From: Chaetoceros tenuissimus
Taxonomy: Eukaryota > Bacillariophyta > Thalassiosirophyceae > Chaetocerotales > Chaetocerotaceae
Length of the DNA stretch: 64,000 bases
NCBI GenBank assembly: GCA_021927905.1
Contig: BLLK01000045.1
Location: 2,108,001-2,172,000 of the forward strand
Reading direction: 5' to 3'
Shown here: positions 1 to 64,000 of the stretch, in pieces
Layout of the letters: the number at the start of each line of letters is the position of its first letter
Position numbering within the stretch: position 1 is the stretch's first letter
The notes under the pieces: generated by a model
Told to the model about the DNA's origin: nothing
Database searches by the model: none
The model's input: the letters and a program-made list of their open reading frames with translations, nothing else
Made by a program: the position numbers and the translations under genes

Positions 1-282
1 ATGAGCTGTAATAATATATCTAGCATGAATGAGCCCGTAAAGTGTACATGCACTTTGGGTAAGATGAGAGTCATCCGAATCATCAGGACCAATCCTATCT
101 AATATAAGATCGAGACAGTCAGAGAAATTAGAAACGCAAGCCCTGAGGCCATAGAGGTTGAATCCGTCCTCTATATAAGATCTCTCGACTTTGCAAAACA
201 TTTCATGTCCTTTTAAACTGCAAAACCATTGAATCCAAGGCTCATCTTGTCCCGATGCCGAGGAGTCTTCGTGATATGCCAT
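1..282 (-). CDS. CSNK2B: Casein kinase II regulatory subunit beta (5' part, cut by window edge)
   Basis: Reading the minus strand from the ATG at 282-280 gives 94 uninterrupted codons to the window edge. The translation contains WIQWFCSLKGHEMFC, YIEDGFNLYGL and LYGLIHARYIITAH, which align throughout with the N-terminal half of CK2 beta (human WISWFCGLRGNEFFC, YIQDKFNLTGL and LYGLIHARYILT). CK2 beta dimerises through a zinc finger and tethers two catalytic alpha subunits of the constitutive Ser/Thr kinase CK2 in nucleus and cytoplasm. The zinc-finger Cys pairs lie beyond base 1 and cannot be checked. The short acidic leader (MAYHEDSSASGQDEP) fits the family. No intron is visible in this piece. 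Identification is firm; only completeness is unknown. Confidence 0.93.
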   Translation of the reverse strand, partial: MAYHEDSSASGQDEPWIQWFCSLKGHEMFCKVERSYIEDGFNLYGLRACVSNFSDCLDLILDRIGPDDSDDSHLTQSACTLYGLIHARYIITAH

Positions 283-1046
283 GTTAATATCTAAAAATGT
301 AAAAATATGTTTTGTTTTCTTCCAACAATTAGCACTCAACTACGGCTGTTAAAAGAAGAGAGGGAATAGTTAATATTTGTGGACTGGATGGAATATTGAT
401 GGTATGAATGAATATTGAAAGCAGAGAAGTTCTTTCCTTCCGATCAAAAAGAGTTGAGTTGCGCGATGTCAATACCACCGTTCAACTTTTATAGATCCTA
501 AAAACTCACTTACTTCGAATGAGTAGATGGATAAAATTCAAAACCTTTGTTGGCCGATATACAATTTCTGCAAATAATGATTCTACTTGTGAAAAATCCG
601 ATAGTGGCGATGCAAATTTAACTCTGGTAAGATACTCGTAGTTTGGTAGTAACAACAGCAACTCTTCTAATGTTGAAAATGTATTGAGCAGAGGGACGGA
701 GGACGTACGAGACCTAAAATGCGTGCTGTGTCCTAGCTACGTACATAGACTAGCTAGGTAAGTGTACTTAACGTTGATGAAACAGTGGATGGATGGGCTG
801 AACATTGTCAATACAAGTACAATAGGGTTAAAAGAGTTCCAGTAAGCTATAGAATAGAACAATGAACAAAAAAAAAGCCATAGTAATAGAAAAATAAAAA
901 AACAGTCCATCACTCCTCCACTTCCTTTTCAAATTCTTTTCTCTTTTCCCAATCTCAACGCACCCTCTCCGTACATTGGAACTTTGGTAAATTGAAGAAT
1001 CTACAATACTCTTTCACGACATTACTTTGAAATAATAGTTGCAAGT
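283..1046. other. Intergenic, 5' of CK2 beta and 3' of EMC3
   Basis: About 760 AT-rich bases between two minus-strand genes. It must hold the CK2 beta promoter and the EMC3 3' end. I see no ORF, RNA gene or clear repeat; there are pyrimidine-rich and poly-A tracts near 860-960. Confidence 0.5.
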
Positions 1047-2092
1047 TTAATTAGATTTCACTTTCTTCTTTCCTGTGCTTGTTGCAGCGGTTCCGAAAAT
1101 ATCAAATCCAGGTTCATTTCCACCAACAATCTTCTTACTGTACTTTTTACCAAGTAGCCTTGTATCAGCATCATCCAAAGTATTCTTCACTTTGGCCATT
1201 TCCAAACTTTCAATTTCACCCTTTAGGAACTTCTCAGCTTCAAACTTTTTCTGTGGTCCTCCAGCTGAAAATGTATTTCCAAGTTGATTTTGTACCATAG
1301 CTGCTTCCATGTGCTGTTTCTGCACATTTCCATCGCCTTCAATGACAAGTTTGAAAAATGCTCTGAGTCCAAACATAACAAGGAAATACCAAGATACTGA
1401 CGATACATACGAAGTCTCCAAAGTTTTTAGATCCAACCCCCTCTGAAACATCATTTTGAAACCATTAGTGAGTGGGATAGGAACCTTGACCAATACATAT
1501 CCTAAGAGTAATGATGTTATTAGTGCCACAAAATTGACGAGAGATTGAAATTATGATTGTAACAAAATCACTTACCAGAAAAAAAGAATCCTATACCCTG
1601 CATTAGCACCATGTTTTGGATCATAAAGGCAAACTGCCCTTTCATTGGACCCATCATTGCCATTGGATCTGGCATATCATCGTCACCATTGTCACCTGCT
1701 CCCTTCTCTTTCTCTTCTTGTTGCCTCTGAGTTTCTTCTTCAACCCACTGCATTTCTTCCTTCAAATAACCAGTGGTATCATCAGTCCAATATCTTATAC
1801 GTGCTTCATATTTCTGTTTGGAAAGATATCCCCCAGCACCGGATCTCAACCGACTGCTTCTTGTCAAAGTAGACTTGACTCGCTGCTCAATTTTAGGCAA
1901 ATTTTTGACAGACGATGACTTTAGAACTAGAGAAAGGTAGTGTCGGAGCAAACCAGCTAGAATCATAATTATTAGAAGTGGTAAAACTACCCAGTCTCTA
2001 ATCGAAGAATCTAGAAGGATATTTTGCGAAATGGAACCATGCGGAACAGCAAAGCTTGCAGGTGCCGACATTGTTGGAAATTCTGTAGACAT
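1047..2092 (-). CDS. EMC3: ER membrane protein complex subunit 3 (EMC3/TMEM111)
   Basis: Two exons: 2092-1576 and 1501-1047, joined across a 74-nt intron (GTAAGT at 1575, TTAG ending at 1502); the join restores FFFSGYVLVKVPIPLT, matching the family's FSGFVTTKVPFPLT. The product is 323 aa. EMC3 is the Oxa1/YidC-like core of the ER membrane protein complex, which inserts tail-anchored and multi-pass proteins. Visible features are the first membrane segment after DSSIRDWVVLP, the charged cytosolic coiled region, and the FKMMFQRGLDLKTLETSYVS and SWYFLVMFGLR stretches typical of the family. The ATG at 2092 was chosen because upstream codons in frame lack ATG. The start lies only about 100 bp from the transposon end at 2193; an E-box (CACGTG, 2157-2162) sits between them. 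Confidence 0.93.
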
Positions 2093-2192
2093 TGCGGAGA
2101 TTATTTTTCTTTGATGAAGAGATGGGAGAATGAAAACCACGATGGGCTGAATTTTTCACGTGTGTATTTAATCTCACTCTCATAAGGTAACT

Positions 2193-2230
2193 CTAGTGCC
2201 TCCTAGTGCCTCCTAGTTCCGACGGCACCC
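2193..2230 (+). repeat. Left terminal inverted repeat of element A
   Basis: The unit CTAGTGCCTC occurs twice (2193-2202, 2203-2212) before CTAGTTCCGACGGCACCC. The part from 2204 to 2230 is the exact reverse complement of 5899-5925. The extra CTAGTGCCTC unit is absent from the right end. Confidence 0.85.
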
Positions 2231-2732
2231 ATGGGTTCCTGAGGCACCCTTTTGGTCACTTTGAGCCCCCCTACCCAATTACTAAAAAATCTATTGCAGT
2301 GCAAATTTATTCTAATTCCAAGACTGTAGTATCCTTGTTTACACTAATATTGTACTTTCCAAGTATTGGATTATACCATATTTGCAGTATATTTGATCTG
2401 TTTAGACCTTCAAAGTTGGGCGACAAGACTCAAGATCTAGAAATTTTGGGTCCCGTAGCCCATTGGAACCCGCGGGTGCCACACTTTGTTCTAGTATTGC
2501 AAGTACGGTGACACCTGTCAATCTCCGTAGTATCTAAACAAAAAAGGTCAAGTGTAAAAGTTCATGCTCGTGCAACTTGTGTTGTAAAGCATCATTACAA
2601 CATTCCTCTATGCTTATTTATTTCTATAGATAATAATTAAGAGAGTCCAACGTAGTGGTAGTATCACACCAAAATAAAAAATCAAATTATTCATATTTTG
2701 TAAAAGGCCTTGAGCTGGTGTCGAGCCTAAAG

Positions 2733-5432
2733 ATGACCTTCAAAATCACCATTGGAACAAAAGTGACAGCAAGTATTGGAAGACTTGAGAATGATGTTAG
2801 GCCAGGTAATAGTAGAAAGGTCCGTGCATCTCTTGAAGGTTTTGTTGCAAGTTCACTACCTGGACAGAAATGGTTAGTTTTCTTTCCAAGTGTCGAAAAG
2901 TGTGTACTTTTAGGGGCACGGCAGATGAAGAGGCAAGATGGGTCATCTTCTCTTTCATTTGCACAGCTGGATCATTTAAGTCAAACTACAGAATCATTCC
3001 CCAATTCCCAATCTTTTAGCAGCTGGAGTGACAGCCAGTCTTCTATGAGCCTTCCTAGCCTTTCTGGGTTACGTGGTACATTTTCTCAACCTCCATCTCA
3101 ACCTCCATCTGTAGGTACATTTTCTCAACCTCCATCTGTAGGAACTACTGTCGTAACTACCACAGCTACAGCTACAGCTACTACTTCTGTAGCTGCTTCA
3201 ACAAGTACAGCACTTCAGCGGGTCATGGAGCTAAATAATTCTGATGAAGATAGTATCGAGGATACACAGGAATCTATATCTATATTAGAACAAGAGAATG
3301 AGGAGGAACAAGAACATGAACGAGTTCCTAATCCATACACTGCAGAAGTAGAAGAAGATCTTATTGCTGAGTGTGAGGACATTGATAAATATACAGCAGC
3401 GCAAATTCTATATCATTCTGAAAAAGAGCAACTTCTTGGTCAAACTGTTAGCTGTAACAATGTAGAGTGGACTGTTTGTGGTGATGTAAAAAAGACCGAT
3501 GTACAAATGCCAGTTGAATATTTCAAGAAACTTGGGATTCTTGACTTTGATTTTAAAAAAGTCCCTGAAAAAAGTGATGGTAAAAACAACAGAATAAATA
3601 TGCTTCATTTGTTAATGCATCTATGGCCAGGAGATTGGAAGGAAAGGCTTATTGTCCTTAATGAAAGAATTTGCGAAAACAACAAACAACTTAAAGAAAA
3701 ACAAAGAAATGCTAAAACAGATCAGCCAATCTCGCCATATGAATTTTGGTGTTTCTTTGGAATAATGCTCGTGGCAAGAATTGAAGGTTTGGCTGGCACT
3801 CAGTTATGGAATTCCAAGAGATCCGAAGGTTGGCGGAAGAATGTTGACCTTTCCATGTTTATGAATGAAAGTCGATTCAAGAGTATAAAGAAGTGGATAC
3901 CATATTTATGGACAAACGAGAATCTCAAGAATAGTGATCCATGGTATCAAATTGTGGATATTTTTAAAGATTTCAACGAAAACAGAAGAGAGAAAGTGTT
4001 GAGTAGTACAGATGACACTGGCGATGAAACAATGTCAGCAATTAGACCAAGAACAACACCAAAAGGCAATCTACCTCATTTGCAGAATGTTCTTCGAAAG
4101 CCTGAGCCACTAGGGACAGAATTAAAATCTTTGGCGTGTACCAAATTGAAAATGATGAAAGCACTAGAACTCCAAAGATCAGCAAATGATAGAACCGAAA
4201 CGAAATTTCTACAGGAGGTAAAGAACAAAAAGACTTCTGCAGTTACTTTGAGATTAGTTGACATGTCATCTCAAAGAGGTATGTTTGATGAAAGAGAAGA
4301 ACTCGTAAATACCAACTGTACAGATGGGAGAATGGTTGCAGATTCTTGGTTTGGTTCTGTAACTACAATCGTGGGACTTCTAACATTGCTCCCACACAAA
4401 AAAAGAGGAGTGATGAACATCAAAACAGCAACGTCAGGTTATCCGAAGGCTTTTCTTGAGCAAAAAATGGAGAAATGGCCTGGAGGAAGCCATCTCGTCC
4501 TCACAGCCACAGTCAACAATATCAAGTTGTATGCTGTAGGATATAAATACTCTTCGAAGAAGACTATGTGCTTCATTTTCCCTGAAAACACAGTATCTAC
4601 AGAACCTGGTGATCCATACATTGCAAGATACAAAGATGAAAATGGAAATAATAGAACACGAGAAGTCCGTAGACCAGAGTGTTGTTCTTTTTACTTCCAA
4701 AATTCCAATGTGATTGATGTGCTGAATCAACTTCGCCAGCATGATCTGAGGCTGGAGAAGTTTTGGGTTACAAGAGATGGATATTTCAGAATCATAACCA
4801 CAGTCTTTGGAATATGCGTGGTTGATTGTTGGCGAGGATACAGGCATCACCTATCTCCAAGGCATCGGCACAAGGACATAGATCTTTTAGATTTTGTATC
4901 GATCCTTGCACATGACATGATGCACAACAAGTGCACTAAAACTATTGCAGAAAGAGGGACTCTAAATATTGGCATTGGTGATGAAATTGAAAAAGATAAC
5001 TATGATGATGATGATGATGACGATGATGAAACAACTTTGGGAAGTATGAGAAGGGTTCCAAGAAGTGTAGAAATATCAAATGAATTTGAAATGTCACAAC
5101 TCTCAAGTCCAAGTTTTCAATCGTTCAATGACATTCAACTATTACTTCTTGAGCATTCGCTGAAGAAGAATGAAGAGTTGACATTTGGAAATGAAAAGAA
5201 AAGAATGAGATCGGGACAGCTCAAGAATGTCCAAAGAGAGCGACCTAGAAGGAATAGGTGTGTTGGTTGTACTACAAAGAGAACAGCTTTTTATTGTGCC
5301 AAATGTGATCCTGGGCAAAAGCGAAAAAAGTATTGGCTTTGCAAAAGCTGCCATGAGATTCATCTGCAACAGATTCAGAAGGACTTTGCAGGGGGCATAG
5401 AAACAAGAAGGGGGAAAATGCAGAGAATTTAG
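2733..5432 (+). CDS. piggyBac-like transposase (DDE_Tnp_1_7)
   Basis: 899 aa from the ATG at 2733 (the frame is open further upstream but without ATG). Such transposases excise and insert DNA seamlessly. An N-terminal Ser/Pro/Gln-rich and acidic region of about 270 aa, with a QPPSVGTFSQPPSVG repeat, precedes the conserved core: EFWCFFGIMLVARIEG and a W-rich insertion stretch are family hallmarks. Candidate catalytic acids are D431 (GDETMSAIRPR), D537 (MVADSWFGS) and D662 (NVIDVLNQL); at the last site the family often has a second Asp three residues on, here Asn. A poly-Asp run and then a C-terminal cysteine-rich domain follow (CVGC, CAKC, CKSCH), like the RING-like domain that binds the piggyBac ends. 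Core homology is clear; activity is not shown. Confidence 0.88.
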   Translation: MTFKITIGTKVTASIGRLENDVRPGNSRKVRASLEGFVASSLPGQKWLVFFPSVEKCVLLGARQMKRQDGSSSLSFAQLDHLSQTTESFPNSQSFSSWSDSQSSMSLPSLSGLRGTFSQPPSQPPSVGTFSQPPSVGTTVVTTTATATATTSVAASTSTALQRVMELNNSDEDSIEDTQESISILEQENEEEQEHERVPNPYTAEVEEDLIAECEDIDKYTAAQILYHSEKEQLLGQTVSCNNVEWTVCGDVKKTDVQMPVEYFKKLGILDFDFKKVPEKSDGKNNRINMLHLLMHLWPGDWKERLIVLNERICENNKQLKEKQRNAKTDQPISPYEFWCFFGIMLVARIEGLAGTQLWNSKRSEGWRKNVDLSMFMNESRFKSIKKWIPYLWTNENLKNSDPWYQIVDIFKDFNENRREKVLSSTDDTGDETMSAIRPRTTPKGNLPHLQNVLRKPEPLGTELKSLACTKLKMMKALELQRSANDRTETKFLQEVKNKKTSAVTLRLVDMSSQRGMFDEREELVNTNCTDGRMVADSWFGSVTTIVGLLTLLPHKKRGVMNIKTATSGYPKAFLEQKMEKWPGGSHLVLTATVNNIKLYAVGYKYSSKKTMCFIFPENTVSTEPGDPYIARYKDENGNNRTREVRRPECCSFYFQNSNVIDVLNQLRQHDLRLEKFWVTRDGYFRIITTVFGICVVDCWRGYRHHLSPRHRHKDIDLLDFVSILAHDMMHNKCTKTIAERGTLNIGIGDEIEKDNYDDDDDDDDETTLGSMRRVPRSVEISNEFEMSQLSSPSFQSFNDIQLLLLEHSLKKNEELTFGNEKKRMRSGQLKNVQRERPRRNRCVGCTTKRTAFYCAKCDPGQKRKKYWLCKSCHEIHLQQIQKDFAGGIETRRGKMQRI

Positions 5433-5441
5433 CATGGTGCT

Positions 5442-5831
5442 TGCGTGGTCGAAACAATTTATCTATCTATAAAAATATAAAAAAAGCTATGGATTCATAT
5501 TCTATATAATAAAAGGAAAACTGCACTGTTTTCAGATTAATCTAAAAATAAGCAGATGATTATATATGAGTATATTACATTACCGTATTCTTTTTGTTTG
5601 TTTGTTCATTTTTGTGCATGTATGTACTTGCAGTACTAGAGGGTACCATCAACAGAAAGAAGAAGGGGGAAAATGTGCGTGGTCGAAAAAATTTATCCAT
5701 CTATAAAAATAAAAAAAAAGCTATGGATTCATATTCTATATTATAAAAGGAAAACTGCACGGTTTTCAGATTAATCGAAAAAATAAGCAAATGAATATAT
5801 ATGAGTATATTACATTACCGTATTCTTTTTT
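5442..5831 (+). repeat. Direct duplication in the 3' part of element A
   Basis: About 150 bp starting TGCGTGGTCGAAA at 5442 recurs at 5676 with few differences (shared text such as AGCTATGGATTCATATTCTA and ATGAGTATATTACATTACCG). Repeat spacing is 234 bp. The AAGAAGGGGGAAAATG just before the second copy also occurs inside the transposase 3' end (about 5405), so the duplicated block begins in the coding region. Confidence 0.85.
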
Positions 5832-5898
5832 TATGTTTGTACCAGTACGTACGTACTTGTATGGCACCCATGGGTGCCACAGAAAAGTGGGTGCCAGT

Positions 5899-5926
5899 GG
5901 GTGCCGTCGGAACTAGGAGGCACTAG
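5899..5926 (-). repeat. Right terminal inverted repeat of element A
   Basis: Reverse complement of 2204-2230, ending in GGAACTAGGAGGCACTAG. The final CTAG (5923-5926) is shared with the left end of element B, so the two elements abut with no spacer. Confidence 0.85.
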
Positions 5927-6779
5927 TTCCGACGGTACCCATGGGTGCCTGAGGCACCCATGGGTACCATTCAGCCCCCCCTACCCCATTACAAAAAAAT
6001 CTTTGTAGCACCAATATATGCTAAATTCCAAGACTATAGCGTCTTTATTTACACTATTGTTGTACTTTCCAAGTATTGGTTTATACCATATTTGTTTTTT
6101 ATCATAGTTGTTTAGACCTTCAAGGTGCACCACAAGACTCGAAGTCCGTGAAAAATTGGGTCCCACAGCGGTTGGATCCCGGTGGGTGCCATGACAATTC
6201 TGGTACAACTTGTACGGAGCACCGAGAAAAAAGGTGGGACCCACATTTCAACCGCTTGCAACTTGAATTTATCAGTGCTATGCTACTAACCCAAGCATTG
6301 TCACGAGTTTTCAAGATGTATATCTTTTAGATTGTGCATGCACTTTGATTGTCAGATGTTTCAAATACACTGTTTTTACCAATTTCCAGTCATATTTTTG
6401 TGTTAACGGCTACCGTTTTTCGTCCCCTCTGAAGTGAGGGGATAATGTTCATGGATATTCGTCCACAAGAAAATTGTAGACATACTACACACATACGTAG
6501 ATGAGGGCATTGGATTTTCAACAGCTATGTTTCTAGTCATAAAAATGATGTGGGTGGTAAATAACAAAAAATACTATCAGTCTCTACTTCAATATATTTT
6601 AATTGTATTATTGTTTTTACAATGAAATCTCTATGTCAAGAATATGTTTATATATCTGTATATTACATGACGCATTTCCAATTATTCATTTGTACCAGTG
6701 CGTACGTACTTGTGTGGTACCCGCGGGTACCACAAAAAAGCGGGTACCAGAGGGTAACGTCGGAACTAGGAGGCACTAG
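5923..6779 (+). mobile_element. Non-autonomous piggyBac derivative (element B, MITE-like)
   Basis: 857 bp without a transposase. The left ~320 bp (to about 6215) aligns with the left end of element A (2213-2511): same CCCCCCTACCC, ATTCCAAGACT, TACTTTCCAAGTATTGG and TTTAGACCTTCAA blocks in order. The right ~130 bp aligns with the right end of A (ATATTACAT, TTTGTACCAGT, CGTACGTACTTGT). It is therefore an internally deleted relative, diverged by many substitutions. Its right end has the full TIR and a terminal CTAG (6776-6779); its left end begins directly CTAGTTCCGACGG and lacks the outer TGCCTCCTAG, probably lost by recombination between CTAG copies at the A/B junction. Confidence 0.8.
6752..6779 (-). 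repeat. Right terminal inverted repeat of element B
   Basis: GGGTAACGTCGGAACTAGGAGGCACTAG-type end, matching the right end of element A with a few changes. A perfect palindrome GGTACCCGCGGGTACC (about 6717-6732) lies just inside, parallel to the palindromes of element A. Confidence 0.8.
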
Positions 6780-7191
6780 TAAAAAAAACTACAGGACACT
6801 ATTCTCTGTGGATCTCTGTTGTTCTCTACTTTAGCACTTCCTAGCTACGTAGTAGAGGGGCTCGAGAAGAGAAGAGAGGGAATGAATGAATCTACTCCGT
6901 AAGTTGGAAACATTATGTAAGTACGTAAGAGTACTAGAGGTTAAAAGTCCTACGTACATTTTTGGAACAGGAACAAAGCGAGGAACAGAAAACGGAAAAG
7001 GAGAGAGCTTGTTACATTCTAGTTTCCTTCCTGTGGTAGTGACGCATGAATACTTGAGCCAAGGTAGTTCTCTTTAGTCAAACACATTCAATCGGAATTG
7101 TATAGAAGGAAGGTCAGGTAGATCGCGTCACCATCACGCTTCCGGTTTCATCTTCAAAGTAGTTCGTTTTTAATTTCAAGAAAAAGGAAAA
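6780..7191. promoter_or_regulatory. Promoter-side region of the UCHL5 gene
   Basis: About 410 bp between the transposon pair and the UCHL5 start. It should contain that gene's promoter, formerly shared with divergent EMC3. A short open frame at 6886-7077 has no recognisable coding character. No other feature seen. Confidence 0.4.
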
Positions 7192-8288
7192 ATGTCAAGT
7201 AATTGGTGTACCATCGAATCAGATCCTGCTGTCTTTTCATCCTTGATTGAATCATTTGGAGTGAAAAATGCGCAGCTTACCGAGCTCTACTCACTGGACG
7301 AAGGTACATTGCTGTCATTGAATGAATCTTATGGAAAGATTCATGGACTAGTGTTCCTTTTCAAATGGCAGGGCAATGAAGCTACAGATGAAACTGATAG
7401 AGTCTCTGATGAAGATGCTCCTGAAGACTTGTTCTTTAGTAGGCAAATGATAACCAATGCGTGTGCCACTCAGGCATTGTTAAGTATTCTCCTCAATGCG
7501 AAAGCAACTGATGATGGCAGTGACGAGGACAACACTGGAGCTGTATCTCTTGGAGAGATTCTCTCTACTTTGAAATCATTCACTGCTTCTTTCCCTCCAG
7601 ATCTCAAGGGAGAAGCGATTGGAGCATCCGATGAAATTCGCGAGGCGCACAATTCTTTTGCAAGGAAGGAGGCGTTTCTTGTAGATGAAAACAAAAAGAG
7701 AATTGCAACCAAAGATGATGAGGTTTTCCATTTTATTGCTTATGGTACGTGTGCATGTATTTTCAAAAGTGGATGTATCTTTGCATTTTCTATTTACTCA
7801 TTTTTCAAACTGTAGTTCCACATAGTAATGGCATCGTTTATGAACTAGACGGACTACAGAATGGACCAATCAACGTTGGTTCGTTTGACAACACGATGGA
7901 ATTAGACAATGGTATGGGTGATTTGCCATGGTTGACAGTTGCTTGTGCAGCCATTCAAAAACGTATTGAAAAGTATCAATCGTCTGAAATCAAATTCAAC
8001 CTTATGGCATTGACACAAGATAGACGGAACTATATTCAATCAAAGATAAAAGCAATGTTGGAGGCTGGACTTTCTGAGTCAGACGAAGCAATTTCTGCTT
8101 TGAATATGGATTTGATGCATGAAGAAGAGCAACGCAAGCAGTGGGAGATTGAGAATGAAAGAAGAAGACACAATTATCTCCCTTTCTGCATGGAGCTTAT
8201 AAGAGCATTGGCCAAAAGCGGTAATCTACAAGAATGCACCCGAAAAGCTAGAGAAAAGACAAATGCTAGTGGATATCGTGGGATCTAA
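7192..8288 (+). CDS. UCHL5: Ubiquitin carboxyl-terminal hydrolase, UCHL5/UCH37 type
   Basis: Exons 7192-7744 and 7816-8288 with a 71-nt intron (GTACGT...TGTAG); the join gives FHFIAYVPHSNGIVYELDGL. The product is 341 aa, near the 329 aa of human UCH37. It is a cysteine deubiquitinase (peptidase C12) that trims ubiquitin chains, docked on the 26S proteasome through RPN13 or on INO80 complexes. Catalytic residues are visible: C91 in NACATQALLSIL, H180 in FHFIAY and D196 in YELDGL; the oxyanion Gln precedes Cys in the usual stretch. The C-terminal YLPFCMELIRALAKSG and KAREKTNA match the ULD tail that binds RPN13 (human NYLPFIMELLKTLAE). Convergent with the TPR gene, 161 bp apart. Confidence 0.95.
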
Positions 8289-8449
8289 GTCAAAAAATAA
8301 AATAGAAATTCCACAGTGACATAGTCGATATATGAATATTGCCATTTTACGTTCCGCACTTATGTTGTACATACAATATCTGTGTTTCTAAGCGAACAAA
8401 AATTAAAACTCAAAGCAAAGTTGTATCATTATAGTTACATATATTTTCA

Positions 8450-10534
8450 TTAAGCCGCTGGTGCAAGGTCTGGTTTGATGGTTGGAAGCACTTTCTTCAA
8501 TATGTGCATGTCATCGAGAAGATTATCATCATCGGATTGACCATAGCGGCGGTTCCATTGGATTGCAAGTGAGTAGAACTTGAAGCTTTCAGTTGTATCA
8601 CCGATTGAGTAGTACAGCTGCCCAATATAGCTATAGAGCTTGGCAATATCAATGTGTGGTGAAGCGCAAATCAAAGAATGGGTCTTGCAGAAGGCTAGAG
8701 ATTTCTGGAAGAATGTGAGTGCAGTCGTGTAATCATGGTGTTGCATGTAGATTTTTCCAATCTCTTGCATTATAAAAGGAATTCTGAACTTGTTTTGTTG
8801 AATGCCTTTTTGAAGTTTCTCTTGCTCTTTCTCAAGAGCTTCGCAAAAACTAGTGTATGCATCTTCAACATTACCAGCCATTATCTGTGCACGTCCGAGG
8901 AGACATAGAGCATTGGCTAAGTCTCCTATCTCCTTTTTGTTATGAGCAACACGCAGAATGTCTACGTACTCTGTGAAAGTATGCACAGCACGATCATACA
9001 TATGTTGTCTCATATGAAGATCTCCAATAGTTCTCAGGAGTGAAATTACATTGGAATCGCAATCGCCGAACATGTCTATCCTAATGTCTAGAGCATATTC
9101 GAAACAGTCTACTGCCTTGTCGTAAAGATTTAACTTTGTGTAAGCAAGTCCTATCCGGCACCAGGTATCACCAATTACAATCATACTGATATCATCTCTT
9201 GCCTTCGTGTCAGAAGAGACTATATCGATGAGTTTCAGATTGATCTCAACAGCTTCTCGGAATCTTCCTGCCTTGCATAAAATGTGAAAGAGATTCGAAA
9301 TAGTAGTACTGATGTTTACGAAACTCTTTTGCTGCTTCACAATCTTGATATCTATTTCTAGACACTGCTTGAAGGCATCTATTGATTCATTGAATTTCCC
9401 ACATTCATAGTTCATTGTGGCAATATCATTCAGGATACTTGCAACTTCGGGGTGGGTACTGTGATGCATCTTCTTTACGGTTTCAAGTGCCTTGTTCAGG
9501 GTTTCTAGTGCAAGAGCAGATCGGTGGGTTCTGTGGTATACTTGTGCGAGACACTTCATAGCAACAGCTACATCTTCATGAACGTTGTCAATAGCTCTCC
9601 TCTTTGATATATCCAAGAATCGTAAGACGAACCTCTCGGACTCAATGTAATTACCTAGGCTGAGATATGCTTGAGCGGCATTCAGTATTGTTGCACCTGT
9701 GTCTAAATGAATAGGAGATAGGGAAGTTTCCCTTATCTTGAGAGATGCTAGATACATTTTCAAAGAACCCTGGTATTTTTCGGCACAGAACATTGCACGG
9801 CCGAGATTATTTAGTACTGTTGCAGAGTCTTTGTCATTCAAGCCACCTAGTACAGCTCGCCTCATGTTTAATGACTTTGAAAAACATTCCATTGCACAAT
9901 TGTAGGCTTTCGAAGTGGATTTATCATCGTGAAGGTAGCAGAGACCGATATTGTTGATTGCTGCTGCAGATAAAAGTGACCATCTTTTGCTTTTCTTCTG
10001 CAGAATAATAGTTTCACTCAAAAAGAGCTTGAAACACCCAATAGCTTCGGGGAAAAGATAAGAACGAAAGAGACAAATTCCTTTGCACATATAGGCCCCG
10101 ACTCGTATTGGGAGTGTGGTATCAGTATCATTAGGCTGGGGAGGAATCATCGAGTTAACTAAGAAGTCATATAACTTGATTGTATGACCATATTCTTGAA
10201 GGCGGGACAATGCTGTTGCTAGGTTGTAACACAATAGTATAGCTGGAGGCACATCTCGATCGACGCTAATGCCAATTGGAGCAGACATTACATTCAATCC
10301 CTCGTCAAACTCTGTAGAATTTAGGCTTTTGTTGCTATTTGACGAAGATGGAGATCCTATCGCAACCAAATCCCTGAATTCATTCCATTTTTGCCGACTC
10401 GATTCTTCTCCGGTACTTAACTCTTTCGTCAAAAGCTCGATCAAAGAAGATTGAAGCTTTGACACGGCATCTCTATTTCTTCCAGTTTCAATTAGTTCTA
10501 TAGCTTCCGTATTCCTTGTAGTGTATTGATTCAT
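8450..10534 (-). CDS. Tetratricopeptide-repeat protein (kinesin-light-chain-like repeats)
   Basis: 694 aa from the ATG at 10534, chosen because the reading frame upstream (to 10744) looks like 5' UTR and gives a low-complexity leader. At least ten TPR-like helix pairs span residues 150-670, with KLC/TPR_12-type motifs such as LNNLGRAMFCAEKYQGSLKMY, ILNDIATMNYECGKFNESI and YIGQLYYSIGDTTESFKFY (each part shown is under 20 aa when split at the helix turn). There are no catalytic motifs, membrane segments or targeting signals. TPR arrays of this type are protein-binding scaffolds and are very numerous in diatom genomes; the partner is unknown. Intronless. Confidence 0.85.
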   Translation of the reverse strand: MNQYTTRNTEAIELIETGRNRDAVSKLQSSLIELLTKELSTGEESSRQKWNEFRDLVAIGSPSSSNSNKSLNSTEFDEGLNVMSAPIGISVDRDVPPAILLCYNLATALSRLQEYGHTIKLYDFLVNSMIPPQPNDTDTTLPIRVGAYMCKGICLFRSYLFPEAIGCFKLFLSETIILQKKSKRWSLLSAAAINNIGLCYLHDDKSTSKAYNCAMECFSKSLNMRRAVLGGLNDKDSATVLNNLGRAMFCAEKYQGSLKMYLASLKIRETSLSPIHLDTGATILNAAQAYLSLGNYIESERFVLRFLDISKRRAIDNVHEDVAVAMKCLAQVYHRTHRSALALETLNKALETVKKMHHSTHPEVASILNDIATMNYECGKFNESIDAFKQCLEIDIKIVKQQKSFVNISTTISNLFHILCKAGRFREAVEINLKLIDIVSSDTKARDDISMIVIGDTWCRIGLAYTKLNLYDKAVDCFEYALDIRIDMFGDCDSNVISLLRTIGDLHMRQHMYDRAVHTFTEYVDILRVAHNKKEIGDLANALCLLGRAQIMAGNVEDAYTSFCEALEKEQEKLQKGIQQNKFRIPFIMQEIGKIYMQHHDYTTALTFFQKSLAFCKTHSLICASPHIDIAKLYSYIGQLYYSIGDTTESFKFYSLAIQWNRRYGQSDDDNLLDDMHILKKVLPTIKPDLAPAA

Positions 10535-11962
10535 TGTTAATTTAATTCGGTTTGTGTATTTGTGATTAATGTGGAGAAATAAATAATAATACAATAGCAA
10601 CCTTGAAACGAGCTGAGATTGAAGATGGGCTTCCCACACTGTAGGAGACTCTCCATGAGAAGGCCAGAAGGAGGAAGGTATTTTTGATTGGTTGATTTTG
10701 TCCTTGATGATGTTTTCTGACAGAAAGATAAATTGAGCAATCACTGACGTAAGGCAAATACGCCGCCACGTCTTTAAAAAGCCATCAGACTAAAATCTAG
10801 AAAATCAAGATTTTCACCTGAATGTTCTGCACAGTGATAATTCTTTCACTCAGGAAAGAACAGGAAGCGATTAGCGGGCGCAATAACCTTCTAAGCCGTA
10901 CTCTACGTAAGACTATCTAAGGGTATATATTGCACATTATGAGGCTTACGTGTGAGGTGTGAACCTCCTACTCATGTCATAGTAGACATATACTAGCCCA
11001 ACAGGGATACCAACGCATGACTCCTTGTTAATAAATAAAAATAATGAAGATGAAATACGTACGTGTTCATGATGAATTCGGCTGAATTTGTCTTCTAAAT
11101 ATATCATTTATTAGATAAAAAGGAAGAAGAGAAAAGGGGAAAGGGAGGTAAAAAGTAGTACAAAAAAGTGGATAATAATCTTTGAGAAATAATTTGTGAT
11201 GATGAGGAAAAAATAAACATAGAAAATTTTTTCACATCAAGATACTGCTAATGGCTATGGTTTCCCTCTGCAGCTGTCCCTGAAATCCGAAACTTTCGGG
11301 AGGGTAATTTTGTAATTTTACTTCTTCTTTAAGGGGCAGGGAAGGAAAAAGGAAAAGTTCTCGCAATGTTGAACAAAAATAAGCTCGTCATTTCTGTCTC
11401 GAACTTTTAAATGTGTACCATACGTACGGTAAGGTACCTATGGTTGTACCAACATGAGAACTGCTCAACCCTTTCTTGTAGGGAGGAAGTGCTTCAATTG
11501 AAATTGGCTACTCTACTAGGCTAGCTAGCTAGAAATGTTGGGAGATTTGTACCATATCTCTTTTTCTTCTTTTCTCGCATTTTCATCGACTAACTCTTTC
11601 CCACAAACAACTTTTTACAAATGAAAATGTTGACATCCTCGCATTTTTCTCTTAGCAACCTTGCGAAAATAATATCATGTGGAGTGAGCTAATGAAAAAG
11701 TAGCATCAATCCCTTTGAAAATCAAAATGTAGATGAAATCTGATGAAATGCTATGAATTATTTCTCCTGTAGACCTTGATTTGATTTTTTTACTATTTTA
11801 AAGACAGAACATCATTGTACTAATCTGTATTTTTGTAAACAGAATATGTCCACATCCAAAAATAATGCGCATGCAGTAATTCTGTTCCGACTAAGAAATA
11901 CTCTTTTCGGAACCCTATCTTTCCCTCCATCTCCGAATTCAATCCATATGATGTAATTTTGT
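10535..11962. other. Long intergenic stretch between TPR and COX5B-like genes
   Basis: About 1.4 kb, AT-rich, including the TPR gene's 5' UTR/promoter and the COX5B-like 3' end. There are CTAGCTAG and CGTACG microrepeats (11050-11070, 11420-11430, 11520-11530). I see no convincing ORF, tRNA or repeat. Confidence 0.45.
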
Positions 11963-12739
11963 TTAATGGTGCCCTCCAACACTTTCGTCAGGAATGTGAA
12001 GCATTTTGAAGAACAATCCCAAGTCCTTAATGTAGTATGTGTTGTTATCATTGTGGATGGTAAACCAGTACATAGCGTGGGTCTCTGGATCCTCATACCC
12101 AACAACTCTGTTATCCATTCTACTAGGGATCAAAATTGGGGATTGGAAACTTCCAGCTCCCTCTGGTGGAACAAGTCCAAGCTCGTTGTAACCTTCCATA
12201 TTCTTCTCCTCCATCTCGTCAAGGTCCTCGATACCGGTAAGTCCAAGCTCTTCCATGTCCTTCTTAATTTCAGGAGTAGCAAAATCTGGAATGTGTCCAG
12301 CCTTGCTTTTACGCTCTGCATCAGTAGGGATAAGGTTATCAGGTTCTCCTAGAACTTTGGAGAGTCCAAAAGGAAGAGAGTCCTTGTCAGCATCCTTGGA
12401 GAAAGCACGGACAGCGGTGCGTCTGGAAGCAGTACGAGCAGCTCTGATGGTTTTAGAAGAAAAAGTTAGCAATTTTGAAAGAAAAATACAATAATATCCT
12501 CTTCTTTCTCTTCAAAACACAACTATATGAAAAGGCAGTAAACAATTTGCATGTACTGGAGTAGAGTAGTAGCAATTATTCATTTCCCGAACCTATCGGA
12601 TGGCGCGAATTGCATCTGAATATATATCGTTTGGAAGATCTAGATCATTGCTTCATCCCGCTCCGACGCCATCACATTGCCGCTAATATAACTCCTACAT
12701 CATAGCCACTACTTACTGTCTGAGGGTATTTGCAAGCAT
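11963..12739 (-). CDS. Cytochrome c oxidase subunit 5b-like protein, mitochondrial
   Basis: The main exon (12443-11963) has no ATG in a sensible place, but a 23-nt first exon (12739-12717, MLANTLR) joins it across a 273-nt intron (GTAAGT at 12716; branch-like GCTAAC, then ACCATCAG ending at 12444). The 167-aa product starts MLANTLRQAARTASRR, an amphipathic Arg-rich mitochondrial presequence. The C-terminal part (PILIPSRMDNRVVGYEDPET, then AMYWFTIHN and LGLFFKM) follows the COX5B zinc-domain pattern RIVGC...VVWFWL...CG..YKL, but all Cys zinc ligands are replaced. COX5B is a matrix-side nuclear subunit of complex IV. Identity rests on pattern similarity; a different respiratory subunit is possible. 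Confidence 0.6.
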
Positions 12740-13198
12740 ATTAAAAAATAAATAAATAGTCTACTTGGAGGTAGTGGTTGGCAGTTGCTGTAGTAGCTTC
12801 AAATTTGCGGGGAGCGTTGTGTGAGACTGTGTATTTCCCTTTCGCTTTCCTTTCTTTTTCGAAAATAGGTATCACCGCATCACACCACACACACATGAAT
12901 TGAATTTTCTTTATGTAAATAATGTTCATGTTGTGTTTTGTATGCATCAATAAGAACAAATATTTGAAGAAACAGATAAAAGCCTGAATTTATACATCTA
13001 CTTGCATTTGAAATTGTTGTGGAAAGGCTTGGGAGGGAAGATACTCTCATCATATCAAAAATTTTATTTTCTTCGTGAGATTGAAGTGCGCCTGTACCGT
13101 GAGGCCTGAACTTCAATGAGAAAAATAACTTTCCCAAATTCAATTTTATTAAAACAATAAAGAAAAGAATAGGCTGTCTTCTAGAACGATAGAAAAAA
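12740..13198. promoter_or_regulatory. Divergent promoter region, COX5B-like / ankyrin-UBA genes
   Basis: About 460 bp between two divergent starts. It must carry both promoters. No specific motif can be assigned; the overlapping minus-strand open frame at 12880-13338 looks spurious. Confidence 0.4.
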
Positions 13199-16100
13199 AT
13201 GAATTTGAATAGCGGGAATGATGGCAGTGATTCAGCGCCATCTTCGCCTTCAAAAATGAAGTGGAAAAAGCGACATGCCCGTGGGAGAAATGCACAGCAT
13301 AACAACACTGCAAAGTCTACAATAGCCACCAGCTCCAATAAAAGTAGCAGTCAAGATAAGTCCAAAGAGACGAAACCATCATCGACACAAAGTTCTGGTA
13401 TCAAAAAGCCATTCCCTCTGAACATTGAAGCGCTTAATTCATGTGTCAATCTTCCAGCTGGCTTGGAGGCACAGCTTAAATTCGCAAACGAACAAAGAGC
13501 ACGTCTTGATCAACTGCAACAACGACTGAATTCTGCGAAATCAGATTCAAAAGCCGCAGCAAGTATTACCATGAATACAATAAATATGATGAATATGAGT
13601 ACACCAAGTGGTAAAAAGATGTTTGGACCTGCTAGACCCCCTACTCAATCGAGAACTGTCTCCATGAACTTAAATACCGGTGAGATAAAGTCTGTATCGA
13701 ATGACAACAAGAATAATAAAAAAAGTAGCAGTAGAGCTAGGAAAAATGATAGTATGGAAGGTGATTCTTCTTCAAAGAATAATAGAAACGACATGAACGA
13801 AGCCAACATAACTGCGAACATGTTTATGAATATGAATGGAATGAATTTTCCGCCATCGCTCATGGAGTCGCTCAATGACTTGGATATGTTGAGCATGGTT
13901 CAAAATGAAGTCATCAATCAATGTTTCCAAAATGCGCAGTCGGTGTCAAAAGATAAAAATGATGGTTCTGAAAATAACCAAGCGAATTGGTCAGGGAAAA
14001 TGATGCAGCAAATATTTTTGAACCAAATGGGTTCACGAACAAAAAATGATGACAGCAAACCATCTGCTTCTTCTAGTAAAGGCAATGCCCCAAATTCTGA
14101 TAAAAGAAAAAAGAAGTCAACGCAAAGTAGCAGTTCATCGGATGAACCACTGAGTGATGAAATGAAGACTTTGATGAAGATGTTTTACGATGTTGTATCT
14201 CAAGATCCTAGCTTCAAAGAATTTGAATCAAACTATGATGAAACGAAAAAGAAGAAAGGATCCGGTGATGGTTTTGATTTCGAGGCAGCATCCGCGTGTA
14301 TGAAGGATAATCTGGCCAAGATGAAGAAGAAAGGTTTCAATCCTACTGTCACTTTTCAAGCTGAAGGAGGCAAAGATGGAAAAAAGAAGGGAAAGAAAAC
14401 TAACACTTCAAGTAGAACAATATCTTTTCAAACATCAGTTGGTTCAACAACACCTCTACCCCCAAATCAATTCTTTAGTATGACAGTCCGCGGTGGAAAT
14501 AACAACATGTCCAAGTCGGAACGGGAAGCCTTTAAATTGGCAAGAAATTTGATTCCACCGCTATCAGATGAGTGGACTCCAAGTGGAACAGACAATAGAG
14601 GGAAAAATCACATGTCCAACCCGCAAGAACAGGTAGATATGGACGAAGAAGACGATGATTGTAGTATTCCAGACTTGATGCCCATGGAGGAAGAACCTCC
14701 TGTAGTTACACAAACAGATCGCAAAGAAAATTGGAACGAAATCCGTAAAATGGCAACATCTGGAAATCGAGAAAAGAATGAAAACGATCGTAATACATCA
14801 GTAGAAGCAGACTTATCAACTCTGGCTGCTGTAGAACTCTTACGAGAGGAGGAGGAAGCAGCTGCTGAAAAACTTGAAGATGAAGATAAAGCTAAACGCG
14901 CAGCAAAGAAAAGAGAAAAGAAACAACGTAAAAAAGAACGGGCGAGACGGGAGGCTGCTATCAAGGAAGCAGAAGCATCTCTTAAAAAACGGGAAAAATC
15001 AATTATTTCGTGGCAAAGTAGAATAGTAACTGCATTTACTGGAGAAGAAGTGAAAAAAGTTGATTCTTTGATATCAGAACATCCATTTCGAGAAGACAAA
15101 TTAATTGAAATTGATGGGGATATAATAGAATATCTGGATAAAAAGCCTATTTCTATAGAAGACGAGAAGAGAGAAAGTATGCGATGGCTCTTAAATGCAT
15201 GCGTTGTGAAAAACACACCAAAAGACAAAAGCAAAGCTTGGTTAGATGCAAGAAATCATTTGTGTTCTTTTATAGCTCGAATGTCATTTGATGTCATTAC
15301 TGAATTCAATAAAGATTCCAGATCAGCCTTACATCAAGCATGTCTTACAGGAGACCTGTCTTTTGTTGAAACAATTATTAGTGAGAATAATAAGGGTGTT
15401 CAGGAACAGTGCGGCAACCTTGGTTGGAGTTCTTTGCACTATGCAGCTGTAGGGGGGCAGATTGAAGTTGTCGAATTGTTGCTACAATATGGCTGTGATC
15501 CTAAACTATATTCCAATCCATCGTTGACTTCTTACAAACAGTAAGTTTTGCCTAAAATATATTCGAGGTGTGATCTTTTCTATGCACTTACTCACCTTTC
15601 ATCCCATAGAAAAAGCAAAACTGGCGTAACAGCTAGAGGTTTGCTAGAAACGATACTAGCCAATAATGGATTGCGAAATATTAAGTACAGTAGCAATGAC
15701 TTTCGAGATTTGGTTCAAAACAAGCTAGAAACTGAAGATCAGAAATATATTGATGAGGTGAAGTCTATCATAAATACATTGAAATATGTGGAGAAAGAGG
15801 GGCACTTGCAACCTTCCTCGTCAAATGCTGGTCAAGAAATAGTCGCGAAGAACCAACTAGAGAACTTACAAAGTAAAACAAATGTTGAGACTGAGCCAGT
15901 GAAAAATCAAAAGAAGAAGAAAAAGAAAAAGAATGATCAGAAAAAGGATCAATCTGGATCAAAGTCTGCTGAAGAGAAAACTGGTTCAGACCCGATTGTG
16001 TTGACGCTTCTAGCAATGGGATTCTCAAATGAGCAAATTGATGCAGCAGTGCTTAACTTTGGTGGGACGGAAAATACCACAGCTGATGACATGGTATTGT

Positions 16101-17488
16101 GGATTCTGGAAAGAGAGGCAAGTGCCTCTGAAAACTCACCTGCACAAAGTCAGGAAGAAAGAGATCATGCAGAAGAAATGCAGAGGCAAGCAGAACAACA
16201 GGCAAAAAGAGAAGCTGAAGAAGCTTTCAAAAAGGCTCAAGAGGCAAGAGCAGCTGCTGAGCGACTTGCTGCGAAAAGAGAAGAACAACGTCGGATTCGA
16301 AGGGAGTGGAATAATAAAGAACAATTACGACAGCAACAAGAAGCAAAGGCCAAACTCTCTGAACAAATGGAAAGACGAAAGAAGATGGAGATAGAAAAAG
16401 CTTCGGCTCTTGCAAAAAAAGTATCAGATGAGAAAAATGCACCTTCGGCCTTGTCGCAGTTTGGTAAAGTGGAGTCTTCAAATGGTCTAGAATCGAATAT
16501 TATTCCCAACACAGGATCTTTACCTCTTTTTTCCCAACATGGGGATGTTGATCAAATGGATAGTATCAATCAGTCTGTGAAAACAAACGTTGCACAGCCA
16601 GCAGTTCAGAACTCTAATGATACCAAACGCTTACTTCGAAATCTAGACGGTGATGGCAGAGGCAGAAAGAAGTCCCAAAAGCCGAAATCATCAAAGAAAG
16701 GAAAGCAGCAAAAGGTTGAGGTAAATAATATTGAACCCCAAGATCTTTTTCAGCAACAGCAATTTCATCAGGTGGGCTCTTCTAAATTTATGACTCCTGA
16801 TGAGAAGGTGGATGTTAGTTCAAATCCTCTCGGAGAGATTCGTGCTACTGCTAGGGAATTCGTTCCTTCTTTCACACCTTCTTTGCCATCAGAAACGGTA
16901 GAGATGGGAACAGACCTTTTATCTGCTCCTCCTGGACTCGGTATTGGTAATGTCATTCAAAGTGGTCAAGCTAATGATGGACCAGACGATGAAATACCAT
17001 CCTCTGCCCTTCAATCTGCTGTGAATATTCCAAGCTTCCCCAGGTCAACAACTCCGTCAGCATTTTCTATTCCCGGTATAGACACATCATTGGCAGGGCC
17101 ACCTGGTATTCCTCTTAAAACGAATGATGATATTACGACACTAACCAATGATATTATTCCTGGTATTCTAGGCGATGAACCAAGTTCAATTGATGATGGG
17201 TTCAGTTCATCACTTTTGAGTAATCTTCGCCTAGAATCTGAAAGTGTGACAAAAAGTAATGCGATTGGAGGGCTATCTTCGGTTGAAACTAGTACTTCAT
17301 TATCTGGGTCAACATCACTTTGGGGAGAACCAACTCAACCCTCTTCTAAGCGCATGTCTAGTTTTGGATTTGCTCAATCTGATAGTCCATCTGGTTCCTT
17401 TGCGGAAGGCGATGATAGCAAGAATAGTAATACTACTAATACATGGGGAGTAGGATTTGGAGCATCTGGAGGAGGATCCATTTGGTAA
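13199..17488 (+). CDS. Large ankyrin-repeat and UBA-domain protein
   Basis: Exons 13199-15540 and 15610-17488 joined across a 69-nt intron (GTAAGT...CATAG), giving 1406 aa. Order: a low-complexity, Asn/Ser/Lys-rich N-terminal half; acidic and then Ala/Glu/Lys coiled-coil region (about 530-600); two or more ankyrin repeats near residues 705-775 (SRSALHQACLTGDLSFVETI, WSSLHYAAVGGQIEVVELLL); a UBA domain near 905-950 (PIVLTLLAMGFSNEQIDAAV); a second charged coiled coil (about 965-1060); and a Ser/Pro-rich tail ending GGGSIW. UBA domains bind ubiquitin and ankyrin repeats bind proteins, so an adaptor role in ubiquitin or translation-linked quality control is an inference. I do not recognise a named orthologue. 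Convergent with the GT8 gene. Confidence 0.8.
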
Positions 17489-17594
17489 TACATTTCGCTA
17501 ATAATTATTATAATTCAAACTACTAGCTATATTTTTGTATTCAGTGATAACTGTAAATATGTCATAGTTTCAGACCCTTGAAGAAAAATGAAAA

Positions 17595-18719
17595 TCATTG
17601 TAGACAGTGGGATTTTTGGTCAATGGCGATTATGTCATATTCATCAAAAAAGTGAACACAAAGTGAGGAGCTTCGGCCTACACTATAGGGCTTGTTCAAC
17701 CCATTGAAATGAAGCATCTTAGCCTGTTGACATGCATCATCTTTAAGGCTAACCCTCAGAAGTTCCCCTTGCCCTAAATGCCCAACGTTCCACACACTGG
17801 GTAGCTCTATGTATTCCCCTTCTAACGCTAGATCAAAACCTTTCTCTCTTCCAGCCTCGTCATTCCACAAACAGTCAAATTCGTGCGAAATAACAAGATT
17901 GTGGAACTTATCTAGTATCCTTCTTCTTTGCATTTGATAAAGATCTATAACCATCAGGCCGGTATTCAAATTATTTCTCACATTGAATGGCGAGGTCTTG
18001 CCATATGGAGTTTTCATTTTTATCCGATTTAATCTGGGATTGGTGCACAAATAATTCTTTAGGGGCTCCCAATAATTAGCTGCAGCTATCGGTTTTCCTT
18101 TTAAATCCCACTCATACAACGTTTTTACATCACCTCTCACTATAGTATCTGAATCTATCCAAATCACCCGCTGTGTGCCATCTACATCGGAAGGCTTTAA
18201 ATAGTATCGCATGAACAAATATTCCCTTGCATCTTCATGCATTAGTTCATCTTGTTCGGTAAAAATTTGAGGATTCCATTGTGTCTGGTCTATAGACCGA
18301 TGATGTATTTGAACATTGGAAGGTAGCTTGCCTTCAAAGACGCAATTAATTCCCTGTTCCCTAGTCTGGAGATCTGCTTTCGTTGAAAATATATATACAC
18401 AAAGTTTCTCATCATCTCCTCCGCTGTAATTTGATATTATGGAATTTATCGATGCAAATAAACCTCTTGAGGAGGCCAAGTCTGAGCCCATGGCAACAGT
18501 AACATAGCAATCTGAATTGTAAGCAGCAGTTTGTTTCGTCCAACTTTCTTTCAGCAATCTCTCTTCTTGCGTAAATTGGTAGTAGAGACCTACTATTGTA
18601 GCCAACACAAATACTACAAGCAACTTGATATACCTTGTCCTGGAGCCAGCATTGTGACGACCAAATAAAGGTAACATAGACTTGTCCAATCTCCTCCCAT
18701 TATAAATATAAGTCTCCAT
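17595..18719 (-). CDS. Glycosyltransferase family 8, type II membrane protein
   Basis: 374 aa from the ATG at 18719. One N-terminal membrane anchor (IKLLVVFVLATIVGLYY, residues about 30-47) predicts a Golgi/ER type II topology with a lumenal catalytic domain. GT8 hallmarks are present: the DxD metal/nucleotide-sugar site (D189-S-D191 in IWIDSDTIVRGDV), FNVRNNLNTGLMVIDL, and the C-terminal HFNG (KMLHFNGLNKPY) near a metal-binding His. GT8 enzymes retain the donor sugar anomer and include galacturonosyl-, galactosyl- and glucosyltransferases; the donor cannot be told from sequence. Divergent from the patatin gene, convergent with the ankyrin-UBA gene (106 bp). Confidence 0.9.
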   Translation of the reverse strand: METYIYNGRRLDKSMLPLFGRHNAGSRTRYIKLLVVFVLATIVGLYYQFTQEERLLKESWTKQTAAYNSDCYVTVAMGSDLASSRGLFASINSIISNYSGGDDEKLCVYIFSTKADLQTREQGINCVFEGKLPSNVQIHHRSIDQTQWNPQIFTEQDELMHEDAREYLFMRYYLKPSDVDGTQRVIWIDSDTIVRGDVKTLYEWDLKGKPIAAANYWEPLKNYLCTNPRLNRIKMKTPYGKTSPFNVRNNLNTGLMVIDLYQMQRRRILDKFHNLVISHEFDCLWNDEAGREKGFDLALEGEYIELPSVWNVGHLGQGELLRVSLKDDACQQAKMLHFNGLNKPYSVGRSSSLCVHFFDEYDIIAIDQKSHCLQ

Positions 18720-19195
18720 GATGCTATTATTAAATGTTTTCAAAATATTTGTTTCAAGCTAAAGTTGAGGTTTGTGTAAAGAAAGGAAGGCACAGCAATA
18801 AAAGGAAGCGTCAGCGGTCCATGTTCATGTATCAGTATCTCCGCGATAAAAGCGATATGGTAAGCGATAAAGTAGCGACGGAGAAACCAATTCGTTTTTG
18901 AAATGACCCTTTTCCACATTTTTGACATTTTTAGCCTTATCCCTTTTTAAAGAGTAGCTAGTTCCTTTCCCCCTTTTTGAAAGAGGGAGAAGTGGTTGAC
19001 ACCAAAGAAGAGAAAGCTCTGATGAGCGAGAAAGCACTTTAACTTTTAGTATTCTTCTGTACATCTTATTAGATATAAATGATTCTACTCTTGGTCGAGA
19101 GCTCAAGTTTCAAGCCTTTGTCAGAATTAATCTTTTAAATTGATTCTGGACTTCAAAACCTAGTGAGGGAGTAGTCCGGTTACTGAGGATCGATC
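18720..19195. promoter_or_regulatory. Divergent promoter region, GT8 / patatin genes
   Basis: About 475 bp between divergent starts. Short GCGATAAA-type repeats occur at 18838-18875 (GCGATAAAAGCGATATGG and AAGCGATAAAGTAGCGACGG), which may be regulatory; nothing else stands out. Confidence 0.4.
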
Positions 19196-22100
19196 ATGAA
19201 ATTTTCGACGGGATCTTTTGTTGTGTATCTTTCCTCCCAATATATAAATTCGGCTTTTGCTTTCACCACACCATGTATCAATGATCCAAGGTCTCCTTCA
19301 ATATTTTATACAAAGAATAGAAGCCATACGACTTTTCTAGGTGTGTCAAAATTTGAACCAGATGTAGATGAAAAAAATATTTCAAAGGCAAATGACAAAG
19401 ATACAAGTGTTCTCCTACCTGCTGAAACTTCCGTTTCAGAAAATAACGGAGATGAAAAACTTACCAATAGCCCCTCAAGTGCTTCTAACTTATTTCATCA
19501 AGTAGAGGAAGCAGATGAGAATATGGAAGAAGACGAAGCTTTTGATAAAGATGTGAAGAAAGAATTCGTCAAGGGAGTGACAGATGATGATGAAGTTGAG
19601 AGCAAAGGATGGGATATCTTTGACGATCAACAGTCCCCCTTGGACAATATTGTAAAGGATGAAAGTATGATAGATATTGTAGATAGCACTGACAAAGTCA
19701 AATCAGAAGAGGAATTTGCTCCAATTAAAGCATATAACTCTTTGGGTGCTTTCCTTCTCCAAAGAAAACGTATAGAAGAAAGTGAGATGCGTAAAATCTC
19801 TACTTCTAATTCAACGAAGCCGAATGGATCTAAAAATTCAAGTACAGTTGCAAAGGAAAATATAGGTGGGGTTTCTTTGAATCAAATAAATGTCAATGCT
19901 ACTGAAGTTCAAAGAGAATTCGATACTGCTTTACAAAAATTTGCAAATGATGCGGAGAGTACACTAGCTTCGTTCATGGACACATACAATCAAAATGCTG
20001 TTGGAGAAGATAGTAAGAAGGGATCAAAAGCGAAAAAGTCAGAAAAGAAAAGGGGAAGTAATGAACTAGAGAGAGAAAAAGAACTTTTAGCTATTGATGA
20101 GGCTCTTATAAAGGAGGTCGATGAATCTATTTCCATAGTGACGGGTAGTGGAAGTGAATTGGGAAAGAAGGAGTTGTTGAAGGATATTGAAATCTTGAAA
20201 GACATTCCTTCGACAGTTTCTGTAAAAGATTCACAAGCTACTGGGATTAAAATGTTGCCTTTAAGCAATCCGCAACATATTTCTAGGATAGAACTTGATA
20301 TGAGACTTCTCTCTGTCTCGATTGCATCAAGTATTGAAACAATAGAAGAGTGGACAGAGTTTTGTAAAGATGGGGGTGGAATACTGCCTCTATTGGAGTG
20401 TATACGAGATGGTGCAAAAGAGATTCGACAAGGACCAATTTCTATACGTGGTGATAGATATGACGAAAATGTCATTAGTCTAGTGGAGCAGCGCGAGGTT
20501 GCCTTCGAGGCAGCATGCAAAGCAACGAAAGCGTTGAGAGACTTGTGTGTCATTTCAAAACCTTTTTCGGCTGTTGTAACTGATAGTATTTTAAGGGTTG
20601 ACTCTGTATGGGCACAAAAGAAGAGTAAAAATGGAAAGGATGAGAGTCTTCGTAATGGTATCATTTCTGATTTATCCATACTATTGAAGCATAGTGCAGA
20701 TGCAGATAAACTATATGGAGGATTAGGCGATGCGAAAACCATCAAAAAGCTCAAGATGCGTGGACTGGATATATTGAACACAAGAAGGCAAAGAAGGCTA
20801 GGTAGACAACGATGTGGTTTATATGTTGCTCAGTTGTTACTCGCAATGTCATTTGCAAGTGATAAGGCAGTTGATAGAATGAGAGCAACTTCTGGTTTTA
20901 CTGATACTGTTTTATCATGTTCCTCGTATGCACGAAAAGAAAGAGTAAGGAGGAGGTGGATCCGATATCCAATAGAAGTTATGAAAAGAAGGCTAAAATC
21001 GAAAAAGGATGAAGAATCAATTGAAGAAGATCCATTTTTGACTGCGGCATCTGTCAGTCAAGGTCTTCAGGGTCAAATTCAGGGAACTTCAAATCAGCTT
21101 CTGGCCGCTATTGGATATAATGAATGGTATCCAAAGACTGCTGGACAACGAGGTCTAAGAATTTTATGTCTGGAGTACGTTAAAAATCCTTGTCATCTAT
21201 AGATATCATCGCATGACATCATCTCATTTTCTTTTTCATTTTAAACAGTGGTGGAGGCACTCGTGGAATTACTGCTATTAGTTCTATGCGAAGTATAGTT
21301 GATGCTTTGGGAGGCATTGAAGTTTGTGATGCATTCGATATGATTGCGGGTACATCTACAGGAGCTATCATCAGTTTTTTGGTAGGATTGAGAAGAGAAT
21401 CGAGTTCCATGGCAAGGAAAAGATATGACAATCTCATTAAGCGTATCTTTGTAAAGTCTGCCCTATCGACTCCAATGCTTCTATTCACGACAGCGACATA
21501 TGATGAATCACCTTTCAATAATGTTATGAGCAGTATTTTGAGAGATAATAGTATGTTAGCAAGTCGAGCTGATCCGAGAGTGCCCCTTGTATTCGCCATT
21601 TCTTCAAAAATGTCAAGTACACCCACCCAATTATGCTTGTTTCGTAATTATAATTACAACGGTGGTGAAAAGGACGATGCATTTGTTCAAAGTCCTATCG
21701 AAGCAAAGGAGGAACTTGGATTGCCTCTCAAGGATGATATCTACAAATTAAGTGGCAAAATATGTTACGATGAGAATCGAATATACAAGAAAGAAGATGG
21801 AGGCCATGGCTCAAGGCATCCTGGATCTTTCAGAGTTTTGCAAAGAGCAGCATTACGTGCAACAACTGCGGCTCCAACAGTATTTAAACCAGTTTTAATG
21901 GGAGGAGAATTGTACTGTGATGGAGGAATTGTTGCGAGTAACCCTGCTGCTGTTGCTATTCATGAAGCGCGTACAATATTCCCCGATGTACCTATTGAAC
22001 TTGTGGTATCATGTGGAACGGGAGCCTTTACGGAGGAAAAGAGTGAGCCTCGTATCGGATGGGTGAGTAAAATTATTTTATTTAGGTTTAGATCATCTTT

Positions 22101-22543
22101 CAAAAACAAAATCAGATCTAAAAGTTTTGTGAATATTTATATTCTTGCATTTAGGACGGCATCATTGGTCAAATTGTAAATTCAGCTACAGATGGAGGTA
22201 AGTGCAAATAAATGTGTATCTTTTCTAACACATTTATTTCATATCTAACATCAACTCTATCATATCACAAGAACAAATTCATCATATTTTAGAGGACATA
22301 TTGAGTGAAGGAAGTACTGCTAGACTTGGACGTTCTCAAAAGACAAAATACTTTCGCTTCAATCCTGTCGTTGGTGGACCCGATGATTTTCCAATCGATG
22401 GTACCGATCCAGCTAAGCTTGAGGAGTTGAGTGAAATCACAACAGCATATATGAATGAGCCGGAACAAAAGGCTAAGCTTGATGAGGTTGTCTCTATTCT
22501 TCAATGCAAAAAGCGTGGATGGAAACGTATCTTTTCTCGTTAA
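19196..22543 (+). CDS. Patatin-like phospholipase, iPLA2-gamma (PNPLA8) type, probably plastid-targeted
   Basis: Four exons: 19196-21174, 21249-22062, 22155-22197 and 22293-22543, all GT-AG, giving 1028 aa. The C-terminal 370 aa is a patatin domain in PNPLA8 order: DGGGTRG oxyanion loop formed across intron 1, GTSTG with nucleophile S696, and the dyad Asp D884 in CDGGIVASNP; then HEARTIFPDVPIELVVSCGTG and YFRFNPV, as in human PNPLA8. It should hydrolyse membrane phospholipids without calcium. The N-terminus is a hydrophobic signal peptide ending NSAFAFTTP, matching the AFAP-like cleavage motif of secondary-plastid proteins. The ~600 aa between is acidic and then helical, with no recognised domain; one stretch (residues about 500-600) could be ARM-like. 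Targeting is an inference. Confidence 0.88.
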
Positions 22544-22816
22544 ATTTCAGACTCTCATCTTTGGGAACGATGGATTTATTACATTGGATAAAGTATTTGT
22601 CTCTATTGGAATTGATTTTTTTAAATGTTCTTCAAAGAAACCTTCATTCATCTCTCTAATTTAGCTTTTTGAGCTCGCAGAAAGAAGAGGAAACTTTTCT
22701 TTTTTCATCTCACACACTAACTCTCTAAAATCTAATCCACTCATCCATCCATATACGTATTTTGATCATTTCACTTGCCATTAGGGTGATTCTTACTGGT
22801 AAATTTTCAGAATTAA

Positions 22817-23887
22817 ATGAACATATCTTCTAGAGCTTTCCTTTTTCTGTTTCCAACAATTTTTAGTAAAGGATCTAGCTTTTCTCCAGTTTCATTTCAA
22901 TTTACACCTATCGTCAGAAATCAGTTCTGTAAATACACACTGAGTAGGCCTGTCTCATACTCCACAACAACTAAAATTGCGTACTTAAAAATGAGTAACC
23001 CAAACATAGATGAAGCTTACATAATGTCTCTAACGTATAGAGAAATGCAAAAGCTATGCAAAGATCGTGGTCTGGCAGCCAATGGAAACACTAATGCCAT
23101 ACGTGAGCGTCTCCTTGCTGATAATCAGCAACGACTGCCGGAAACTCCCAAGCAGAAAACTAGAGCATCTAGAAATGAAGATGGTGGAGTACATACCCCT
23201 GAATTGAGTGTGGAAAATTCTCCCTCTAGCAATGAGCTTACAACGCCAAAGAGGAAGACGAGCAAGCCTAAAACCTCATCATCTTCAAGAAAGCGACAAA
23301 AGATTGTCCCAGGATCTTTAACTCCTCCAAAAGACTGGGAATCCATTTGGTCTTTGGTCGAAGAATTGAGGGCTGATAAGTCTGCACCTGTTGATTCCGA
23401 TGGGGGGCAAGAACTTCCTGAAACGCATCTGGGGGAGAAAGTCTATCGCTATCAGGTACTTGTTGCTTTAATGTTGAGTTCACAAACAAAAGATGCTGTA
23501 GTTGGAGACGCCATGAGAAAGTTGCAAAAGCATGGACTTACAGTTGAGAATATTGACGCAACAGACGCTTCTACCCTCAATAGTTTGATCTATAAGGTAG
23601 GGTTTCACAACAATAAAACCAAATACCTGAAGCAAGTCGCTGAGACTCTTATTTCCAAATATGATAAAGATATTCCTAAAACTGCAGCTGAAATGATGGA
23701 ATTGAGTGGCATTGGGCCAAAGATGGCATACATTATTGAAAATATTTGCTTTGGGACTTCCTCAGGAATTGGTGTTGATACTCATATGCATCGTATGTTC
23801 AACGACCTACGCTGGGTTAAAAGCAAAACTCCAGAGCAGACAAGGGAACAACTGGAGGGATGGTTGCCAAAAGATAGGCAAAATTGA
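22817..23887 (+). CDS. NTHL1: Endonuclease III homologue with SAP domain, truncated before the VGFGQ segment
   Basis: 356 aa, intronless. A likely organelle-type leader is followed by a second ATG at residue 59 and a SAP DNA-binding motif (about 69-100, LTYREMQKLCKDRGL). The DNA glycosylase/AP-lyase fold follows: ALMLSSQTKDAVV, helix-hairpin-helix LSGIGPKMAYI with catalytic K302, and GVDTHMHR with D321. These enzymes remove oxidised pyrimidines in base-excision repair. The protein stops at LEGWLPKDRQN, exactly before the conserved segment that in all close relatives reads (I/V)N.L(L/W)VGFGQ. That segment is found 10.4 kb downstream (34328-34585). The iron-sulfur cluster cysteines are absent from both pieces. 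Whether the truncated enzyme still folds is unknown. Confidence 0.88.
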   Translation: MNISSRAFLFLFPTIFSKGSSFSPVSFQFTPIVRNQFCKYTLSRPVSYSTTTKIAYLKMSNPNIDEAYIMSLTYREMQKLCKDRGLAANGNTNAIRERLLADNQQRLPETPKQKTRASRNEDGGVHTPELSVENSPSSNELTTPKRKTSKPKTSSSSRKRQKIVPGSLTPPKDWESIWSLVEELRADKSAPVDSDGGQELPETHLGEKVYRYQVLVALMLSSQTKDAVVGDAMRKLQKHGLTVENIDATDASTLNSLIYKVGFHNNKTKYLKQVAETLISKYDKDIPKTAAEMMELSGIGPKMAYIIENICFGTSSGIGVDTHMHRMFNDLRWVKSKTPEQTREQLEGWLPKDRQN

Positions 23888-23979
23888 AGTTGGACTATAT
23901 CGAACGAGTATACCAGTTTATGTCTAAGTGTATATAAATAGAGACTTAGCTTATAAACACAATACTTGACACATTGATC

Positions 23980-25797
23980 TTACATATTTTCTAGCGATTT
24001 CTTTCTCTCCTCTTCTTCCTTTTTTACAGCTTTTTTCACATAATCTTTGATTATCGCTTTCATTCCCTCTACATATTTGATACACAATCCTTTCTTTTTT
24101 ACTACTTTCAATTCCATTGCAGCTTCGAAAGTCTTCCAATGATATAGATCGCCAGATAGTTTCTGCCTTGTGATGATCAAGTCAATTTTAGATGGATCGT
24201 CTTTATTCTTTCTGAGGACAAAGGCACAATCTGCTATTGGTTTCATTGGCATTATTCCCAAATAAAGTATATAAATGATGACAAGGTAACATGGATGGAT
24301 GAAAATGAAATATACAAAAGACAACCATGACCTAGCAATTGTCTGCTGAACTGGTACTCGTCCAAATCGGAATCTTGTCACCCCTCCTCTTTGTTCTGCC
24401 TCAGTCAAAATGAAAACTTCTCCATTGCATTCTCTTTCAATCTTATCCATTTCATTCTTGCATGATTCGTATAGAGGTTCATCTGTCTCTGCTAATACAT
24501 ACATTGCATTTTTTTGAGGAACCATCCTTTCTTTTCCAGCCCTGTCGGCAGGACTACGTAGGGTAGCTTGTTCCTGTGCATATCGTCTAATATTGTCATA
24601 TTTGACTATTCCATATGGATCTTCCTTCACAAGAGCGATACATAGTAGTTCATGAATTCTATAATCATACCCACTTGCATTCATAATAACATGGTCTTCC
24701 ACGAGTGAAGCGCAATATCCACCACCATTGGGCAAGAGATCAGACGTATCTAATTTTGACTTTTGAACAAGTACAGGTGCAAGTTTCAGATGTTTGACAT
24801 TTGTCCATTTCTCGAAGTTTGCACGCGATTTCATTTTCGCAATAATGACAAGCTTGTACTTCTTTCCTTTATACTTGCTAACATTCTTACCATGAATTGT
24901 ACATTCGAAACGTTTTGCAAATTCGTCTTCATCAATCTTGCCATTTTGTAATTCTTGAATAAATTTGTACAAGACCACGGGTAAATCCTTATTTGTCAAT
25001 GGAGGTGCTTTGTTATATTTCACTTTTGCATTCGGATCATCTACGAAATTGACTTTGACTGGCTTATCTCTCTGTCGTTCGAGAGTGAACTTTCCATCAT
25101 TCTCTAGAGACTCATTGTTGAAGGGTTGATAGGCATGGTCATTGAATTGACTAATATCAAATGGCAGGTTCTCTTGGTCTTCTTCGCTATACATCTTCTC
25201 CATGTTTCCACCCCTCTCCATGTGAAGCCGATACAATAGATTATTTTTCAATGGTTGATCAGGGAGCGGTGGTAACTCTCCTGCTCTGAGCTCATCAATC
25301 GTTGCATCTGCTGCTTGTAGTTGAACCCTGGTGGTAGCAAGTTCTGAGTTTGAGATTGTTAGCTTGTTTTGGAGATCTCGTATCAGTGCATGGAGCTGTG
25401 TCTTTTCATTTGAATCAATAGACGCACTGCCTTGTGTTGTTGCTTGGCTTGTTAGAGGTGAGACTTGATCATTCATTGAAGTTGGATGGCAATCCATCAT
25501 CGATTCATCAAGTGAGTCGTGAGAGAGTGATTTAGTATCATTCTTGAGGTAGTCAGGATTAGGTACAAGACTCTCGTTGGATAGAGAATTGTCACTGACT
25601 TGTCTGTTTTCCTTGTCTAACGTTGGACTGAATGCTAGAGAAGATAGATTTTGCTTCAATGAGTTGTCATTGAATTGTACAGTCGACTGGTCTGCCTTTC
25701 TCTTACGATTCAAGAATGAAGCAAGAAGTGGACTACCAGCACATCGTTGTGTCCGCTGCTTTTTAGCAGAACTTGTGTTCTTACCATTGCGAAACAT
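23980..25797 (-). CDS. Unknown 605-aa protein (block gene 1)
   Basis: Not recognised. The first ~130 residues are basic and Ser-rich with an NLS-like NRKRKAD; a Gln/Leu coiled coil lies near 135-175. The ordered part (about 230-490) contains KGKKYKLVIIAKMKSRANFE and NAMYVLAETDEPLYESC; the last 60 aa are Lys/Glu-rich. Near residues 490-528 an out-of-character hydrophobic segment (SWLSFVYFIFIHP) begins. It could be a 120-nt retained intron (24331-24212): the 3' end TTTGTCCTCAG is an excellent acceptor, removal keeps frame (565 aa), but the donor GTCATG is weak. Convergent with the truncated NTH (92 bp). Probably nuclear, by composition only. Confidence 0.65.
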   Translation of the reverse strand: MFRNGKNTSSAKKQRTQRCAGSPLLASFLNRKRKADQSTVQFNDNSLKQNLSSLAFSPTLDKENRQVSDNSLSNESLVPNPDYLKNDTKSLSHDSLDESMMDCHPTSMNDQVSPLTSQATTQGSASIDSNEKTQLHALIRDLQNKLTISNSELATTRVQLQAADATIDELRAGELPPLPDQPLKNNLLYRLHMERGGNMEKMYSEEDQENLPFDISQFNDHAYQPFNNESLENDGKFTLERQRDKPVKVNFVDDPNAKVKYNKAPPLTNKDLPVVLYKFIQELQNGKIDEDEFAKRFECTIHGKNVSKYKGKKYKLVIIAKMKSRANFEKWTNVKHLKLAPVLVQKSKLDTSDLLPNGGGYCASLVEDHVIMNASGYDYRIHELLCIALVKEDPYGIVKYDNIRRYAQEQATLRSPADRAGKERMVPQKNAMYVLAETDEPLYESCKNEMDKIERECNGEVFILTEAEQRGGVTRFRFGRVPVQQTIARSWLSFVYFIFIHPCYLVIIYILYLGIMPMKPIADCAFVLRKNKDDPSKIDLIITRQKLSGDLYHWKTFEAAMELKVVKKKGLCIKYVEGMKAIIKDYVKKAVKKEEEERKKSLENM

Positions 25798-26068
25798 TAC
25801 GTATGGATCAATTGAAGTTTTGTATGAAGAAACAAAGTGTGGTTTGGTGATACTAATTCCATTGATTCTATTGCTGTCTGAGGTCTGTGTGCCTGCTTTT
25901 TGATTTTGTTCCTGAAAGTGAGAATCCTTTGTGTACGTACTTAGTCATACTATTCCGTTGTTTCTTTTCCATTCCTATTCAACTTGTTTTTTAACCGTCA
26001 CAAAACAATTTTTGATTGAACTCCGCTGTAAAAGATGTTAGCTGTAAATGTTTAGTTGATTATATTAA

Positions 26069-28721
26069 TTAATAGAATGAATTACGAAAAGCTTTGAGTA
26101 TACCTCTTTTATCTTGTACGACACTTTTCACAGGGTCAAACCGTTCTTTTACTGGTTGAATGTTACAGTCGTTGCAATTATCAGTATCCACAGATTCAAC
26201 TTTGCGTTTCTTGGTGGTGGTGTTAGGTTCGTATAGAAACGATCTGTCTTCCACTATTTTGGGACAACGACTAGCTCCCCATGCAACCATATTGAAATCT
26301 TCGACGGCTATTCCAACGCTTCTATTCGCTTGAATAGTTATTGGGACTGCAGTGCAATGAGTCATTATTGCCGCATAGAAGAAGTGGTAGAGATTAGAAC
26401 AGCATCTCAACGCAACACCTAATCCAGGAATCAAAAAATGCGCATGAAAGTTGGAATCTGTTTTGGTTTTTCCAAACTGTACAGGACTGTAGCCGCAGTT
26501 AGATGGTGCAGGAATACAACCATCACATAGATCAATTAATGAACTGATAAATCGTAATTCTTCCTTGAGTGTGACATCGTCTGTATTTTCGTATTCTCTC
26601 ATGATATCAAATGCATGGCTTGTGAACTCTTTCACTAGATAATCCTTGTCAATGTGAATAGAATTCTGAAACCCATCGGTGTTCTCTCCAAAAGTCAGGA
26701 TACTCATAACACAGTGTCTACGAAAGTCACTATGATTTTGTCCAAGACCAGCTCTTTCTTTCACTTTCGTAATGAAGAAATCCAGTAGCGGATTTAACAT
26801 TGCCATTGTATCACTAGCTTGACATGTCAAACGATTCAATAGCTTAAAAAAACTTGGACCATACGTACTGTCCCACTCTTGTCTATCCAGTTGGAAATAC
26901 GGGTTCATATCTGGAGAAGAACTAAGTATAAATTTTGGATAATGATCGTTAATCAATGATTTCAAGGATTGACATGACATGAATTCGAAAAAATACTCAC
27001 TCAGGTTTTGGAATTGCTCTTGCACTCAATTTGCACCCACCGTAAAAATTACCTCCGGTTGATTCGCATACATCTCGTCCATCGCCGTAGGTACTACCTC
27101 TTGTAAAATTTCGGATACAAGTGTAATCATCTTCTGTCACTGTATAGATTTTATCATCCACAATAGAGTGGGACAGTACAACGCCGTATCCACGAGAAAA
27201 CACTTCCCAATGTTCCATTGGTTCCTTGCAGACAACTTCTTTTATCACTTTCATTTGCTTTCTTCTTTCATCTACCTTGTAAGTGAACATAAGACCTTTC
27301 CTGTACTTGGCTACGTCATAACACCGTAGTTTAAGTTGGTCACGGTCCTCAAGAAAGCAATTGAATTCTTCTATGGATGATTTCAAGCTAGTGAAATCTT
27401 TTGACTTAGCTTCATTCTTATTTACTTTCGCATATGTTTGCATCCAGCGATTCTGAGATTCGATTTCTCTGACTACCGGGCACCATAACCCAGAATCTTT
27501 TTCATTATATTTCAGCAGATGTTTCGGTCCAGCGATAATGACAATGGTAGTCCCTGCCTTTGCAACACTACCTCGTTTTTGATTTGACTGACAGTAATTC
27601 ATGAAACGAGGGAGAGGGTCAACTTCACGGGTAGCCAGTGACTTAGAGTTTTTCATGGACTTGCCATTACTTATTTCTTTCGAAATAAAGTTTTGGACAT
27701 TATCAAGATCTTTAGATCGAAAACGGGTTGTCGTTGGATAACAGTCTTTCTTAGCTTTAGCTAATAGACGTCTTACATCTTTCTTTAATTCTTTTCCATT
27801 CTTCGCTTTTGCAATCACAGATTTAGAGGACATCTTATCAGGACCAAGAAAAGAGCCCACTACAAAGCCATCATAGACAGATTCGTGGGTTACTTCATTC
27901 AATCCAACTAGCGTTACTTCATCTAGCTGGAAATGTAAAAGAGAGTTGAATCCCTTCACCCCTCTATGACAGGGAATAGCCTCATACAGAAACACTTGCG
28001 AATTGTCGATTCCTGCAACAATCCCAAACCTCCATTCGAGTTCGTTAATCTTGGTAGCTTCACTTGCCTTAACAATGACCTTTACAGTAGCGAATGCAAC
28101 TTTCAATCCACATCCTTGGGAAGGGATACTGGTATAGCTCCTTGAACCAACAAAATAAGTTCCATTTGGTTTAACCATCAGGGCTAGGTAAGGTATTCTC
28201 CTGTAATAACATCTCGCTTCAAGAATAGATGAATTGGCAGAAGATAGGTTAAACAATATAGAGGTACCCGAATTTTGACCGAATAGAGTCTTCAAACGAT
28301 TCTTCAATGATTTTTTTTCACAGAGCTCTCTATCGATAGAAAATTTCATCATTGCTGCAGCAAGATTCATATGGAATTCTAACGACCTGAAGTGCAAATA
28401 GCTCATTTTTTGGTATTCGTTTTTTCCTTTACAGGAAATGATTACAGAATCCGAATCTTCTAATGATCTTGTAACATGATATTCTTTACCCAAGAGTACC
28501 ATTGTTTTCTCAAAGGCAACAGTCAAGTCCTTCTCTAGCTGCACTTTCGGGATATCTACTTGAGAGACACTAGAAAGATCTAGAACTTCTCCATCTTTTT
28601 TAACAATGGAAACTTTATTTTCATTTGTATCGACTGACAGGACATAATACTGATCCGAAGATGCGATCCTCTTCACAGGTGTACCTGGTAGAGTAGATTC
28701 AGATGGAATCATCTCTTCCAT
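26069..28721 (-). CDS. Large protein with C-terminal 2-oxoglutarate/Fe(II) dioxygenase-like domain (block gene 2)
   Basis: Exons 28721-27001 and 26921-26069, intron of 79 nt (GTGAGT...CTTAG), 857 aa. The N-terminal ~570 aa have no recognised domain. The C-terminal region has the layout of double-stranded beta-helix dioxygenases: iron ligands H663-x-D665 in FQNSIHIDKDYL, a predicted core strand GLGVALRCCSN, distal H762 in THCTAVPITI and, eleven residues on, an Arg followed by Ser (ANRSVGIAV), the usual 2-oxoglutarate anchor spacing (H..xPVxxGxRxS). TET/JBP-type and prolyl-hydroxylase-type enzymes share this pattern; TET/JBP-like enzymes are known to travel with transposons in fungi and algae. 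Assignment is by motif only. Basic, Lys-rich patches could bind nucleic acid. Confidence 0.6.
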
Positions 28722-29276
28722 GTGCTTGCGGAAAAAAATAGAAATTTATTTAGTCAAATCATGTGTGTTTCAACATTCGAATGAACTCATTGTATCTATT
28801 TCTCGTTTGAATATCTGATGTTGGAACGGTTTAGAACCGAAAGCCTAAAGACTTTCCCTCCTAAAGCCACCGTAATGACCTGAGTGCAACTGTAGGAGTT
28901 CAACACTGAATTCGAGGATCCCTCTCACTTATTCAAACGAGAAAAGATACATATATTATTAACGGATCAAAGGCTTGACCTAATTCTAATCACTTACTCC
29001 GGAATTTTTCTTTATCAGACTGCTCATAAACAAGTTTTATTTCATTTTGAGAAAGTGTTTCAAAAGCGCTATGATACTACTACATACTACTACTGTATGG
29101 TGCTCAAGCACATGATAGGTAGATACTTACGCACTTACTTATACAAAAAAGATTAAGACATAGAAGGGAAAGAGAGAAGGAGCTTTACAAAAAATCTTTG
29201 ACACCTATAATTTTTTGTATCTTTTCATGCATCAAACACACCCTTCTCATTTTCTGTTGAAATAACATTAAAAATC
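28722..29276. promoter_or_regulatory. Divergent promoter region of block genes 2 and 3
   Basis: 555 bp between divergent starts. There are short direct TACTACTAC runs at 29078-29094. No ORF or RNA gene seen. Confidence 0.35.
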
Positions 29277-29888
29277 ATGAATAATCAAGATATTAACCAT
29301 AGAGCTGAAGAAGTAGCTGCCACCGTGATTGGAGACATCGATAGATTGTCCAATAACTTGCGTGATGCTGTGAGTATTGGCTCTTTAGAGCGGGCAAGAG
29401 CTGAGTTATGGAATGCTCATCAAGATTTGATCGGTCTAAAAGCTAGGGTAACTGAGCTTCAGAATCTTCTTGAAGCTGATCAAAACCATCAGGTTCCGGT
29501 ACCGCACCAGCAGCCTCAGGAAGCACCATACATTCCAGACGAAAGAGACCGAGTAATCTCTGTATGGCAAGTATCTCTCGAAAACAGTCGTGCTACCATG
29601 CCAGATCAACGTTCTCATATTGCACATGTGAAGAATTTCCTCTCCAACCTCCAAACATATGTGAGGACAAGAGATGGAGGTGAAAATTTCGTAGTGAGGT
29701 ATGGGGGCATCCGTCAAGCGCAGCCATGGAACGGATTCCATCATGCTGTAGTCAATGTTACAATGTTCGACGAAGATGGGAATGCTCATCAGTTTGGAGA
29801 TGAAGGCTGGGGCATGTCTATTAGAAATGCCGAGAAAGCAGCAGTGTTTAATCTCTTTCAGAATGATGGAGGATTTTTTGAAATATAA
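29277..29888 (+). CDS. Small unknown protein (block gene 3)
   Basis: 203 aa from an ATG, intronless. The N-terminal ~70 aa is an acidic amphipathic helix/coiled coil (DIDRLSNNLRDAV, GLKARVTELQNLLEA). A Gln/Pro linker (about 72-90) follows. The C-terminal ~100 aa appears globular: FVVRYGGIRQAQPWNGFHHA, VVNVTMFDEDGN, then GWGMSIRNAEKAAVFNLFQ. This strand-strand-helix order with a final Ala-rich helix vaguely recalls a double-stranded-RNA-binding fold, but the key Lys residues are not convincing. Antisense overlap with block gene 4. Confidence 0.6.
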   Translation: MNNQDINHRAEEVAATVIGDIDRLSNNLRDAVSIGSLERARAELWNAHQDLIGLKARVTELQNLLEADQNHQVPVPHQQPQEAPYIPDERDRVISVWQVSLENSRATMPDQRSHIAHVKNFLSNLQTYVRTRDGGENFVVRYGGIRQAQPWNGFHHAVVNVTMFDEDGNAHQFGDEGWGMSIRNAEKAAVFNLFQNDGGFFEI

Positions 29889-30212
29889 GGTATGATCCAA
29901 AACATCATGCTGCTCTTCAGGATGAATATGATAAACCGCTTCATTCTCTACTAAATTCATGACTTGCAGCTGATTGGTGGCTAGTTCCCTTTTCTCCTCT
30001 TCAATCATCAAATGTTTTTGCATCAGTTTCTCTTTTTTTAAAACTTCTTTTTCTCGACATTTTTGGAAGAAATCCTTGAATTCTCCATATGTGCCGCGAA
30101 GTTTGGTGTGAGGTTTCACATTCTTTTGAAGGTGCAATTGCTCTTCGTTAAAGTTTCTAGAGAGATCAGAGAGTACTCTCTCGTTGTCAATCTTTGTCCT
30201 TTTGCGGTACAT
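29436..30212 (-). CDS. Possible small coiled-coil protein (block gene 4), 3' end uncertain
   Basis: From the ATG at 30212 the frame runs 258 aa. The first ~115 aa (to about 29890) have ordinary coding character with a Lys/Glu-rich helix (FKDFFQKCREKEVLKKEKL). The remainder is exactly antisense to block gene 3 and is Cys/His-rich and probably not translated. Either this gene ends by an unrecognised splice near 29900 or it is a remnant. Function unknown. Confidence 0.35.
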   Translation of the reverse strand: MYRKRTKIDNERVLSDLSRNFNEEQLHLQKNVKPHTKLRGTYGEFKDFFQKCREKEVLKKEKLMQKHLMIEEEKRELATNQLQVMNLVENEAVYHIHPEEQHDVLDHTLYFKKSSIILKEIKHCCFLGISNRHAPAFISKLMSIPIFVEHCNIDYSMMESVPWLRLTDAPIPHYEIFTSISCPHICLEVGEEILHMCNMRTLIWHGSTTVFERYLPYRDYSVSFVWNVWCFLRLLVRYRNLMVLISFKKILKLSYPSF

Positions 30213-30480
30213 TAGAGTTACTGTTTCATGAAACGATTCATTAGAGGTAATGAATTTGCTAATTATTAAAAGGATTCTTGCTCTCAGCAAGTGAAGTGTT
30301 GTGTCTTGCTAGCTTGCCATCTGTTCAAAAACGTGATTTTTGTAGATACCAATACAAGTACATACGAAGAAAGTTGACTTTTCTCCTATCCCAATGTGGA
30401 TTCAAGACTCCAACACGTGAAAGTGTGTAACAAGCAAAGCAATACTATAGTTCCATTCAATTCAAAAGGTACAACAAAAG

Positions 30481-31304
30481 ATGGAAAGGTGTAAGAAGAA
30501 CATTAAGGCACTGAAAGAGCAAGAACTCGAAAAAGAAAAGGCTGAAATAGAGGCAATGAGAGCGAAGAGAAAGATGCAAGAGAAACAATTAAAGATCATG
30601 AAAAAGGATCTCCCTCGTATCCAAGCAGACAATGAAAAGGCATTGAGAGATATTCATGAACTTCAGCAAAGTATCAACAACCATAAAACTACTTGTTCTG
30701 CGGATGTTATTGAGAAGATGCAGGGTATCGAAAATCTTGATCGAGAATTTGTAGAACAGCTTTCAAAGCAGAAGCAATTGAAAGACGCTCAGAGCAAGTT
30801 GAAGGACGACATTGCTGCTCTCAAAGCGTCGACAACGCAGGAGATTTCTATGCATGAAAATGCAAAGAATGATATTTTCGTAACAACCATCAACCTTGAA
30901 AAGAGATATGCTACAATCTCGAGAAAAAGCAGGGAAGTCGAAGAAAATATCAAAAAGACAAAGCTTGAGCTCACCGCCGAAAAGATTACCCTTGAAAAAG
31001 TAGAGCGTGGAGCTGCAATCATCAAGGACACTATGCAACGTGAGAAAGAATTACTTGGGTTCAAACAGTCTTGAGGGCTTCAAATTTCGGTCTATGGTAA
31101 AGAATGAATTGGGGATTAGATGCACGAGAGACATTCGAAGACGAAAGGAATATCAGTAGAATCGATATTTCTACACGAAATAACATCAATCCCAAGTTTT
31201 TCTCAGAGTCAAATGACCATATAGAAGAAAATGAAGACGAAGCTTCTGGTGATGAGGATGAAAACAATGTCGAAGATCTATTGACCCAAATGACTACATA
31301 CTAA
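30481..31304 (+). CDS. Coiled-coil protein with acidic tail (block gene 5)
   Basis: Best model: exons 30481-31039 and 31120-31304 with an 80-nt intron (GTGAGA...GATTAG), giving 247 aa; without splicing the first frame ends at 31074 (197 aa). Nearly all of exon 1 is a continuous Lys/Glu/Gln-rich coiled coil (heptads from about residue 5 to 185). Exon 2 adds a strongly acidic tail (ENEDEASGDEDENN). Such proteins can act as structural or chromatin-associated subunits; no family is recognised. The splice model is supported by intron size like its neighbours and by preserved phase. Confidence 0.55.
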
Positions 31305-31456
31305 AGATAATTACATAAGAAACATATAATGTAATCAACTCTTGACTATATTCTCATAGTAATAGTGTCTTATTAGTAGGGGTCCCAATACCTCTATCTA
31401 TATTTATGTTACTGTCTTTCAATACCTCTTGAATTTCCACAAATTGACAATCCTCT

Positions 31457-33944
31457 TTAGATTTGTTCGATATTTCCTCCAAGAATTTGGTGGAACTCTG
31501 ACCAGACATCCTGATATGCTCTATCTTGGTCGTCTAGTGGTGGCATAGCATTCATCCCACGAGCTTCACCAAAGCCTTGGTTGTTGTTGTTGTCTACCCC
31601 AAGAGTAGCATCATGATCTAGACCGCGAGCTTCACCAAAGCCTTGGTTGTTGTTGTTGTCTACCCCAAGAGTAGCATCATGATCTAGACCGCGAGCTTCA
31701 CCAAAGCCTTGGTTGTTGTTGTTGTTGTTGATAACGAGATCCATTCCTTCTATGGTATTTTCTTCTTCGCAAAGAGGAACACTGGAAGAATAACGTGCTT
31801 TCTTTGTTTGCTGAAGATTAGGATCTTCTTGTTCAATACGCTTCCCCAAATCCATTGGTTGATCCTGTTTAGTTGGCTCTGGCTTGGAAGGTGCTGCATC
31901 CTTTTGAGGATCGCAGGATGATTCTTGTGTATTCTCCTCAACAACTTCAATCTGGTTTCTTGAGGAAGCAGCTTTATCCCAAGCAATCGCAGGTTGGATC
32001 TCTTCATAGGAAATGTATGGACAGTATTTACTGAATTTTTTTACTGGTGTAATTGAACGGTTACGCATTCTGTCTACTTCTCTGAGTCGCATCGGTACAC
32101 AATATGGTTTTTCTTGTATGAAAAGACGATCATAATCTTCCTTACTACAGAAGGAAAAACATTTCTCAAGTAGGATGTGTGGAAGGGTGTAAAGTATAGC
32201 ATCTTCAGGTACACTTTCTTCCGAACATTCATAGTATCTCTGTGGCAATGAATATGACTTCTTGAAAAGGCGAAAATCAGCATATTCCTTTTTAGTAAGG
32301 TACTGAAAACATTCTCTTAGTACAGTCAGCGGAAGAGAAAATAACAGAGATTCGTTTGAAGGTTTTGTCTCTTTACCAATATAGTATTGAAGAGCGGGCT
32401 TGCGAATGCTTCTGATGTACTTTTTGTCATCTCCAGTAACATGTCTGATTCCATGTGACTGATGGTACCAGGGACCACTCACGGTTTTGCAACGTGCATG
32501 TTTACGAATATCAGTTTTACTGTTTTCTACCATTTGTCTTTCACTTTTATCCAGCTTTTTCTGTGTTTGCAATTGAAACAATTTGACTGCAATATTTTTT
32601 AGTTTTTGTCAATATGATAGATAGTAAACACTCACCATGTTTACCCGAGTCACACCACAGATACGCAAAGCCTCTTTCTATCATCTTCTGCTTGCAAATT
32701 TCATTCTCACAATAAAGTGCATCACCTTTCTTGGCATTAGCTCTTGTGACTCCGTCAAGAGCAAATTGTAATTGAGCCCCAGCATGAGATCCTATCAATT
32801 TAGAGTCGGTGAATCTACAGAAGAATGGCGCTGTCATACTCATATCGACTACTTCTTCTTTATGATTGCCTTTATATTTGTAGTTGTATGTTTTGTCACA
32901 TACCTTGCAATAAACCCTTTCAGCATAACACAAATCACATGTCAACGTAGACTTGTGACACCATTTTTCCTGCACGATGTCGAATAGTAAAATTCCATTA
33001 CAATCGGTAGGATTGCCAAGCTTACATGGAATCTCCCGTTCGTCAAACCCAATTACTATTGGGTTGTCGATCACAGCTCTTTCCCAGACCAACTCACGAC
33101 TTGTATCCAACTTTTGTGAATAGCGTTTCACTATTGATTCGATTTCATGGTCAGCTATGGAAGCTATGGATGCAACCTCATCTTCTGAATCTGAAAGCTC
33201 ATCTTCTGAATCTGATTCTACGGCAGTAGTATCTGAATGTTGCTGAATAGAATGAGATGGATCAACGTTGGTACCATCTTTATAGAACTCGTAATCTTCT
33301 TCGAATGATGTGTATATCGAATGAAGAGAACTAGAAAAGACTTGTGGGTGGTATTCCTTGAGTGTTTCAAAAACCTTGCAGATAGTTTGGAATGGAACAA
33401 CCTCTGATTTCTCTCCTATGCTTCCAAAGTATACATCTTCTGTAGGAATTGGCAGAATTCTTTGTGGAGAAATTAGGTCCTTTTTTCCTGTCTTCTCATT
33501 GTATTGTTTTCCTGGAGCCGTAGATACATAGTGGTAACCATCTTTAATTTCATATTTCAATTTATACAAAACAAAATAGATTTGTGTGAAGTATAGATCT
33601 TCAAATTCAGGGAGGGTTGCGCAGAGACAGGTGAATTCGAACGATGTCATTGGGATTTGTATACCATGCACAGTTGGTCTATAAAAACAAAGTTTCCTTC
33701 CTTTTGGGACAGGTTCATGCAATTTGACTGCATTTTTCATAGAGTGTAGAAGTTTTAGCTGCACATAAGATGGCTCGGACCGGTATTTCGTATTTGCTTT
33801 CAGACAGCTCTTTTTTTCATGAAGGTATAAGAGACGTATAAACTGTGATGGCAAGTATATGTTGTTAGTTTTAATAATATAGAGAAACAAAAAATTAATA
33901 AAAATGTATCAATGTCTCACCTTCTTGTGTACGTCGCTGCCCAT
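31457..33944 (-). CDS. Unknown 786-aa protein with zinc-ribbon-like Cys clusters (block gene 6)
   Basis: Three exons: a 24-nt first exon (33944-33921, MGSDVHKK), 33842-32636 and 32586-31457; introns of 78 and 49 nt (GTGAGA...TCACAG; GTGAGT...TTGCAG). Residues about 80-200 look globular (YRPTVHGIQIPMTSFEFTCL), followed by an acidic Ser/Asp/Glu spacer (about 225-240). Cysteine clusters at about 315-405 (CDLCYAERVYCKVCDK; CENEICKQKM) suggest zinc binding. The C-terminal third has two similar units, LPLTVLRECFQYLTKKEYAD and LPHILLEKCFSFCSKEDYDR, resembling F-box-like helices. An Asn-rich 22-residue repeat array sits near the end. No known family. Confidence 0.65.
31561..31734 (-). repeat. 66-bp coding minisatellite in block gene 6
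   Basis: Units start at 31561, 31627 and 31693 (GAGCTTCACCAAAGCCTTGG), with the first two units virtually identical. They encode 22-residue repeats (NNNNQGFGEARGLDHDATLG core). Length is a multiple of three, so the copy number can vary without a frameshift. Confidence 0.9.
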
Positions 33945-34000
33945 TCTCAAAATGTATCAATTAAAAAAGTAGTAATATTGAAGGTCTGATAATATATTGG

Positions 34001-34153
34001 ATCGGAAGAGGTACTGAAATAGCACGTCTAGATGAATGTAGGTGTGTGTATTGTTTGGTTCGTGTTTTCGTTTCAATCGGAAGAGGTACTGAAATAGCAC
34101 GTCTAGATGAATGTAAGTGTGTGTATTGTTTGGTTCGTGTTTTCGTTTCAATC
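34001..34153 (+). repeat. 75-bp tandem duplication
   Basis: Two copies beginning ATCGGAAGAGGTACTGAAAT at 34001 and 34076, differing at about one position (GTAGGTGTG versus GTAAGTGTG). Non-coding, in the 383-bp interval between block gene 6 and the NTH C-terminal fragment; it lies about 200 bp inside the right edge of the candidate inserted block. Confidence 0.9.
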
Positions 34154-34327
34154 AAAAGCCTGAGGAAGAGTAGCTCATAACCTTTAGAATCGAAAGACAG
34201 AGTGAATATGTTGATAGAACGCTTGTGTCTTTAGATTATCTCTAATTTGAATAGGAGTGGAACTCAACTGAATCAAATATCAATTTACTAAAAGCTGTGA
34301 GAGGAGCATCGTTGCAATGCGATTCGA

Positions 34328-34585
34328 ATGTATTCGGAAGAGATCTTTGCAGAGCTTCCAAGAGAAAGAATTTCCCAATGCGAGGTCAACTATTTGTGGG
34401 TTGGATTTGGGCAGGAGATTCAGCAACAAAAGGAAAAGATGCTCCGGAAAGCTCTTAAGTCAAGTAGACCACTTGAAGCATTGAAACTATTGAATAAAGT
34501 TGGGCTTAATGTAAAGAAAGAAGCCAAAAGATTTGATTTGGAGAAAGAGGTTGCAGATGTCTACAAAAGCGCGAATCAGAATTAA
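34328..34585 (+). pseudogene. Orphan C-terminal fragment of endonuclease III
   Basis: 85 codons from an in-frame ATG. From about residue 10 it reads LPRERISQCEVNYLWVGFGQ and continues with a Lys/Leu-rich helical tail. The VNYLWVGFGQ stretch is the conserved C-terminal Nth signature (plants INPLLVGFGQ, human INGLLVGFGQ) and is precisely what the NTH at 22817-23887 lacks; strand is the same. No catalytic residues or FeS cysteines are present, so it cannot be an enzyme by itself. The frame remains open, which suggests a recent event or continued expression. The first nine residues have no NTH resemblance. Its stop is 17 bp from the next convergent gene. Confidence 0.7.
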
Positions 34586-34602
34586 TTTAATTCCGAGAAT
34601 AT

Positions 34603-35475
34603 TTATTTTACTGAACTATCTGCAACTATACCCAATTTTTTTTGTTGTACAGACTTTGGGAGTTCGTTTGAATATGTCCTCTCGACATAACTCTCCACAA
34701 ACTGCCTCTTTTCTCTACCAAATGAAATTAGAATTGTATCACATGTCGGAAGGGTTTTTTCAAGTAGAATACGTTTTATAAACAATGCTTTGGTGTCGGA
34801 ATATTGTGCCAGTGTCAAGCTTGATCTAGGAGAAGGATCTTTAACGTTGTCAAGACCATCAAACTCAACCAGTTCTGCCAATGACTCAATAATTTCGATG
34901 GCAGCATTGTCAAAGAGAGCTTTCTGAACTTTCAGTTTTCCCTTCTCATCTGCTTTAGTTATAACTTTCATTTCATTCTTGTAATAATCTGAGTAATAAC
35001 TTTCCAAGTCTTTGATGCATCCACGTATTTGGAACGAAGCCAGATTGTAAACTTGAGAATTTGCTCCACCCCCTACTTTCTTGGTGAGTGCTGCTTTTGC
35101 TCCGAGTCTTGCTTCGAGATATGGACCTTTATTTACATCGGATGTAACGGGTCCTTCATCTATTTTTTGTTGTATTTTCAATGCTACATTTTCACTCCAA
35201 TAGCGTACACGTAATATGTTCACTAGGCAAAGTTCAAGCTGCCTACGTTCCTCTTTTTCAAATAGGGAAATTGCATTGACGTTTTCTCCAATAAGCAAAG
35301 ATCCAAAAGAAACACTCGCAATTTTTAAGAATTTCCTTCGATGAGGAGAAATTTTTTGTAATGGTTTCGTTAATGTAGTAGATATCCGTCTATCAAGTAT
35401 GGAGAAAGATTTACAGGGTTGTAGAATTGTGAGGAAGATAGCGATACCAAGTAGCCATTTTTGTGCCACAGTCAT
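34603..35475 (-). CDS. Predicted thylakoid-lumen protein with twin-arginine signal
   Basis: 290 aa from the ATG at 35475. The N-terminus is a signal peptide ending PCKSFSILDRR (a phenylalanine after the cleavage site, as in diatom plastid precursors), then a basic transit region, then RRKFLKIASVSFGSLLIG, a twin-arginine-type second signal. This tripartite leader predicts import through four plastid membranes and Tat export to the thylakoid lumen. The mature part (about 70-290) is helical with no cysteines of note except scattered ones (GCIKDLESYYSDYY, DNAAIEIIESLAELVEF), resembling four-helix PsbQ-like lumenal proteins only in general shape. Function unknown; targeting inference is good. Confidence 0.75.
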   Translation of the reverse strand: MTVAQKWLLGIAIFLTILQPCKSFSILDRRISTTLTKPLQKISPHRRKFLKIASVSFGSLLIGENVNAISLFEKEERRQLELCLVNILRVRYWSENVALKIQQKIDEGPVTSDVNKGPYLEARLGAKAALTKKVGGGANSQVYNLASFQIRGCIKDLESYYSDYYKNEMKVITKADEKGKLKVQKALFDNAAIEIIESLAELVEFDGLDNVKDPSPRSSLTLAQYSDTKALFIKRILLEKTLPTCDTILISFGREKRQFVESYVERTYSNELPKSVQQKKLGIVADSSVK

Positions 35476-35917
35476 CACCTTTTCTCTAGCTTACTTTGCC
35501 TTCTTGCTCTATCTGTTTTGAAAAAATACTGAGACTCTGCAGTGAATGCTAAAATATATAATTGTTTGAAACAAGAGTTGTGAAGTGTTGATGATTGATG
35601 ATAGAACAAGGTAGAATATGATAGAAAAGTGAGAAGTGGAAAGATATGAAAAAACTATGGAGGTAGGATCAGTAAGAAGTAGGATGCCATTCGTCCTACA
35701 ATAAATTCTGTAACCTGTTTTTCTTCTTCCCACTGTCTGTAAACCCCTTTTCCACGCAGGCCAGCTTTTATTCCTTCTTCGTTGCTTCATCAAAACGATC
35801 ACACGATCACAATCAGTCTAATTCTGGACTGTTCCTATTCTTATCAACATTGCATAGTTCTAATCGAAGAACAAAAGCGGACCATCGTCAAACTAACAAC
35901 GAAATAATACTTGAAAT
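35476..35917. promoter_or_regulatory. Divergent promoter region, lumen protein / UBE2J genes
   Basis: About 440 bp between divergent starts. No distinct element beyond short TGATTGATGAT repeats near 35585-35605. Confidence 0.35.
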
Positions 35918-36586
35918 ATGGCGAGCGATATGTGCACAAGACGGCTTGCTCGGGAATTGAAGGCAATTCAAACAAATCCCATGACCAATCCGAAAGTATA
36001 CACTAGACCCCTTGAATCAAATCTTCTTGAATGGCATTATGTTATTGAAGGATCAAAAGACACGCCATACGAAACTGGCTTCTATTGGGGAAAATTGATT
36101 TTTCCAAAAACGTATCCTCTCAAACCGCCAAGTGTCATGATGTTGACTCCCAATGGTCGTTTCATCACAGGCAGAAGGCTCTGTCTTTCCATGAGCGACT
36201 ACCACCCTGAAAGCTGGAATCCAATGTGGTCGGTCTCTACAATCATCACAGGTCTTATTAGCTTCATGGCCGAAACCGCTCCTACTTTGGGTAGCATGGA
36301 GAGTTCAACTGCCCAAAAGAAAAAATACGCCAAATACAGTTTGGAATTCAATGTCAAGGATCCCCAATTCCGTCAATTATTTCCAGAGCTTGTGGAAAAG
36401 CATGAAGAAATAATGAATGAGCGGATAAAACTTTTAGGCGAAGATGCTGTTCAACAAGAAAAGGAAGAGTTTGCAGTCATGAATCGGTCGAACAAAAAAG
36501 ATAATGAACAGATTCAAAGTGTTCTTACATTGTTGGCTGGATTTGTAGCATTACTTTCGGTTCTATTTGCAATGAGATTTCTTTAG
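35918..36586 (+). CDS. UBE2J2: Ubiquitin-conjugating enzyme E2 J (UBC6-like), ER tail-anchored
   Basis: 222 aa, intronless. The UBC fold occupies about 1-155: RLARELKAI, EWHYVIEGSKDTPYETGFYW, FPKTYPLKPPSVMMLTPNGR, with catalytic C89 in RRLCLSMSDYHPESWNPMWS; the Ubc6-type CLSMSD motif replaces the canonical HPN-containing loop. A C-terminal hydrophobic anchor (TLLAGFVALLSVLFAMRFL, about 202-221) places it on the ER membrane facing the cytosol. UBE2J/Ubc6 enzymes work in ER-associated degradation and can ubiquitinate hydroxylated residues. Symbol is by closest type (J2 rather than J1), from length and motifs. Confidence 0.93.
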   Translation: MASDMCTRRLARELKAIQTNPMTNPKVYTRPLESNLLEWHYVIEGSKDTPYETGFYWGKLIFPKTYPLKPPSVMMLTPNGRFITGRRLCLSMSDYHPESWNPMWSVSTIITGLISFMAETAPTLGSMESSTAQKKKYAKYSLEFNVKDPQFRQLFPELVEKHEEIMNERIKLLGEDAVQQEKEEFAVMNRSNKKDNEQIQSVLTLLAGFVALLSVLFAMRFL

Positions 36587-36812
36587 ACACTATTTTCAAA
36601 ACTTTCCACTGAAGGTTGATTACAAAATAGGAATGTTACAACGGCTCATTTTCATTAAGAGAATATACGAATAGAGTGACGGGGTAAAAATGGAGGCAAT
36701 GTCATATGTTATGCGTTTCCAATATTTTAAAATGTAAAACTATAATGCAAAATATATCATGCAGTGAATTACATTTATCCCAATACTGAATTATTTGCAA
36801 TGATTGCTTCAA

Positions 36813-37421
36813 TTACATATTCATTAGCTGGATAAAAATCAAAAGTATGCCTCCCGTCAACTCCATTCCTCTTGAGCCTAGAAGTAAGAAAGCTCTGAGT
36901 AATGGGTTTTCGATCTTGTTTGCCTTTTCGGCAACTGTTTCTTCTGTCTTTGCTCCTTCGCTGTTGGCATTATTTTCGGTTTGATCCATTGTCATTCTTT
37001 TTAACAGCCATCCCATGAGAGAAGCTATGCCAGATGATGTGACTCCGATAAATGCTTTCAAAGAGCCTGCATCTGCATGCTTATCATCTATGATTTCATT
37101 TGTCTCGGCGATGATTTTCGATGCAACCATGGAACTAATTAGAGCTGGAAATGCATTGTCTCCAGTGCCAAGCAAAAGAAGAGCATTGGCGGAAAGCATT
37201 GTATTCCCAACTACGCGAAGTTTACGTTTTGGACACGATTTAACAATAGTAGGAACCTTGTTCCATCTAGCCTCTTCTATTTGTTTTGTTTCTTTCTCTC
37301 TGCCAAAGGGAAACGCTTGGACGCTACTTGGGAAAACAATGACTGAAGGTGATATTACAAGCAGAAATATCAATAGATAAAATGCTTTTGAAAAACGAAA
37401 TTTGACATGACTTTGCATCAT
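36813..37421 (-). CDS. Unknown small membrane protein with signal peptide
   Basis: 202 aa. A signal peptide (YLLIFLLVISPSVIVF, about 15-31) ends SSVQAFPFG, again with Phe after the predicted cut, so plastid targeting is possible. Further hydrophobic segments are seen near residues 75-100, 118-137 (AFIGVTSSGIASLMGWLL) and the C-terminal 20 aa (MELTGGILLIFIQLM). A polar linker with NANSEGAKTEE lies between. No known family recognised. Convergent with the E2 gene. Confidence 0.65.
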   Translation of the reverse strand: MMQSHVKFRFSKAFYLLIFLLVISPSVIVFPSSVQAFPFGREKETKQIEEARWNKVPTIVKSCPKRKLRVVGNTMLSANALLLLGTGDNAFPALISSMVASKIIAETNEIIDDKHADAGSLKAFIGVTSSGIASLMGWLLKRMTMDQTENNANSEGAKTEETVAEKANKIENPLLRAFLLLGSRGMELTGGILLIFIQLMNM

Positions 37422-37927
37422 TAAATTTTTTAATCAAAGGAGATTTGTGGAATCACTTGAGTTCAGAAGTAATGAGGGTAAGTATAGAAGTGGTCGTGAA
37501 CACTCGGGATAAGAACACTTGCGAAGCAAAGAAGTTCCAAGAAGAAGAAGACCAAGACCAAAAATACACAGCAACCAGCAACCAGTGATTTTCTTCTGTT
37601 TTGAGTGTTTCATTATTCTATTTATTTATAAGAATTTCGCAAAGCATATTAGTATGTATTGTAGTTTCAAATCAATAGAAATATGTAGGAACCAATGACA
37701 ATCAAACTGCAAACTGACATTTTTTGGGTTCTTCCCTTTCTTTTTCTTTCTTTTTCTTTTTGAATGTCATCTGAATCTGTGGCGTTTTATTAGCTCAAGT
37801 TGACGTGCGTATCTTTCTGTGTTGGAACGCTTGTTCGGAGGAAAAGAGACCATCCATCACCTCTAGTACATCACTTCTTCACTTCAATCAAATCTCATAA
37901 TACAAGTAGTCTACTTTTTTGAATAAA
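37422..37927. promoter_or_regulatory. Divergent promoter region, membrane protein / chlorophyll synthase
   Basis: About 505 bp. A polypyrimidine tract of TTTCTTTC repeats at 37735-37760 is the only clear feature; it could be a regulatory or nucleosome-excluding element. Confidence 0.35.
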
Positions 37928-39243
37928 ATGAAATTTTTATATTCCGCAGCAATCGTCGGGGCTCTTGCATGCAATGTATCTGCATTTGCTCCTGGGAGCA
38001 TCTCCCGTGCTTCATTGAAGGTTGAGTCATCTACTTCTCTTAATATGCGCAGTAAATCTTTTACTGATAATTCATCTTTCTATCCATTTGAGAAAGAGGA
38101 GATGAATAAAGTAAGCTCATCTGCACTTTATGCTAAGGGGCCTAATGAAGAGGCAGCTGATGGATCAGCTGGAGTGCGTCAGCTTTTGGGAGTAAAGGGA
38201 GCAGCTGAAACTGATGATATCTGGAAAATTCGTCTTCAGTTGACTAAACCTGTGACATGGATTCCTCTCGTGTGGGGAGTCATGTGTGGAGCAGCAGCAT
38301 CTGGAAACTACCACTGGATTTGGAATCCATTTGATCCTAATGATCGCAATGTTATGCTTGGGCTTGAGGATACAGCAAAGGCTATTGTAGCTATGATTCT
38401 TTCTGGACCATTTTTGACTGGATTCTGCCAAACTTGTAATGATTGGTATGATAGAGAAATTGATGCAATTAACGAACCATATCGTCCAATTCCTAGTGGA
38501 GCAATTTCTGAGGGACAAGTGATTGCACAAATCTGGGTTTTGCTTTTGGGAGGACTTGGAATTGCTTATGGATTGGATGTTTGGACAGGACATGATTTCC
38601 CTGTTGTACTTGCTTTGAGTGTTTTTGGATCATTCATCTCCTACATTTATTCAGCACCTCCTTTGAAATTAAAGCAGAATGGTTGGGCAGGAAACTATGC
38701 TCTTGGAGCTTCTTACATTTCCCTTCCATGGTGGTGTGGACAAGCTGTTTTTGGAGAATTGGATAGACCAGTTTTCTTTATCTTGTAAGTGACTTTTGCA
38801 TCAATTTATTTACATTTGAAAATTGACTGATAAATAATCTCATTGCTTTTTGGTATAATTAAAGGCCAATTCTCTACTCCATTGCTGGGCTTGGAATTGC
38901 TATTGTAAATGATTTCAAATCGATTGAGGGAGATCGCGAATTGGGACTACAGTCGCTTCCTGTTGCATTTGGTATTGATACAGCAAAGTATATCTGTGCA
39001 GGTTCTATTTCTGTAACTCAGTTGGGTGTAGCAGCATACCTTGCAAGTCTTGGGGAAACAACCTATGCAGCAATCCTTTTGGCACTTACCCTTCCACAAG
39101 TATATTTCCAAGCTACTCTTCTCCTTCCAGATCCAGTAGAGAATGATGTTAAATTCCAAGCTGCATCCCAGCCATTCTTTGTATTTGGTATTTTGGCAAC
39201 TGCTTTGTGTCTAGGAAATCACGACTTCAGTGCGGTAGCATAA
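37928..39243 (+). CDS. chlG: Chlorophyll synthase (ChlG), plastid
   Basis: Exons 37928-38784 and 38865-39243, 80-nt intron (GTAAGT...AAAG), 411 aa. It esterifies chlorophyllide with a C20 polyprenyl diphosphate, the last step of chlorophyll synthesis in plastid membranes. The ATG at 37928 begins a signal peptide ending NVSAFAPGS, the textbook ASAFAP-type motif of diatom plastid precursors. UbiA-family signatures are intact: NDWYDREIDAINEPYRPIPS (first Asp-rich motif) and, across the second exon, DFKSIEGDRELGL (second motif). About nine hydrophobic helices follow family spacing; QLTKPVTWIPLVWGVMCGA and YIYSAPPLKLKQNGW are ChlG-specific stretches. Convergent with the acidic gene, 77 bp apart. 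Confidence 0.96.
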
Positions 39244-39320
39244 AATTTAACTTATCTAACTAAAATAAGTATATTACACTTAAAAGAATTAACAAATACC
39301 TAGAGCAAGGTAGTTATATT

Positions 39321-41429
39321 TTACTTCATACGCCCACCGGGTCTCAGACCAGTTATAGATGTCTTTGGAGCCTGTGGGGGTGCAATTGCTTCTTTTATCT
39401 TTTCTTCTGGAAAGAAGTCATCAAGGTCAGCACCATCCTCCCAGTCGTCAAGAACTGTAGTCCCAAGTGCAGGGGTTGGAACCTTTGGTACCTCTGGCTG
39501 TATGGACATATTTTTTACTTCGAAAGCAACATCATCGACAGCGTCATCCTCATCTGAACCAAGAGAATCATCATCCCAACATTCCAAAATTTCTTCTGGT
39601 TTCTTTCTTGGTATTTTATCCTCCGATGAGTTAACTCCATTCTTTTCAATGAGATGGGGTAATTTGCCAAATTCCTTTTTCCATTCTGTTATTATTTCTT
39701 CATGTTGATTTTTCAGTTGAACAAAATGGTCTTGTGGTGAGGTTTCTTTAGGCTTTGCAATCGTTCCGAGTATCATTGCCAGTATCTGATCCAGAACAGA
39801 TGGGTTTCCATCATCTTCATCATTCGTATCATCACCAGCAGTGCTTTCGTCGTCATCGAGAATACCTTCTTCTTCATCTTCCCATTCTTCTTCCTGTAAT
39901 GTTTCAAGAAGTTCGTCTACTTTCTCAAGCTTCTTTTCCAAGTCCAAGACTGTTGAAAGCGCAAACTTCTCGTCTGTAGATATGAGCATGTGACGTACAG
40001 CTTCTTCTTCGGCATACGCATTACGTATTTTTACTCTTAGTTGTTCTTCCAATTCTTTCTCTTCTCGAGATTGTCGATTTTTGCGTTCCTTCTTTCGAGC
40101 AGCTGCAGCCCTTCTCTTCCTTCTCTCTTGCTTTGAAGATAATGGTAGCGGAATATCAATTTCACCATTTTCTTCTTCAAATCTTCTGGTTATAGGCGCA
40201 GCCATTTCTTCTTTGTACGAGTCCGTTGTTTCACCACTTGAGTCCTGACTTGGTGCATCTTCGTGATATCCATCATCATCAAGATCATTCATTCTTTCTT
40301 CAAGAATCTGCTCAACAACTTCATCAATGTCATCTCCGAAACCAAAAGTAACATTTGCACTCCAGTCAAGACCAGCCAAACCCCCTGTCCCGATACCGTT
40401 TTCTGCCCTACGCGATAATTCGCGTTGAACCCGTCCTTCTCTCTCTTCGACAAAAGCTGCATACTTTTCTTTCTGTGCGTGTAGACGAATTTCAAAAGTT
40501 TCTCTTACATCATATAGTTTTTCTAATTTCTCTGGTCTTTTTTCATATCTCCAAATTCTTAATTGTTGATTCCGATATCTCTCTTCTTTTTTTATTCTCT
40601 CTTCTTTCGCAATACGTCTAATTTCCATCATCATTTGATACTTCCACACAAGGTCTCTAGAACATTCACATAGTAATTTGAGAAGTCTATCGACTACTGC
40701 AATATCATGAGCTTTTGTCATCTTTTTCCACATTGTAATGGTTGACTCTAATCTGGTCGCTCCTCCTTCTCCTTCAATGGGTAAAAATTCGGGATATGAT
40801 ATTATTGCCAGAGGAACACCTTCTTGCGATTTTTCCATTTCTTTTTGTTCATATGTATAATGTTCCGCAATACCGGTTTCAAATAATTCATTCGATTTCA
40901 GAGCAAAGTCTAAAGATGTCGGGTCGTTCAAGTTGTCTTCGTTCGTAAAACCTTGCTGTGATGACACACCCAACAGTACATCACGCATTTCATTCGTGAT
41001 GCCTGTGATTTCTACTTTGTCCATTGGCTGATAGCCACAAAGCTTCTCTAGATCAAGAAGTAAGGATGGCATTGTTTTTGGAGGGCCTAATGATAAATCA
41101 TCAAATTCATCTCTGCTTTCTTGGTCGGAAGCATCTGACTTTGAAGAAATTTCCTCACTCTTGATGCTATTTTGTTCACTATCATCATCAGAAGGTTGAA
41201 ATGACATAATTTCTCTATCTTCGTCACTGATATAGTCCGGTCCTTTTTCACCCATTTTTGAATCTTCATCTTCTGAGAAAGGCTTTGGTGAAGCAATTGA
41301 ATGAGCATCTTCTACATCTGTGTCATTTAAATCTTCATTCTGGAAAGAAAGAATTTTTACTCGTTCTTGCTCTAATGCATTGAAAGTACCACTTGGGAGG
41401 GACAAATTAACCCCCAAATCTCTACTCAT
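39321..41429 (-). CDS. Large acidic, coiled-coil protein of unknown function
   Basis: 702 aa, intronless, strongly charged. N-terminal ~130 aa are Asp/Glu/Ser-rich. A more conserved-looking helical section (about 225-330) contains VVDRLLKLLCECSRDLVWKY and RIWRYEKRPEKLEKLYDVRE. A short ordered motif AGLDWSANVTFGFGDDIDE lies near 350. Further charged coils (KRRAAAARKKERKNR) and acidic runs precede a C-terminus ending TSITGLRPGGRMK. The composition suggests a nuclear or ribosome-biogenesis factor, but this is not demonstrated. I do not recognise a family. Confidence 0.7.
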   Translation of the reverse strand: MSRDLGVNLSLPSGTFNALEQERVKILSFQNEDLNDTDVEDAHSIASPKPFSEDEDSKMGEKGPDYISDEDREIMSFQPSDDDSEQNSIKSEEISSKSDASDQESRDEFDDLSLGPPKTMPSLLLDLEKLCGYQPMDKVEITGITNEMRDVLLGVSSQQGFTNEDNLNDPTSLDFALKSNELFETGIAEHYTYEQKEMEKSQEGVPLAIISYPEFLPIEGEGGATRLESTITMWKKMTKAHDIAVVDRLLKLLCECSRDLVWKYQMMMEIRRIAKEERIKKEERYRNQQLRIWRYEKRPEKLEKLYDVRETFEIRLHAQKEKYAAFVEEREGRVQRELSRRAENGIGTGGLAGLDWSANVTFGFGDDIDEVVEQILEERMNDLDDDGYHEDAPSQDSSGETTDSYKEEMAAPITRRFEEENGEIDIPLPLSSKQERRKRRAAAARKKERKNRQSREEKELEEQLRVKIRNAYAEEEAVRHMLISTDEKFALSTVLDLEKKLEKVDELLETLQEEEWEDEEEGILDDDESTAGDDTNDEDDGNPSVLDQILAMILGTIAKPKETSPQDHFVQLKNQHEEIITEWKKEFGKLPHLIEKNGVNSSEDKIPRKKPEEILECWDDDSLGSDEDDAVDDVAFEVKNMSIQPEVPKVPTPALGTTVLDDWEDGADLDDFFPEEKIKEAIAPPQAPKTSITGLRPGGRMK

Positions 41430-41685
41430 GAGAATTAATAATCAATATTTCTGGGTAGATGGAGTCGAGTGATCAAATTGTGTTCAATTATTGTTATGGT
41501 AAGATTTAAATGCACCTTGATTATGCACATCGCACATCAAAATCGGTGGCTGTGAGCTGTAGTAAAACTCTGGTACCGACGTAACTACGTACATACCATT
41601 GGAAATGGCCTAAAATAAACATGGATGAAGGACGCAAAACATCCTTGAGTGAAAAAGTGACAAAAGTATTGAAATAAATCGCATT

Positions 41686-43203
41686 TTATGATAGTGATTG
41701 AAATGGAAACCTTGCATAAACTTCCTGATTGTCGGGAATATCAGTGCTTCCTACAACTATTCTTTCAATCGCAGCCCAAGCTGCCATTGCACCTTGGTCT
41801 GTACAAAGTCTGGGAGGTGGGACCATCATTTCCCATGGTTCGTTTCTACTTTCGCAGATGGCTTCAAGTCTCCTCCTTAGCTCTTGGTTAGCAGCTACTC
41901 CTCCAACAACGGCGAGAGAACGAATACCGCCATCCTCATTTTCAAGCATGTCCATAGTTCTCTTCAAACGCTGTTCGATATGTTTGATTGCTACATTTTG
42001 GAATGAACTAGCTATATTTGCTTTGTCTTCATGTGACAAGTCATCAACTGAATCCAAACCCCTTTCTGCTGCAATCTTTTCTGTTTTCATTCTTACAGCT
42101 GTCTTCAGTCCAGCGTAGGAGAAGTCGCAATCCTTTCGCTTTTGTAGAGGGATTGGGAGCTCAACGGCTTTAGGATCTCCTTCCTTTGCAAGTTTTTCAA
42201 CAGCAGGTCCTCCTCCGCCTCCAACCGGCAATCCCAATAATCTCGCAGTCTTATCAAATGCTTCTCCAAGACTATCATCAATAGTTCCTCCAATTATTTC
42301 ATATCTTCCGATACCAAGGCATTTCATCAGTTGGCAATGACCACCACTAACAAGTAGTGCAAGGAAAGGAAATTGAACTGTCCTTTTTGACTCATGAACT
42401 TCTTCTGTGCCACCGACATTGAATTTAGCATTTTTATCGTCAAAAGGTAGTCTAGCCATTAAAATATGTGCTTCAAGGTGATGAACTGACACAAAAGGCT
42501 TCTTGTGTTCCATTGCAAGTTCTCTTGCTTTGTTGCATCCAACACGAAGACAGATTTCAAGTCCAGGTCCAACCGTCACGCCGATTGCATCAACATCTGC
42601 AACTGAATTAAGACCAGCTCGTGCTATGGCTTCATTCACAACTGAATCAATTTTTTCTTCGTGTGCAGTTTTCGCTAGCCCTGGAACTATGCCTCCAAAT
42701 TCTTCGTGAATTTCACTTTGAGATGCTAGAGATTCACCCAATATAACACCATCACTCCTCAAGACTGCTGCACCAGTATCATCACAACTACTCTCAATGC
42801 CGAGAACTGTGAAAGGTTTTGTTCGATCTGGCAAACCAGATTTTGCCTCAAAGCTAAAACCATCCTTCCCTCCTGGTGCATATGCCACCGACCACCTTCC
42901 ATTATCCACTGCTTTACGTTTTCCAATGAATTCTCGTCTTTTTTCTTTGCTCATTTTATTCCCTTTTTTCTTCTTCTTTTTTCTCATGGGTCTATCTATA
43001 TTTACTGTTGATATTTCACTAGATGAAGCCGCATCATCAACTGCGGAAAGAAACCTTGGTGTAGTACTCGGGTAGCGACTATTCACTAATCTTTTCGAGT
43101 AAATGTTTGTCAATTGAAATGCTCTACTGATGGAAATCATTATTGTCAAAAAGCAGCAAAAGAGATATTTCTGCTTTGAGTTTCCGTACAACCTAATGCT
43201 CAT
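41686..43203 (-). CDS. OSGEPL1: Organellar tRNA N6-adenosine threonylcarbamoyltransferase (TsaD/Qri7/OSGEPL1)
   Basis: 505 aa, intronless. It transfers threonylcarbamoyl to A37 of ANN-decoding tRNAs. The bacterial-type TsaD domain starts near residue 130: GIESSCDDTGAAVL, FGGIVPGLAKTAHEEKI, the metal-binding HxxxH (H242-H246 in VHHLEAHILMARLP), LVSGGHCQL, DDSLGEAFDKTARLLGL, DFSYAGLKTAV and VGGVAANQELR are all in family order. The N-terminus has a hydrophobic signal (YLFCCFLTIMISISRAFQL) with Phe after the cut, suggesting plastid import, then a Lys-rich linker. An extra ~15-aa insertion (FDDKNAKFNVGGTEEVHES) follows HLEAH. Divergent from the CCCH/J gene. Confidence 0.94.
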   Translation of the reverse strand: MSIRLYGNSKQKYLFCCFLTIMISISRAFQLTNIYSKRLVNSRYPSTTPRFLSAVDDAASSSEISTVNIDRPMRKKKKKKGNKMSKEKRREFIGKRKAVDNGRWSVAYAPGGKDGFSFEAKSGLPDRTKPFTVLGIESSCDDTGAAVLRSDGVILGESLASQSEIHEEFGGIVPGLAKTAHEEKIDSVVNEAIARAGLNSVADVDAIGVTVGPGLEICLRVGCNKARELAMEHKKPFVSVHHLEAHILMARLPFDDKNAKFNVGGTEEVHESKRTVQFPFLALLVSGGHCQLMKCLGIGRYEIIGGTIDDSLGEAFDKTARLLGLPVGGGGGPAVEKLAKEGDPKAVELPIPLQKRKDCDFSYAGLKTAVRMKTEKIAAERGLDSVDDLSHEDKANIASSFQNVAIKHIEQRLKRTMDMLENEDGGIRSLAVVGGVAANQELRRRLEAICESRNEPWEMMVPPPRLCTDQGAMAAWAAIERIVVGSTDIPDNQEVYARFPFQSLS

Positions 43204-43773
43204 ACTAAGTAGAATTTTATGTGGAAATTTTGACTATATGGATATTGTAAATGATACAATCGTGATCCATAAATCTATGTGATTGCAAGTGTATCTAAAG
43301 CATAGAATCGATCATCATTACGTACCTTTCATCATCACACAGATCACATCACCCACTCATCAATGACGAAATGGTCCCTCTGAAAATGGTTGGATCCGAG
43401 CAAAGAGTACATTTTGGCTAGATTAACTTGCCATATACTGTTTTTGCTCCATTATTATTCTTGATCAAATCCGCCAAAAACCCGCTAGCTGCTAGCTAGT
43501 CCATCTGTATCATTATTGATGAAATCAAAGAACAAAGCATCACTGAGACCAATCACAATACTACTAAAGAGCAGAACATCGACTTCTCCTCACATAGATT
43601 CAACATCAATTTGCAAATCCATCAAGTCGACGAGATTGTTGACTTACAGTTTCAATTGAATTTGGATCAGCAAAGATAAGAAGACTCTCTACTGCCAATC
43701 ACAAGACCGTCAAAAAGTTCAAAGCAATCAATTGCATCAGTAACCTACTCCAGTCCAACGCGCCTTTGATACA
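43204..43773. promoter_or_regulatory. Divergent promoter region, TsaD / CCCH-J genes
   Basis: 570 bp between divergent starts. A CTAGCTGCTAGCTAG palindromic cluster sits at 43485-43500. No ORF or RNA gene seen. Confidence 0.35.
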
Positions 43774-46700
43774 ATGACCGCTGCTCAGCTAAATCCAAGT
43801 GCTCCGATGGAGTCTACTGCTACTTCTGCGACAACTGCTTCATCGAAGAAGGAGCCGAAAGCAAAACCGCCGTGCAGATATTTCAATCAGCCGAGCGGGT
43901 GCACCAATGCCAACTGTCCTTTCCCTCACGTATTGAAACCAAACGTTGACAAGAGCAAGGCCAAGGCCTCCTCTTCAAGTGCTAAGATTGAGGCAAAGTC
44001 GCAATCTATTGAGGCAAATGACATGGCCATCAAACCAAAGAAGAGGGGAAGAAAGAGTAAAAAGGAAAAAGTTGCCGCCGAAAAGATCCTTTCAGAGCAG
44101 GGAACAAATGCTCAGGAACTTCGTGAAGATGAGAGCAAGGAAGCAAAGGGTGCTAAAGTAGGAGCTATCAAAGAAGGGAAAAACTGCAAATATGGGGTAA
44201 ACTGTAGAAACAAGAAGTGCAAATTTGTGCATCCGGTCAAGGACGGAGAAAATGCCAAGATTGCAGATGCGGGTATAGGGAAGAAAAGTGCATCTACAAG
44301 TAGTAAAGGTGATAGTGAAACTAGTTCAAGCATCGACGAAACGAAGAAGAAAAGTCTTGAGGCAACACCTTCGCAAGGGGAAGAAGCTATGAAGATCAAA
44401 CCTGCCGCGAAAAAGAAGTCAGTCAAGAAATGTAGATATGGAGCCGAGTGTCGGAACAAAACTTGCAAGTTTTTGCATCCAGAGAAGAAGGGTGATGACA
44501 ATGACAAGTCTGTAGGAGAGCCAAGTACGAAAGCTGCCACAAAACCTGTGCCAGATACCAAGCCTTCTAGAAATGAAAAATCATCCAAGATTCAAGCTCC
44601 CAAACAAACTGAAAAAAGAAAGTTGTCAAATTCTACTGGAAGAAAAGGGAAATCTATTCCACAAGATGAAAAGGAGAAGCTATCAAGTGCTACCCAGAAT
44701 ATGAGACGTGCGAATATGAACGAATCAAATGTTGATAAGAATGAGCAACAGCGAGACATTTCTCAAGGTGTTGAACGCTTTGAGAATAAAGCACAAGTTC
44801 CTGATAGCAACATGGACCAGCTTTTGTTTGGAGAAGGCTCAAATGAGTTCTGGAACTCTATTTCAGGATTTGATCAGAGAGGACCTCAATATCACAACAT
44901 GGCTCAGCAAATGTTGCAACAGCAGCAAAGTAGACAAAATCAACACATGCGTCCGCAAATGATGTTTCCTCCACAACAGCAGGAGATAAATTACCCAACG
45001 CAATTTGATCCTGTCGACCTTATGCGTCAAGAGAGAGCTAGAGCTGAACGAGCACAACAACAAGAAATTGAAAATATCAAAAGAATGCAGCAACGTCTCA
45101 TGGTACAAGGTGTTGAAGAGGAGAGAGAAAGAGCCGATTTAGCTTTTGCTAAAGAGGAAGCAGCGAAGAAAGCCGCTGAACAAAGAGAGCGTGAGGCCAA
45201 TGAAAAGGCTCGTATTGAGGCTGAAGAAAAAGCACGCGTGGAAAAGGCTAGACGTGTTGCAGCGAAGAAAGCGCAGATTTTAGCCGAAGAGCAAGCAAGA
45301 GCCGAAAAGTTGAAAAAAGAAGCTGAGGAACGAGCCCGTATCGTTGCTCTAGAGAAGAAGCGAGCTGAGGAGAAAGCGAAGCTTGAGAAAAAAGCCAAGC
45401 TAGAAGCGGAAGCCAAGGCTAGAGCAGAGGAAGCGAAAAGGGTAGAAGATATGCGAAAAGAAAAAGAACGCAAAGCCCAAGAACTCCTAAAGGCCAAAGA
45501 GAAGCTTGAAGATGGAAGAAAGCAAGCTAAACTTGAGCAAGAGAGGCGAGATAAAGCTTACGCTGAGGAGCAGGCTCTCAAGGCTCAGAAAAGAAAGGAG
45601 GAGGAAGCAGCAAGACTGTTACTCTTCCAACAACAACAAGAAGCTGCCCGCCTGAAGAAGGAAAAAGATAAGGCTGCAAAACGAGAGAAGGCTAGACAGG
45701 CACTTGAGGCACGTACAAAAGTCTGGATCGACGATCAAAATGATCGAACTGAATTCGGATTTGTGGCAAAGGAATTTCTGACCGCAGAAGCTGTACGTAA
45801 AAGTGGTTTAGCATCTCGTCGTGAGCTAGATGGACAACTTGTGCGAAAAATTCAGGATGAAACAGCTCGCCTATATAATACTCTTTATGCTGAGAAAGCA
45901 TCAAAAACTGCGAAAGTAAAAATTGTTTGGCCTCAGAAAAAAGACCTCCACAATAGACTTGGATCTATTCTCAGTTTCAATAGTACCAAAAAGATGTATG
46001 AAGTTGGCCTTGAAACAAAGAATAAAAAGGTTGAGATGCAATATGTCGCAGCTGAAAATCTTGAAGCACAAAAGCAGACCAGCCACTCGGTAAAGAGTAG
46101 TGAAGAACTTGTTGTGACAACAACATACGGAGACCTATCGGTCACCAAGATTACAATTGATTCACTCCGTAAGATCTATAGCTCTGATGCCAAAGATCTC
46201 AAGATTGCAATCGAGAAAAGGATGAAAGATCGAAACGCATTTGAAAAGAAGGAACGTTTGAGAAAGGAACGAGAAGAACAGGAACGTTTGAAAGCAGAAG
46301 AAGAAAGGAAAAAGAGACTCGAATTGCAACGTGAACAAGAGCGCCTTCGTCAAGCTCGTGAGGATGCAGAATGGGCAAGGGAGAGGGAAGAAAGGAGAAG
46401 ATGGGCAGAAGAGGAAAGAAAGGAAAGAAAGCGTGCTGCAAGAAGAGATCCCTTCGGATTTGGCGGTCCTTTCGGGATGGGAGGCCCATTCGGGGGAGGC
46501 CCGTTCGGGGGAGGCCCATTTGGTGGACCTAAAATTGGAGTTCGTATTGGACCTCATGGAGTCAGTTTCGTATTCATGGATGCCAATGGTTTCGAGGAAG
46601 AAGAATATTTCAACTTTGAATCTGGCTATGATTCTGATGATGGCTTCGAGGATGATGGTCTATCTAGAGAGGAACATTGTGAAATCCTCGGTGTAGATGT

Positions 46701-46878
46701 TGACGCTACTAGTAGAGAGATCAAGACTGCTTACAGACGAATGGCTTTGAAGTATCACCCAGACAAATTCAACGAAGAGTCCACTGATACTGGTATGAGC
46801 AAAGCTGAAGCTGAGGAGCATTTCAAGAAGTGCTCTTCTGCTTATCAAGCTCTTAGTGAGGAGTTTGAGGACGAGTAA
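43774..46878 (+). CDS. CCCH zinc-finger and J-domain fusion protein
   Basis: 1034 aa, intronless. Three CCCH-type fingers: about 33-52 (CRYFNQPSGCTNANCPFPH), 138-153 (CKYGVNCRNKKCKFVH) and 219-235 (CRYGAECRNKTCKFLH). A Gln/Met-rich spacer (about 355-420) and a very long Ala/Glu/Lys/Arg single-helix or coiled coil (about 420-660) follow, then an ordered part (about 660-800), a second charged helix (810-895), a Gly-Phe-rich stretch (GFGGPFGMGGPFGGG), and a C-terminal J domain (about 967-1034) with HPD at about 994-996 in ALKYHPDKF. CCCH fingers usually bind RNA, and J domains activate Hsp70, so RNA-linked chaperoning is a reasonable inference. I know no standard family with this order. Confidence 0.85.
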   Translation: MTAAQLNPSAPMESTATSATTASSKKEPKAKPPCRYFNQPSGCTNANCPFPHVLKPNVDKSKAKASSSSAKIEAKSQSIEANDMAIKPKKRGRKSKKEKVAAEKILSEQGTNAQELREDESKEAKGAKVGAIKEGKNCKYGVNCRNKKCKFVHPVKDGENAKIADAGIGKKSASTSSKGDSETSSSIDETKKKSLEATPSQGEEAMKIKPAAKKKSVKKCRYGAECRNKTCKFLHPEKKGDDNDKSVGEPSTKAATKPVPDTKPSRNEKSSKIQAPKQTEKRKLSNSTGRKGKSIPQDEKEKLSSATQNMRRANMNESNVDKNEQQRDISQGVERFENKAQVPDSNMDQLLFGEGSNEFWNSISGFDQRGPQYHNMAQQMLQQQQSRQNQHMRPQMMFPPQQQEINYPTQFDPVDLMRQERARAERAQQQEIENIKRMQQRLMVQGVEEERERADLAFAKEEAAKKAAEQREREANEKARIEAEEKARVEKARRVAAKKAQILAEEQARAEKLKKEAEERARIVALEKKRAEEKAKLEKKAKLEAEAKARAEEAKRVEDMRKEKERKAQELLKAKEKLEDGRKQAKLEQERRDKAYAEEQALKAQKRKEEEAARLLLFQQQQEAARLKKEKDKAAKREKARQALEARTKVWIDDQNDRTEFGFVAKEFLTAEAVRKSGLASRRELDGQLVRKIQDETARLYNTLYAEKASKTAKVKIVWPQKKDLHNRLGSILSFNSTKKMYEVGLETKNKKVEMQYVAAENLEAQKQTSHSVKSSEELVVTTTYGDLSVTKITIDSLRKIYSSDAKDLKIAIEKRMKDRNAFEKKERLRKEREEQERLKAEEERKKRLELQREQERLRQAREDAEWAREREERRRWAEEERKERKRAARRDPFGFGGPFGMGGPFGGGPFGGGPFGGPKIGVRIGPHGVSFVFMDANGFEEEEYFNFESGYDSDDGFEDDGLSREEHCEILGVDVDATSREIKTAYRRMALKYHPDKFNEESTDTGMSKAEAEEHFKKCSSAYQALSEEFEDE

Positions 46879-47143
46879 GAATCGTAGGGAAATCGTGTTA
46901 TGGACTGATCGCGGTGCTCGTTGACTGTAATAGAACCTATACTTTGACCTATGATTAGTACATCATAATATTCATCATTTACCAATCTTTCGTTCTACTC
47001 GTAAGCTTGTAACTGTATATCTACATTTGCTGAGGAACTAAAGCTTTGAATGAACTTCAGTTGAAAGGCAGGAAAACAGATTCAATTATTTTATATTTAT
47101 TTTTCACAGAATTGTTTGAGAAGAAAGCATAAGAGTGACACCA

Positions 47144-50100
47144 TTACTTTCCAAAGTAATTCGACGACTTTGCTGAGCTGGAACTAGTGCCTGGAAGCTC
47201 AATACTGCTAAAGTCGATAGAATCATCAAACTCAACGTCCAACGAATCGTTTGTGACAGGCGCACTTGGTGTGTTTTTCTCTATCTTCCTACGCTTGCTG
47301 TCTCGAACCTTGATGTATTTGTGGAGATCATTTTGGTCAATAAAAGCATTCAGATTTTTTATCAAACGATCACCATATTCTTTTACGACATTTTCTCCAA
47401 GAACTCCAAGCTCATTGAGCTCTTCTATTGAGAGGGGAACTTTAGAGGCTATTGTGCTCATACCTTGATTACTCATGATATTCCAGTAAAACACTTTGTT
47501 GCCATTCATGATTTCTTCATCGGCCCACATGGAAACAAGTTTCTTGATGCGCTTGACCAATGCCTCGGTATGATTCCTAGGTAATATCGATGCACCACTT
47601 CCTCCGGATGCCTTTGCCTTTGAGCCTACCTTCCTGTCATCGTCATCGTCGCTCTCGTCAACAATCTCAATAGATGGTACTTGGAATTTACCGTCTTTGA
47701 CTTTAAGAGCCTTCTTACTTGTTTTCTTCTTTGCTGCTGACTTTTTGGTAGATGAAGATTTCTCTGAAGATTTGGCTTTGGAGGAGGACTTGGATTTAGA
47801 ACTAGACTTTGATGAGGGAAAGTCTACAAAAAACTGAAAAGAACCGTTTCGAAGACTGTTGGCTTTCGGTCCTTCCTGCAAATAATCGCTGTTGAATCCA
47901 CTTGCATTCTCTTGCGATACTTCCTGCAAGATCCCTTCAAAAACAAGAGCATGCATGATTCTGTCGATGTCGCCTTTTTTATACTTTTTCCCAGAACCGT
48001 ATGCAGAGAGATTATCCAAATTCAAGAATTTTGTAAGTTGTTTGTTCTTTGATCCTCTATATAATTCTGATATTTGAGCCATTGAAACTCCTCTGCCATT
48101 TTTCATTGTGGCTAATTCATCTAGTAGTCCTAATATAGTTTTGGCCTCGCTTGAAAGATTACGACGCTCAGGTTCAAGTCCGGCTAGGAATATATTGATT
48201 GTGAGAACATTGATCAAAATCCGGCAAAACATTTTTGAATTCCTTTCACATACCTTTACAGTTGTCACAAGTTTTGTTGCATTTTTTCCTATCAAATCTT
48301 TCTCCAAAATGTTCAAGCTGCATGGTTCGTCGACACAAAAATTCATTTTCACAATATCTTAGACATGAGTAGAGCTGATCAATCTTCTTCCGCATTTCAG
48401 AACAGTATGGATCTTTATCCTTTCTAATCATTCCTTCCAAAATCTTTTTATCCTTGTATGCATAAAACAAAATACAGTCGGCTTTATCACCATCTCTACC
48501 TGCTCTTCCGCTCTCTTGATAGTAATGTGTGATTGACTTTGGCATACTGTAATGCATAACGTACTGTTGACGACAAAATGAAATATTGGTGAGACTTGAA
48601 TCACTATAAATGACTATCTTTAACAACTTTTCTTCAAGAGAGACTTACTCGTACATCTGGCTTATCAATTCCCATCCCGAAAGCAATAGTGGCGGTAAGT
48701 ACATTGACACGACCAGTGAGCCAAGCATGATGACGTCGTGCTCTATCATTTGCGTCGAGATCAGCATGGTAAAACGTTACTCCGACTCCATTCACTCCTT
48801 TCTCCTTCAATTTCGCTTCTAATTTTTCGGCTAAAGATTCGGTATCCTTCCTACTTAGACAGTAGATAACACCAGAATCATTAGGTCTTTCTGCAATATA
48901 ATCTGCCATGTAATCAATGGTCTTTGAATCTTTTTTTCGGACCTCATAAGTTAGATTGGGACGGTTGAACGAATTACGAAAAATAAATGGGTCTTGCATT
49001 CCAAGGACCTGTATCGCATCCTTCAAAACTTTCTCATTTGCGGTTGCTGTCAAAGCCATTAATGGCACATTTGGATATTCTTTGCGGAGCATCTTGAGAT
49101 CATAGTAATCTGGTCTGAAGTCTTTTGCAAGATAACATATCGTTAATGGAATATTTCACAGAATAGGGAGAAATCGTTGTGGTTACGAATGAAACTTACC
49201 ATGTCCCCAATCACTCAAACAATGTGCTTCATCTACAACAAAACGGCTGAGAAGACCTTTCTTGGAAAGATCGCGAATAAGATTTTTAATCATGCTAGAC
49301 TTGGACAACTTTTCAGGTGTAACATAAAGCATTTTGATCCCATCATGAGGTGTGGTTCGTCGAAGCCGTGAAATTAGTTCTCTCTGCTCCGTTCCATAGT
49401 CTTGTGCTGAACTCAAAAATACTGTGTCAACACCGAGCTTCTTCATACTTGTAACTTGATCCTCTATCAAAGACAGCAAAGGAGAGACGATAACTGCAAG
49501 ACCTGGACAACACCAAGCAGGTAATTGATAGCACAACGACTTTCCTCCTCCTGTTGGCATCAGAACAAAGACATCTTTTCCATTGATTGCATTCTGAACA
49601 ACCTCTTTTTGACCTTGTCTGAAACTGTGATGACCAAACTTTCTTCTGTTTTCTACAAATATATCCTTGGTACCAGGAAGAGGTCCTTCTTGACGAGCGC
49701 CTGCATTATTGCCGGAGGCAAAGTAGGAATCAATGGAGCCGTAGCCATTGTTATGGTTGTCATTACCTTGACCATCAGCCCATTCAAAAAAGTCACATTG
49801 GTCCCCTTGAGGTCGAGCACACTTGTAAAATTGACGACCATTACTATTCGCTTTCGAAGAAGTAAATACTCTACAAGGTTCATTATGTCCTGGACAAAGA
49901 GGTACACCATCTACTTCAAATATACTTCCGCCTTGTCCAAAGCTACTTCTTCCATTGTCATTGTACTGGTTATAATCATCACTTGAATTGAAGAAATTAC
50001 CATTGCTTGTATCATTTTGTTGAAACGATGTATGCGTCGAATTAGTGCTATAACTAGTGTCAACAAAGGATGAATTGCCATTGCTTTGATTGTACGCATT

Positions 50101-51231
50101 GTTGTTGTAAGATGAAGAACCAGTACTTGTTCTAGCAGAAGATGAACTTGTAGCATTGTAAGGATTGTGTGATGAAGAAGTAACAGTATAAGGCGTCGTA
50201 GAAGAAGAAGATGTCGGACCTGTCCCATTATTGTATGGATTCGAGTTTGCTGTTGTGTTTTGGGCCGTATAACCATGGGATGCATAAGGATTCTGTTGTT
50301 GATGAAATGAATTTTGTGATTGTTTCTTCTTTCCACTCGTGTGTTGTTCAATCATTTGATCAATTTGGTCAATATCAATGCTTGCAAAGAGATCATCTTC
50401 TATATCGTCGTCAATAATAATTTCTTCCGGAGATGTAGATTTTCGATTCTTTTGAAGTTGAGGCTGATTTGTATTCAAAGACGGATTTGGTGGCATACTA
50501 GTTCCATAGTCAAATCCAACATCAACATCATCCTCTTCAATGTATTCTATTTTCCGATTAGCATTATTTGTCTCGGTTGATTTGCCATGATTGTTGTCTT
50601 GTCCAAGTAAATTATTGATGTTATTTCTTTGTTCTGACTGTATTCCTGATGTTCCAAATACTTTGGCTGCACAACCTGGTGAATTCATTGAATTTGGAAG
50701 ATGTTGTCCATAAACAGCATTGTGTCTATTCCTCATTTTCAGAGGAGGAGTCAATGGTGGCAACTTATTACTAGATGAAGGTTTCGACTGAGTCTCGGTC
50801 TGACCAATATTATTTGCATTGTCATTTGACACATTTCTATTTGAAAAAGAGCTGGCATTGTCATAACGTGCGGCTGGTTTTGAATGAGCAGCAACTTGAG
50901 GTGGCAATTGACTCTGTTGCATATAAGAATTCTTGGCTTGATGCATATCAGACATTAATTGCGATAGACGTATCTTTTGCCCAGGCTGTCGACTAGGAAC
51001 AAATGGTTCAAATAAAGACGGTGATGAAGCCATATTCTTCTTTTGTCTCCACCTAGTTTCAGCAAGACAGGAACCATCGGGTTGGATTGCATATTCAAAT
51101 CCTGAATTGAGAGTCTTTCTATTATTCTTGTCGTTTCCTTGAATGATGCTTTTCTTGAGCCAATCCTTTTGAAAGGCAGAATTGTTTCGAATCTTGCTTT
51201 TGTTGTTGTCTGTGCTGTTATTGGAACTCAT
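47144..51231 (-). CDS. RecQ-family DNA helicase with GRF zinc finger and HRDC domain
   Basis: Four exons: 51231-49200, 49121-48649, 48563-48254, 48183-47144 (introns 78, 85, 70 nt), 1284 aa. Order: Asn/Ser/Gln-rich disordered ~430 aa; a GRF zinc finger at about 440-485 (CPGHNEPCRVFTSSKA, FYKCARPQGDQCDFFEW); RecQ helicase core from about 525 with Walker A MPTGGGKSLCYQLP, DEAH box ([20 protein letters not shown]), ALTATA and QESGRAGRDG; a zinc subdomain (CLRYCENEFLCRR, CNKTCDNCK); winged-helix (RQC); and a C-terminal HRDC-like domain (about 1135-1240). Sgs1/BLM-type 3'-5' helicases dissolve recombination intermediates and restart forks with Topo III; GRF fingers bind ssDNA and are found on Topo III, so the fusion fits. 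Nuclear. Confidence 0.93.
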
Positions 51232-51733
51232 TGTGCTCAGATTGCTTCAAACTCCTTTTTTTGAAAACACAATACTATGCAATGCTCTTGTTCTCGAAAT
51301 CAAGATCAAAGTTCCATTCAAATCTTTCCCCCTTGTTTCAAATTTTCGTTAGATAATCAATGCTCGAGTCTATGAAAGAAGAACAGCTCTAGACTTGGAA
51401 TTAGATGGCAATTAGTGTTGGTAGCAGTTTTATTGTTTGAATGGAGCTGTTGTTGTGCCTGACAGTGTTGTTTTTGCTAATAACAAAAAAGCATCTTACT
51501 GATGTACGTACATACATTGTGCGTAGGTACTTGATATACCATCTGGAAAAATAGCTGACGCGCTATTTTTTCATTCTTGTAGAGCTAAAAGCCCGCCAAA
51601 AGAAAAAGGTCTCCAGTTCTTCTTAGACAGACTTCCAAAGAGTTCATTTTTCTTTCCTCAACAATTCGAAAGTAAACAATCACTGAAGCTCTAGCTGGAG
51701 TATCTCTATCCCAACAACTCTATACTTCATACA
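51232..51733. promoter_or_regulatory. Divergent promoter region, RecQ / SF1 helicase genes
   Basis: About 500 bp between two divergent helicase genes. No specific element assigned; a possible shared regulation of the two genes is only suggested by the geometry. Confidence 0.4.
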
Positions 51734-54700
51734 ATGACTACCACCCAAACTAGTTCCAACTCTGCTGAACCAAGCGCAGGAGCGCAAGGCACCACTAGCA
51801 TCAATCCTGAGAGCTACTTCTCCGAAAGCAAAAATACGATTGAATCCGCCAGTGGAGCAAACTCTACTCCTCCAGGCAGCAGCAAAACTGTAGTCACCGA
51901 TGATGAAATTAGTCCATCCACTACCAGCATCACTGAAAGTGAGGAGTCCTTCATCTCTGACGACGACTCTATTCAGTCCAATGAATCCGACTTTTCCGAC
52001 TCTGAAATGCCGCCTCTCATCACTAGACAAGAGGCTGCCGACTATGTTGATACTACTGATGATGAATCTTCAAGTGATGAGTCTCTAACTCACAGCCCTA
52101 GAACTACCAGAAAGAAGAAGAAGAATCACAAAAGGACTGTCGACCAGACCCAGGAGGATGTGAAGGAGCAAGATGTCGACCAGTGTATCATGACCCTGCA
52201 GAACATGCTATCCGATGCTGCTGTGAAATATCCGTTTGATGTAGTTGTCCAAGAGGAAGTCAAGTCCTTGAAGAATCTATTTGATAGTTCCGGTACAGTT
52301 CCATTTGATACATTGGTTTCAACCGATGACGGTAGAAACAAGGTTCTCAAACGTTTTGAAAAGAACATGACGAAGAAGGCTGAAGAATATGAAAAGGAGC
52401 GTCAAGTCAATGCGAGTGCCCTGATTGTTGCTTCCTGTAAATCTTTTCTCGCTAGAAGAATTTTCAAGAAAGTTAGGAATGGTATTCAGAGTTTGCAAGC
52501 TCTAGTCCGTGGAAACAGAATTAGAGAATCGGAGTGTCAGAGCCATGTTCTCCATTTGAAAAACTTTAGAGCGTTCTTTTCCAAGTTTCAAGGATGTATT
52601 GAGCAGGCCAAGAAGTTGACTCCTACTGAAGGTGACTGGTCTAGTTTGAAAGAGAAGCAAAGTTTTATTCGTCGACAAGAACTACTTGAGACCGAGGAAA
52701 AGCTAGATACCGCCCTTACCGAAACAATGAATGGCAATTTTGATACAAATTATGATGCTGTTGTGATTGAAGAGGAGGAAGTGGAGCTGTCTACAATTCG
52801 TGCTCCTCGTACCCATGATGTCTCAACTAGTATCGTTCGCAAACTTCAATTTTCTGGTAAGTCCGAAGGAAATGTAAGTAACTCCATTGTTGCAATTCAT
52901 ACTCTAACTTTCATCGATCTTCATCCCAGGTGATGTCGTCAAGTGGGTCAGAAATGCGGATCCAAAGTACAAGGAGCTCTTTATCAAGAGAATGAAACAA
53001 TTGCAAAGGGGAGATTCGTCTCGTATTCTTCAAAAAAGGCTCCAGGGTAGCGATATGACAATTTACGAAGTATATTTGGAACAGAAGAGTGGCTTTCGTA
53101 TCTTATGGACAGAGAAGAATGAAAATGTACTAGTTTGGTATGTTGCAAAACATAAGTCTGTGTCTCGACTCATCAAGCTCATAGATGAAAGTAACAAGCG
53201 AACTGAGAAGAAGCGTATTTACCAAGAAGTTGATGGCTTGGAGCTCGTCAACGATGATGCTCAAACTCAGGACAAGAATGATCGAAAGCAAGTGGTGCTT
53301 GACCCACTTGGAAACGTTCCTTTGAAACGGTATCTAGTAGAAAGTGTTGATGAGATATGCGATGAAGATTGGACACCAAATATGGTATTGACAGCTGCAG
53401 AAAGGGATGTTGTAGAGACAAAGGGAACGACTCTACTTTTGGGACGTAGTGGTACAGGTAAGTCACACACTACAGGTAGATTATATTCTTAAAGTACAAT
53501 CATTTAACACCATTCTGTCTATGAAAAGGTAAAACTATCTGCATTGCTAATAGAATGGAAGCTGATCGTCAAAAGTATAAAGGAGACGGGTTTTCTCAGC
53601 TGTTTGTTGCTCGCTCCTCACAATTATGTCGTTACGTTGAGAATATAATTGGACAGAAAGATTACACCGACTTGAAGACCTTCAACAGTCTCGTATTACA
53701 TCTTGAACAGGAGCTTCCAAATAATGAATCAATTCCTAACGATTTTATAACTGAGAGAAGTGACAAATATATGAACTTCTCCCGCTTCAAGAAATTGTAT
53801 GGGTCGTGTGGTATTGACCCTCTTATTGTTTGGACCAACATCAGATCGTTCATCAAAGGATCACTAGAAGCATTCAGTAGTGCCGATAATGTAGTTTCCA
53901 GAGAGGACTTTCTTCAGTTTGGTAAAAAGAGATGTCGTTATAGTGAGGAGCAAAGAGATATGATCTATTCCATATTTGAGCAATACCAAATCTACTTGAA
54001 GGAGAATGAAATGTGGGATGATTGTGATAGAATCTTGTGTTTGCTGCTTCGACTCCGACAGTCTCCTGATCATGCAGCAAGGCCACAATGGTCCAAGGTC
54101 TATGTTGACGAAGTCCAAGACTACACTCAAACTGAGAACCTCTTGTTCTTTTATCTTTGCGGTGTTGGAAACCTTTTCTTAGCGGGAGATCCAGCTCAGA
54201 ATGTTGCCAAAGGCGTTGGTAAGTATGGAACTTTAGACATGATTGATATGGTGCTTCTCAGCTCACTAAACTTTTTTGATTCCTTTTATTCGTCATGGTA
54301 GAATTTCGTTTTGAGGATATTCGTAGTGTTGGACACTTCGAAGCCCAAACGAACATTTCAAACAAGGACATAGTACTTTCCAAACCAAAAGTCATCAACA
54401 TCAACTTCCGCTCGCATGCTGGAATTCTTGATACTGCAGCAGGAGTGCTGACTGAACTGTTTGCTGTTTTCCCTGAGAGTGCAAAAGAATTAGGCAAAGA
54501 TGCAGGACTCTTTTCGGGCCCTAGACCTAGTGTTTTTAGAGATGTTGAACCAGAAACTCTCGAGGAGCTCGTCACCAAACAAATGAATGGAGTAGTTGTG
54601 TTGACAGATGATGACTATGTCGATAAAGCAAAGCAAATGTTGGGTGGGTACGAGCTAGTATATGGCATCCGCGCAGCGAAAGGCTTAGAGGTAAGGGAAT

Positions 54701-55481
54701 GAACATTTCTAAAAAGTTTGAATTGGATTAATGCGCTGACGATCTTTGATAGTTCAAATCTGTTATTGTCATGAATTTCTTCTCGCATATTGCAGAAACT
54801 AATTCAATGGAACTTCAGAAGGCATGGAGAGAGATGCTTTTACACAGAGAGCATAATCTTCCTTATTCATTTTCTGATAAGTACCCCGAAGTAGAGTGTC
54901 AACTAAAACTCTTGTACACAGCTGTGACAAGAACTGTGGAACGCCTCTTTTTTGCAGAGACATCTTCTTCTATGGCTGGAAATGCATTCATTCGCTGGGC
55001 TACTGAAACTAGTGTGAAGAATCGCCACGACAATTCGACCCGTGAAAATGCACTCGCGACCATCAGCGACGCAAATTCCCTTGAAAATATGACAATGTCT
55101 CTTGATGAATGGATTGCCCTTGGACTTTCTTGGGCTGAGAATTCTGATGCAGAAGAGTATGACTATGAGAATAGATGTAGTTTATTGAAGAAAGCATTGT
55201 ATTGTTTTGAGCAGGGACGGCATGATTTGTTTGTTCGAAAGGCCAAGGCGCAACTAAGAAGTGTAGAGTTACGTCTCAAGATATCAGATATCGATATCGA
55301 TATAGAGAATGTAAGTTTGCTTCGAAAGATTGAAAAAGAAGCTGTGTGTACCATGTGTGGGCTTATTGATGCTGACATGGAATCAGAAGTGTTGGAGTTA
55401 TGTACAAGTTTGAGAGAGATCATGAATAATTTGTATCCATCTTCCGATTTCCTTCAGAGGTATCTCATTGAAAGGATCTGA
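51734..55481 (+). CDS. UvrD/Rep-like SF1 helicase of TRANK1 type with IQ motifs
   Basis: Five exons: 51734-52856, 52930-53457, 53529-54218, 54302-54690, 54753-55481 (introns 73, 71, 83, 62 nt), 1152 aa. An acidic Ser/Thr-rich N-terminus (1-130) precedes IQ-like calmodulin-binding motifs (about 235-266; LQALVRGNRIRE). The SF1 core has Walker A LLLGRSGTGKT split by intron 2, Walker B VYVDEVQDYTQTE, motif III FLAGDPAQNVAKGVEFRFED, motif IV NINFRSHAGIL, motif V GIRAAKGLEFKSVIV and motif VI LYTAVTRTVERLFF. The motif set with EVQD and AKGVxFRF matches the TRANK1/lupus-brain-antigen group rather than bacterial UvrD. The C-terminal ~130 aa are TPR-like (LLKKALYCFEQGRHDLF). Role unknown; nucleic-acid translocation is expected. 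Confidence 0.9.
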
Positions 55482-56223
55482 ACATCCGAACTGATTGAAA
55501 TGTTTGAATTTGTACAATGTCATTAAATTCAATGAATGGGAGATCGAAGAACTCGAAATCGAAAATTCAAAGCTTCGTTCTGATCTGAAATCCAGGAAGA
55601 GACAGAGACACAAAAAGGAATAAACGTAACTATTACACTATTCTAGTATAACTTCTTTGCAAAATAAAAGTTCCATTGCTTTTGTAAACTTTTATTTCCT
55701 GTTTCATTAACTTTCGGTTACCTCCATCTTTTCTACTTAGTAATTTTGTAAATCAAGAAGAAGCATCTAGGTACTTCCATGGCTAGTTAGATTACATACT
55801 TACTCAAAAATTGTATCGCGCTTCTTGGAGTTCGACCAAAAGGATATCTATTTAGCCATAAATGACACCAATTGACTTGTCCTATAAAGATATTTCTGGA
55901 GGGTTCCAAGAAGCATCGATGATCCACAACCAAGCACCACAGCACGATTGAAATGAAGCTAATCCTTTTGAAAGCACATTAAAACTAGCATGTCATAGCA
56001 GCATTGTTCTTTGGTGTTCTTTTCTTGAAGTTTCCATTCCACAGCTGTTAAATAGCCTGTCAGTCATCCGATGAAAAATGAGCCGCGCCAAAAAATAATC
56101 ATTGTGATTTCTAAGGTAGGTTTGCCACCCAACGCCGCTTCTCCGTAGAGCTTGATCCTCTAGAAGAGATGGGCAGGAATTGGTAGGCAAAGCAGCCAAT
56201 GCATTTTGCTCATTTAATATATC
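55482..56223. other. Intergenic, with a short coiled-coil ORF remnant
   Basis: About 740 bp. In a frame other than that of the helicase, 55495-55623 reads 42 codons ending in a Lys/Arg-rich coil (WEIEELEIENSKLRSDLKSR) before TAA, with coding-like character. It could be a frameshifted 3' extension of the helicase or a piece of a duplicated neighbour. The rest shows nothing. Confidence 0.4.
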
Positions 56224-59200
56224 ATGATTCGATCTAAACCAAATGTTTCGAATACAGGGGCAAATGATGCTCCCACTAAAGGTAGAGCTGTGTCTACTAC
56301 ACAATCAAAAGAGGATTTAGAGAAGGAGATTCTAAATCTCAAGTGAGTAATGCTCTGTATATAGAATTCATTCTTTTTGTAATCTGTACTGATTGACATT
56401 TCAATTTTGATAGAACCGAACTGGAAGGCCTTGCACATAAGGTAAAGAAATACAAGACCCTTTTTCATCGCGATGCTGAAAAGTACACTAGGGAATTACA
56501 GGAAGCGGATAAAAGAAGTGCTCTTCTTCAAGAATCGATAGAATTTTTGCAATTGGAGAAGATCGATCCATTGCAACAGGAGAATGACAATTTACGGAAG
56601 GATCTGATTCAAGCAGAGTCCGTTCGTGAGACTTATGCAGCTGTATTGGATGAACTAAGAGCAAAGCGTATTGAAGCAGAGGCAAAGCCTTCACATGAAT
56701 TGGCTGCTCTGAAAGTGAAAATGGCAAAGTATTTCCAACGCGACTCTGAGAAAAGAATTGCAGATGCGAAATATGACCTTGAACAGCAATATGAGAATAA
56801 GCTTCAAATAAAATCTGAAGAGATCAAGCAGAGTTTACAACAGCAGTACCTAAAGAGTCATCGACAGGAGATGGAGAAATCTGTCACTCCTCTCGAAATG
56901 GAAAATACATTTGAATCTATGTCGGAATGTACTGATTATTTTGAGGAATCGGATTCTGCTGTTACATCAGAAGATGCAAGATACCATGATCAACAGCAAC
57001 CAGTGGACCCCATTCATGAAACGGATGAAGGAGAGCGGTCTTTTACATTTGATTCCATGTCAGAATGTACTGATCATCTTGGGGAATTCGATTCCTCCTT
57101 TTCGTCAGAAGATGCAAGATACCATGATCAGCAGCAACTAGTGGACCCCATTCATGAAACGGATGTTGTGCAAAATATCTTTGGAGACAGTGATGATTTG
57201 AATGATGCTTCAGAGGAAGATAACAATATGGAAGAGCTAGAGTCTCCATCCACCAATCTTCAGTTTAAAGAGCATGAATCTACATTCCATGTTCCAAATG
57301 AGATTTCTGTGTCAAATGAACAATCAAATCAAGAAGTAAGTACAGTATATTATTTCTTTTCCCATGTTTTTACAAAGCCTAACCCACGCACACGATATCC
57401 ATTTATATAGTCTATTACAACGGAAAAGGTAGAATTCTCTGAGATTCTACTCAAAACTAGGCAGAAGAACGAGGAACTTGCGAGAGAGAATCGAAATCTT
57501 CGACTTGAATTGAAGAAACACCATGACTCTTCCTACAAAGAGACTCGGGTAGAGGAGCTGCGTAGGAAACTAGACGATATAAATTACTATCTCAAAAATT
57601 GTCAAAATACAGAGTTGCAGGGATTTACATACGAAAGCCTTGTCAAGGAGGAAGTTTGTGGGGTTGAGCTTCCAGTAAAGGCTGTTGAACTTTTTAAATC
57701 CACTGAAATTGGACGAGAATTGCTTAAGAGCGAAATATTTGCGCGTGCACTCGAACAGCAAATGAAATCCCAAGATAACTACATTCCTGAACCACTTTAT
57801 GGAAAGTTAGCAAAAATTATGCTTGATCTACATGGCAATCACACTGCAGGTGGACGCATGTTTACTCATGATACTATTGAAAAGTTGTTGGAAGCTCTTT
57901 TCGAGATATTTGGGGCTACTGCACCACAAGGATACGGGTGCACCGACGAGAGTACTCAGCAGCAATATTATAAAGTTCTTGATATGATGGAAAGTTGCGT
58001 TGAAGATGCACAGCATCTAGGTTTAGATAAAAAGTCCGGGTATCCTCCAGAGCTTCATGATGCAAAGTTGGAATATGATTATTCACGTATGCTATGGGAA
58101 AAGCATCAGGCGTATTCTCAATACGCTTGGGAGAACTTCATCCCGGTTTGTATTAAGATTCTTCGAAAAAGGGGCTACCGTTTTGTAGGTGTGATTGATT
58201 ATTCAACTCCGAAAGGACAATCACTTGTGGGCAACCGTGGTAACACGAAGTCACTTCTTCAGAACGCTTTACAAGGAGACGAGTTCTTCTTTGTTGAGAC
58301 TAGAACTCACCTTTGTCACAACCGCAAGGCTAGTGGAAACGTTGCACATCATATTTTCTTGTCATTCATGGATGTCTCTATTGCTATCTACTGTCATATA
58401 TCCGGTATTGATGAATCTAAAGTTCGTCAGAATTTTGATTATTGCGATTCTACTAGTAGCTATTACGAACCCATCACGAAGATCATGTCAGCACTTGGAG
58501 TCGAGCATGAAATGACGCCTGAAAAGAGACAAATCATTTCGAACCGAATCAAGCAAACAAAATCAATGTCTGCCAATATTTCTGGAATGAAAGCGAGTAT
58601 CACAAGGGAAATGAGTGAACAAGAAATTCAGTTGGAGGACTGGCAGGTATGTGAGTCTGATGGCTGTAAAAGGAAAAAGTGTTTGGATGGACTTTGTCAA
58701 CCTTGCTACAATACGAAATACGGGAAGTTCAAATGTGGAACCAAAGGATGTGAGAATGGAATACACAATAAGGGACTTTGCAATACCTGTCATAGAAAAA
58801 AATTTGAAATGGACGAGAATGGGAACTGGCTACCTGCGTTCAAATGTGGAACCAAAGGATGTGAGAGTAGAAAGCATATCAAGGGACTTTGTCAAACTTG
58901 CTCAAAAAAGGCATCTACTAAAATGAAAGGCTTCACTGCTTATGGTAGAAAATGGAAAGCTAGTGTAACTTTTGCAAGAAAAACTTGTTACATAGGAACA
59001 TTTGACTCAAAAGAAATGGCAGCACTGGCTTTTCGAATTGCGAATGAATACTTGAAGACAATAAACAAGGAATATTTGAAGAATAAGGGTTCTTTCACAA
59101 GCAATGATATTGATGAACATATAAGTGCTGCAAAAAAGGCAGCTATCGCGGGTGTAAATCAACAGTATCCACAGGCGGCATCTACTAAAATGACAGGCAT

Positions 59201-59441
59201 CACTGCTTATGGTGAAAAATGGAAAGCGAGAATAGGTTTTGCAAGAAAAACTTATTACATAGGAATATTTGACTCAAAAGAAATGGCAGCACTGGCTTTT
59301 CGAATTGCGAAAGAAAACTTGAAGCCAATAAAAAAGGAATATTTGAAGAATAAAAGTTCTTTCACAAGCAATGATATTGATGAACATATAAGTGCTGCAA
59401 AAAAGGCAGCTATCGCGGGTGTAAATCGACAGTATCCATAG
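56224..59441 (+). CDS. Chimeric protein: coiled coil, Cys-rich repeats and two AP2-like domains
   Basis: Exons 56224-56342, 56414-57335 and 57411-59441 (introns 71 and 75 nt), 1023 aa. An N-terminal coiled coil (about 30-210) is followed by a duplicated acidic 46-residue unit (SEDARYHDQQQ...DPIHETD, twice), another coil (about 350-400), and a ~250-aa globular domain (about 475-725; YRFVGVIDYSTPKGQSLVG, DEFFFVETRTHLCHNR) I do not recognise. Then come three Cys modules of form CxxxxC...GLCxxC (about 760-850) and two AP2/ERF-like DNA-binding domains (about 853-900 and 942-990; YGRKWKASVTFARK, YIGTFDSKEMAALAFRIA). AP2 domains occur in transcription factors and in mobile homing endonucleases. DNA binding is likely; overall role unknown. 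Confidence 0.8.
56919..57190 (+). repeat. 138-bp tandem coding duplication (46-aa acidic unit)
   Basis: Units begin ATGTCGGAATGTACTGAT at 56919 and ATGTCAGAATGTACTGAT at 57057. Downstream text (GATGCAAGATACCATGATCA, CCCCATTCATGAAACGGATG) is nearly identical, so the duplication is recent. Confidence 0.88.
58911..59438 (+). repeat. 267-bp tandem duplication encoding the two AP2-like domains
   Basis: Copies start GCATCTACTAAAATG at 58911 and 59178, with long identical runs such as GACTCAAAAGAAATGGCAGC and AGCAATGATATTGATGAACA. Divergence is low and concentrated in the domain's first half. Each unit is 89 codons (one AP2-like domain plus linker), showing that the domain pair arose by recent in-frame duplication. 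Confidence 0.92.
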
Positions 59442-59566
59442 GCAATGCTATATCAAAAAAGTGAATGACTGTTAGGAAAAATAAAGATTGTATCATATTG
59501 GGGTTCTTTGATTTGTCAAATTTCTAATTGTTATATATTGTTGATAATTTTATAAATATGTATTAG

Positions 59567-59922
59567 GTATACATCTAGTAGATATCGCTGAGTCTGGTCA
59601 GGTAGAGGAATATGACTTTGAGAATAAATATAGCTTTTTGAAGAAAGCATCATATTGCTTTGAACAAGCAAACCATGAAAGTTTCATTAGGAAAATTGGA
59701 GCACAACTAGAGTCTTTGGAACTCCGTTCGCAACTCTCAAATGGTTCAGTTCGCATCGATTTCGAAGATTATGGTTCAGGACTACTCCAAAAAGTTTTAG
59801 AGGAGAACCTCTACAATGAAGCGAAGTTACTCATCAAGGAAATGCAACCTTTTGTGCTCAAACTTTACCCAGCATCAACTGATTTCTTGGATAGAAATGT
59901 TCTTAGCCACATCAAGAACTAA
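59567..59922 (+). pseudogene. Duplicated C-terminal fragment of the TRANK1-like helicase
   Basis: From 59569 the frame reads ESGQVEEYDFENKYSFLKKA then SYCFEQANHESFIRKIGAQL and ends HIKN. It aligns with the helicase C-terminus at about 55132-55478 (NSDAEEYDYENRCSLLKKAL, YCFEQGRHDLFVRKAKAQLR), with similar length to the stop. A TATTAG acceptor-like site directly precedes it, so it looks like a last exon. No helicase motifs are nearby. It is either the remnant of a tandem helicase copy whose body was replaced by the AP2 gene, or a separately transcribed short gene. Confidence 0.7.
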
Positions 59923-61629
59923 CTTTGCGATTACGTCTATTTAGTGCGAGGGATGCGCCATTTCATATTGTCTTTGACTTCATGACCAATTTGGAGAAGT
60001 CGATTAGTACTGTAAATATAATGTTTTACCTTGCACAATAATTTGAATATACTTCTCATATCATTATTCAAAATCACTAATATCGACTTGAGTATATCTG
60101 AATATCCACATTTCTGGTCATCATATTTTGTGTCGACCATCGTTTCTCGAATACACCACCTCACCACAGTACCAAAACTACATATGGACAATAGCGCACG
60201 GCACAATCACTTCCTTTGGCCTTCTAGAGAAGGGTGTACCTCCATATCCGACAACTCACTTCCATGTCACAGAACTACTGGGCCTCCCAGTAACTGCTCA
60301 TATTCGGTCCATGAATGCTTCCACATGGTTGCTCAGAACTTTGCTACAGCACTCTATAGATGCGAACTCTCCACTGATTCCATTGCACCAAATCCTATAG
60401 AAACTGAAACCATCATTACAGATCTTACACACAAAACCTTGCCAGTACTACTTCCAACAACTACCAGAGACCACGACCGACTTCCCTGTATCGTACAAAT
60501 ACCTGCAGCTACGATTCTAACATTACTCAAGAACCAGTTCCAGCACCTACTGGAGGCACTCCTCACAAAAACAAAAGAACTCCAACGAAACATCACCAAA
60601 GTCCTACAACAAAATCAATCTATTCATGCTCCTTCATCACATCCTACCTTTACCCCAGCAAAATGCCAACGACCCCAAGAGCAAATTCTAACAAGTAATG
60701 CCATGTTCACTGCCAGCTCACGAAAGATGAGAAAGAAGTATAAACGATCCATTCACCCTTCAATCAAGACGCATCCATGTCCTAGTGCTTGGTACATCCT
60801 CAGCAGACGTGTGAATGTTCTATCAACCACAATTTCTACGAGAAAGCGAAAATGCACCCAACGCAAATGCATCCAGCTGGCAACAACTACTATCGCCTCG
60901 ATCATTGCTAGATGAGGACTCGGTCCTTGACATCATTCTTCAATATAATAACATTGCAACTCATCAGCTGAATTTATAAACCATTTTCCGACGTTTCTCA
61001 CTCCTTCATATTCCACTGGATGAAATCAGGGATATTCTATCAAATATACACAGATGCAAAGACCACAATATCTGACAAACTCACATTTCTCCTTATTAGA
61101 GATGTGCTTTTATGAAGCACCAGAGACTCGTCTTCAGGATCTCGTACTCGAATTAGTTGCCTACGCATGTCTTATTTTCACGGATCATCGTCCGACAAGG
61201 GAATTGCAAATCCTCACTCCTCAAAATCTACACTTTATTAGACCGAAGCTATTGTCAATCGAGTACACAGTTGAAAGTTTTTCACACATACTATCACATG
61301 TGTAGATAATGGCTACGAATATTTTCTTATCATATATGAAAGCTTGGGCTCACTACCTTTGAATATTGGTAATGTCTTGTTCCTCCATCACGATATTACT
61401 CTCTTTGCTATCAATAAACTTCTCCTTGTTTGTTTATTCTTTTCCAACTACAACAAATTTTAATGTATGAACATTTGATTTTTCAAAACGAATCGAAATC
61501 TGCATTTCCTTTTCACCCCAGAGGTTTGACTACTGGCTACGTTTCTGTCTCTTCTACTTCCCCATCTTATTACATGAACATTCGCCAGTTCTTTAGTGCT
61601 GGCAATTTCAATCCATATTGGAAAGAATC
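59923..61629. other. 1.7 kb low-information region before the coiled-coil/C2 gene
   Basis: Contains the A/C-rich open frame at 60184-60915 (listed separately), a short open frame at 61054-61305 without recognisable features, and the presumed promoter of the gene at 61630. No RNA gene or terminal repeats found. Confidence 0.4.
60184..60915 (+). CDS. Doubtful A/C-rich ORF of unusual composition
   Basis: 243 codons from ATG without a stop; the frame is open further upstream, to 60031. The plus strand here is strikingly rich in A and C (many ACC, CAC, CCA codons), unlike all neighbouring genes. The translation is Thr/Pro/His/Arg-rich and has one helical stretch (LLKNQFQHLLEALLTKTKEL). A second frame (60128-60400) is also open and reads less oddly (GTITSFGLLEKGVPPYPTTH), so the true frame is unclear. 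It may be a decayed foreign or retroelement gene. No homologue recognised. Confidence 0.3.
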   Translation: MDNSARHNHFLWPSREGCTSISDNSLPCHRTTGPPSNCSYSVHECFHMVAQNFATALYRCELSTDSIAPNPIETETIITDLTHKTLPVLLPTTTRDHDRLPCIVQIPAATILTLLKNQFQHLLEALLTKTKELQRNITKVLQQNQSIHAPSSHPTFTPAKCQRPQEQILTSNAMFTASSRKMRKKYKRSIHPSIKTHPCPSAWYILSRRVNVLSTTISTRKRKCTQRKCIQLATTTIASIIAR

Positions 61630-63303
61630 ATGTCACACAATGAATCTGATACAAAAAAGAAGCTAGAGAGACAAGTTCAACAACTTCAATCTGCAATCAA
61701 AGAATTACAATCTAACGGGGACACTATTTCCAGACCAAAACGTGACAGAAATCGCATTCACGTAAAGGAAGAATCTGATTTCATTGTTGAATTAAAACGT
61801 AAAAATGAGTTACTTGTTCAAGAATCAAAACGACTAAAGAACAAGCTGAAATCAGCTGCGATGACGGTTTGGAAGCTGAGGAATGAAATACAGAGTATGA
61901 AAGGACGGAAGACCCGGCTCAAATTGAATGAGAAAGGAGCTTGCAGTGTAGGAGTTGGCAGGGGAAGTGTGGATTTTGACGAAGAAAAAGATATCCAACA
62001 TTATCATAGAACGATTCGAGATCTAACTAACAAAATCCAACAACTGAGCATGGAAAACAAGAGACTACTTAGTGGTGATGATGAACAAGCAATAGGAGCA
62101 GACAATATAGTTTTCGCTCAAAAGAATCGAATACAAAGGATGGAAATTGAATATGCGACCCTCGAAGAAACATCACGTATCCAGCTACAAGTTCACCAAG
62201 AAGTGAGAGCGAAACTACAAGAATGTAATAATCATATCCAAGATCTCAAGAATGAGATTACTAGACTGAAGGCTGATTCTACACTTTCACTTCAATACAA
62301 GGAGGAATCGAAACAGTACAAGTTAGACATGGAGGAGTTGATTGAAGAGAACAATCGCCTAGAGACAAAACTAGCAAATATCATCGAACTTCCATTCTTT
62401 GACACTCCGGCAAAGGTTGAGCAGCCATCATTCCAAGAGCAGCTGGATAGAGAAGAGTTGGAAGGACTCAAAGCAGATATTGAGTTTTATAAAGAGAAGC
62501 TTCGAGAATCAACACAAGAAAATAAAAGTCTCGAAAGTAATCTATTTACTTCCCAACAAGAAAACAGACTAATGTCAGTAGTAATAGATGATTTGTATGA
62601 GCAATTAGATAGAGTAGAAGAGGAGTTGACAAACCTGCAAACAGCTAGTGTGACAAAGATACCATCCTGTAGTACTTGCACTCAAACTGAGCAGAATGCA
62701 GTATCCGAGAGCGCTGAAGAACATTCAAAGATGAGAAATTTTGTTCATGACATTATAAGGAATTTCATTGGAGATGCAAAAGAACAACAGAAGCTTTCCT
62801 TTTGTGAATCGAAGGAACAAAACTATTCTGATGATGATAGTAATATCGACAAAAGCGACTCTCAATCAATCATTGTAGATGCTGCTACTCGAAATGACAA
62901 TGCAAGCAACAAGGTATTTATTCTAACATTGAAAGTCATCAACGCTTCAATTGTAGGAGGAAATTCTTGCTCGAGATTCATTTTAGTTTTACACATTATG
63001 AATCTAGAACCTCTCATTTCTATAATTGAAAAAGGAACTAAGCAACCATGTATTTTACATACGCGAAATGTTATGAAGGAGAAATGGTTCACCACTAAAT
63101 TTGAGAAATCGGCAACTATATGTTTCGAGGTATTTGAGGTCTTCAATGGAACTTTCACGAAGATAGGCAATGCGTCTGTACCCCTGACAGAAATTGATTA
63201 TGTAAAATACGGAATGAAAACAATAAGGCTAGATCTTCTAGATAGAAAAGGCGATCAGCAGGGAAATATTACTTTAGAAATCTGTAGAGAAGAATTTATA
63301 TAA
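61630..63303 (+). CDS. Coiled-coil protein with C-terminal C2-like domain
   Basis: 557 aa from the ATG at 61630 (the preceding in-frame codons lack ATG), intronless. Residues about 10-370 form nearly continuous coiled coil broken near 95-115 and 255-275 (ELKRKNELLVQESKRLKNKL; DFYKEKLRE-type heptads). An acidic Ser/Asp spacer (about 395-425) leads to a beta-rich domain of ~135 aa with C2 layout: ILTLKVINASIVGG, then KWFTTKFEKSATICFEVFEV, then IGNASVPLTEI and IRLDLLD. The calcium-binding Asp cluster is not evident. Long coil plus C2 is an architecture seen in ciliary/centrosomal and membrane-tethering proteins; which applies here is not known. Confidence 0.65.
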   Translation: MSHNESDTKKKLERQVQQLQSAIKELQSNGDTISRPKRDRNRIHVKEESDFIVELKRKNELLVQESKRLKNKLKSAAMTVWKLRNEIQSMKGRKTRLKLNEKGACSVGVGRGSVDFDEEKDIQHYHRTIRDLTNKIQQLSMENKRLLSGDDEQAIGADNIVFAQKNRIQRMEIEYATLEETSRIQLQVHQEVRAKLQECNNHIQDLKNEITRLKADSTLSLQYKEESKQYKLDMEELIEENNRLETKLANIIELPFFDTPAKVEQPSFQEQLDREELEGLKADIEFYKEKLRESTQENKSLESNLFTSQQENRLMSVVIDDLYEQLDRVEEELTNLQTASVTKIPSCSTCTQTEQNAVSESAEEHSKMRNFVHDIIRNFIGDAKEQQKLSFCESKEQNYSDDDSNIDKSDSQSIIVDAATRNDNASNKVFILTLKVINASIVGGNSCSRFILVLHIMNLEPLISIIEKGTKQPCILHTRNVMKEKWFTTKFEKSATICFEVFEVFNGTFTKIGNASVPLTEIDYVKYGMKTIRLDLLDRKGDQQGNITLEICREEFI

Positions 63304-63316
63304 GACACACAAATTC

Positions 63317-64000
63317 TTAATGGAAATCACTTTCATCTAAAAACTCTGAAAACCAACTGGAAGAATCCAACATTGCAGCTTCCAAAATTTCAAGATCATT
63401 GTCATCCAGTAAGTCGTCTTCAAAATCACTTTCTGACAGTGCTTCGACTTCAGGATAATCATTATTCTCATTTGCAACGTCATTATCCGCTATCTCATCA
63501 CATTGGTATTCTTCAATCATTGGCTCTGCATCGTATTCGTATTCATACTCTTCAATCACTTCCTCATCATTACAACTCTCAAGTTCCACTAGTAATCTGG
63601 CAAAGTCAATGTCATCAAGGTCTTCATCAGTGTCGATTCTAGATAAAATTGTTGGTCTCGTCCTTGTAGTCTTTGTTACAACCTTCTTTTCCCTCCTTGT
63701 TACAGTAATTTTCTTCGAAGGCCGTTGATTGTCTATACGGCTGTAAACTGCTGGTAAAATAGAGCTGAAAAGAATTTCATTTACCAAAGCTTTTGTGATG
63801 GCACTATTTAAAAAAGCAGATACCAAAATGGTGTCTCGATGGTCAATACCAAAGGCAAAACGCGAATCTTGGATAGAGATGGGGGCATTCACATTTCTGC
63901 TTATTTCTTGTTTGGTTTGCTTCCTATTCACGGCAAATGTACTCTTGATCTTCCAAAGATCAAAGTATAAGGAGAACAGGTCGACCGTTTGCTCCAGCAA
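63317..64000 (-). CDS. Unknown acidic protein, N-terminus beyond the window
   Basis: The frame is open from the window edge (64000) to a stop at 63317, 227 codons, with no convincing start inside. The visible N-terminal part includes DSRFAFGIDHRDTILVSAFL and NSAITKALVNEILF, a helical region; then a basic stretch (KKITVTRREKKVV) and a very acidic C-terminal ~110 aa (EEYEYEYDAEPMIEEYQCDE). Its stop is 13 bp from the stop of the coiled-coil/C2 gene on the other strand. No family recognised. Confidence 0.6.
   Translation of the reverse strand: MLEQTVDLFSLYFDLWKIKSTFAVNRKQTKQEISRNVNAPISIQDSRFAFGIDHRDTILVSAFLNSAITKALVNEILFSSILPAVYSRIDNQRPSKKITVTRREKKVVTKTTRTRPTILSRIDTDEDLDDIDFARLLVELESCNDEEVIEEYEYEYDAEPMIEEYQCDEIADNDVANENNDYPEVEALSESDFEDDLLDDNDLEILEAAMLDSSSWFSEFLDESDFH

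Follow-up and report, generated by a model that had tools for sequence, protein, structure and literature searches.

The divided NTH gene

The window, the whole 64,000-nucleotide stretch of Chaetoceros tenuissimus DNA analysed, carries an endonuclease III-type (NTH) gene in two pieces, and the split was confirmed as real. The 5' part (22817-23883, plus strand) was recognised from the open reading frame (ORF) call, a Pfam HhH-GPD match and an alignment to human NTHL1; the listed frame (22817-23887, 356 aa) ends inside the insert with a stop at 23885-23887. Pfam HhH-GPD matched this frame with E 1.2e-22 (80.7 bits, above the curated cut-off of 26.2), and the NCBIfam nth model TIGR01083 gave E 5.6e-30 but only 104 bits, below its cut-off of 212. 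The structure-derived (PDB) sequence of NTHL1, a chain of 257 residues, aligned with E 1.7e-50 as far as its residue 211, at WLPKD, and K302 and D321 of the frame aligned with Lys and Asp of NTHL1, positions that we take to be the catalytic Lys/Asp of the Nth family. The gene resembles Endonuclease III / NTHL1 of that family in its HhH-GPD domain and aligned Lys/Asp, but differs in being cut before the C-terminal segment: the contiguous sequence that follows LPxx is absent from the 5' part and resumes 10,497 bp downstream.

The severed C-terminal piece (34381-34585, plus strand) was assigned to the same gene because it matches the tails of two NTH-type paralogues, at C59 and at C32:2065 kb, and is in frame with 23883. 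The earlier note had placed the end of NTH homology at WLPKDR (23878), and had correctly found the missing segment downstream on the same strand and in the same order; its starting point of 34355, however, required correction by about 26 bp, as the ELPRERISQC stretch preceding 34381 is not NTH but part of a repeat matched at eight other places in the genome. Accordingly, the insert extends from 23884 to 34380 (10,497 bp), boundaries that derive from genome matches together with the paralogue joint.

When the flanks were joined without the insert they gave the in-frame reading KDR-QN-EVN, with the same spacing as the unbroken paralogue at C32:2065 kb (KDK-WG-EIT). This combination of frame and length is as expected for one gene with a single cut, and implies that at most six bases were lost; since the highly conserved W after LPxxx is missing from the joined reading, which has QN instead, as many as six bases there could be filler or belong to the insert. 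The C32:2065 kb paralogue served as a stand-in for the empty ancestral site. From EVN onward the severed tail contains no cysteines, and so no ligands for an iron-sulphur cluster; the tail of the C32:2065 kb paralogue likewise has none. The four-cysteine iron-sulphur motif of the Nth family is not universal.

That the gene is still functional, with the 10.5 kb removed by splicing as one very long intron containing nested genes, is very unlikely. A GC donor (AG/GCAAAA, 23876-23883) could restore the frame if paired with an AG before 34359, adding four residues, but the joint has no GT-AG pair, the stop at 23885-23887 precedes any downstream GT donor, genes lie on both strands within the 10.5 kb, and the sole intron measured, in the two-exon paralogue at C32:2065 kb, is 76 bp.

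Our search for literature on diatom endonuclease III or base excision repair gave nothing relevant, and a term look-up in two C. tenuissimus papers returned no mention of NTH.

Composition of the inserted DNA

Relative to two loci on C34, the insert is a mosaic. Block A (23884-29202) has a copy at C34:1415821-1421149 (93.7% identity), and its first part (23903-26005) has a further copy at C34:1508463-1506343; the region C34:1490-1508 kb also holds three other pieces of the insert with their order kept. Block X (29203-29886) is the only portion for which no other copy was found in the genome. Block B (29887-34241) has a reversed copy at C34:1499352-1495052 (about 90-91%), and its left edge truncates a Ulp1-type protease gene of which the C34 version is longer. 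Block R (34077-34380), which overlaps block B, is a cut-off copy of the dispersed repeat: seven of the eight other places share sequence beyond 34380, and the window copy stops 87 bp short of the end common to most others. Among the loci compared, none had the composition of the insert from end to end. Seven of 12 other block R places (the eight plus four more) are situated 31 kb or less from a contig end, and C42 ends in TTAGGG repeats. The idea of a subtelomeric repeat was not relied on, since the hits came from only four contigs, one of which is just 15.8 kb long, and 10 of the 11 ends examined were without a telomere array.

These comparisons bear on whether an assembly error placed unrelated DNA in the NTH gene, which we consider highly improbable. 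The insert families are multi-copy and the joins rest on the assembly rather than on reads; nevertheless, for the greater part of its extent the insert differs by several percent from its nearest copies, a chimeric join would need to pick up NTH again at the complementary base, and the available text of the assembly report gives Nanopore plus Illumina sequencing at 150-fold coverage (PMC8613185).

On its minus strand the insert carries a 605-aa ORF of a multi-copy family (23980-25797, no Pfam domain), a 318-aa ORF (26069-27025) overlapping one of 574 aa (26997-28721, no Pfam domain), and a 374-aa ORF, with a weak F-box match below cut-off, together with a 447-aa ORF (31457-33890). The two overlapping ORFs are perhaps together one gene with an intron; the C34 relative of the 574-aa ORF is 96% identical and has one stop. 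The gene families are without known domains and recur at several loci in shuffled combinations, variously accompanied by the Ulp1-type protease and other large ORFs. Inspection by eye revealed an HxD...H...R pattern in a 1014-aa family of related cassettes, for which comparison with dioxygenase families gave no profile match. PDB searches with the 605-, 447- and 1014-aa proteins returned best E values of 0.1 or worse, and those with the 574-aa protein and the four-sequence profile A1 no matches; structure models of the 318- and 605-aa ORFs, each predicted from the single sequence, were unusable (mean pLDDT 32.9 and 35.9). No Rfam families were found within 22500-35500 and no tRNAs in the window.

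A viral origin of the insert was also considered, in a test that covered the 605-aa and 574-aa proteins alone, and was set aside: a search of viral contigs for relatives of the former gave 16 pattern matches, none of them confirmed, and one for relatives of the latter gave no pattern match.

Search for signatures of transposition

The earlier note had attributed the break to insertion of a large element or to a rearrangement and had suggested an imperfect 15-mer shared by the flanks as a target duplication. A large insertion is upheld by the complementary flanks, the uninterrupted paralogue and the copies of the insert elsewhere, but not its identification as one complete transposable element. 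The best 15-mer pairing agrees at 11 of 15 bases, a level reached by 38 of 300 shuffles and hence by chance, and its right-hand member belongs to the dispersed repeat ending at 34380, which is insert rather than host sequence. No flank match indicative of a target-site duplication was present at the insert joints, comparison of the first and last 300 bp of the insert for inverted termini gave chance-level matches only, and none of the repeats listed formed an LTR-like pair. At curated cut-offs no transposase, integrase or reverse transcriptase was detected in seven insert ORFs (Pfam) or in six of these (NCBIfam), a result that leaves room for an enzyme of unknown type.

The right end of the insert is truncated; the left ends at the same base as the C34:1415 copy of block A, an edge not shared with C34:1508, and as a natural end would do the same, truncation can be claimed for the right end alone. 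This common left edge, and the recurrence of the insert families in varied combinations with the Ulp1-type protease and large ORFs, would suit a large, undescribed multi-gene mobile element with its own machinery, whose target duplication was never made or was lost and whose ends have since eroded. Against it stand the lack of inverted termini, target duplication and the three enzyme domains, a right end lying within a repeat that continues elsewhere, and the failure to see an identical end-to-end composition at any locus, so that we regard such an element as unlikely.

By comparison, the TET/JBP dioxygenase-carrying DNA transposons of fungi, in the part of the account available (PMC12730594), are likewise many-gene loci, and the HxD...H...R pattern of the 1014-aa family offers a further likeness; by way of difference, no transposase, inverted ends, 8-bp target duplication or dioxygenase profile match was found here.

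Paralogues and the proposed history

Three NTH-type genes were found in the genome: that of the window, a copy at C59, and the gene at C32:2065 kb, the one that still looks intact. The C59 copy is a pseudogene that has lost 88 bases of coding sequence across the place of the window's insertion, and outside the NTH gene its locus has no convincing synteny with the window. From 34393 to 34500 (plus strand) the window and C59 are identical (108 bp, 0 of 108 differing), while outside this tract the next 85 bases differ at 20 and the N-part at 157 of 869, the two genes otherwise diverging by about 20%; the chance of such a tract is about 4.5e-10 or less. It starts where C59 lost its 88 bases, and is a gene-conversion tract beginning at the C59 deletion junction. 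The two tracts, of the window and of C59, show the same distance from the intact paralogue (80/103 each) and so do not reveal which way conversion ran; the C59 deletion may have come before the conversion.

The paralogues also address the notion that the two pieces are remnants of different truncated copies that fell into order by chance. Two further NTH-type genes do exist, but the pieces are complementary within six bases and in frame, and their identities to C59 (N-part about 82%, unconverted tail end about 76%) are as one gene would give, rendering a chance origin exceedingly improbable.

The history that we favour on balance, with some reservation as a whole, is that a single insertion of 10.5 kb drawn from dispersed gene families broke one of the three NTH genes, that capture or copying during repair supplied it, and that conversion and deletion followed in C59. 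The insertion step itself is very probable. A double-strand break in NTH would have been repaired by capture of duplicated DNA, or by copying from it as template; the truncated right-end repeat, the absence of target duplication and inverted ends, and the mosaic make-up fit break-repair capture better than transposition, and capture is a probable choice between the two. The capture of genomic and retrotransposon DNA during break repair in mouse zygotes, in the portion of that report available (PMC4516963), similarly joined DNA into a break without a mobile-element signature; the present case differs in being a 10.5 kb mosaic with whole ORFs in a finished genome, its mechanism being inferred.

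In the last step a break in C59 would have been repaired from the severed window tail. As that tail has been parted from the middle of the gene, conversion and deletion could have occurred together, passing the lesion to a second paralogue; the arguments for such a coupled event, with the window as donor, are evenly poised. The excerpts available on human interlocus gene conversion (PMC3790853, PMC4467073) describe the same trait of a short, fully identical tract in diverged paralogues, whereas the donor proposed here is a severed piece of a gene, and the tract falls at the same place as the deletion in its partner.

The split NTH gene is ordinary in kind and unusually legible: the locus forms a clear natural record of duplicated DNA breaking a repair gene, a severed piece of which may have been the template for damage in a paralogue. 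With one intact-looking NTH gene of three, it also yields a testable prediction on base-excision repair in C. tenuissimus.

A more speculative and doubtful suggestion sees in the insert a piece of some large, modular and undescribed kind of mobile element in diatoms, with interchangeable cassettes and spreading by recombination and conversion between copies rather than by fixed ends, and supposes that the NTH lesion was then passed to the paralogue by conversion. Should the recurring families constitute one mobile system, the NTH locus would offer an occupied site whose reading frame is known. The cassettes proposed are the Ulp1-type protease, a two-gene unit of 452-513 plus 859-1014 aa (with the dioxygenase-like HxD...H...R), and the 605-aa, 447/374-aa and 197-aa families.

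The severed NTH gene and its paralogues

Genome searches and comparisons were conducted within the contigs (designated C1, C2 and so on) of a single assembly of 41,027,912 bp and 68 contigs, in which the window corresponds to C32:2108001-2172000; whole-genome match counts are lower bounds. An open frame of 356 aa at 22817-23887 gave an HhH-GPD match, and its alignment with human NTHL1 ran to WLPKD, with 46 residues of the solved chain left over; the remainder of this endonuclease III (NTH) gene was located at 34381-34585. Searches with the tail returned at least three places and those with the N-part at least 11 matches, the top four of which represented the same three genes: the window gene, C59:787650-788632 and C32:2064984-2065875, the last approximately 65 kb from the window gene on the opposite strand. 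HhH-GPD matches were recorded at no fewer than nine places, those besides the three NTH genes being more distant glycosylases. Two of equal score and frame length, C1:74063-74497 and C29:829612-830046, may reflect a haplotype left unmerged or else a recent duplication, given that C1 is a 75-kb contig.

The paralogue at C32:2065 kb consists of two exons with a 76-bp GT-AG intron and carries ESWLPKDKWGEITKLFVGFGQ uninterrupted. Joining 23883 to 34381 gave EGWLPKDRQNEVNYLWVGFGQ in frame, with spacing equal to that of this paralogue. At the joint the window has Q where the paralogue and human NTHL1 (beyond its aligned part) have W, so that up to six bases there may belong to the insert rather than to NTH.

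The 5' frame retains the catalytic lysine and aspartate of the family, but the C-terminal segment is absent from it; we infer a loss of function. Comparison of the window and C59 N-parts (dN/dS 0.26, dS 0.62) suggests that both genes evolved under constraint during a large part of their past. Iron-sulphur cluster cysteines were absent from the window tail (34381-34585) and, since they were also missing from that of the intact paralogue (C32:2064984-2065190), the NTH type of this diatom seems to be cluster-free.

Composition and arrival of the insert

The 10,497-bp insert (23884-34380) was found to resemble several places on C34. Its first block, 23884-29202, exhibited 93.7% identity to C34:1415821-1421149, while three pieces, 23903-26005 (matching C34:1508463-1506343), 29887-34241 (block B; C34:1499352-1495052) and 34232-34380 (C34:1490518-1490367), keep their order in the C34:1490-1508 kb copies. 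Between its last two matches C34 has an additional 4.5 kb (C34:1490519-1495051) holding one 1292-aa frame in which a Pfam scan detected no domain; with imperfect 16-bp inverted repeats at its ends (14/16, weak) and TTATCT repeated at both sides, this segment is perhaps a DNA transposon. A genome search found no further copy of 29203-29886, and an Ulp1-protease gene cut off at around 29880 in the window is longer at C34:1498985-1500733 and C34:2160487-2162424 (Peptidase_C48). The matches to different C34 loci and this truncated gene establish the insert as a mosaic, not a complete copy of either C34 locus. Tandem repeats were also recorded, both on C34 (C34:1508069-1511540, a 1157-bp unit present three times at 99.9% identity, each copy corresponding to the 3' end of the 605-aa gene) and in the insert (31560-31725, 66 bp, 2.5 copies; 34001-34153, 75 bp, 2 copies).

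The right end is formed by a dispersed repeat, block R, portions of which (34076-34380) match at least eight other genomic places; the stretch ELPRERISQC, assigned to NTH in the earlier note, belongs to this repeat. In seven of the eight other copies the common sequence extends beyond the base where the window turns into NTH, and in five of the seven compared with C42:331 it stops at one point, 87 bp further. The eighth, C21:1110, diverges at about the same point as the window.

Neither inverted termini nor the target-site duplication previously proposed could be found at the insert joints. Capture during the repair of a break accounts better than transposition for these results, for the truncated right end and for the multi-locus make-up. 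One result points the other way: the insert begins at the same point as the C34:1415 copy, so that its left end may be a natural one; in the C34:1508 copies similarity is lost 10-20 bases after that point.

Genes of the insert and their relatives

Two regions, C54:969-981 kb and C34:2154-2162 kb, hold relatives of the insert genes alongside relatives of the genes that adjoin them on C34, with the order differing from place to place. A two-gene unit from these families (452-513 aa plus 1004-1014 aa) lies at C54:968954-973794, C34:2154149-2159191 and, in the C34:2455-2460 kb region, C34:2455202-2459960, is fused into 859 aa at C34:1500903-1503479, and has Ulp1-protease and other cassette genes as neighbours. 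In the recurring-family proteins scanned, Pfam (E 0.01) recognised the Ulp1-type protease and gave a weak RING-like match, but no other domain. The 1014-aa family has a pattern invariant in four sequences, GYG.HQDST ... GNQ.NL.H ... RLVMTARR (HxD...H...R), which by eye resembles Fe(II)/2-oxoglutarate dioxygenases, a likeness that profile searches did not confirm. The 318-aa ORF (26069-27025) contains IHIDKD ... MTHCTAVP ... R, by eye also like Fe(II) dioxygenases; profile scans gave it no such support.

Pairwise dN/dS estimates against the C34 copies, with introns left in, were 0.08 for the 318-aa ORF and 0.12 for a 197-aa ORF at a dS of only 0.018; the 574-aa ORF (26997-28721), taken in two halves, gave 0.26 and 0.19. 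Values for the 605-aa ORF (23980-25797) were 0.48 and 0.54, with 0.90 for two partial copies, and those for the 374- and 447-aa ORFs (31457-33890) were 0.86 and 1.03, respectively. The C34:1415 copy has a stop in its 574-aa frame.

Tracts of high identity in C59 and block B

The C59 gene is a pseudogene: its NTH reading stops at FNDL, after which the tail continues out of frame, and alignment offsets place it 88 bases short of the joined window flanks. Starting at this deletion junction, 108 bases are identical to window tail 34393-34500. Past the tract 20/85 bases differ, and before it 157/869, where identical runs do not exceed 38 bases; at these flanking rates the chance of 108 identical bases is 4.5e-10 or less. 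The intact paralogue stands at an equal distance from the window tract and from its C59 counterpart (80/103 each), which favours neither direction of conversion. A single event in which C59 was repaired with the window's severed tail as template would account for the tract starting at the deletion; transfer from C59 to the window would require a prior deletion in C59.

Block B, compared with C34 (C34:1499236 and below) in 150-bp steps, was 98-100% identical over 30057-31706 and then abruptly 73-96%. This patchiness suggests conversion between insert copies too, with 30057-31706 as a likely second tract.
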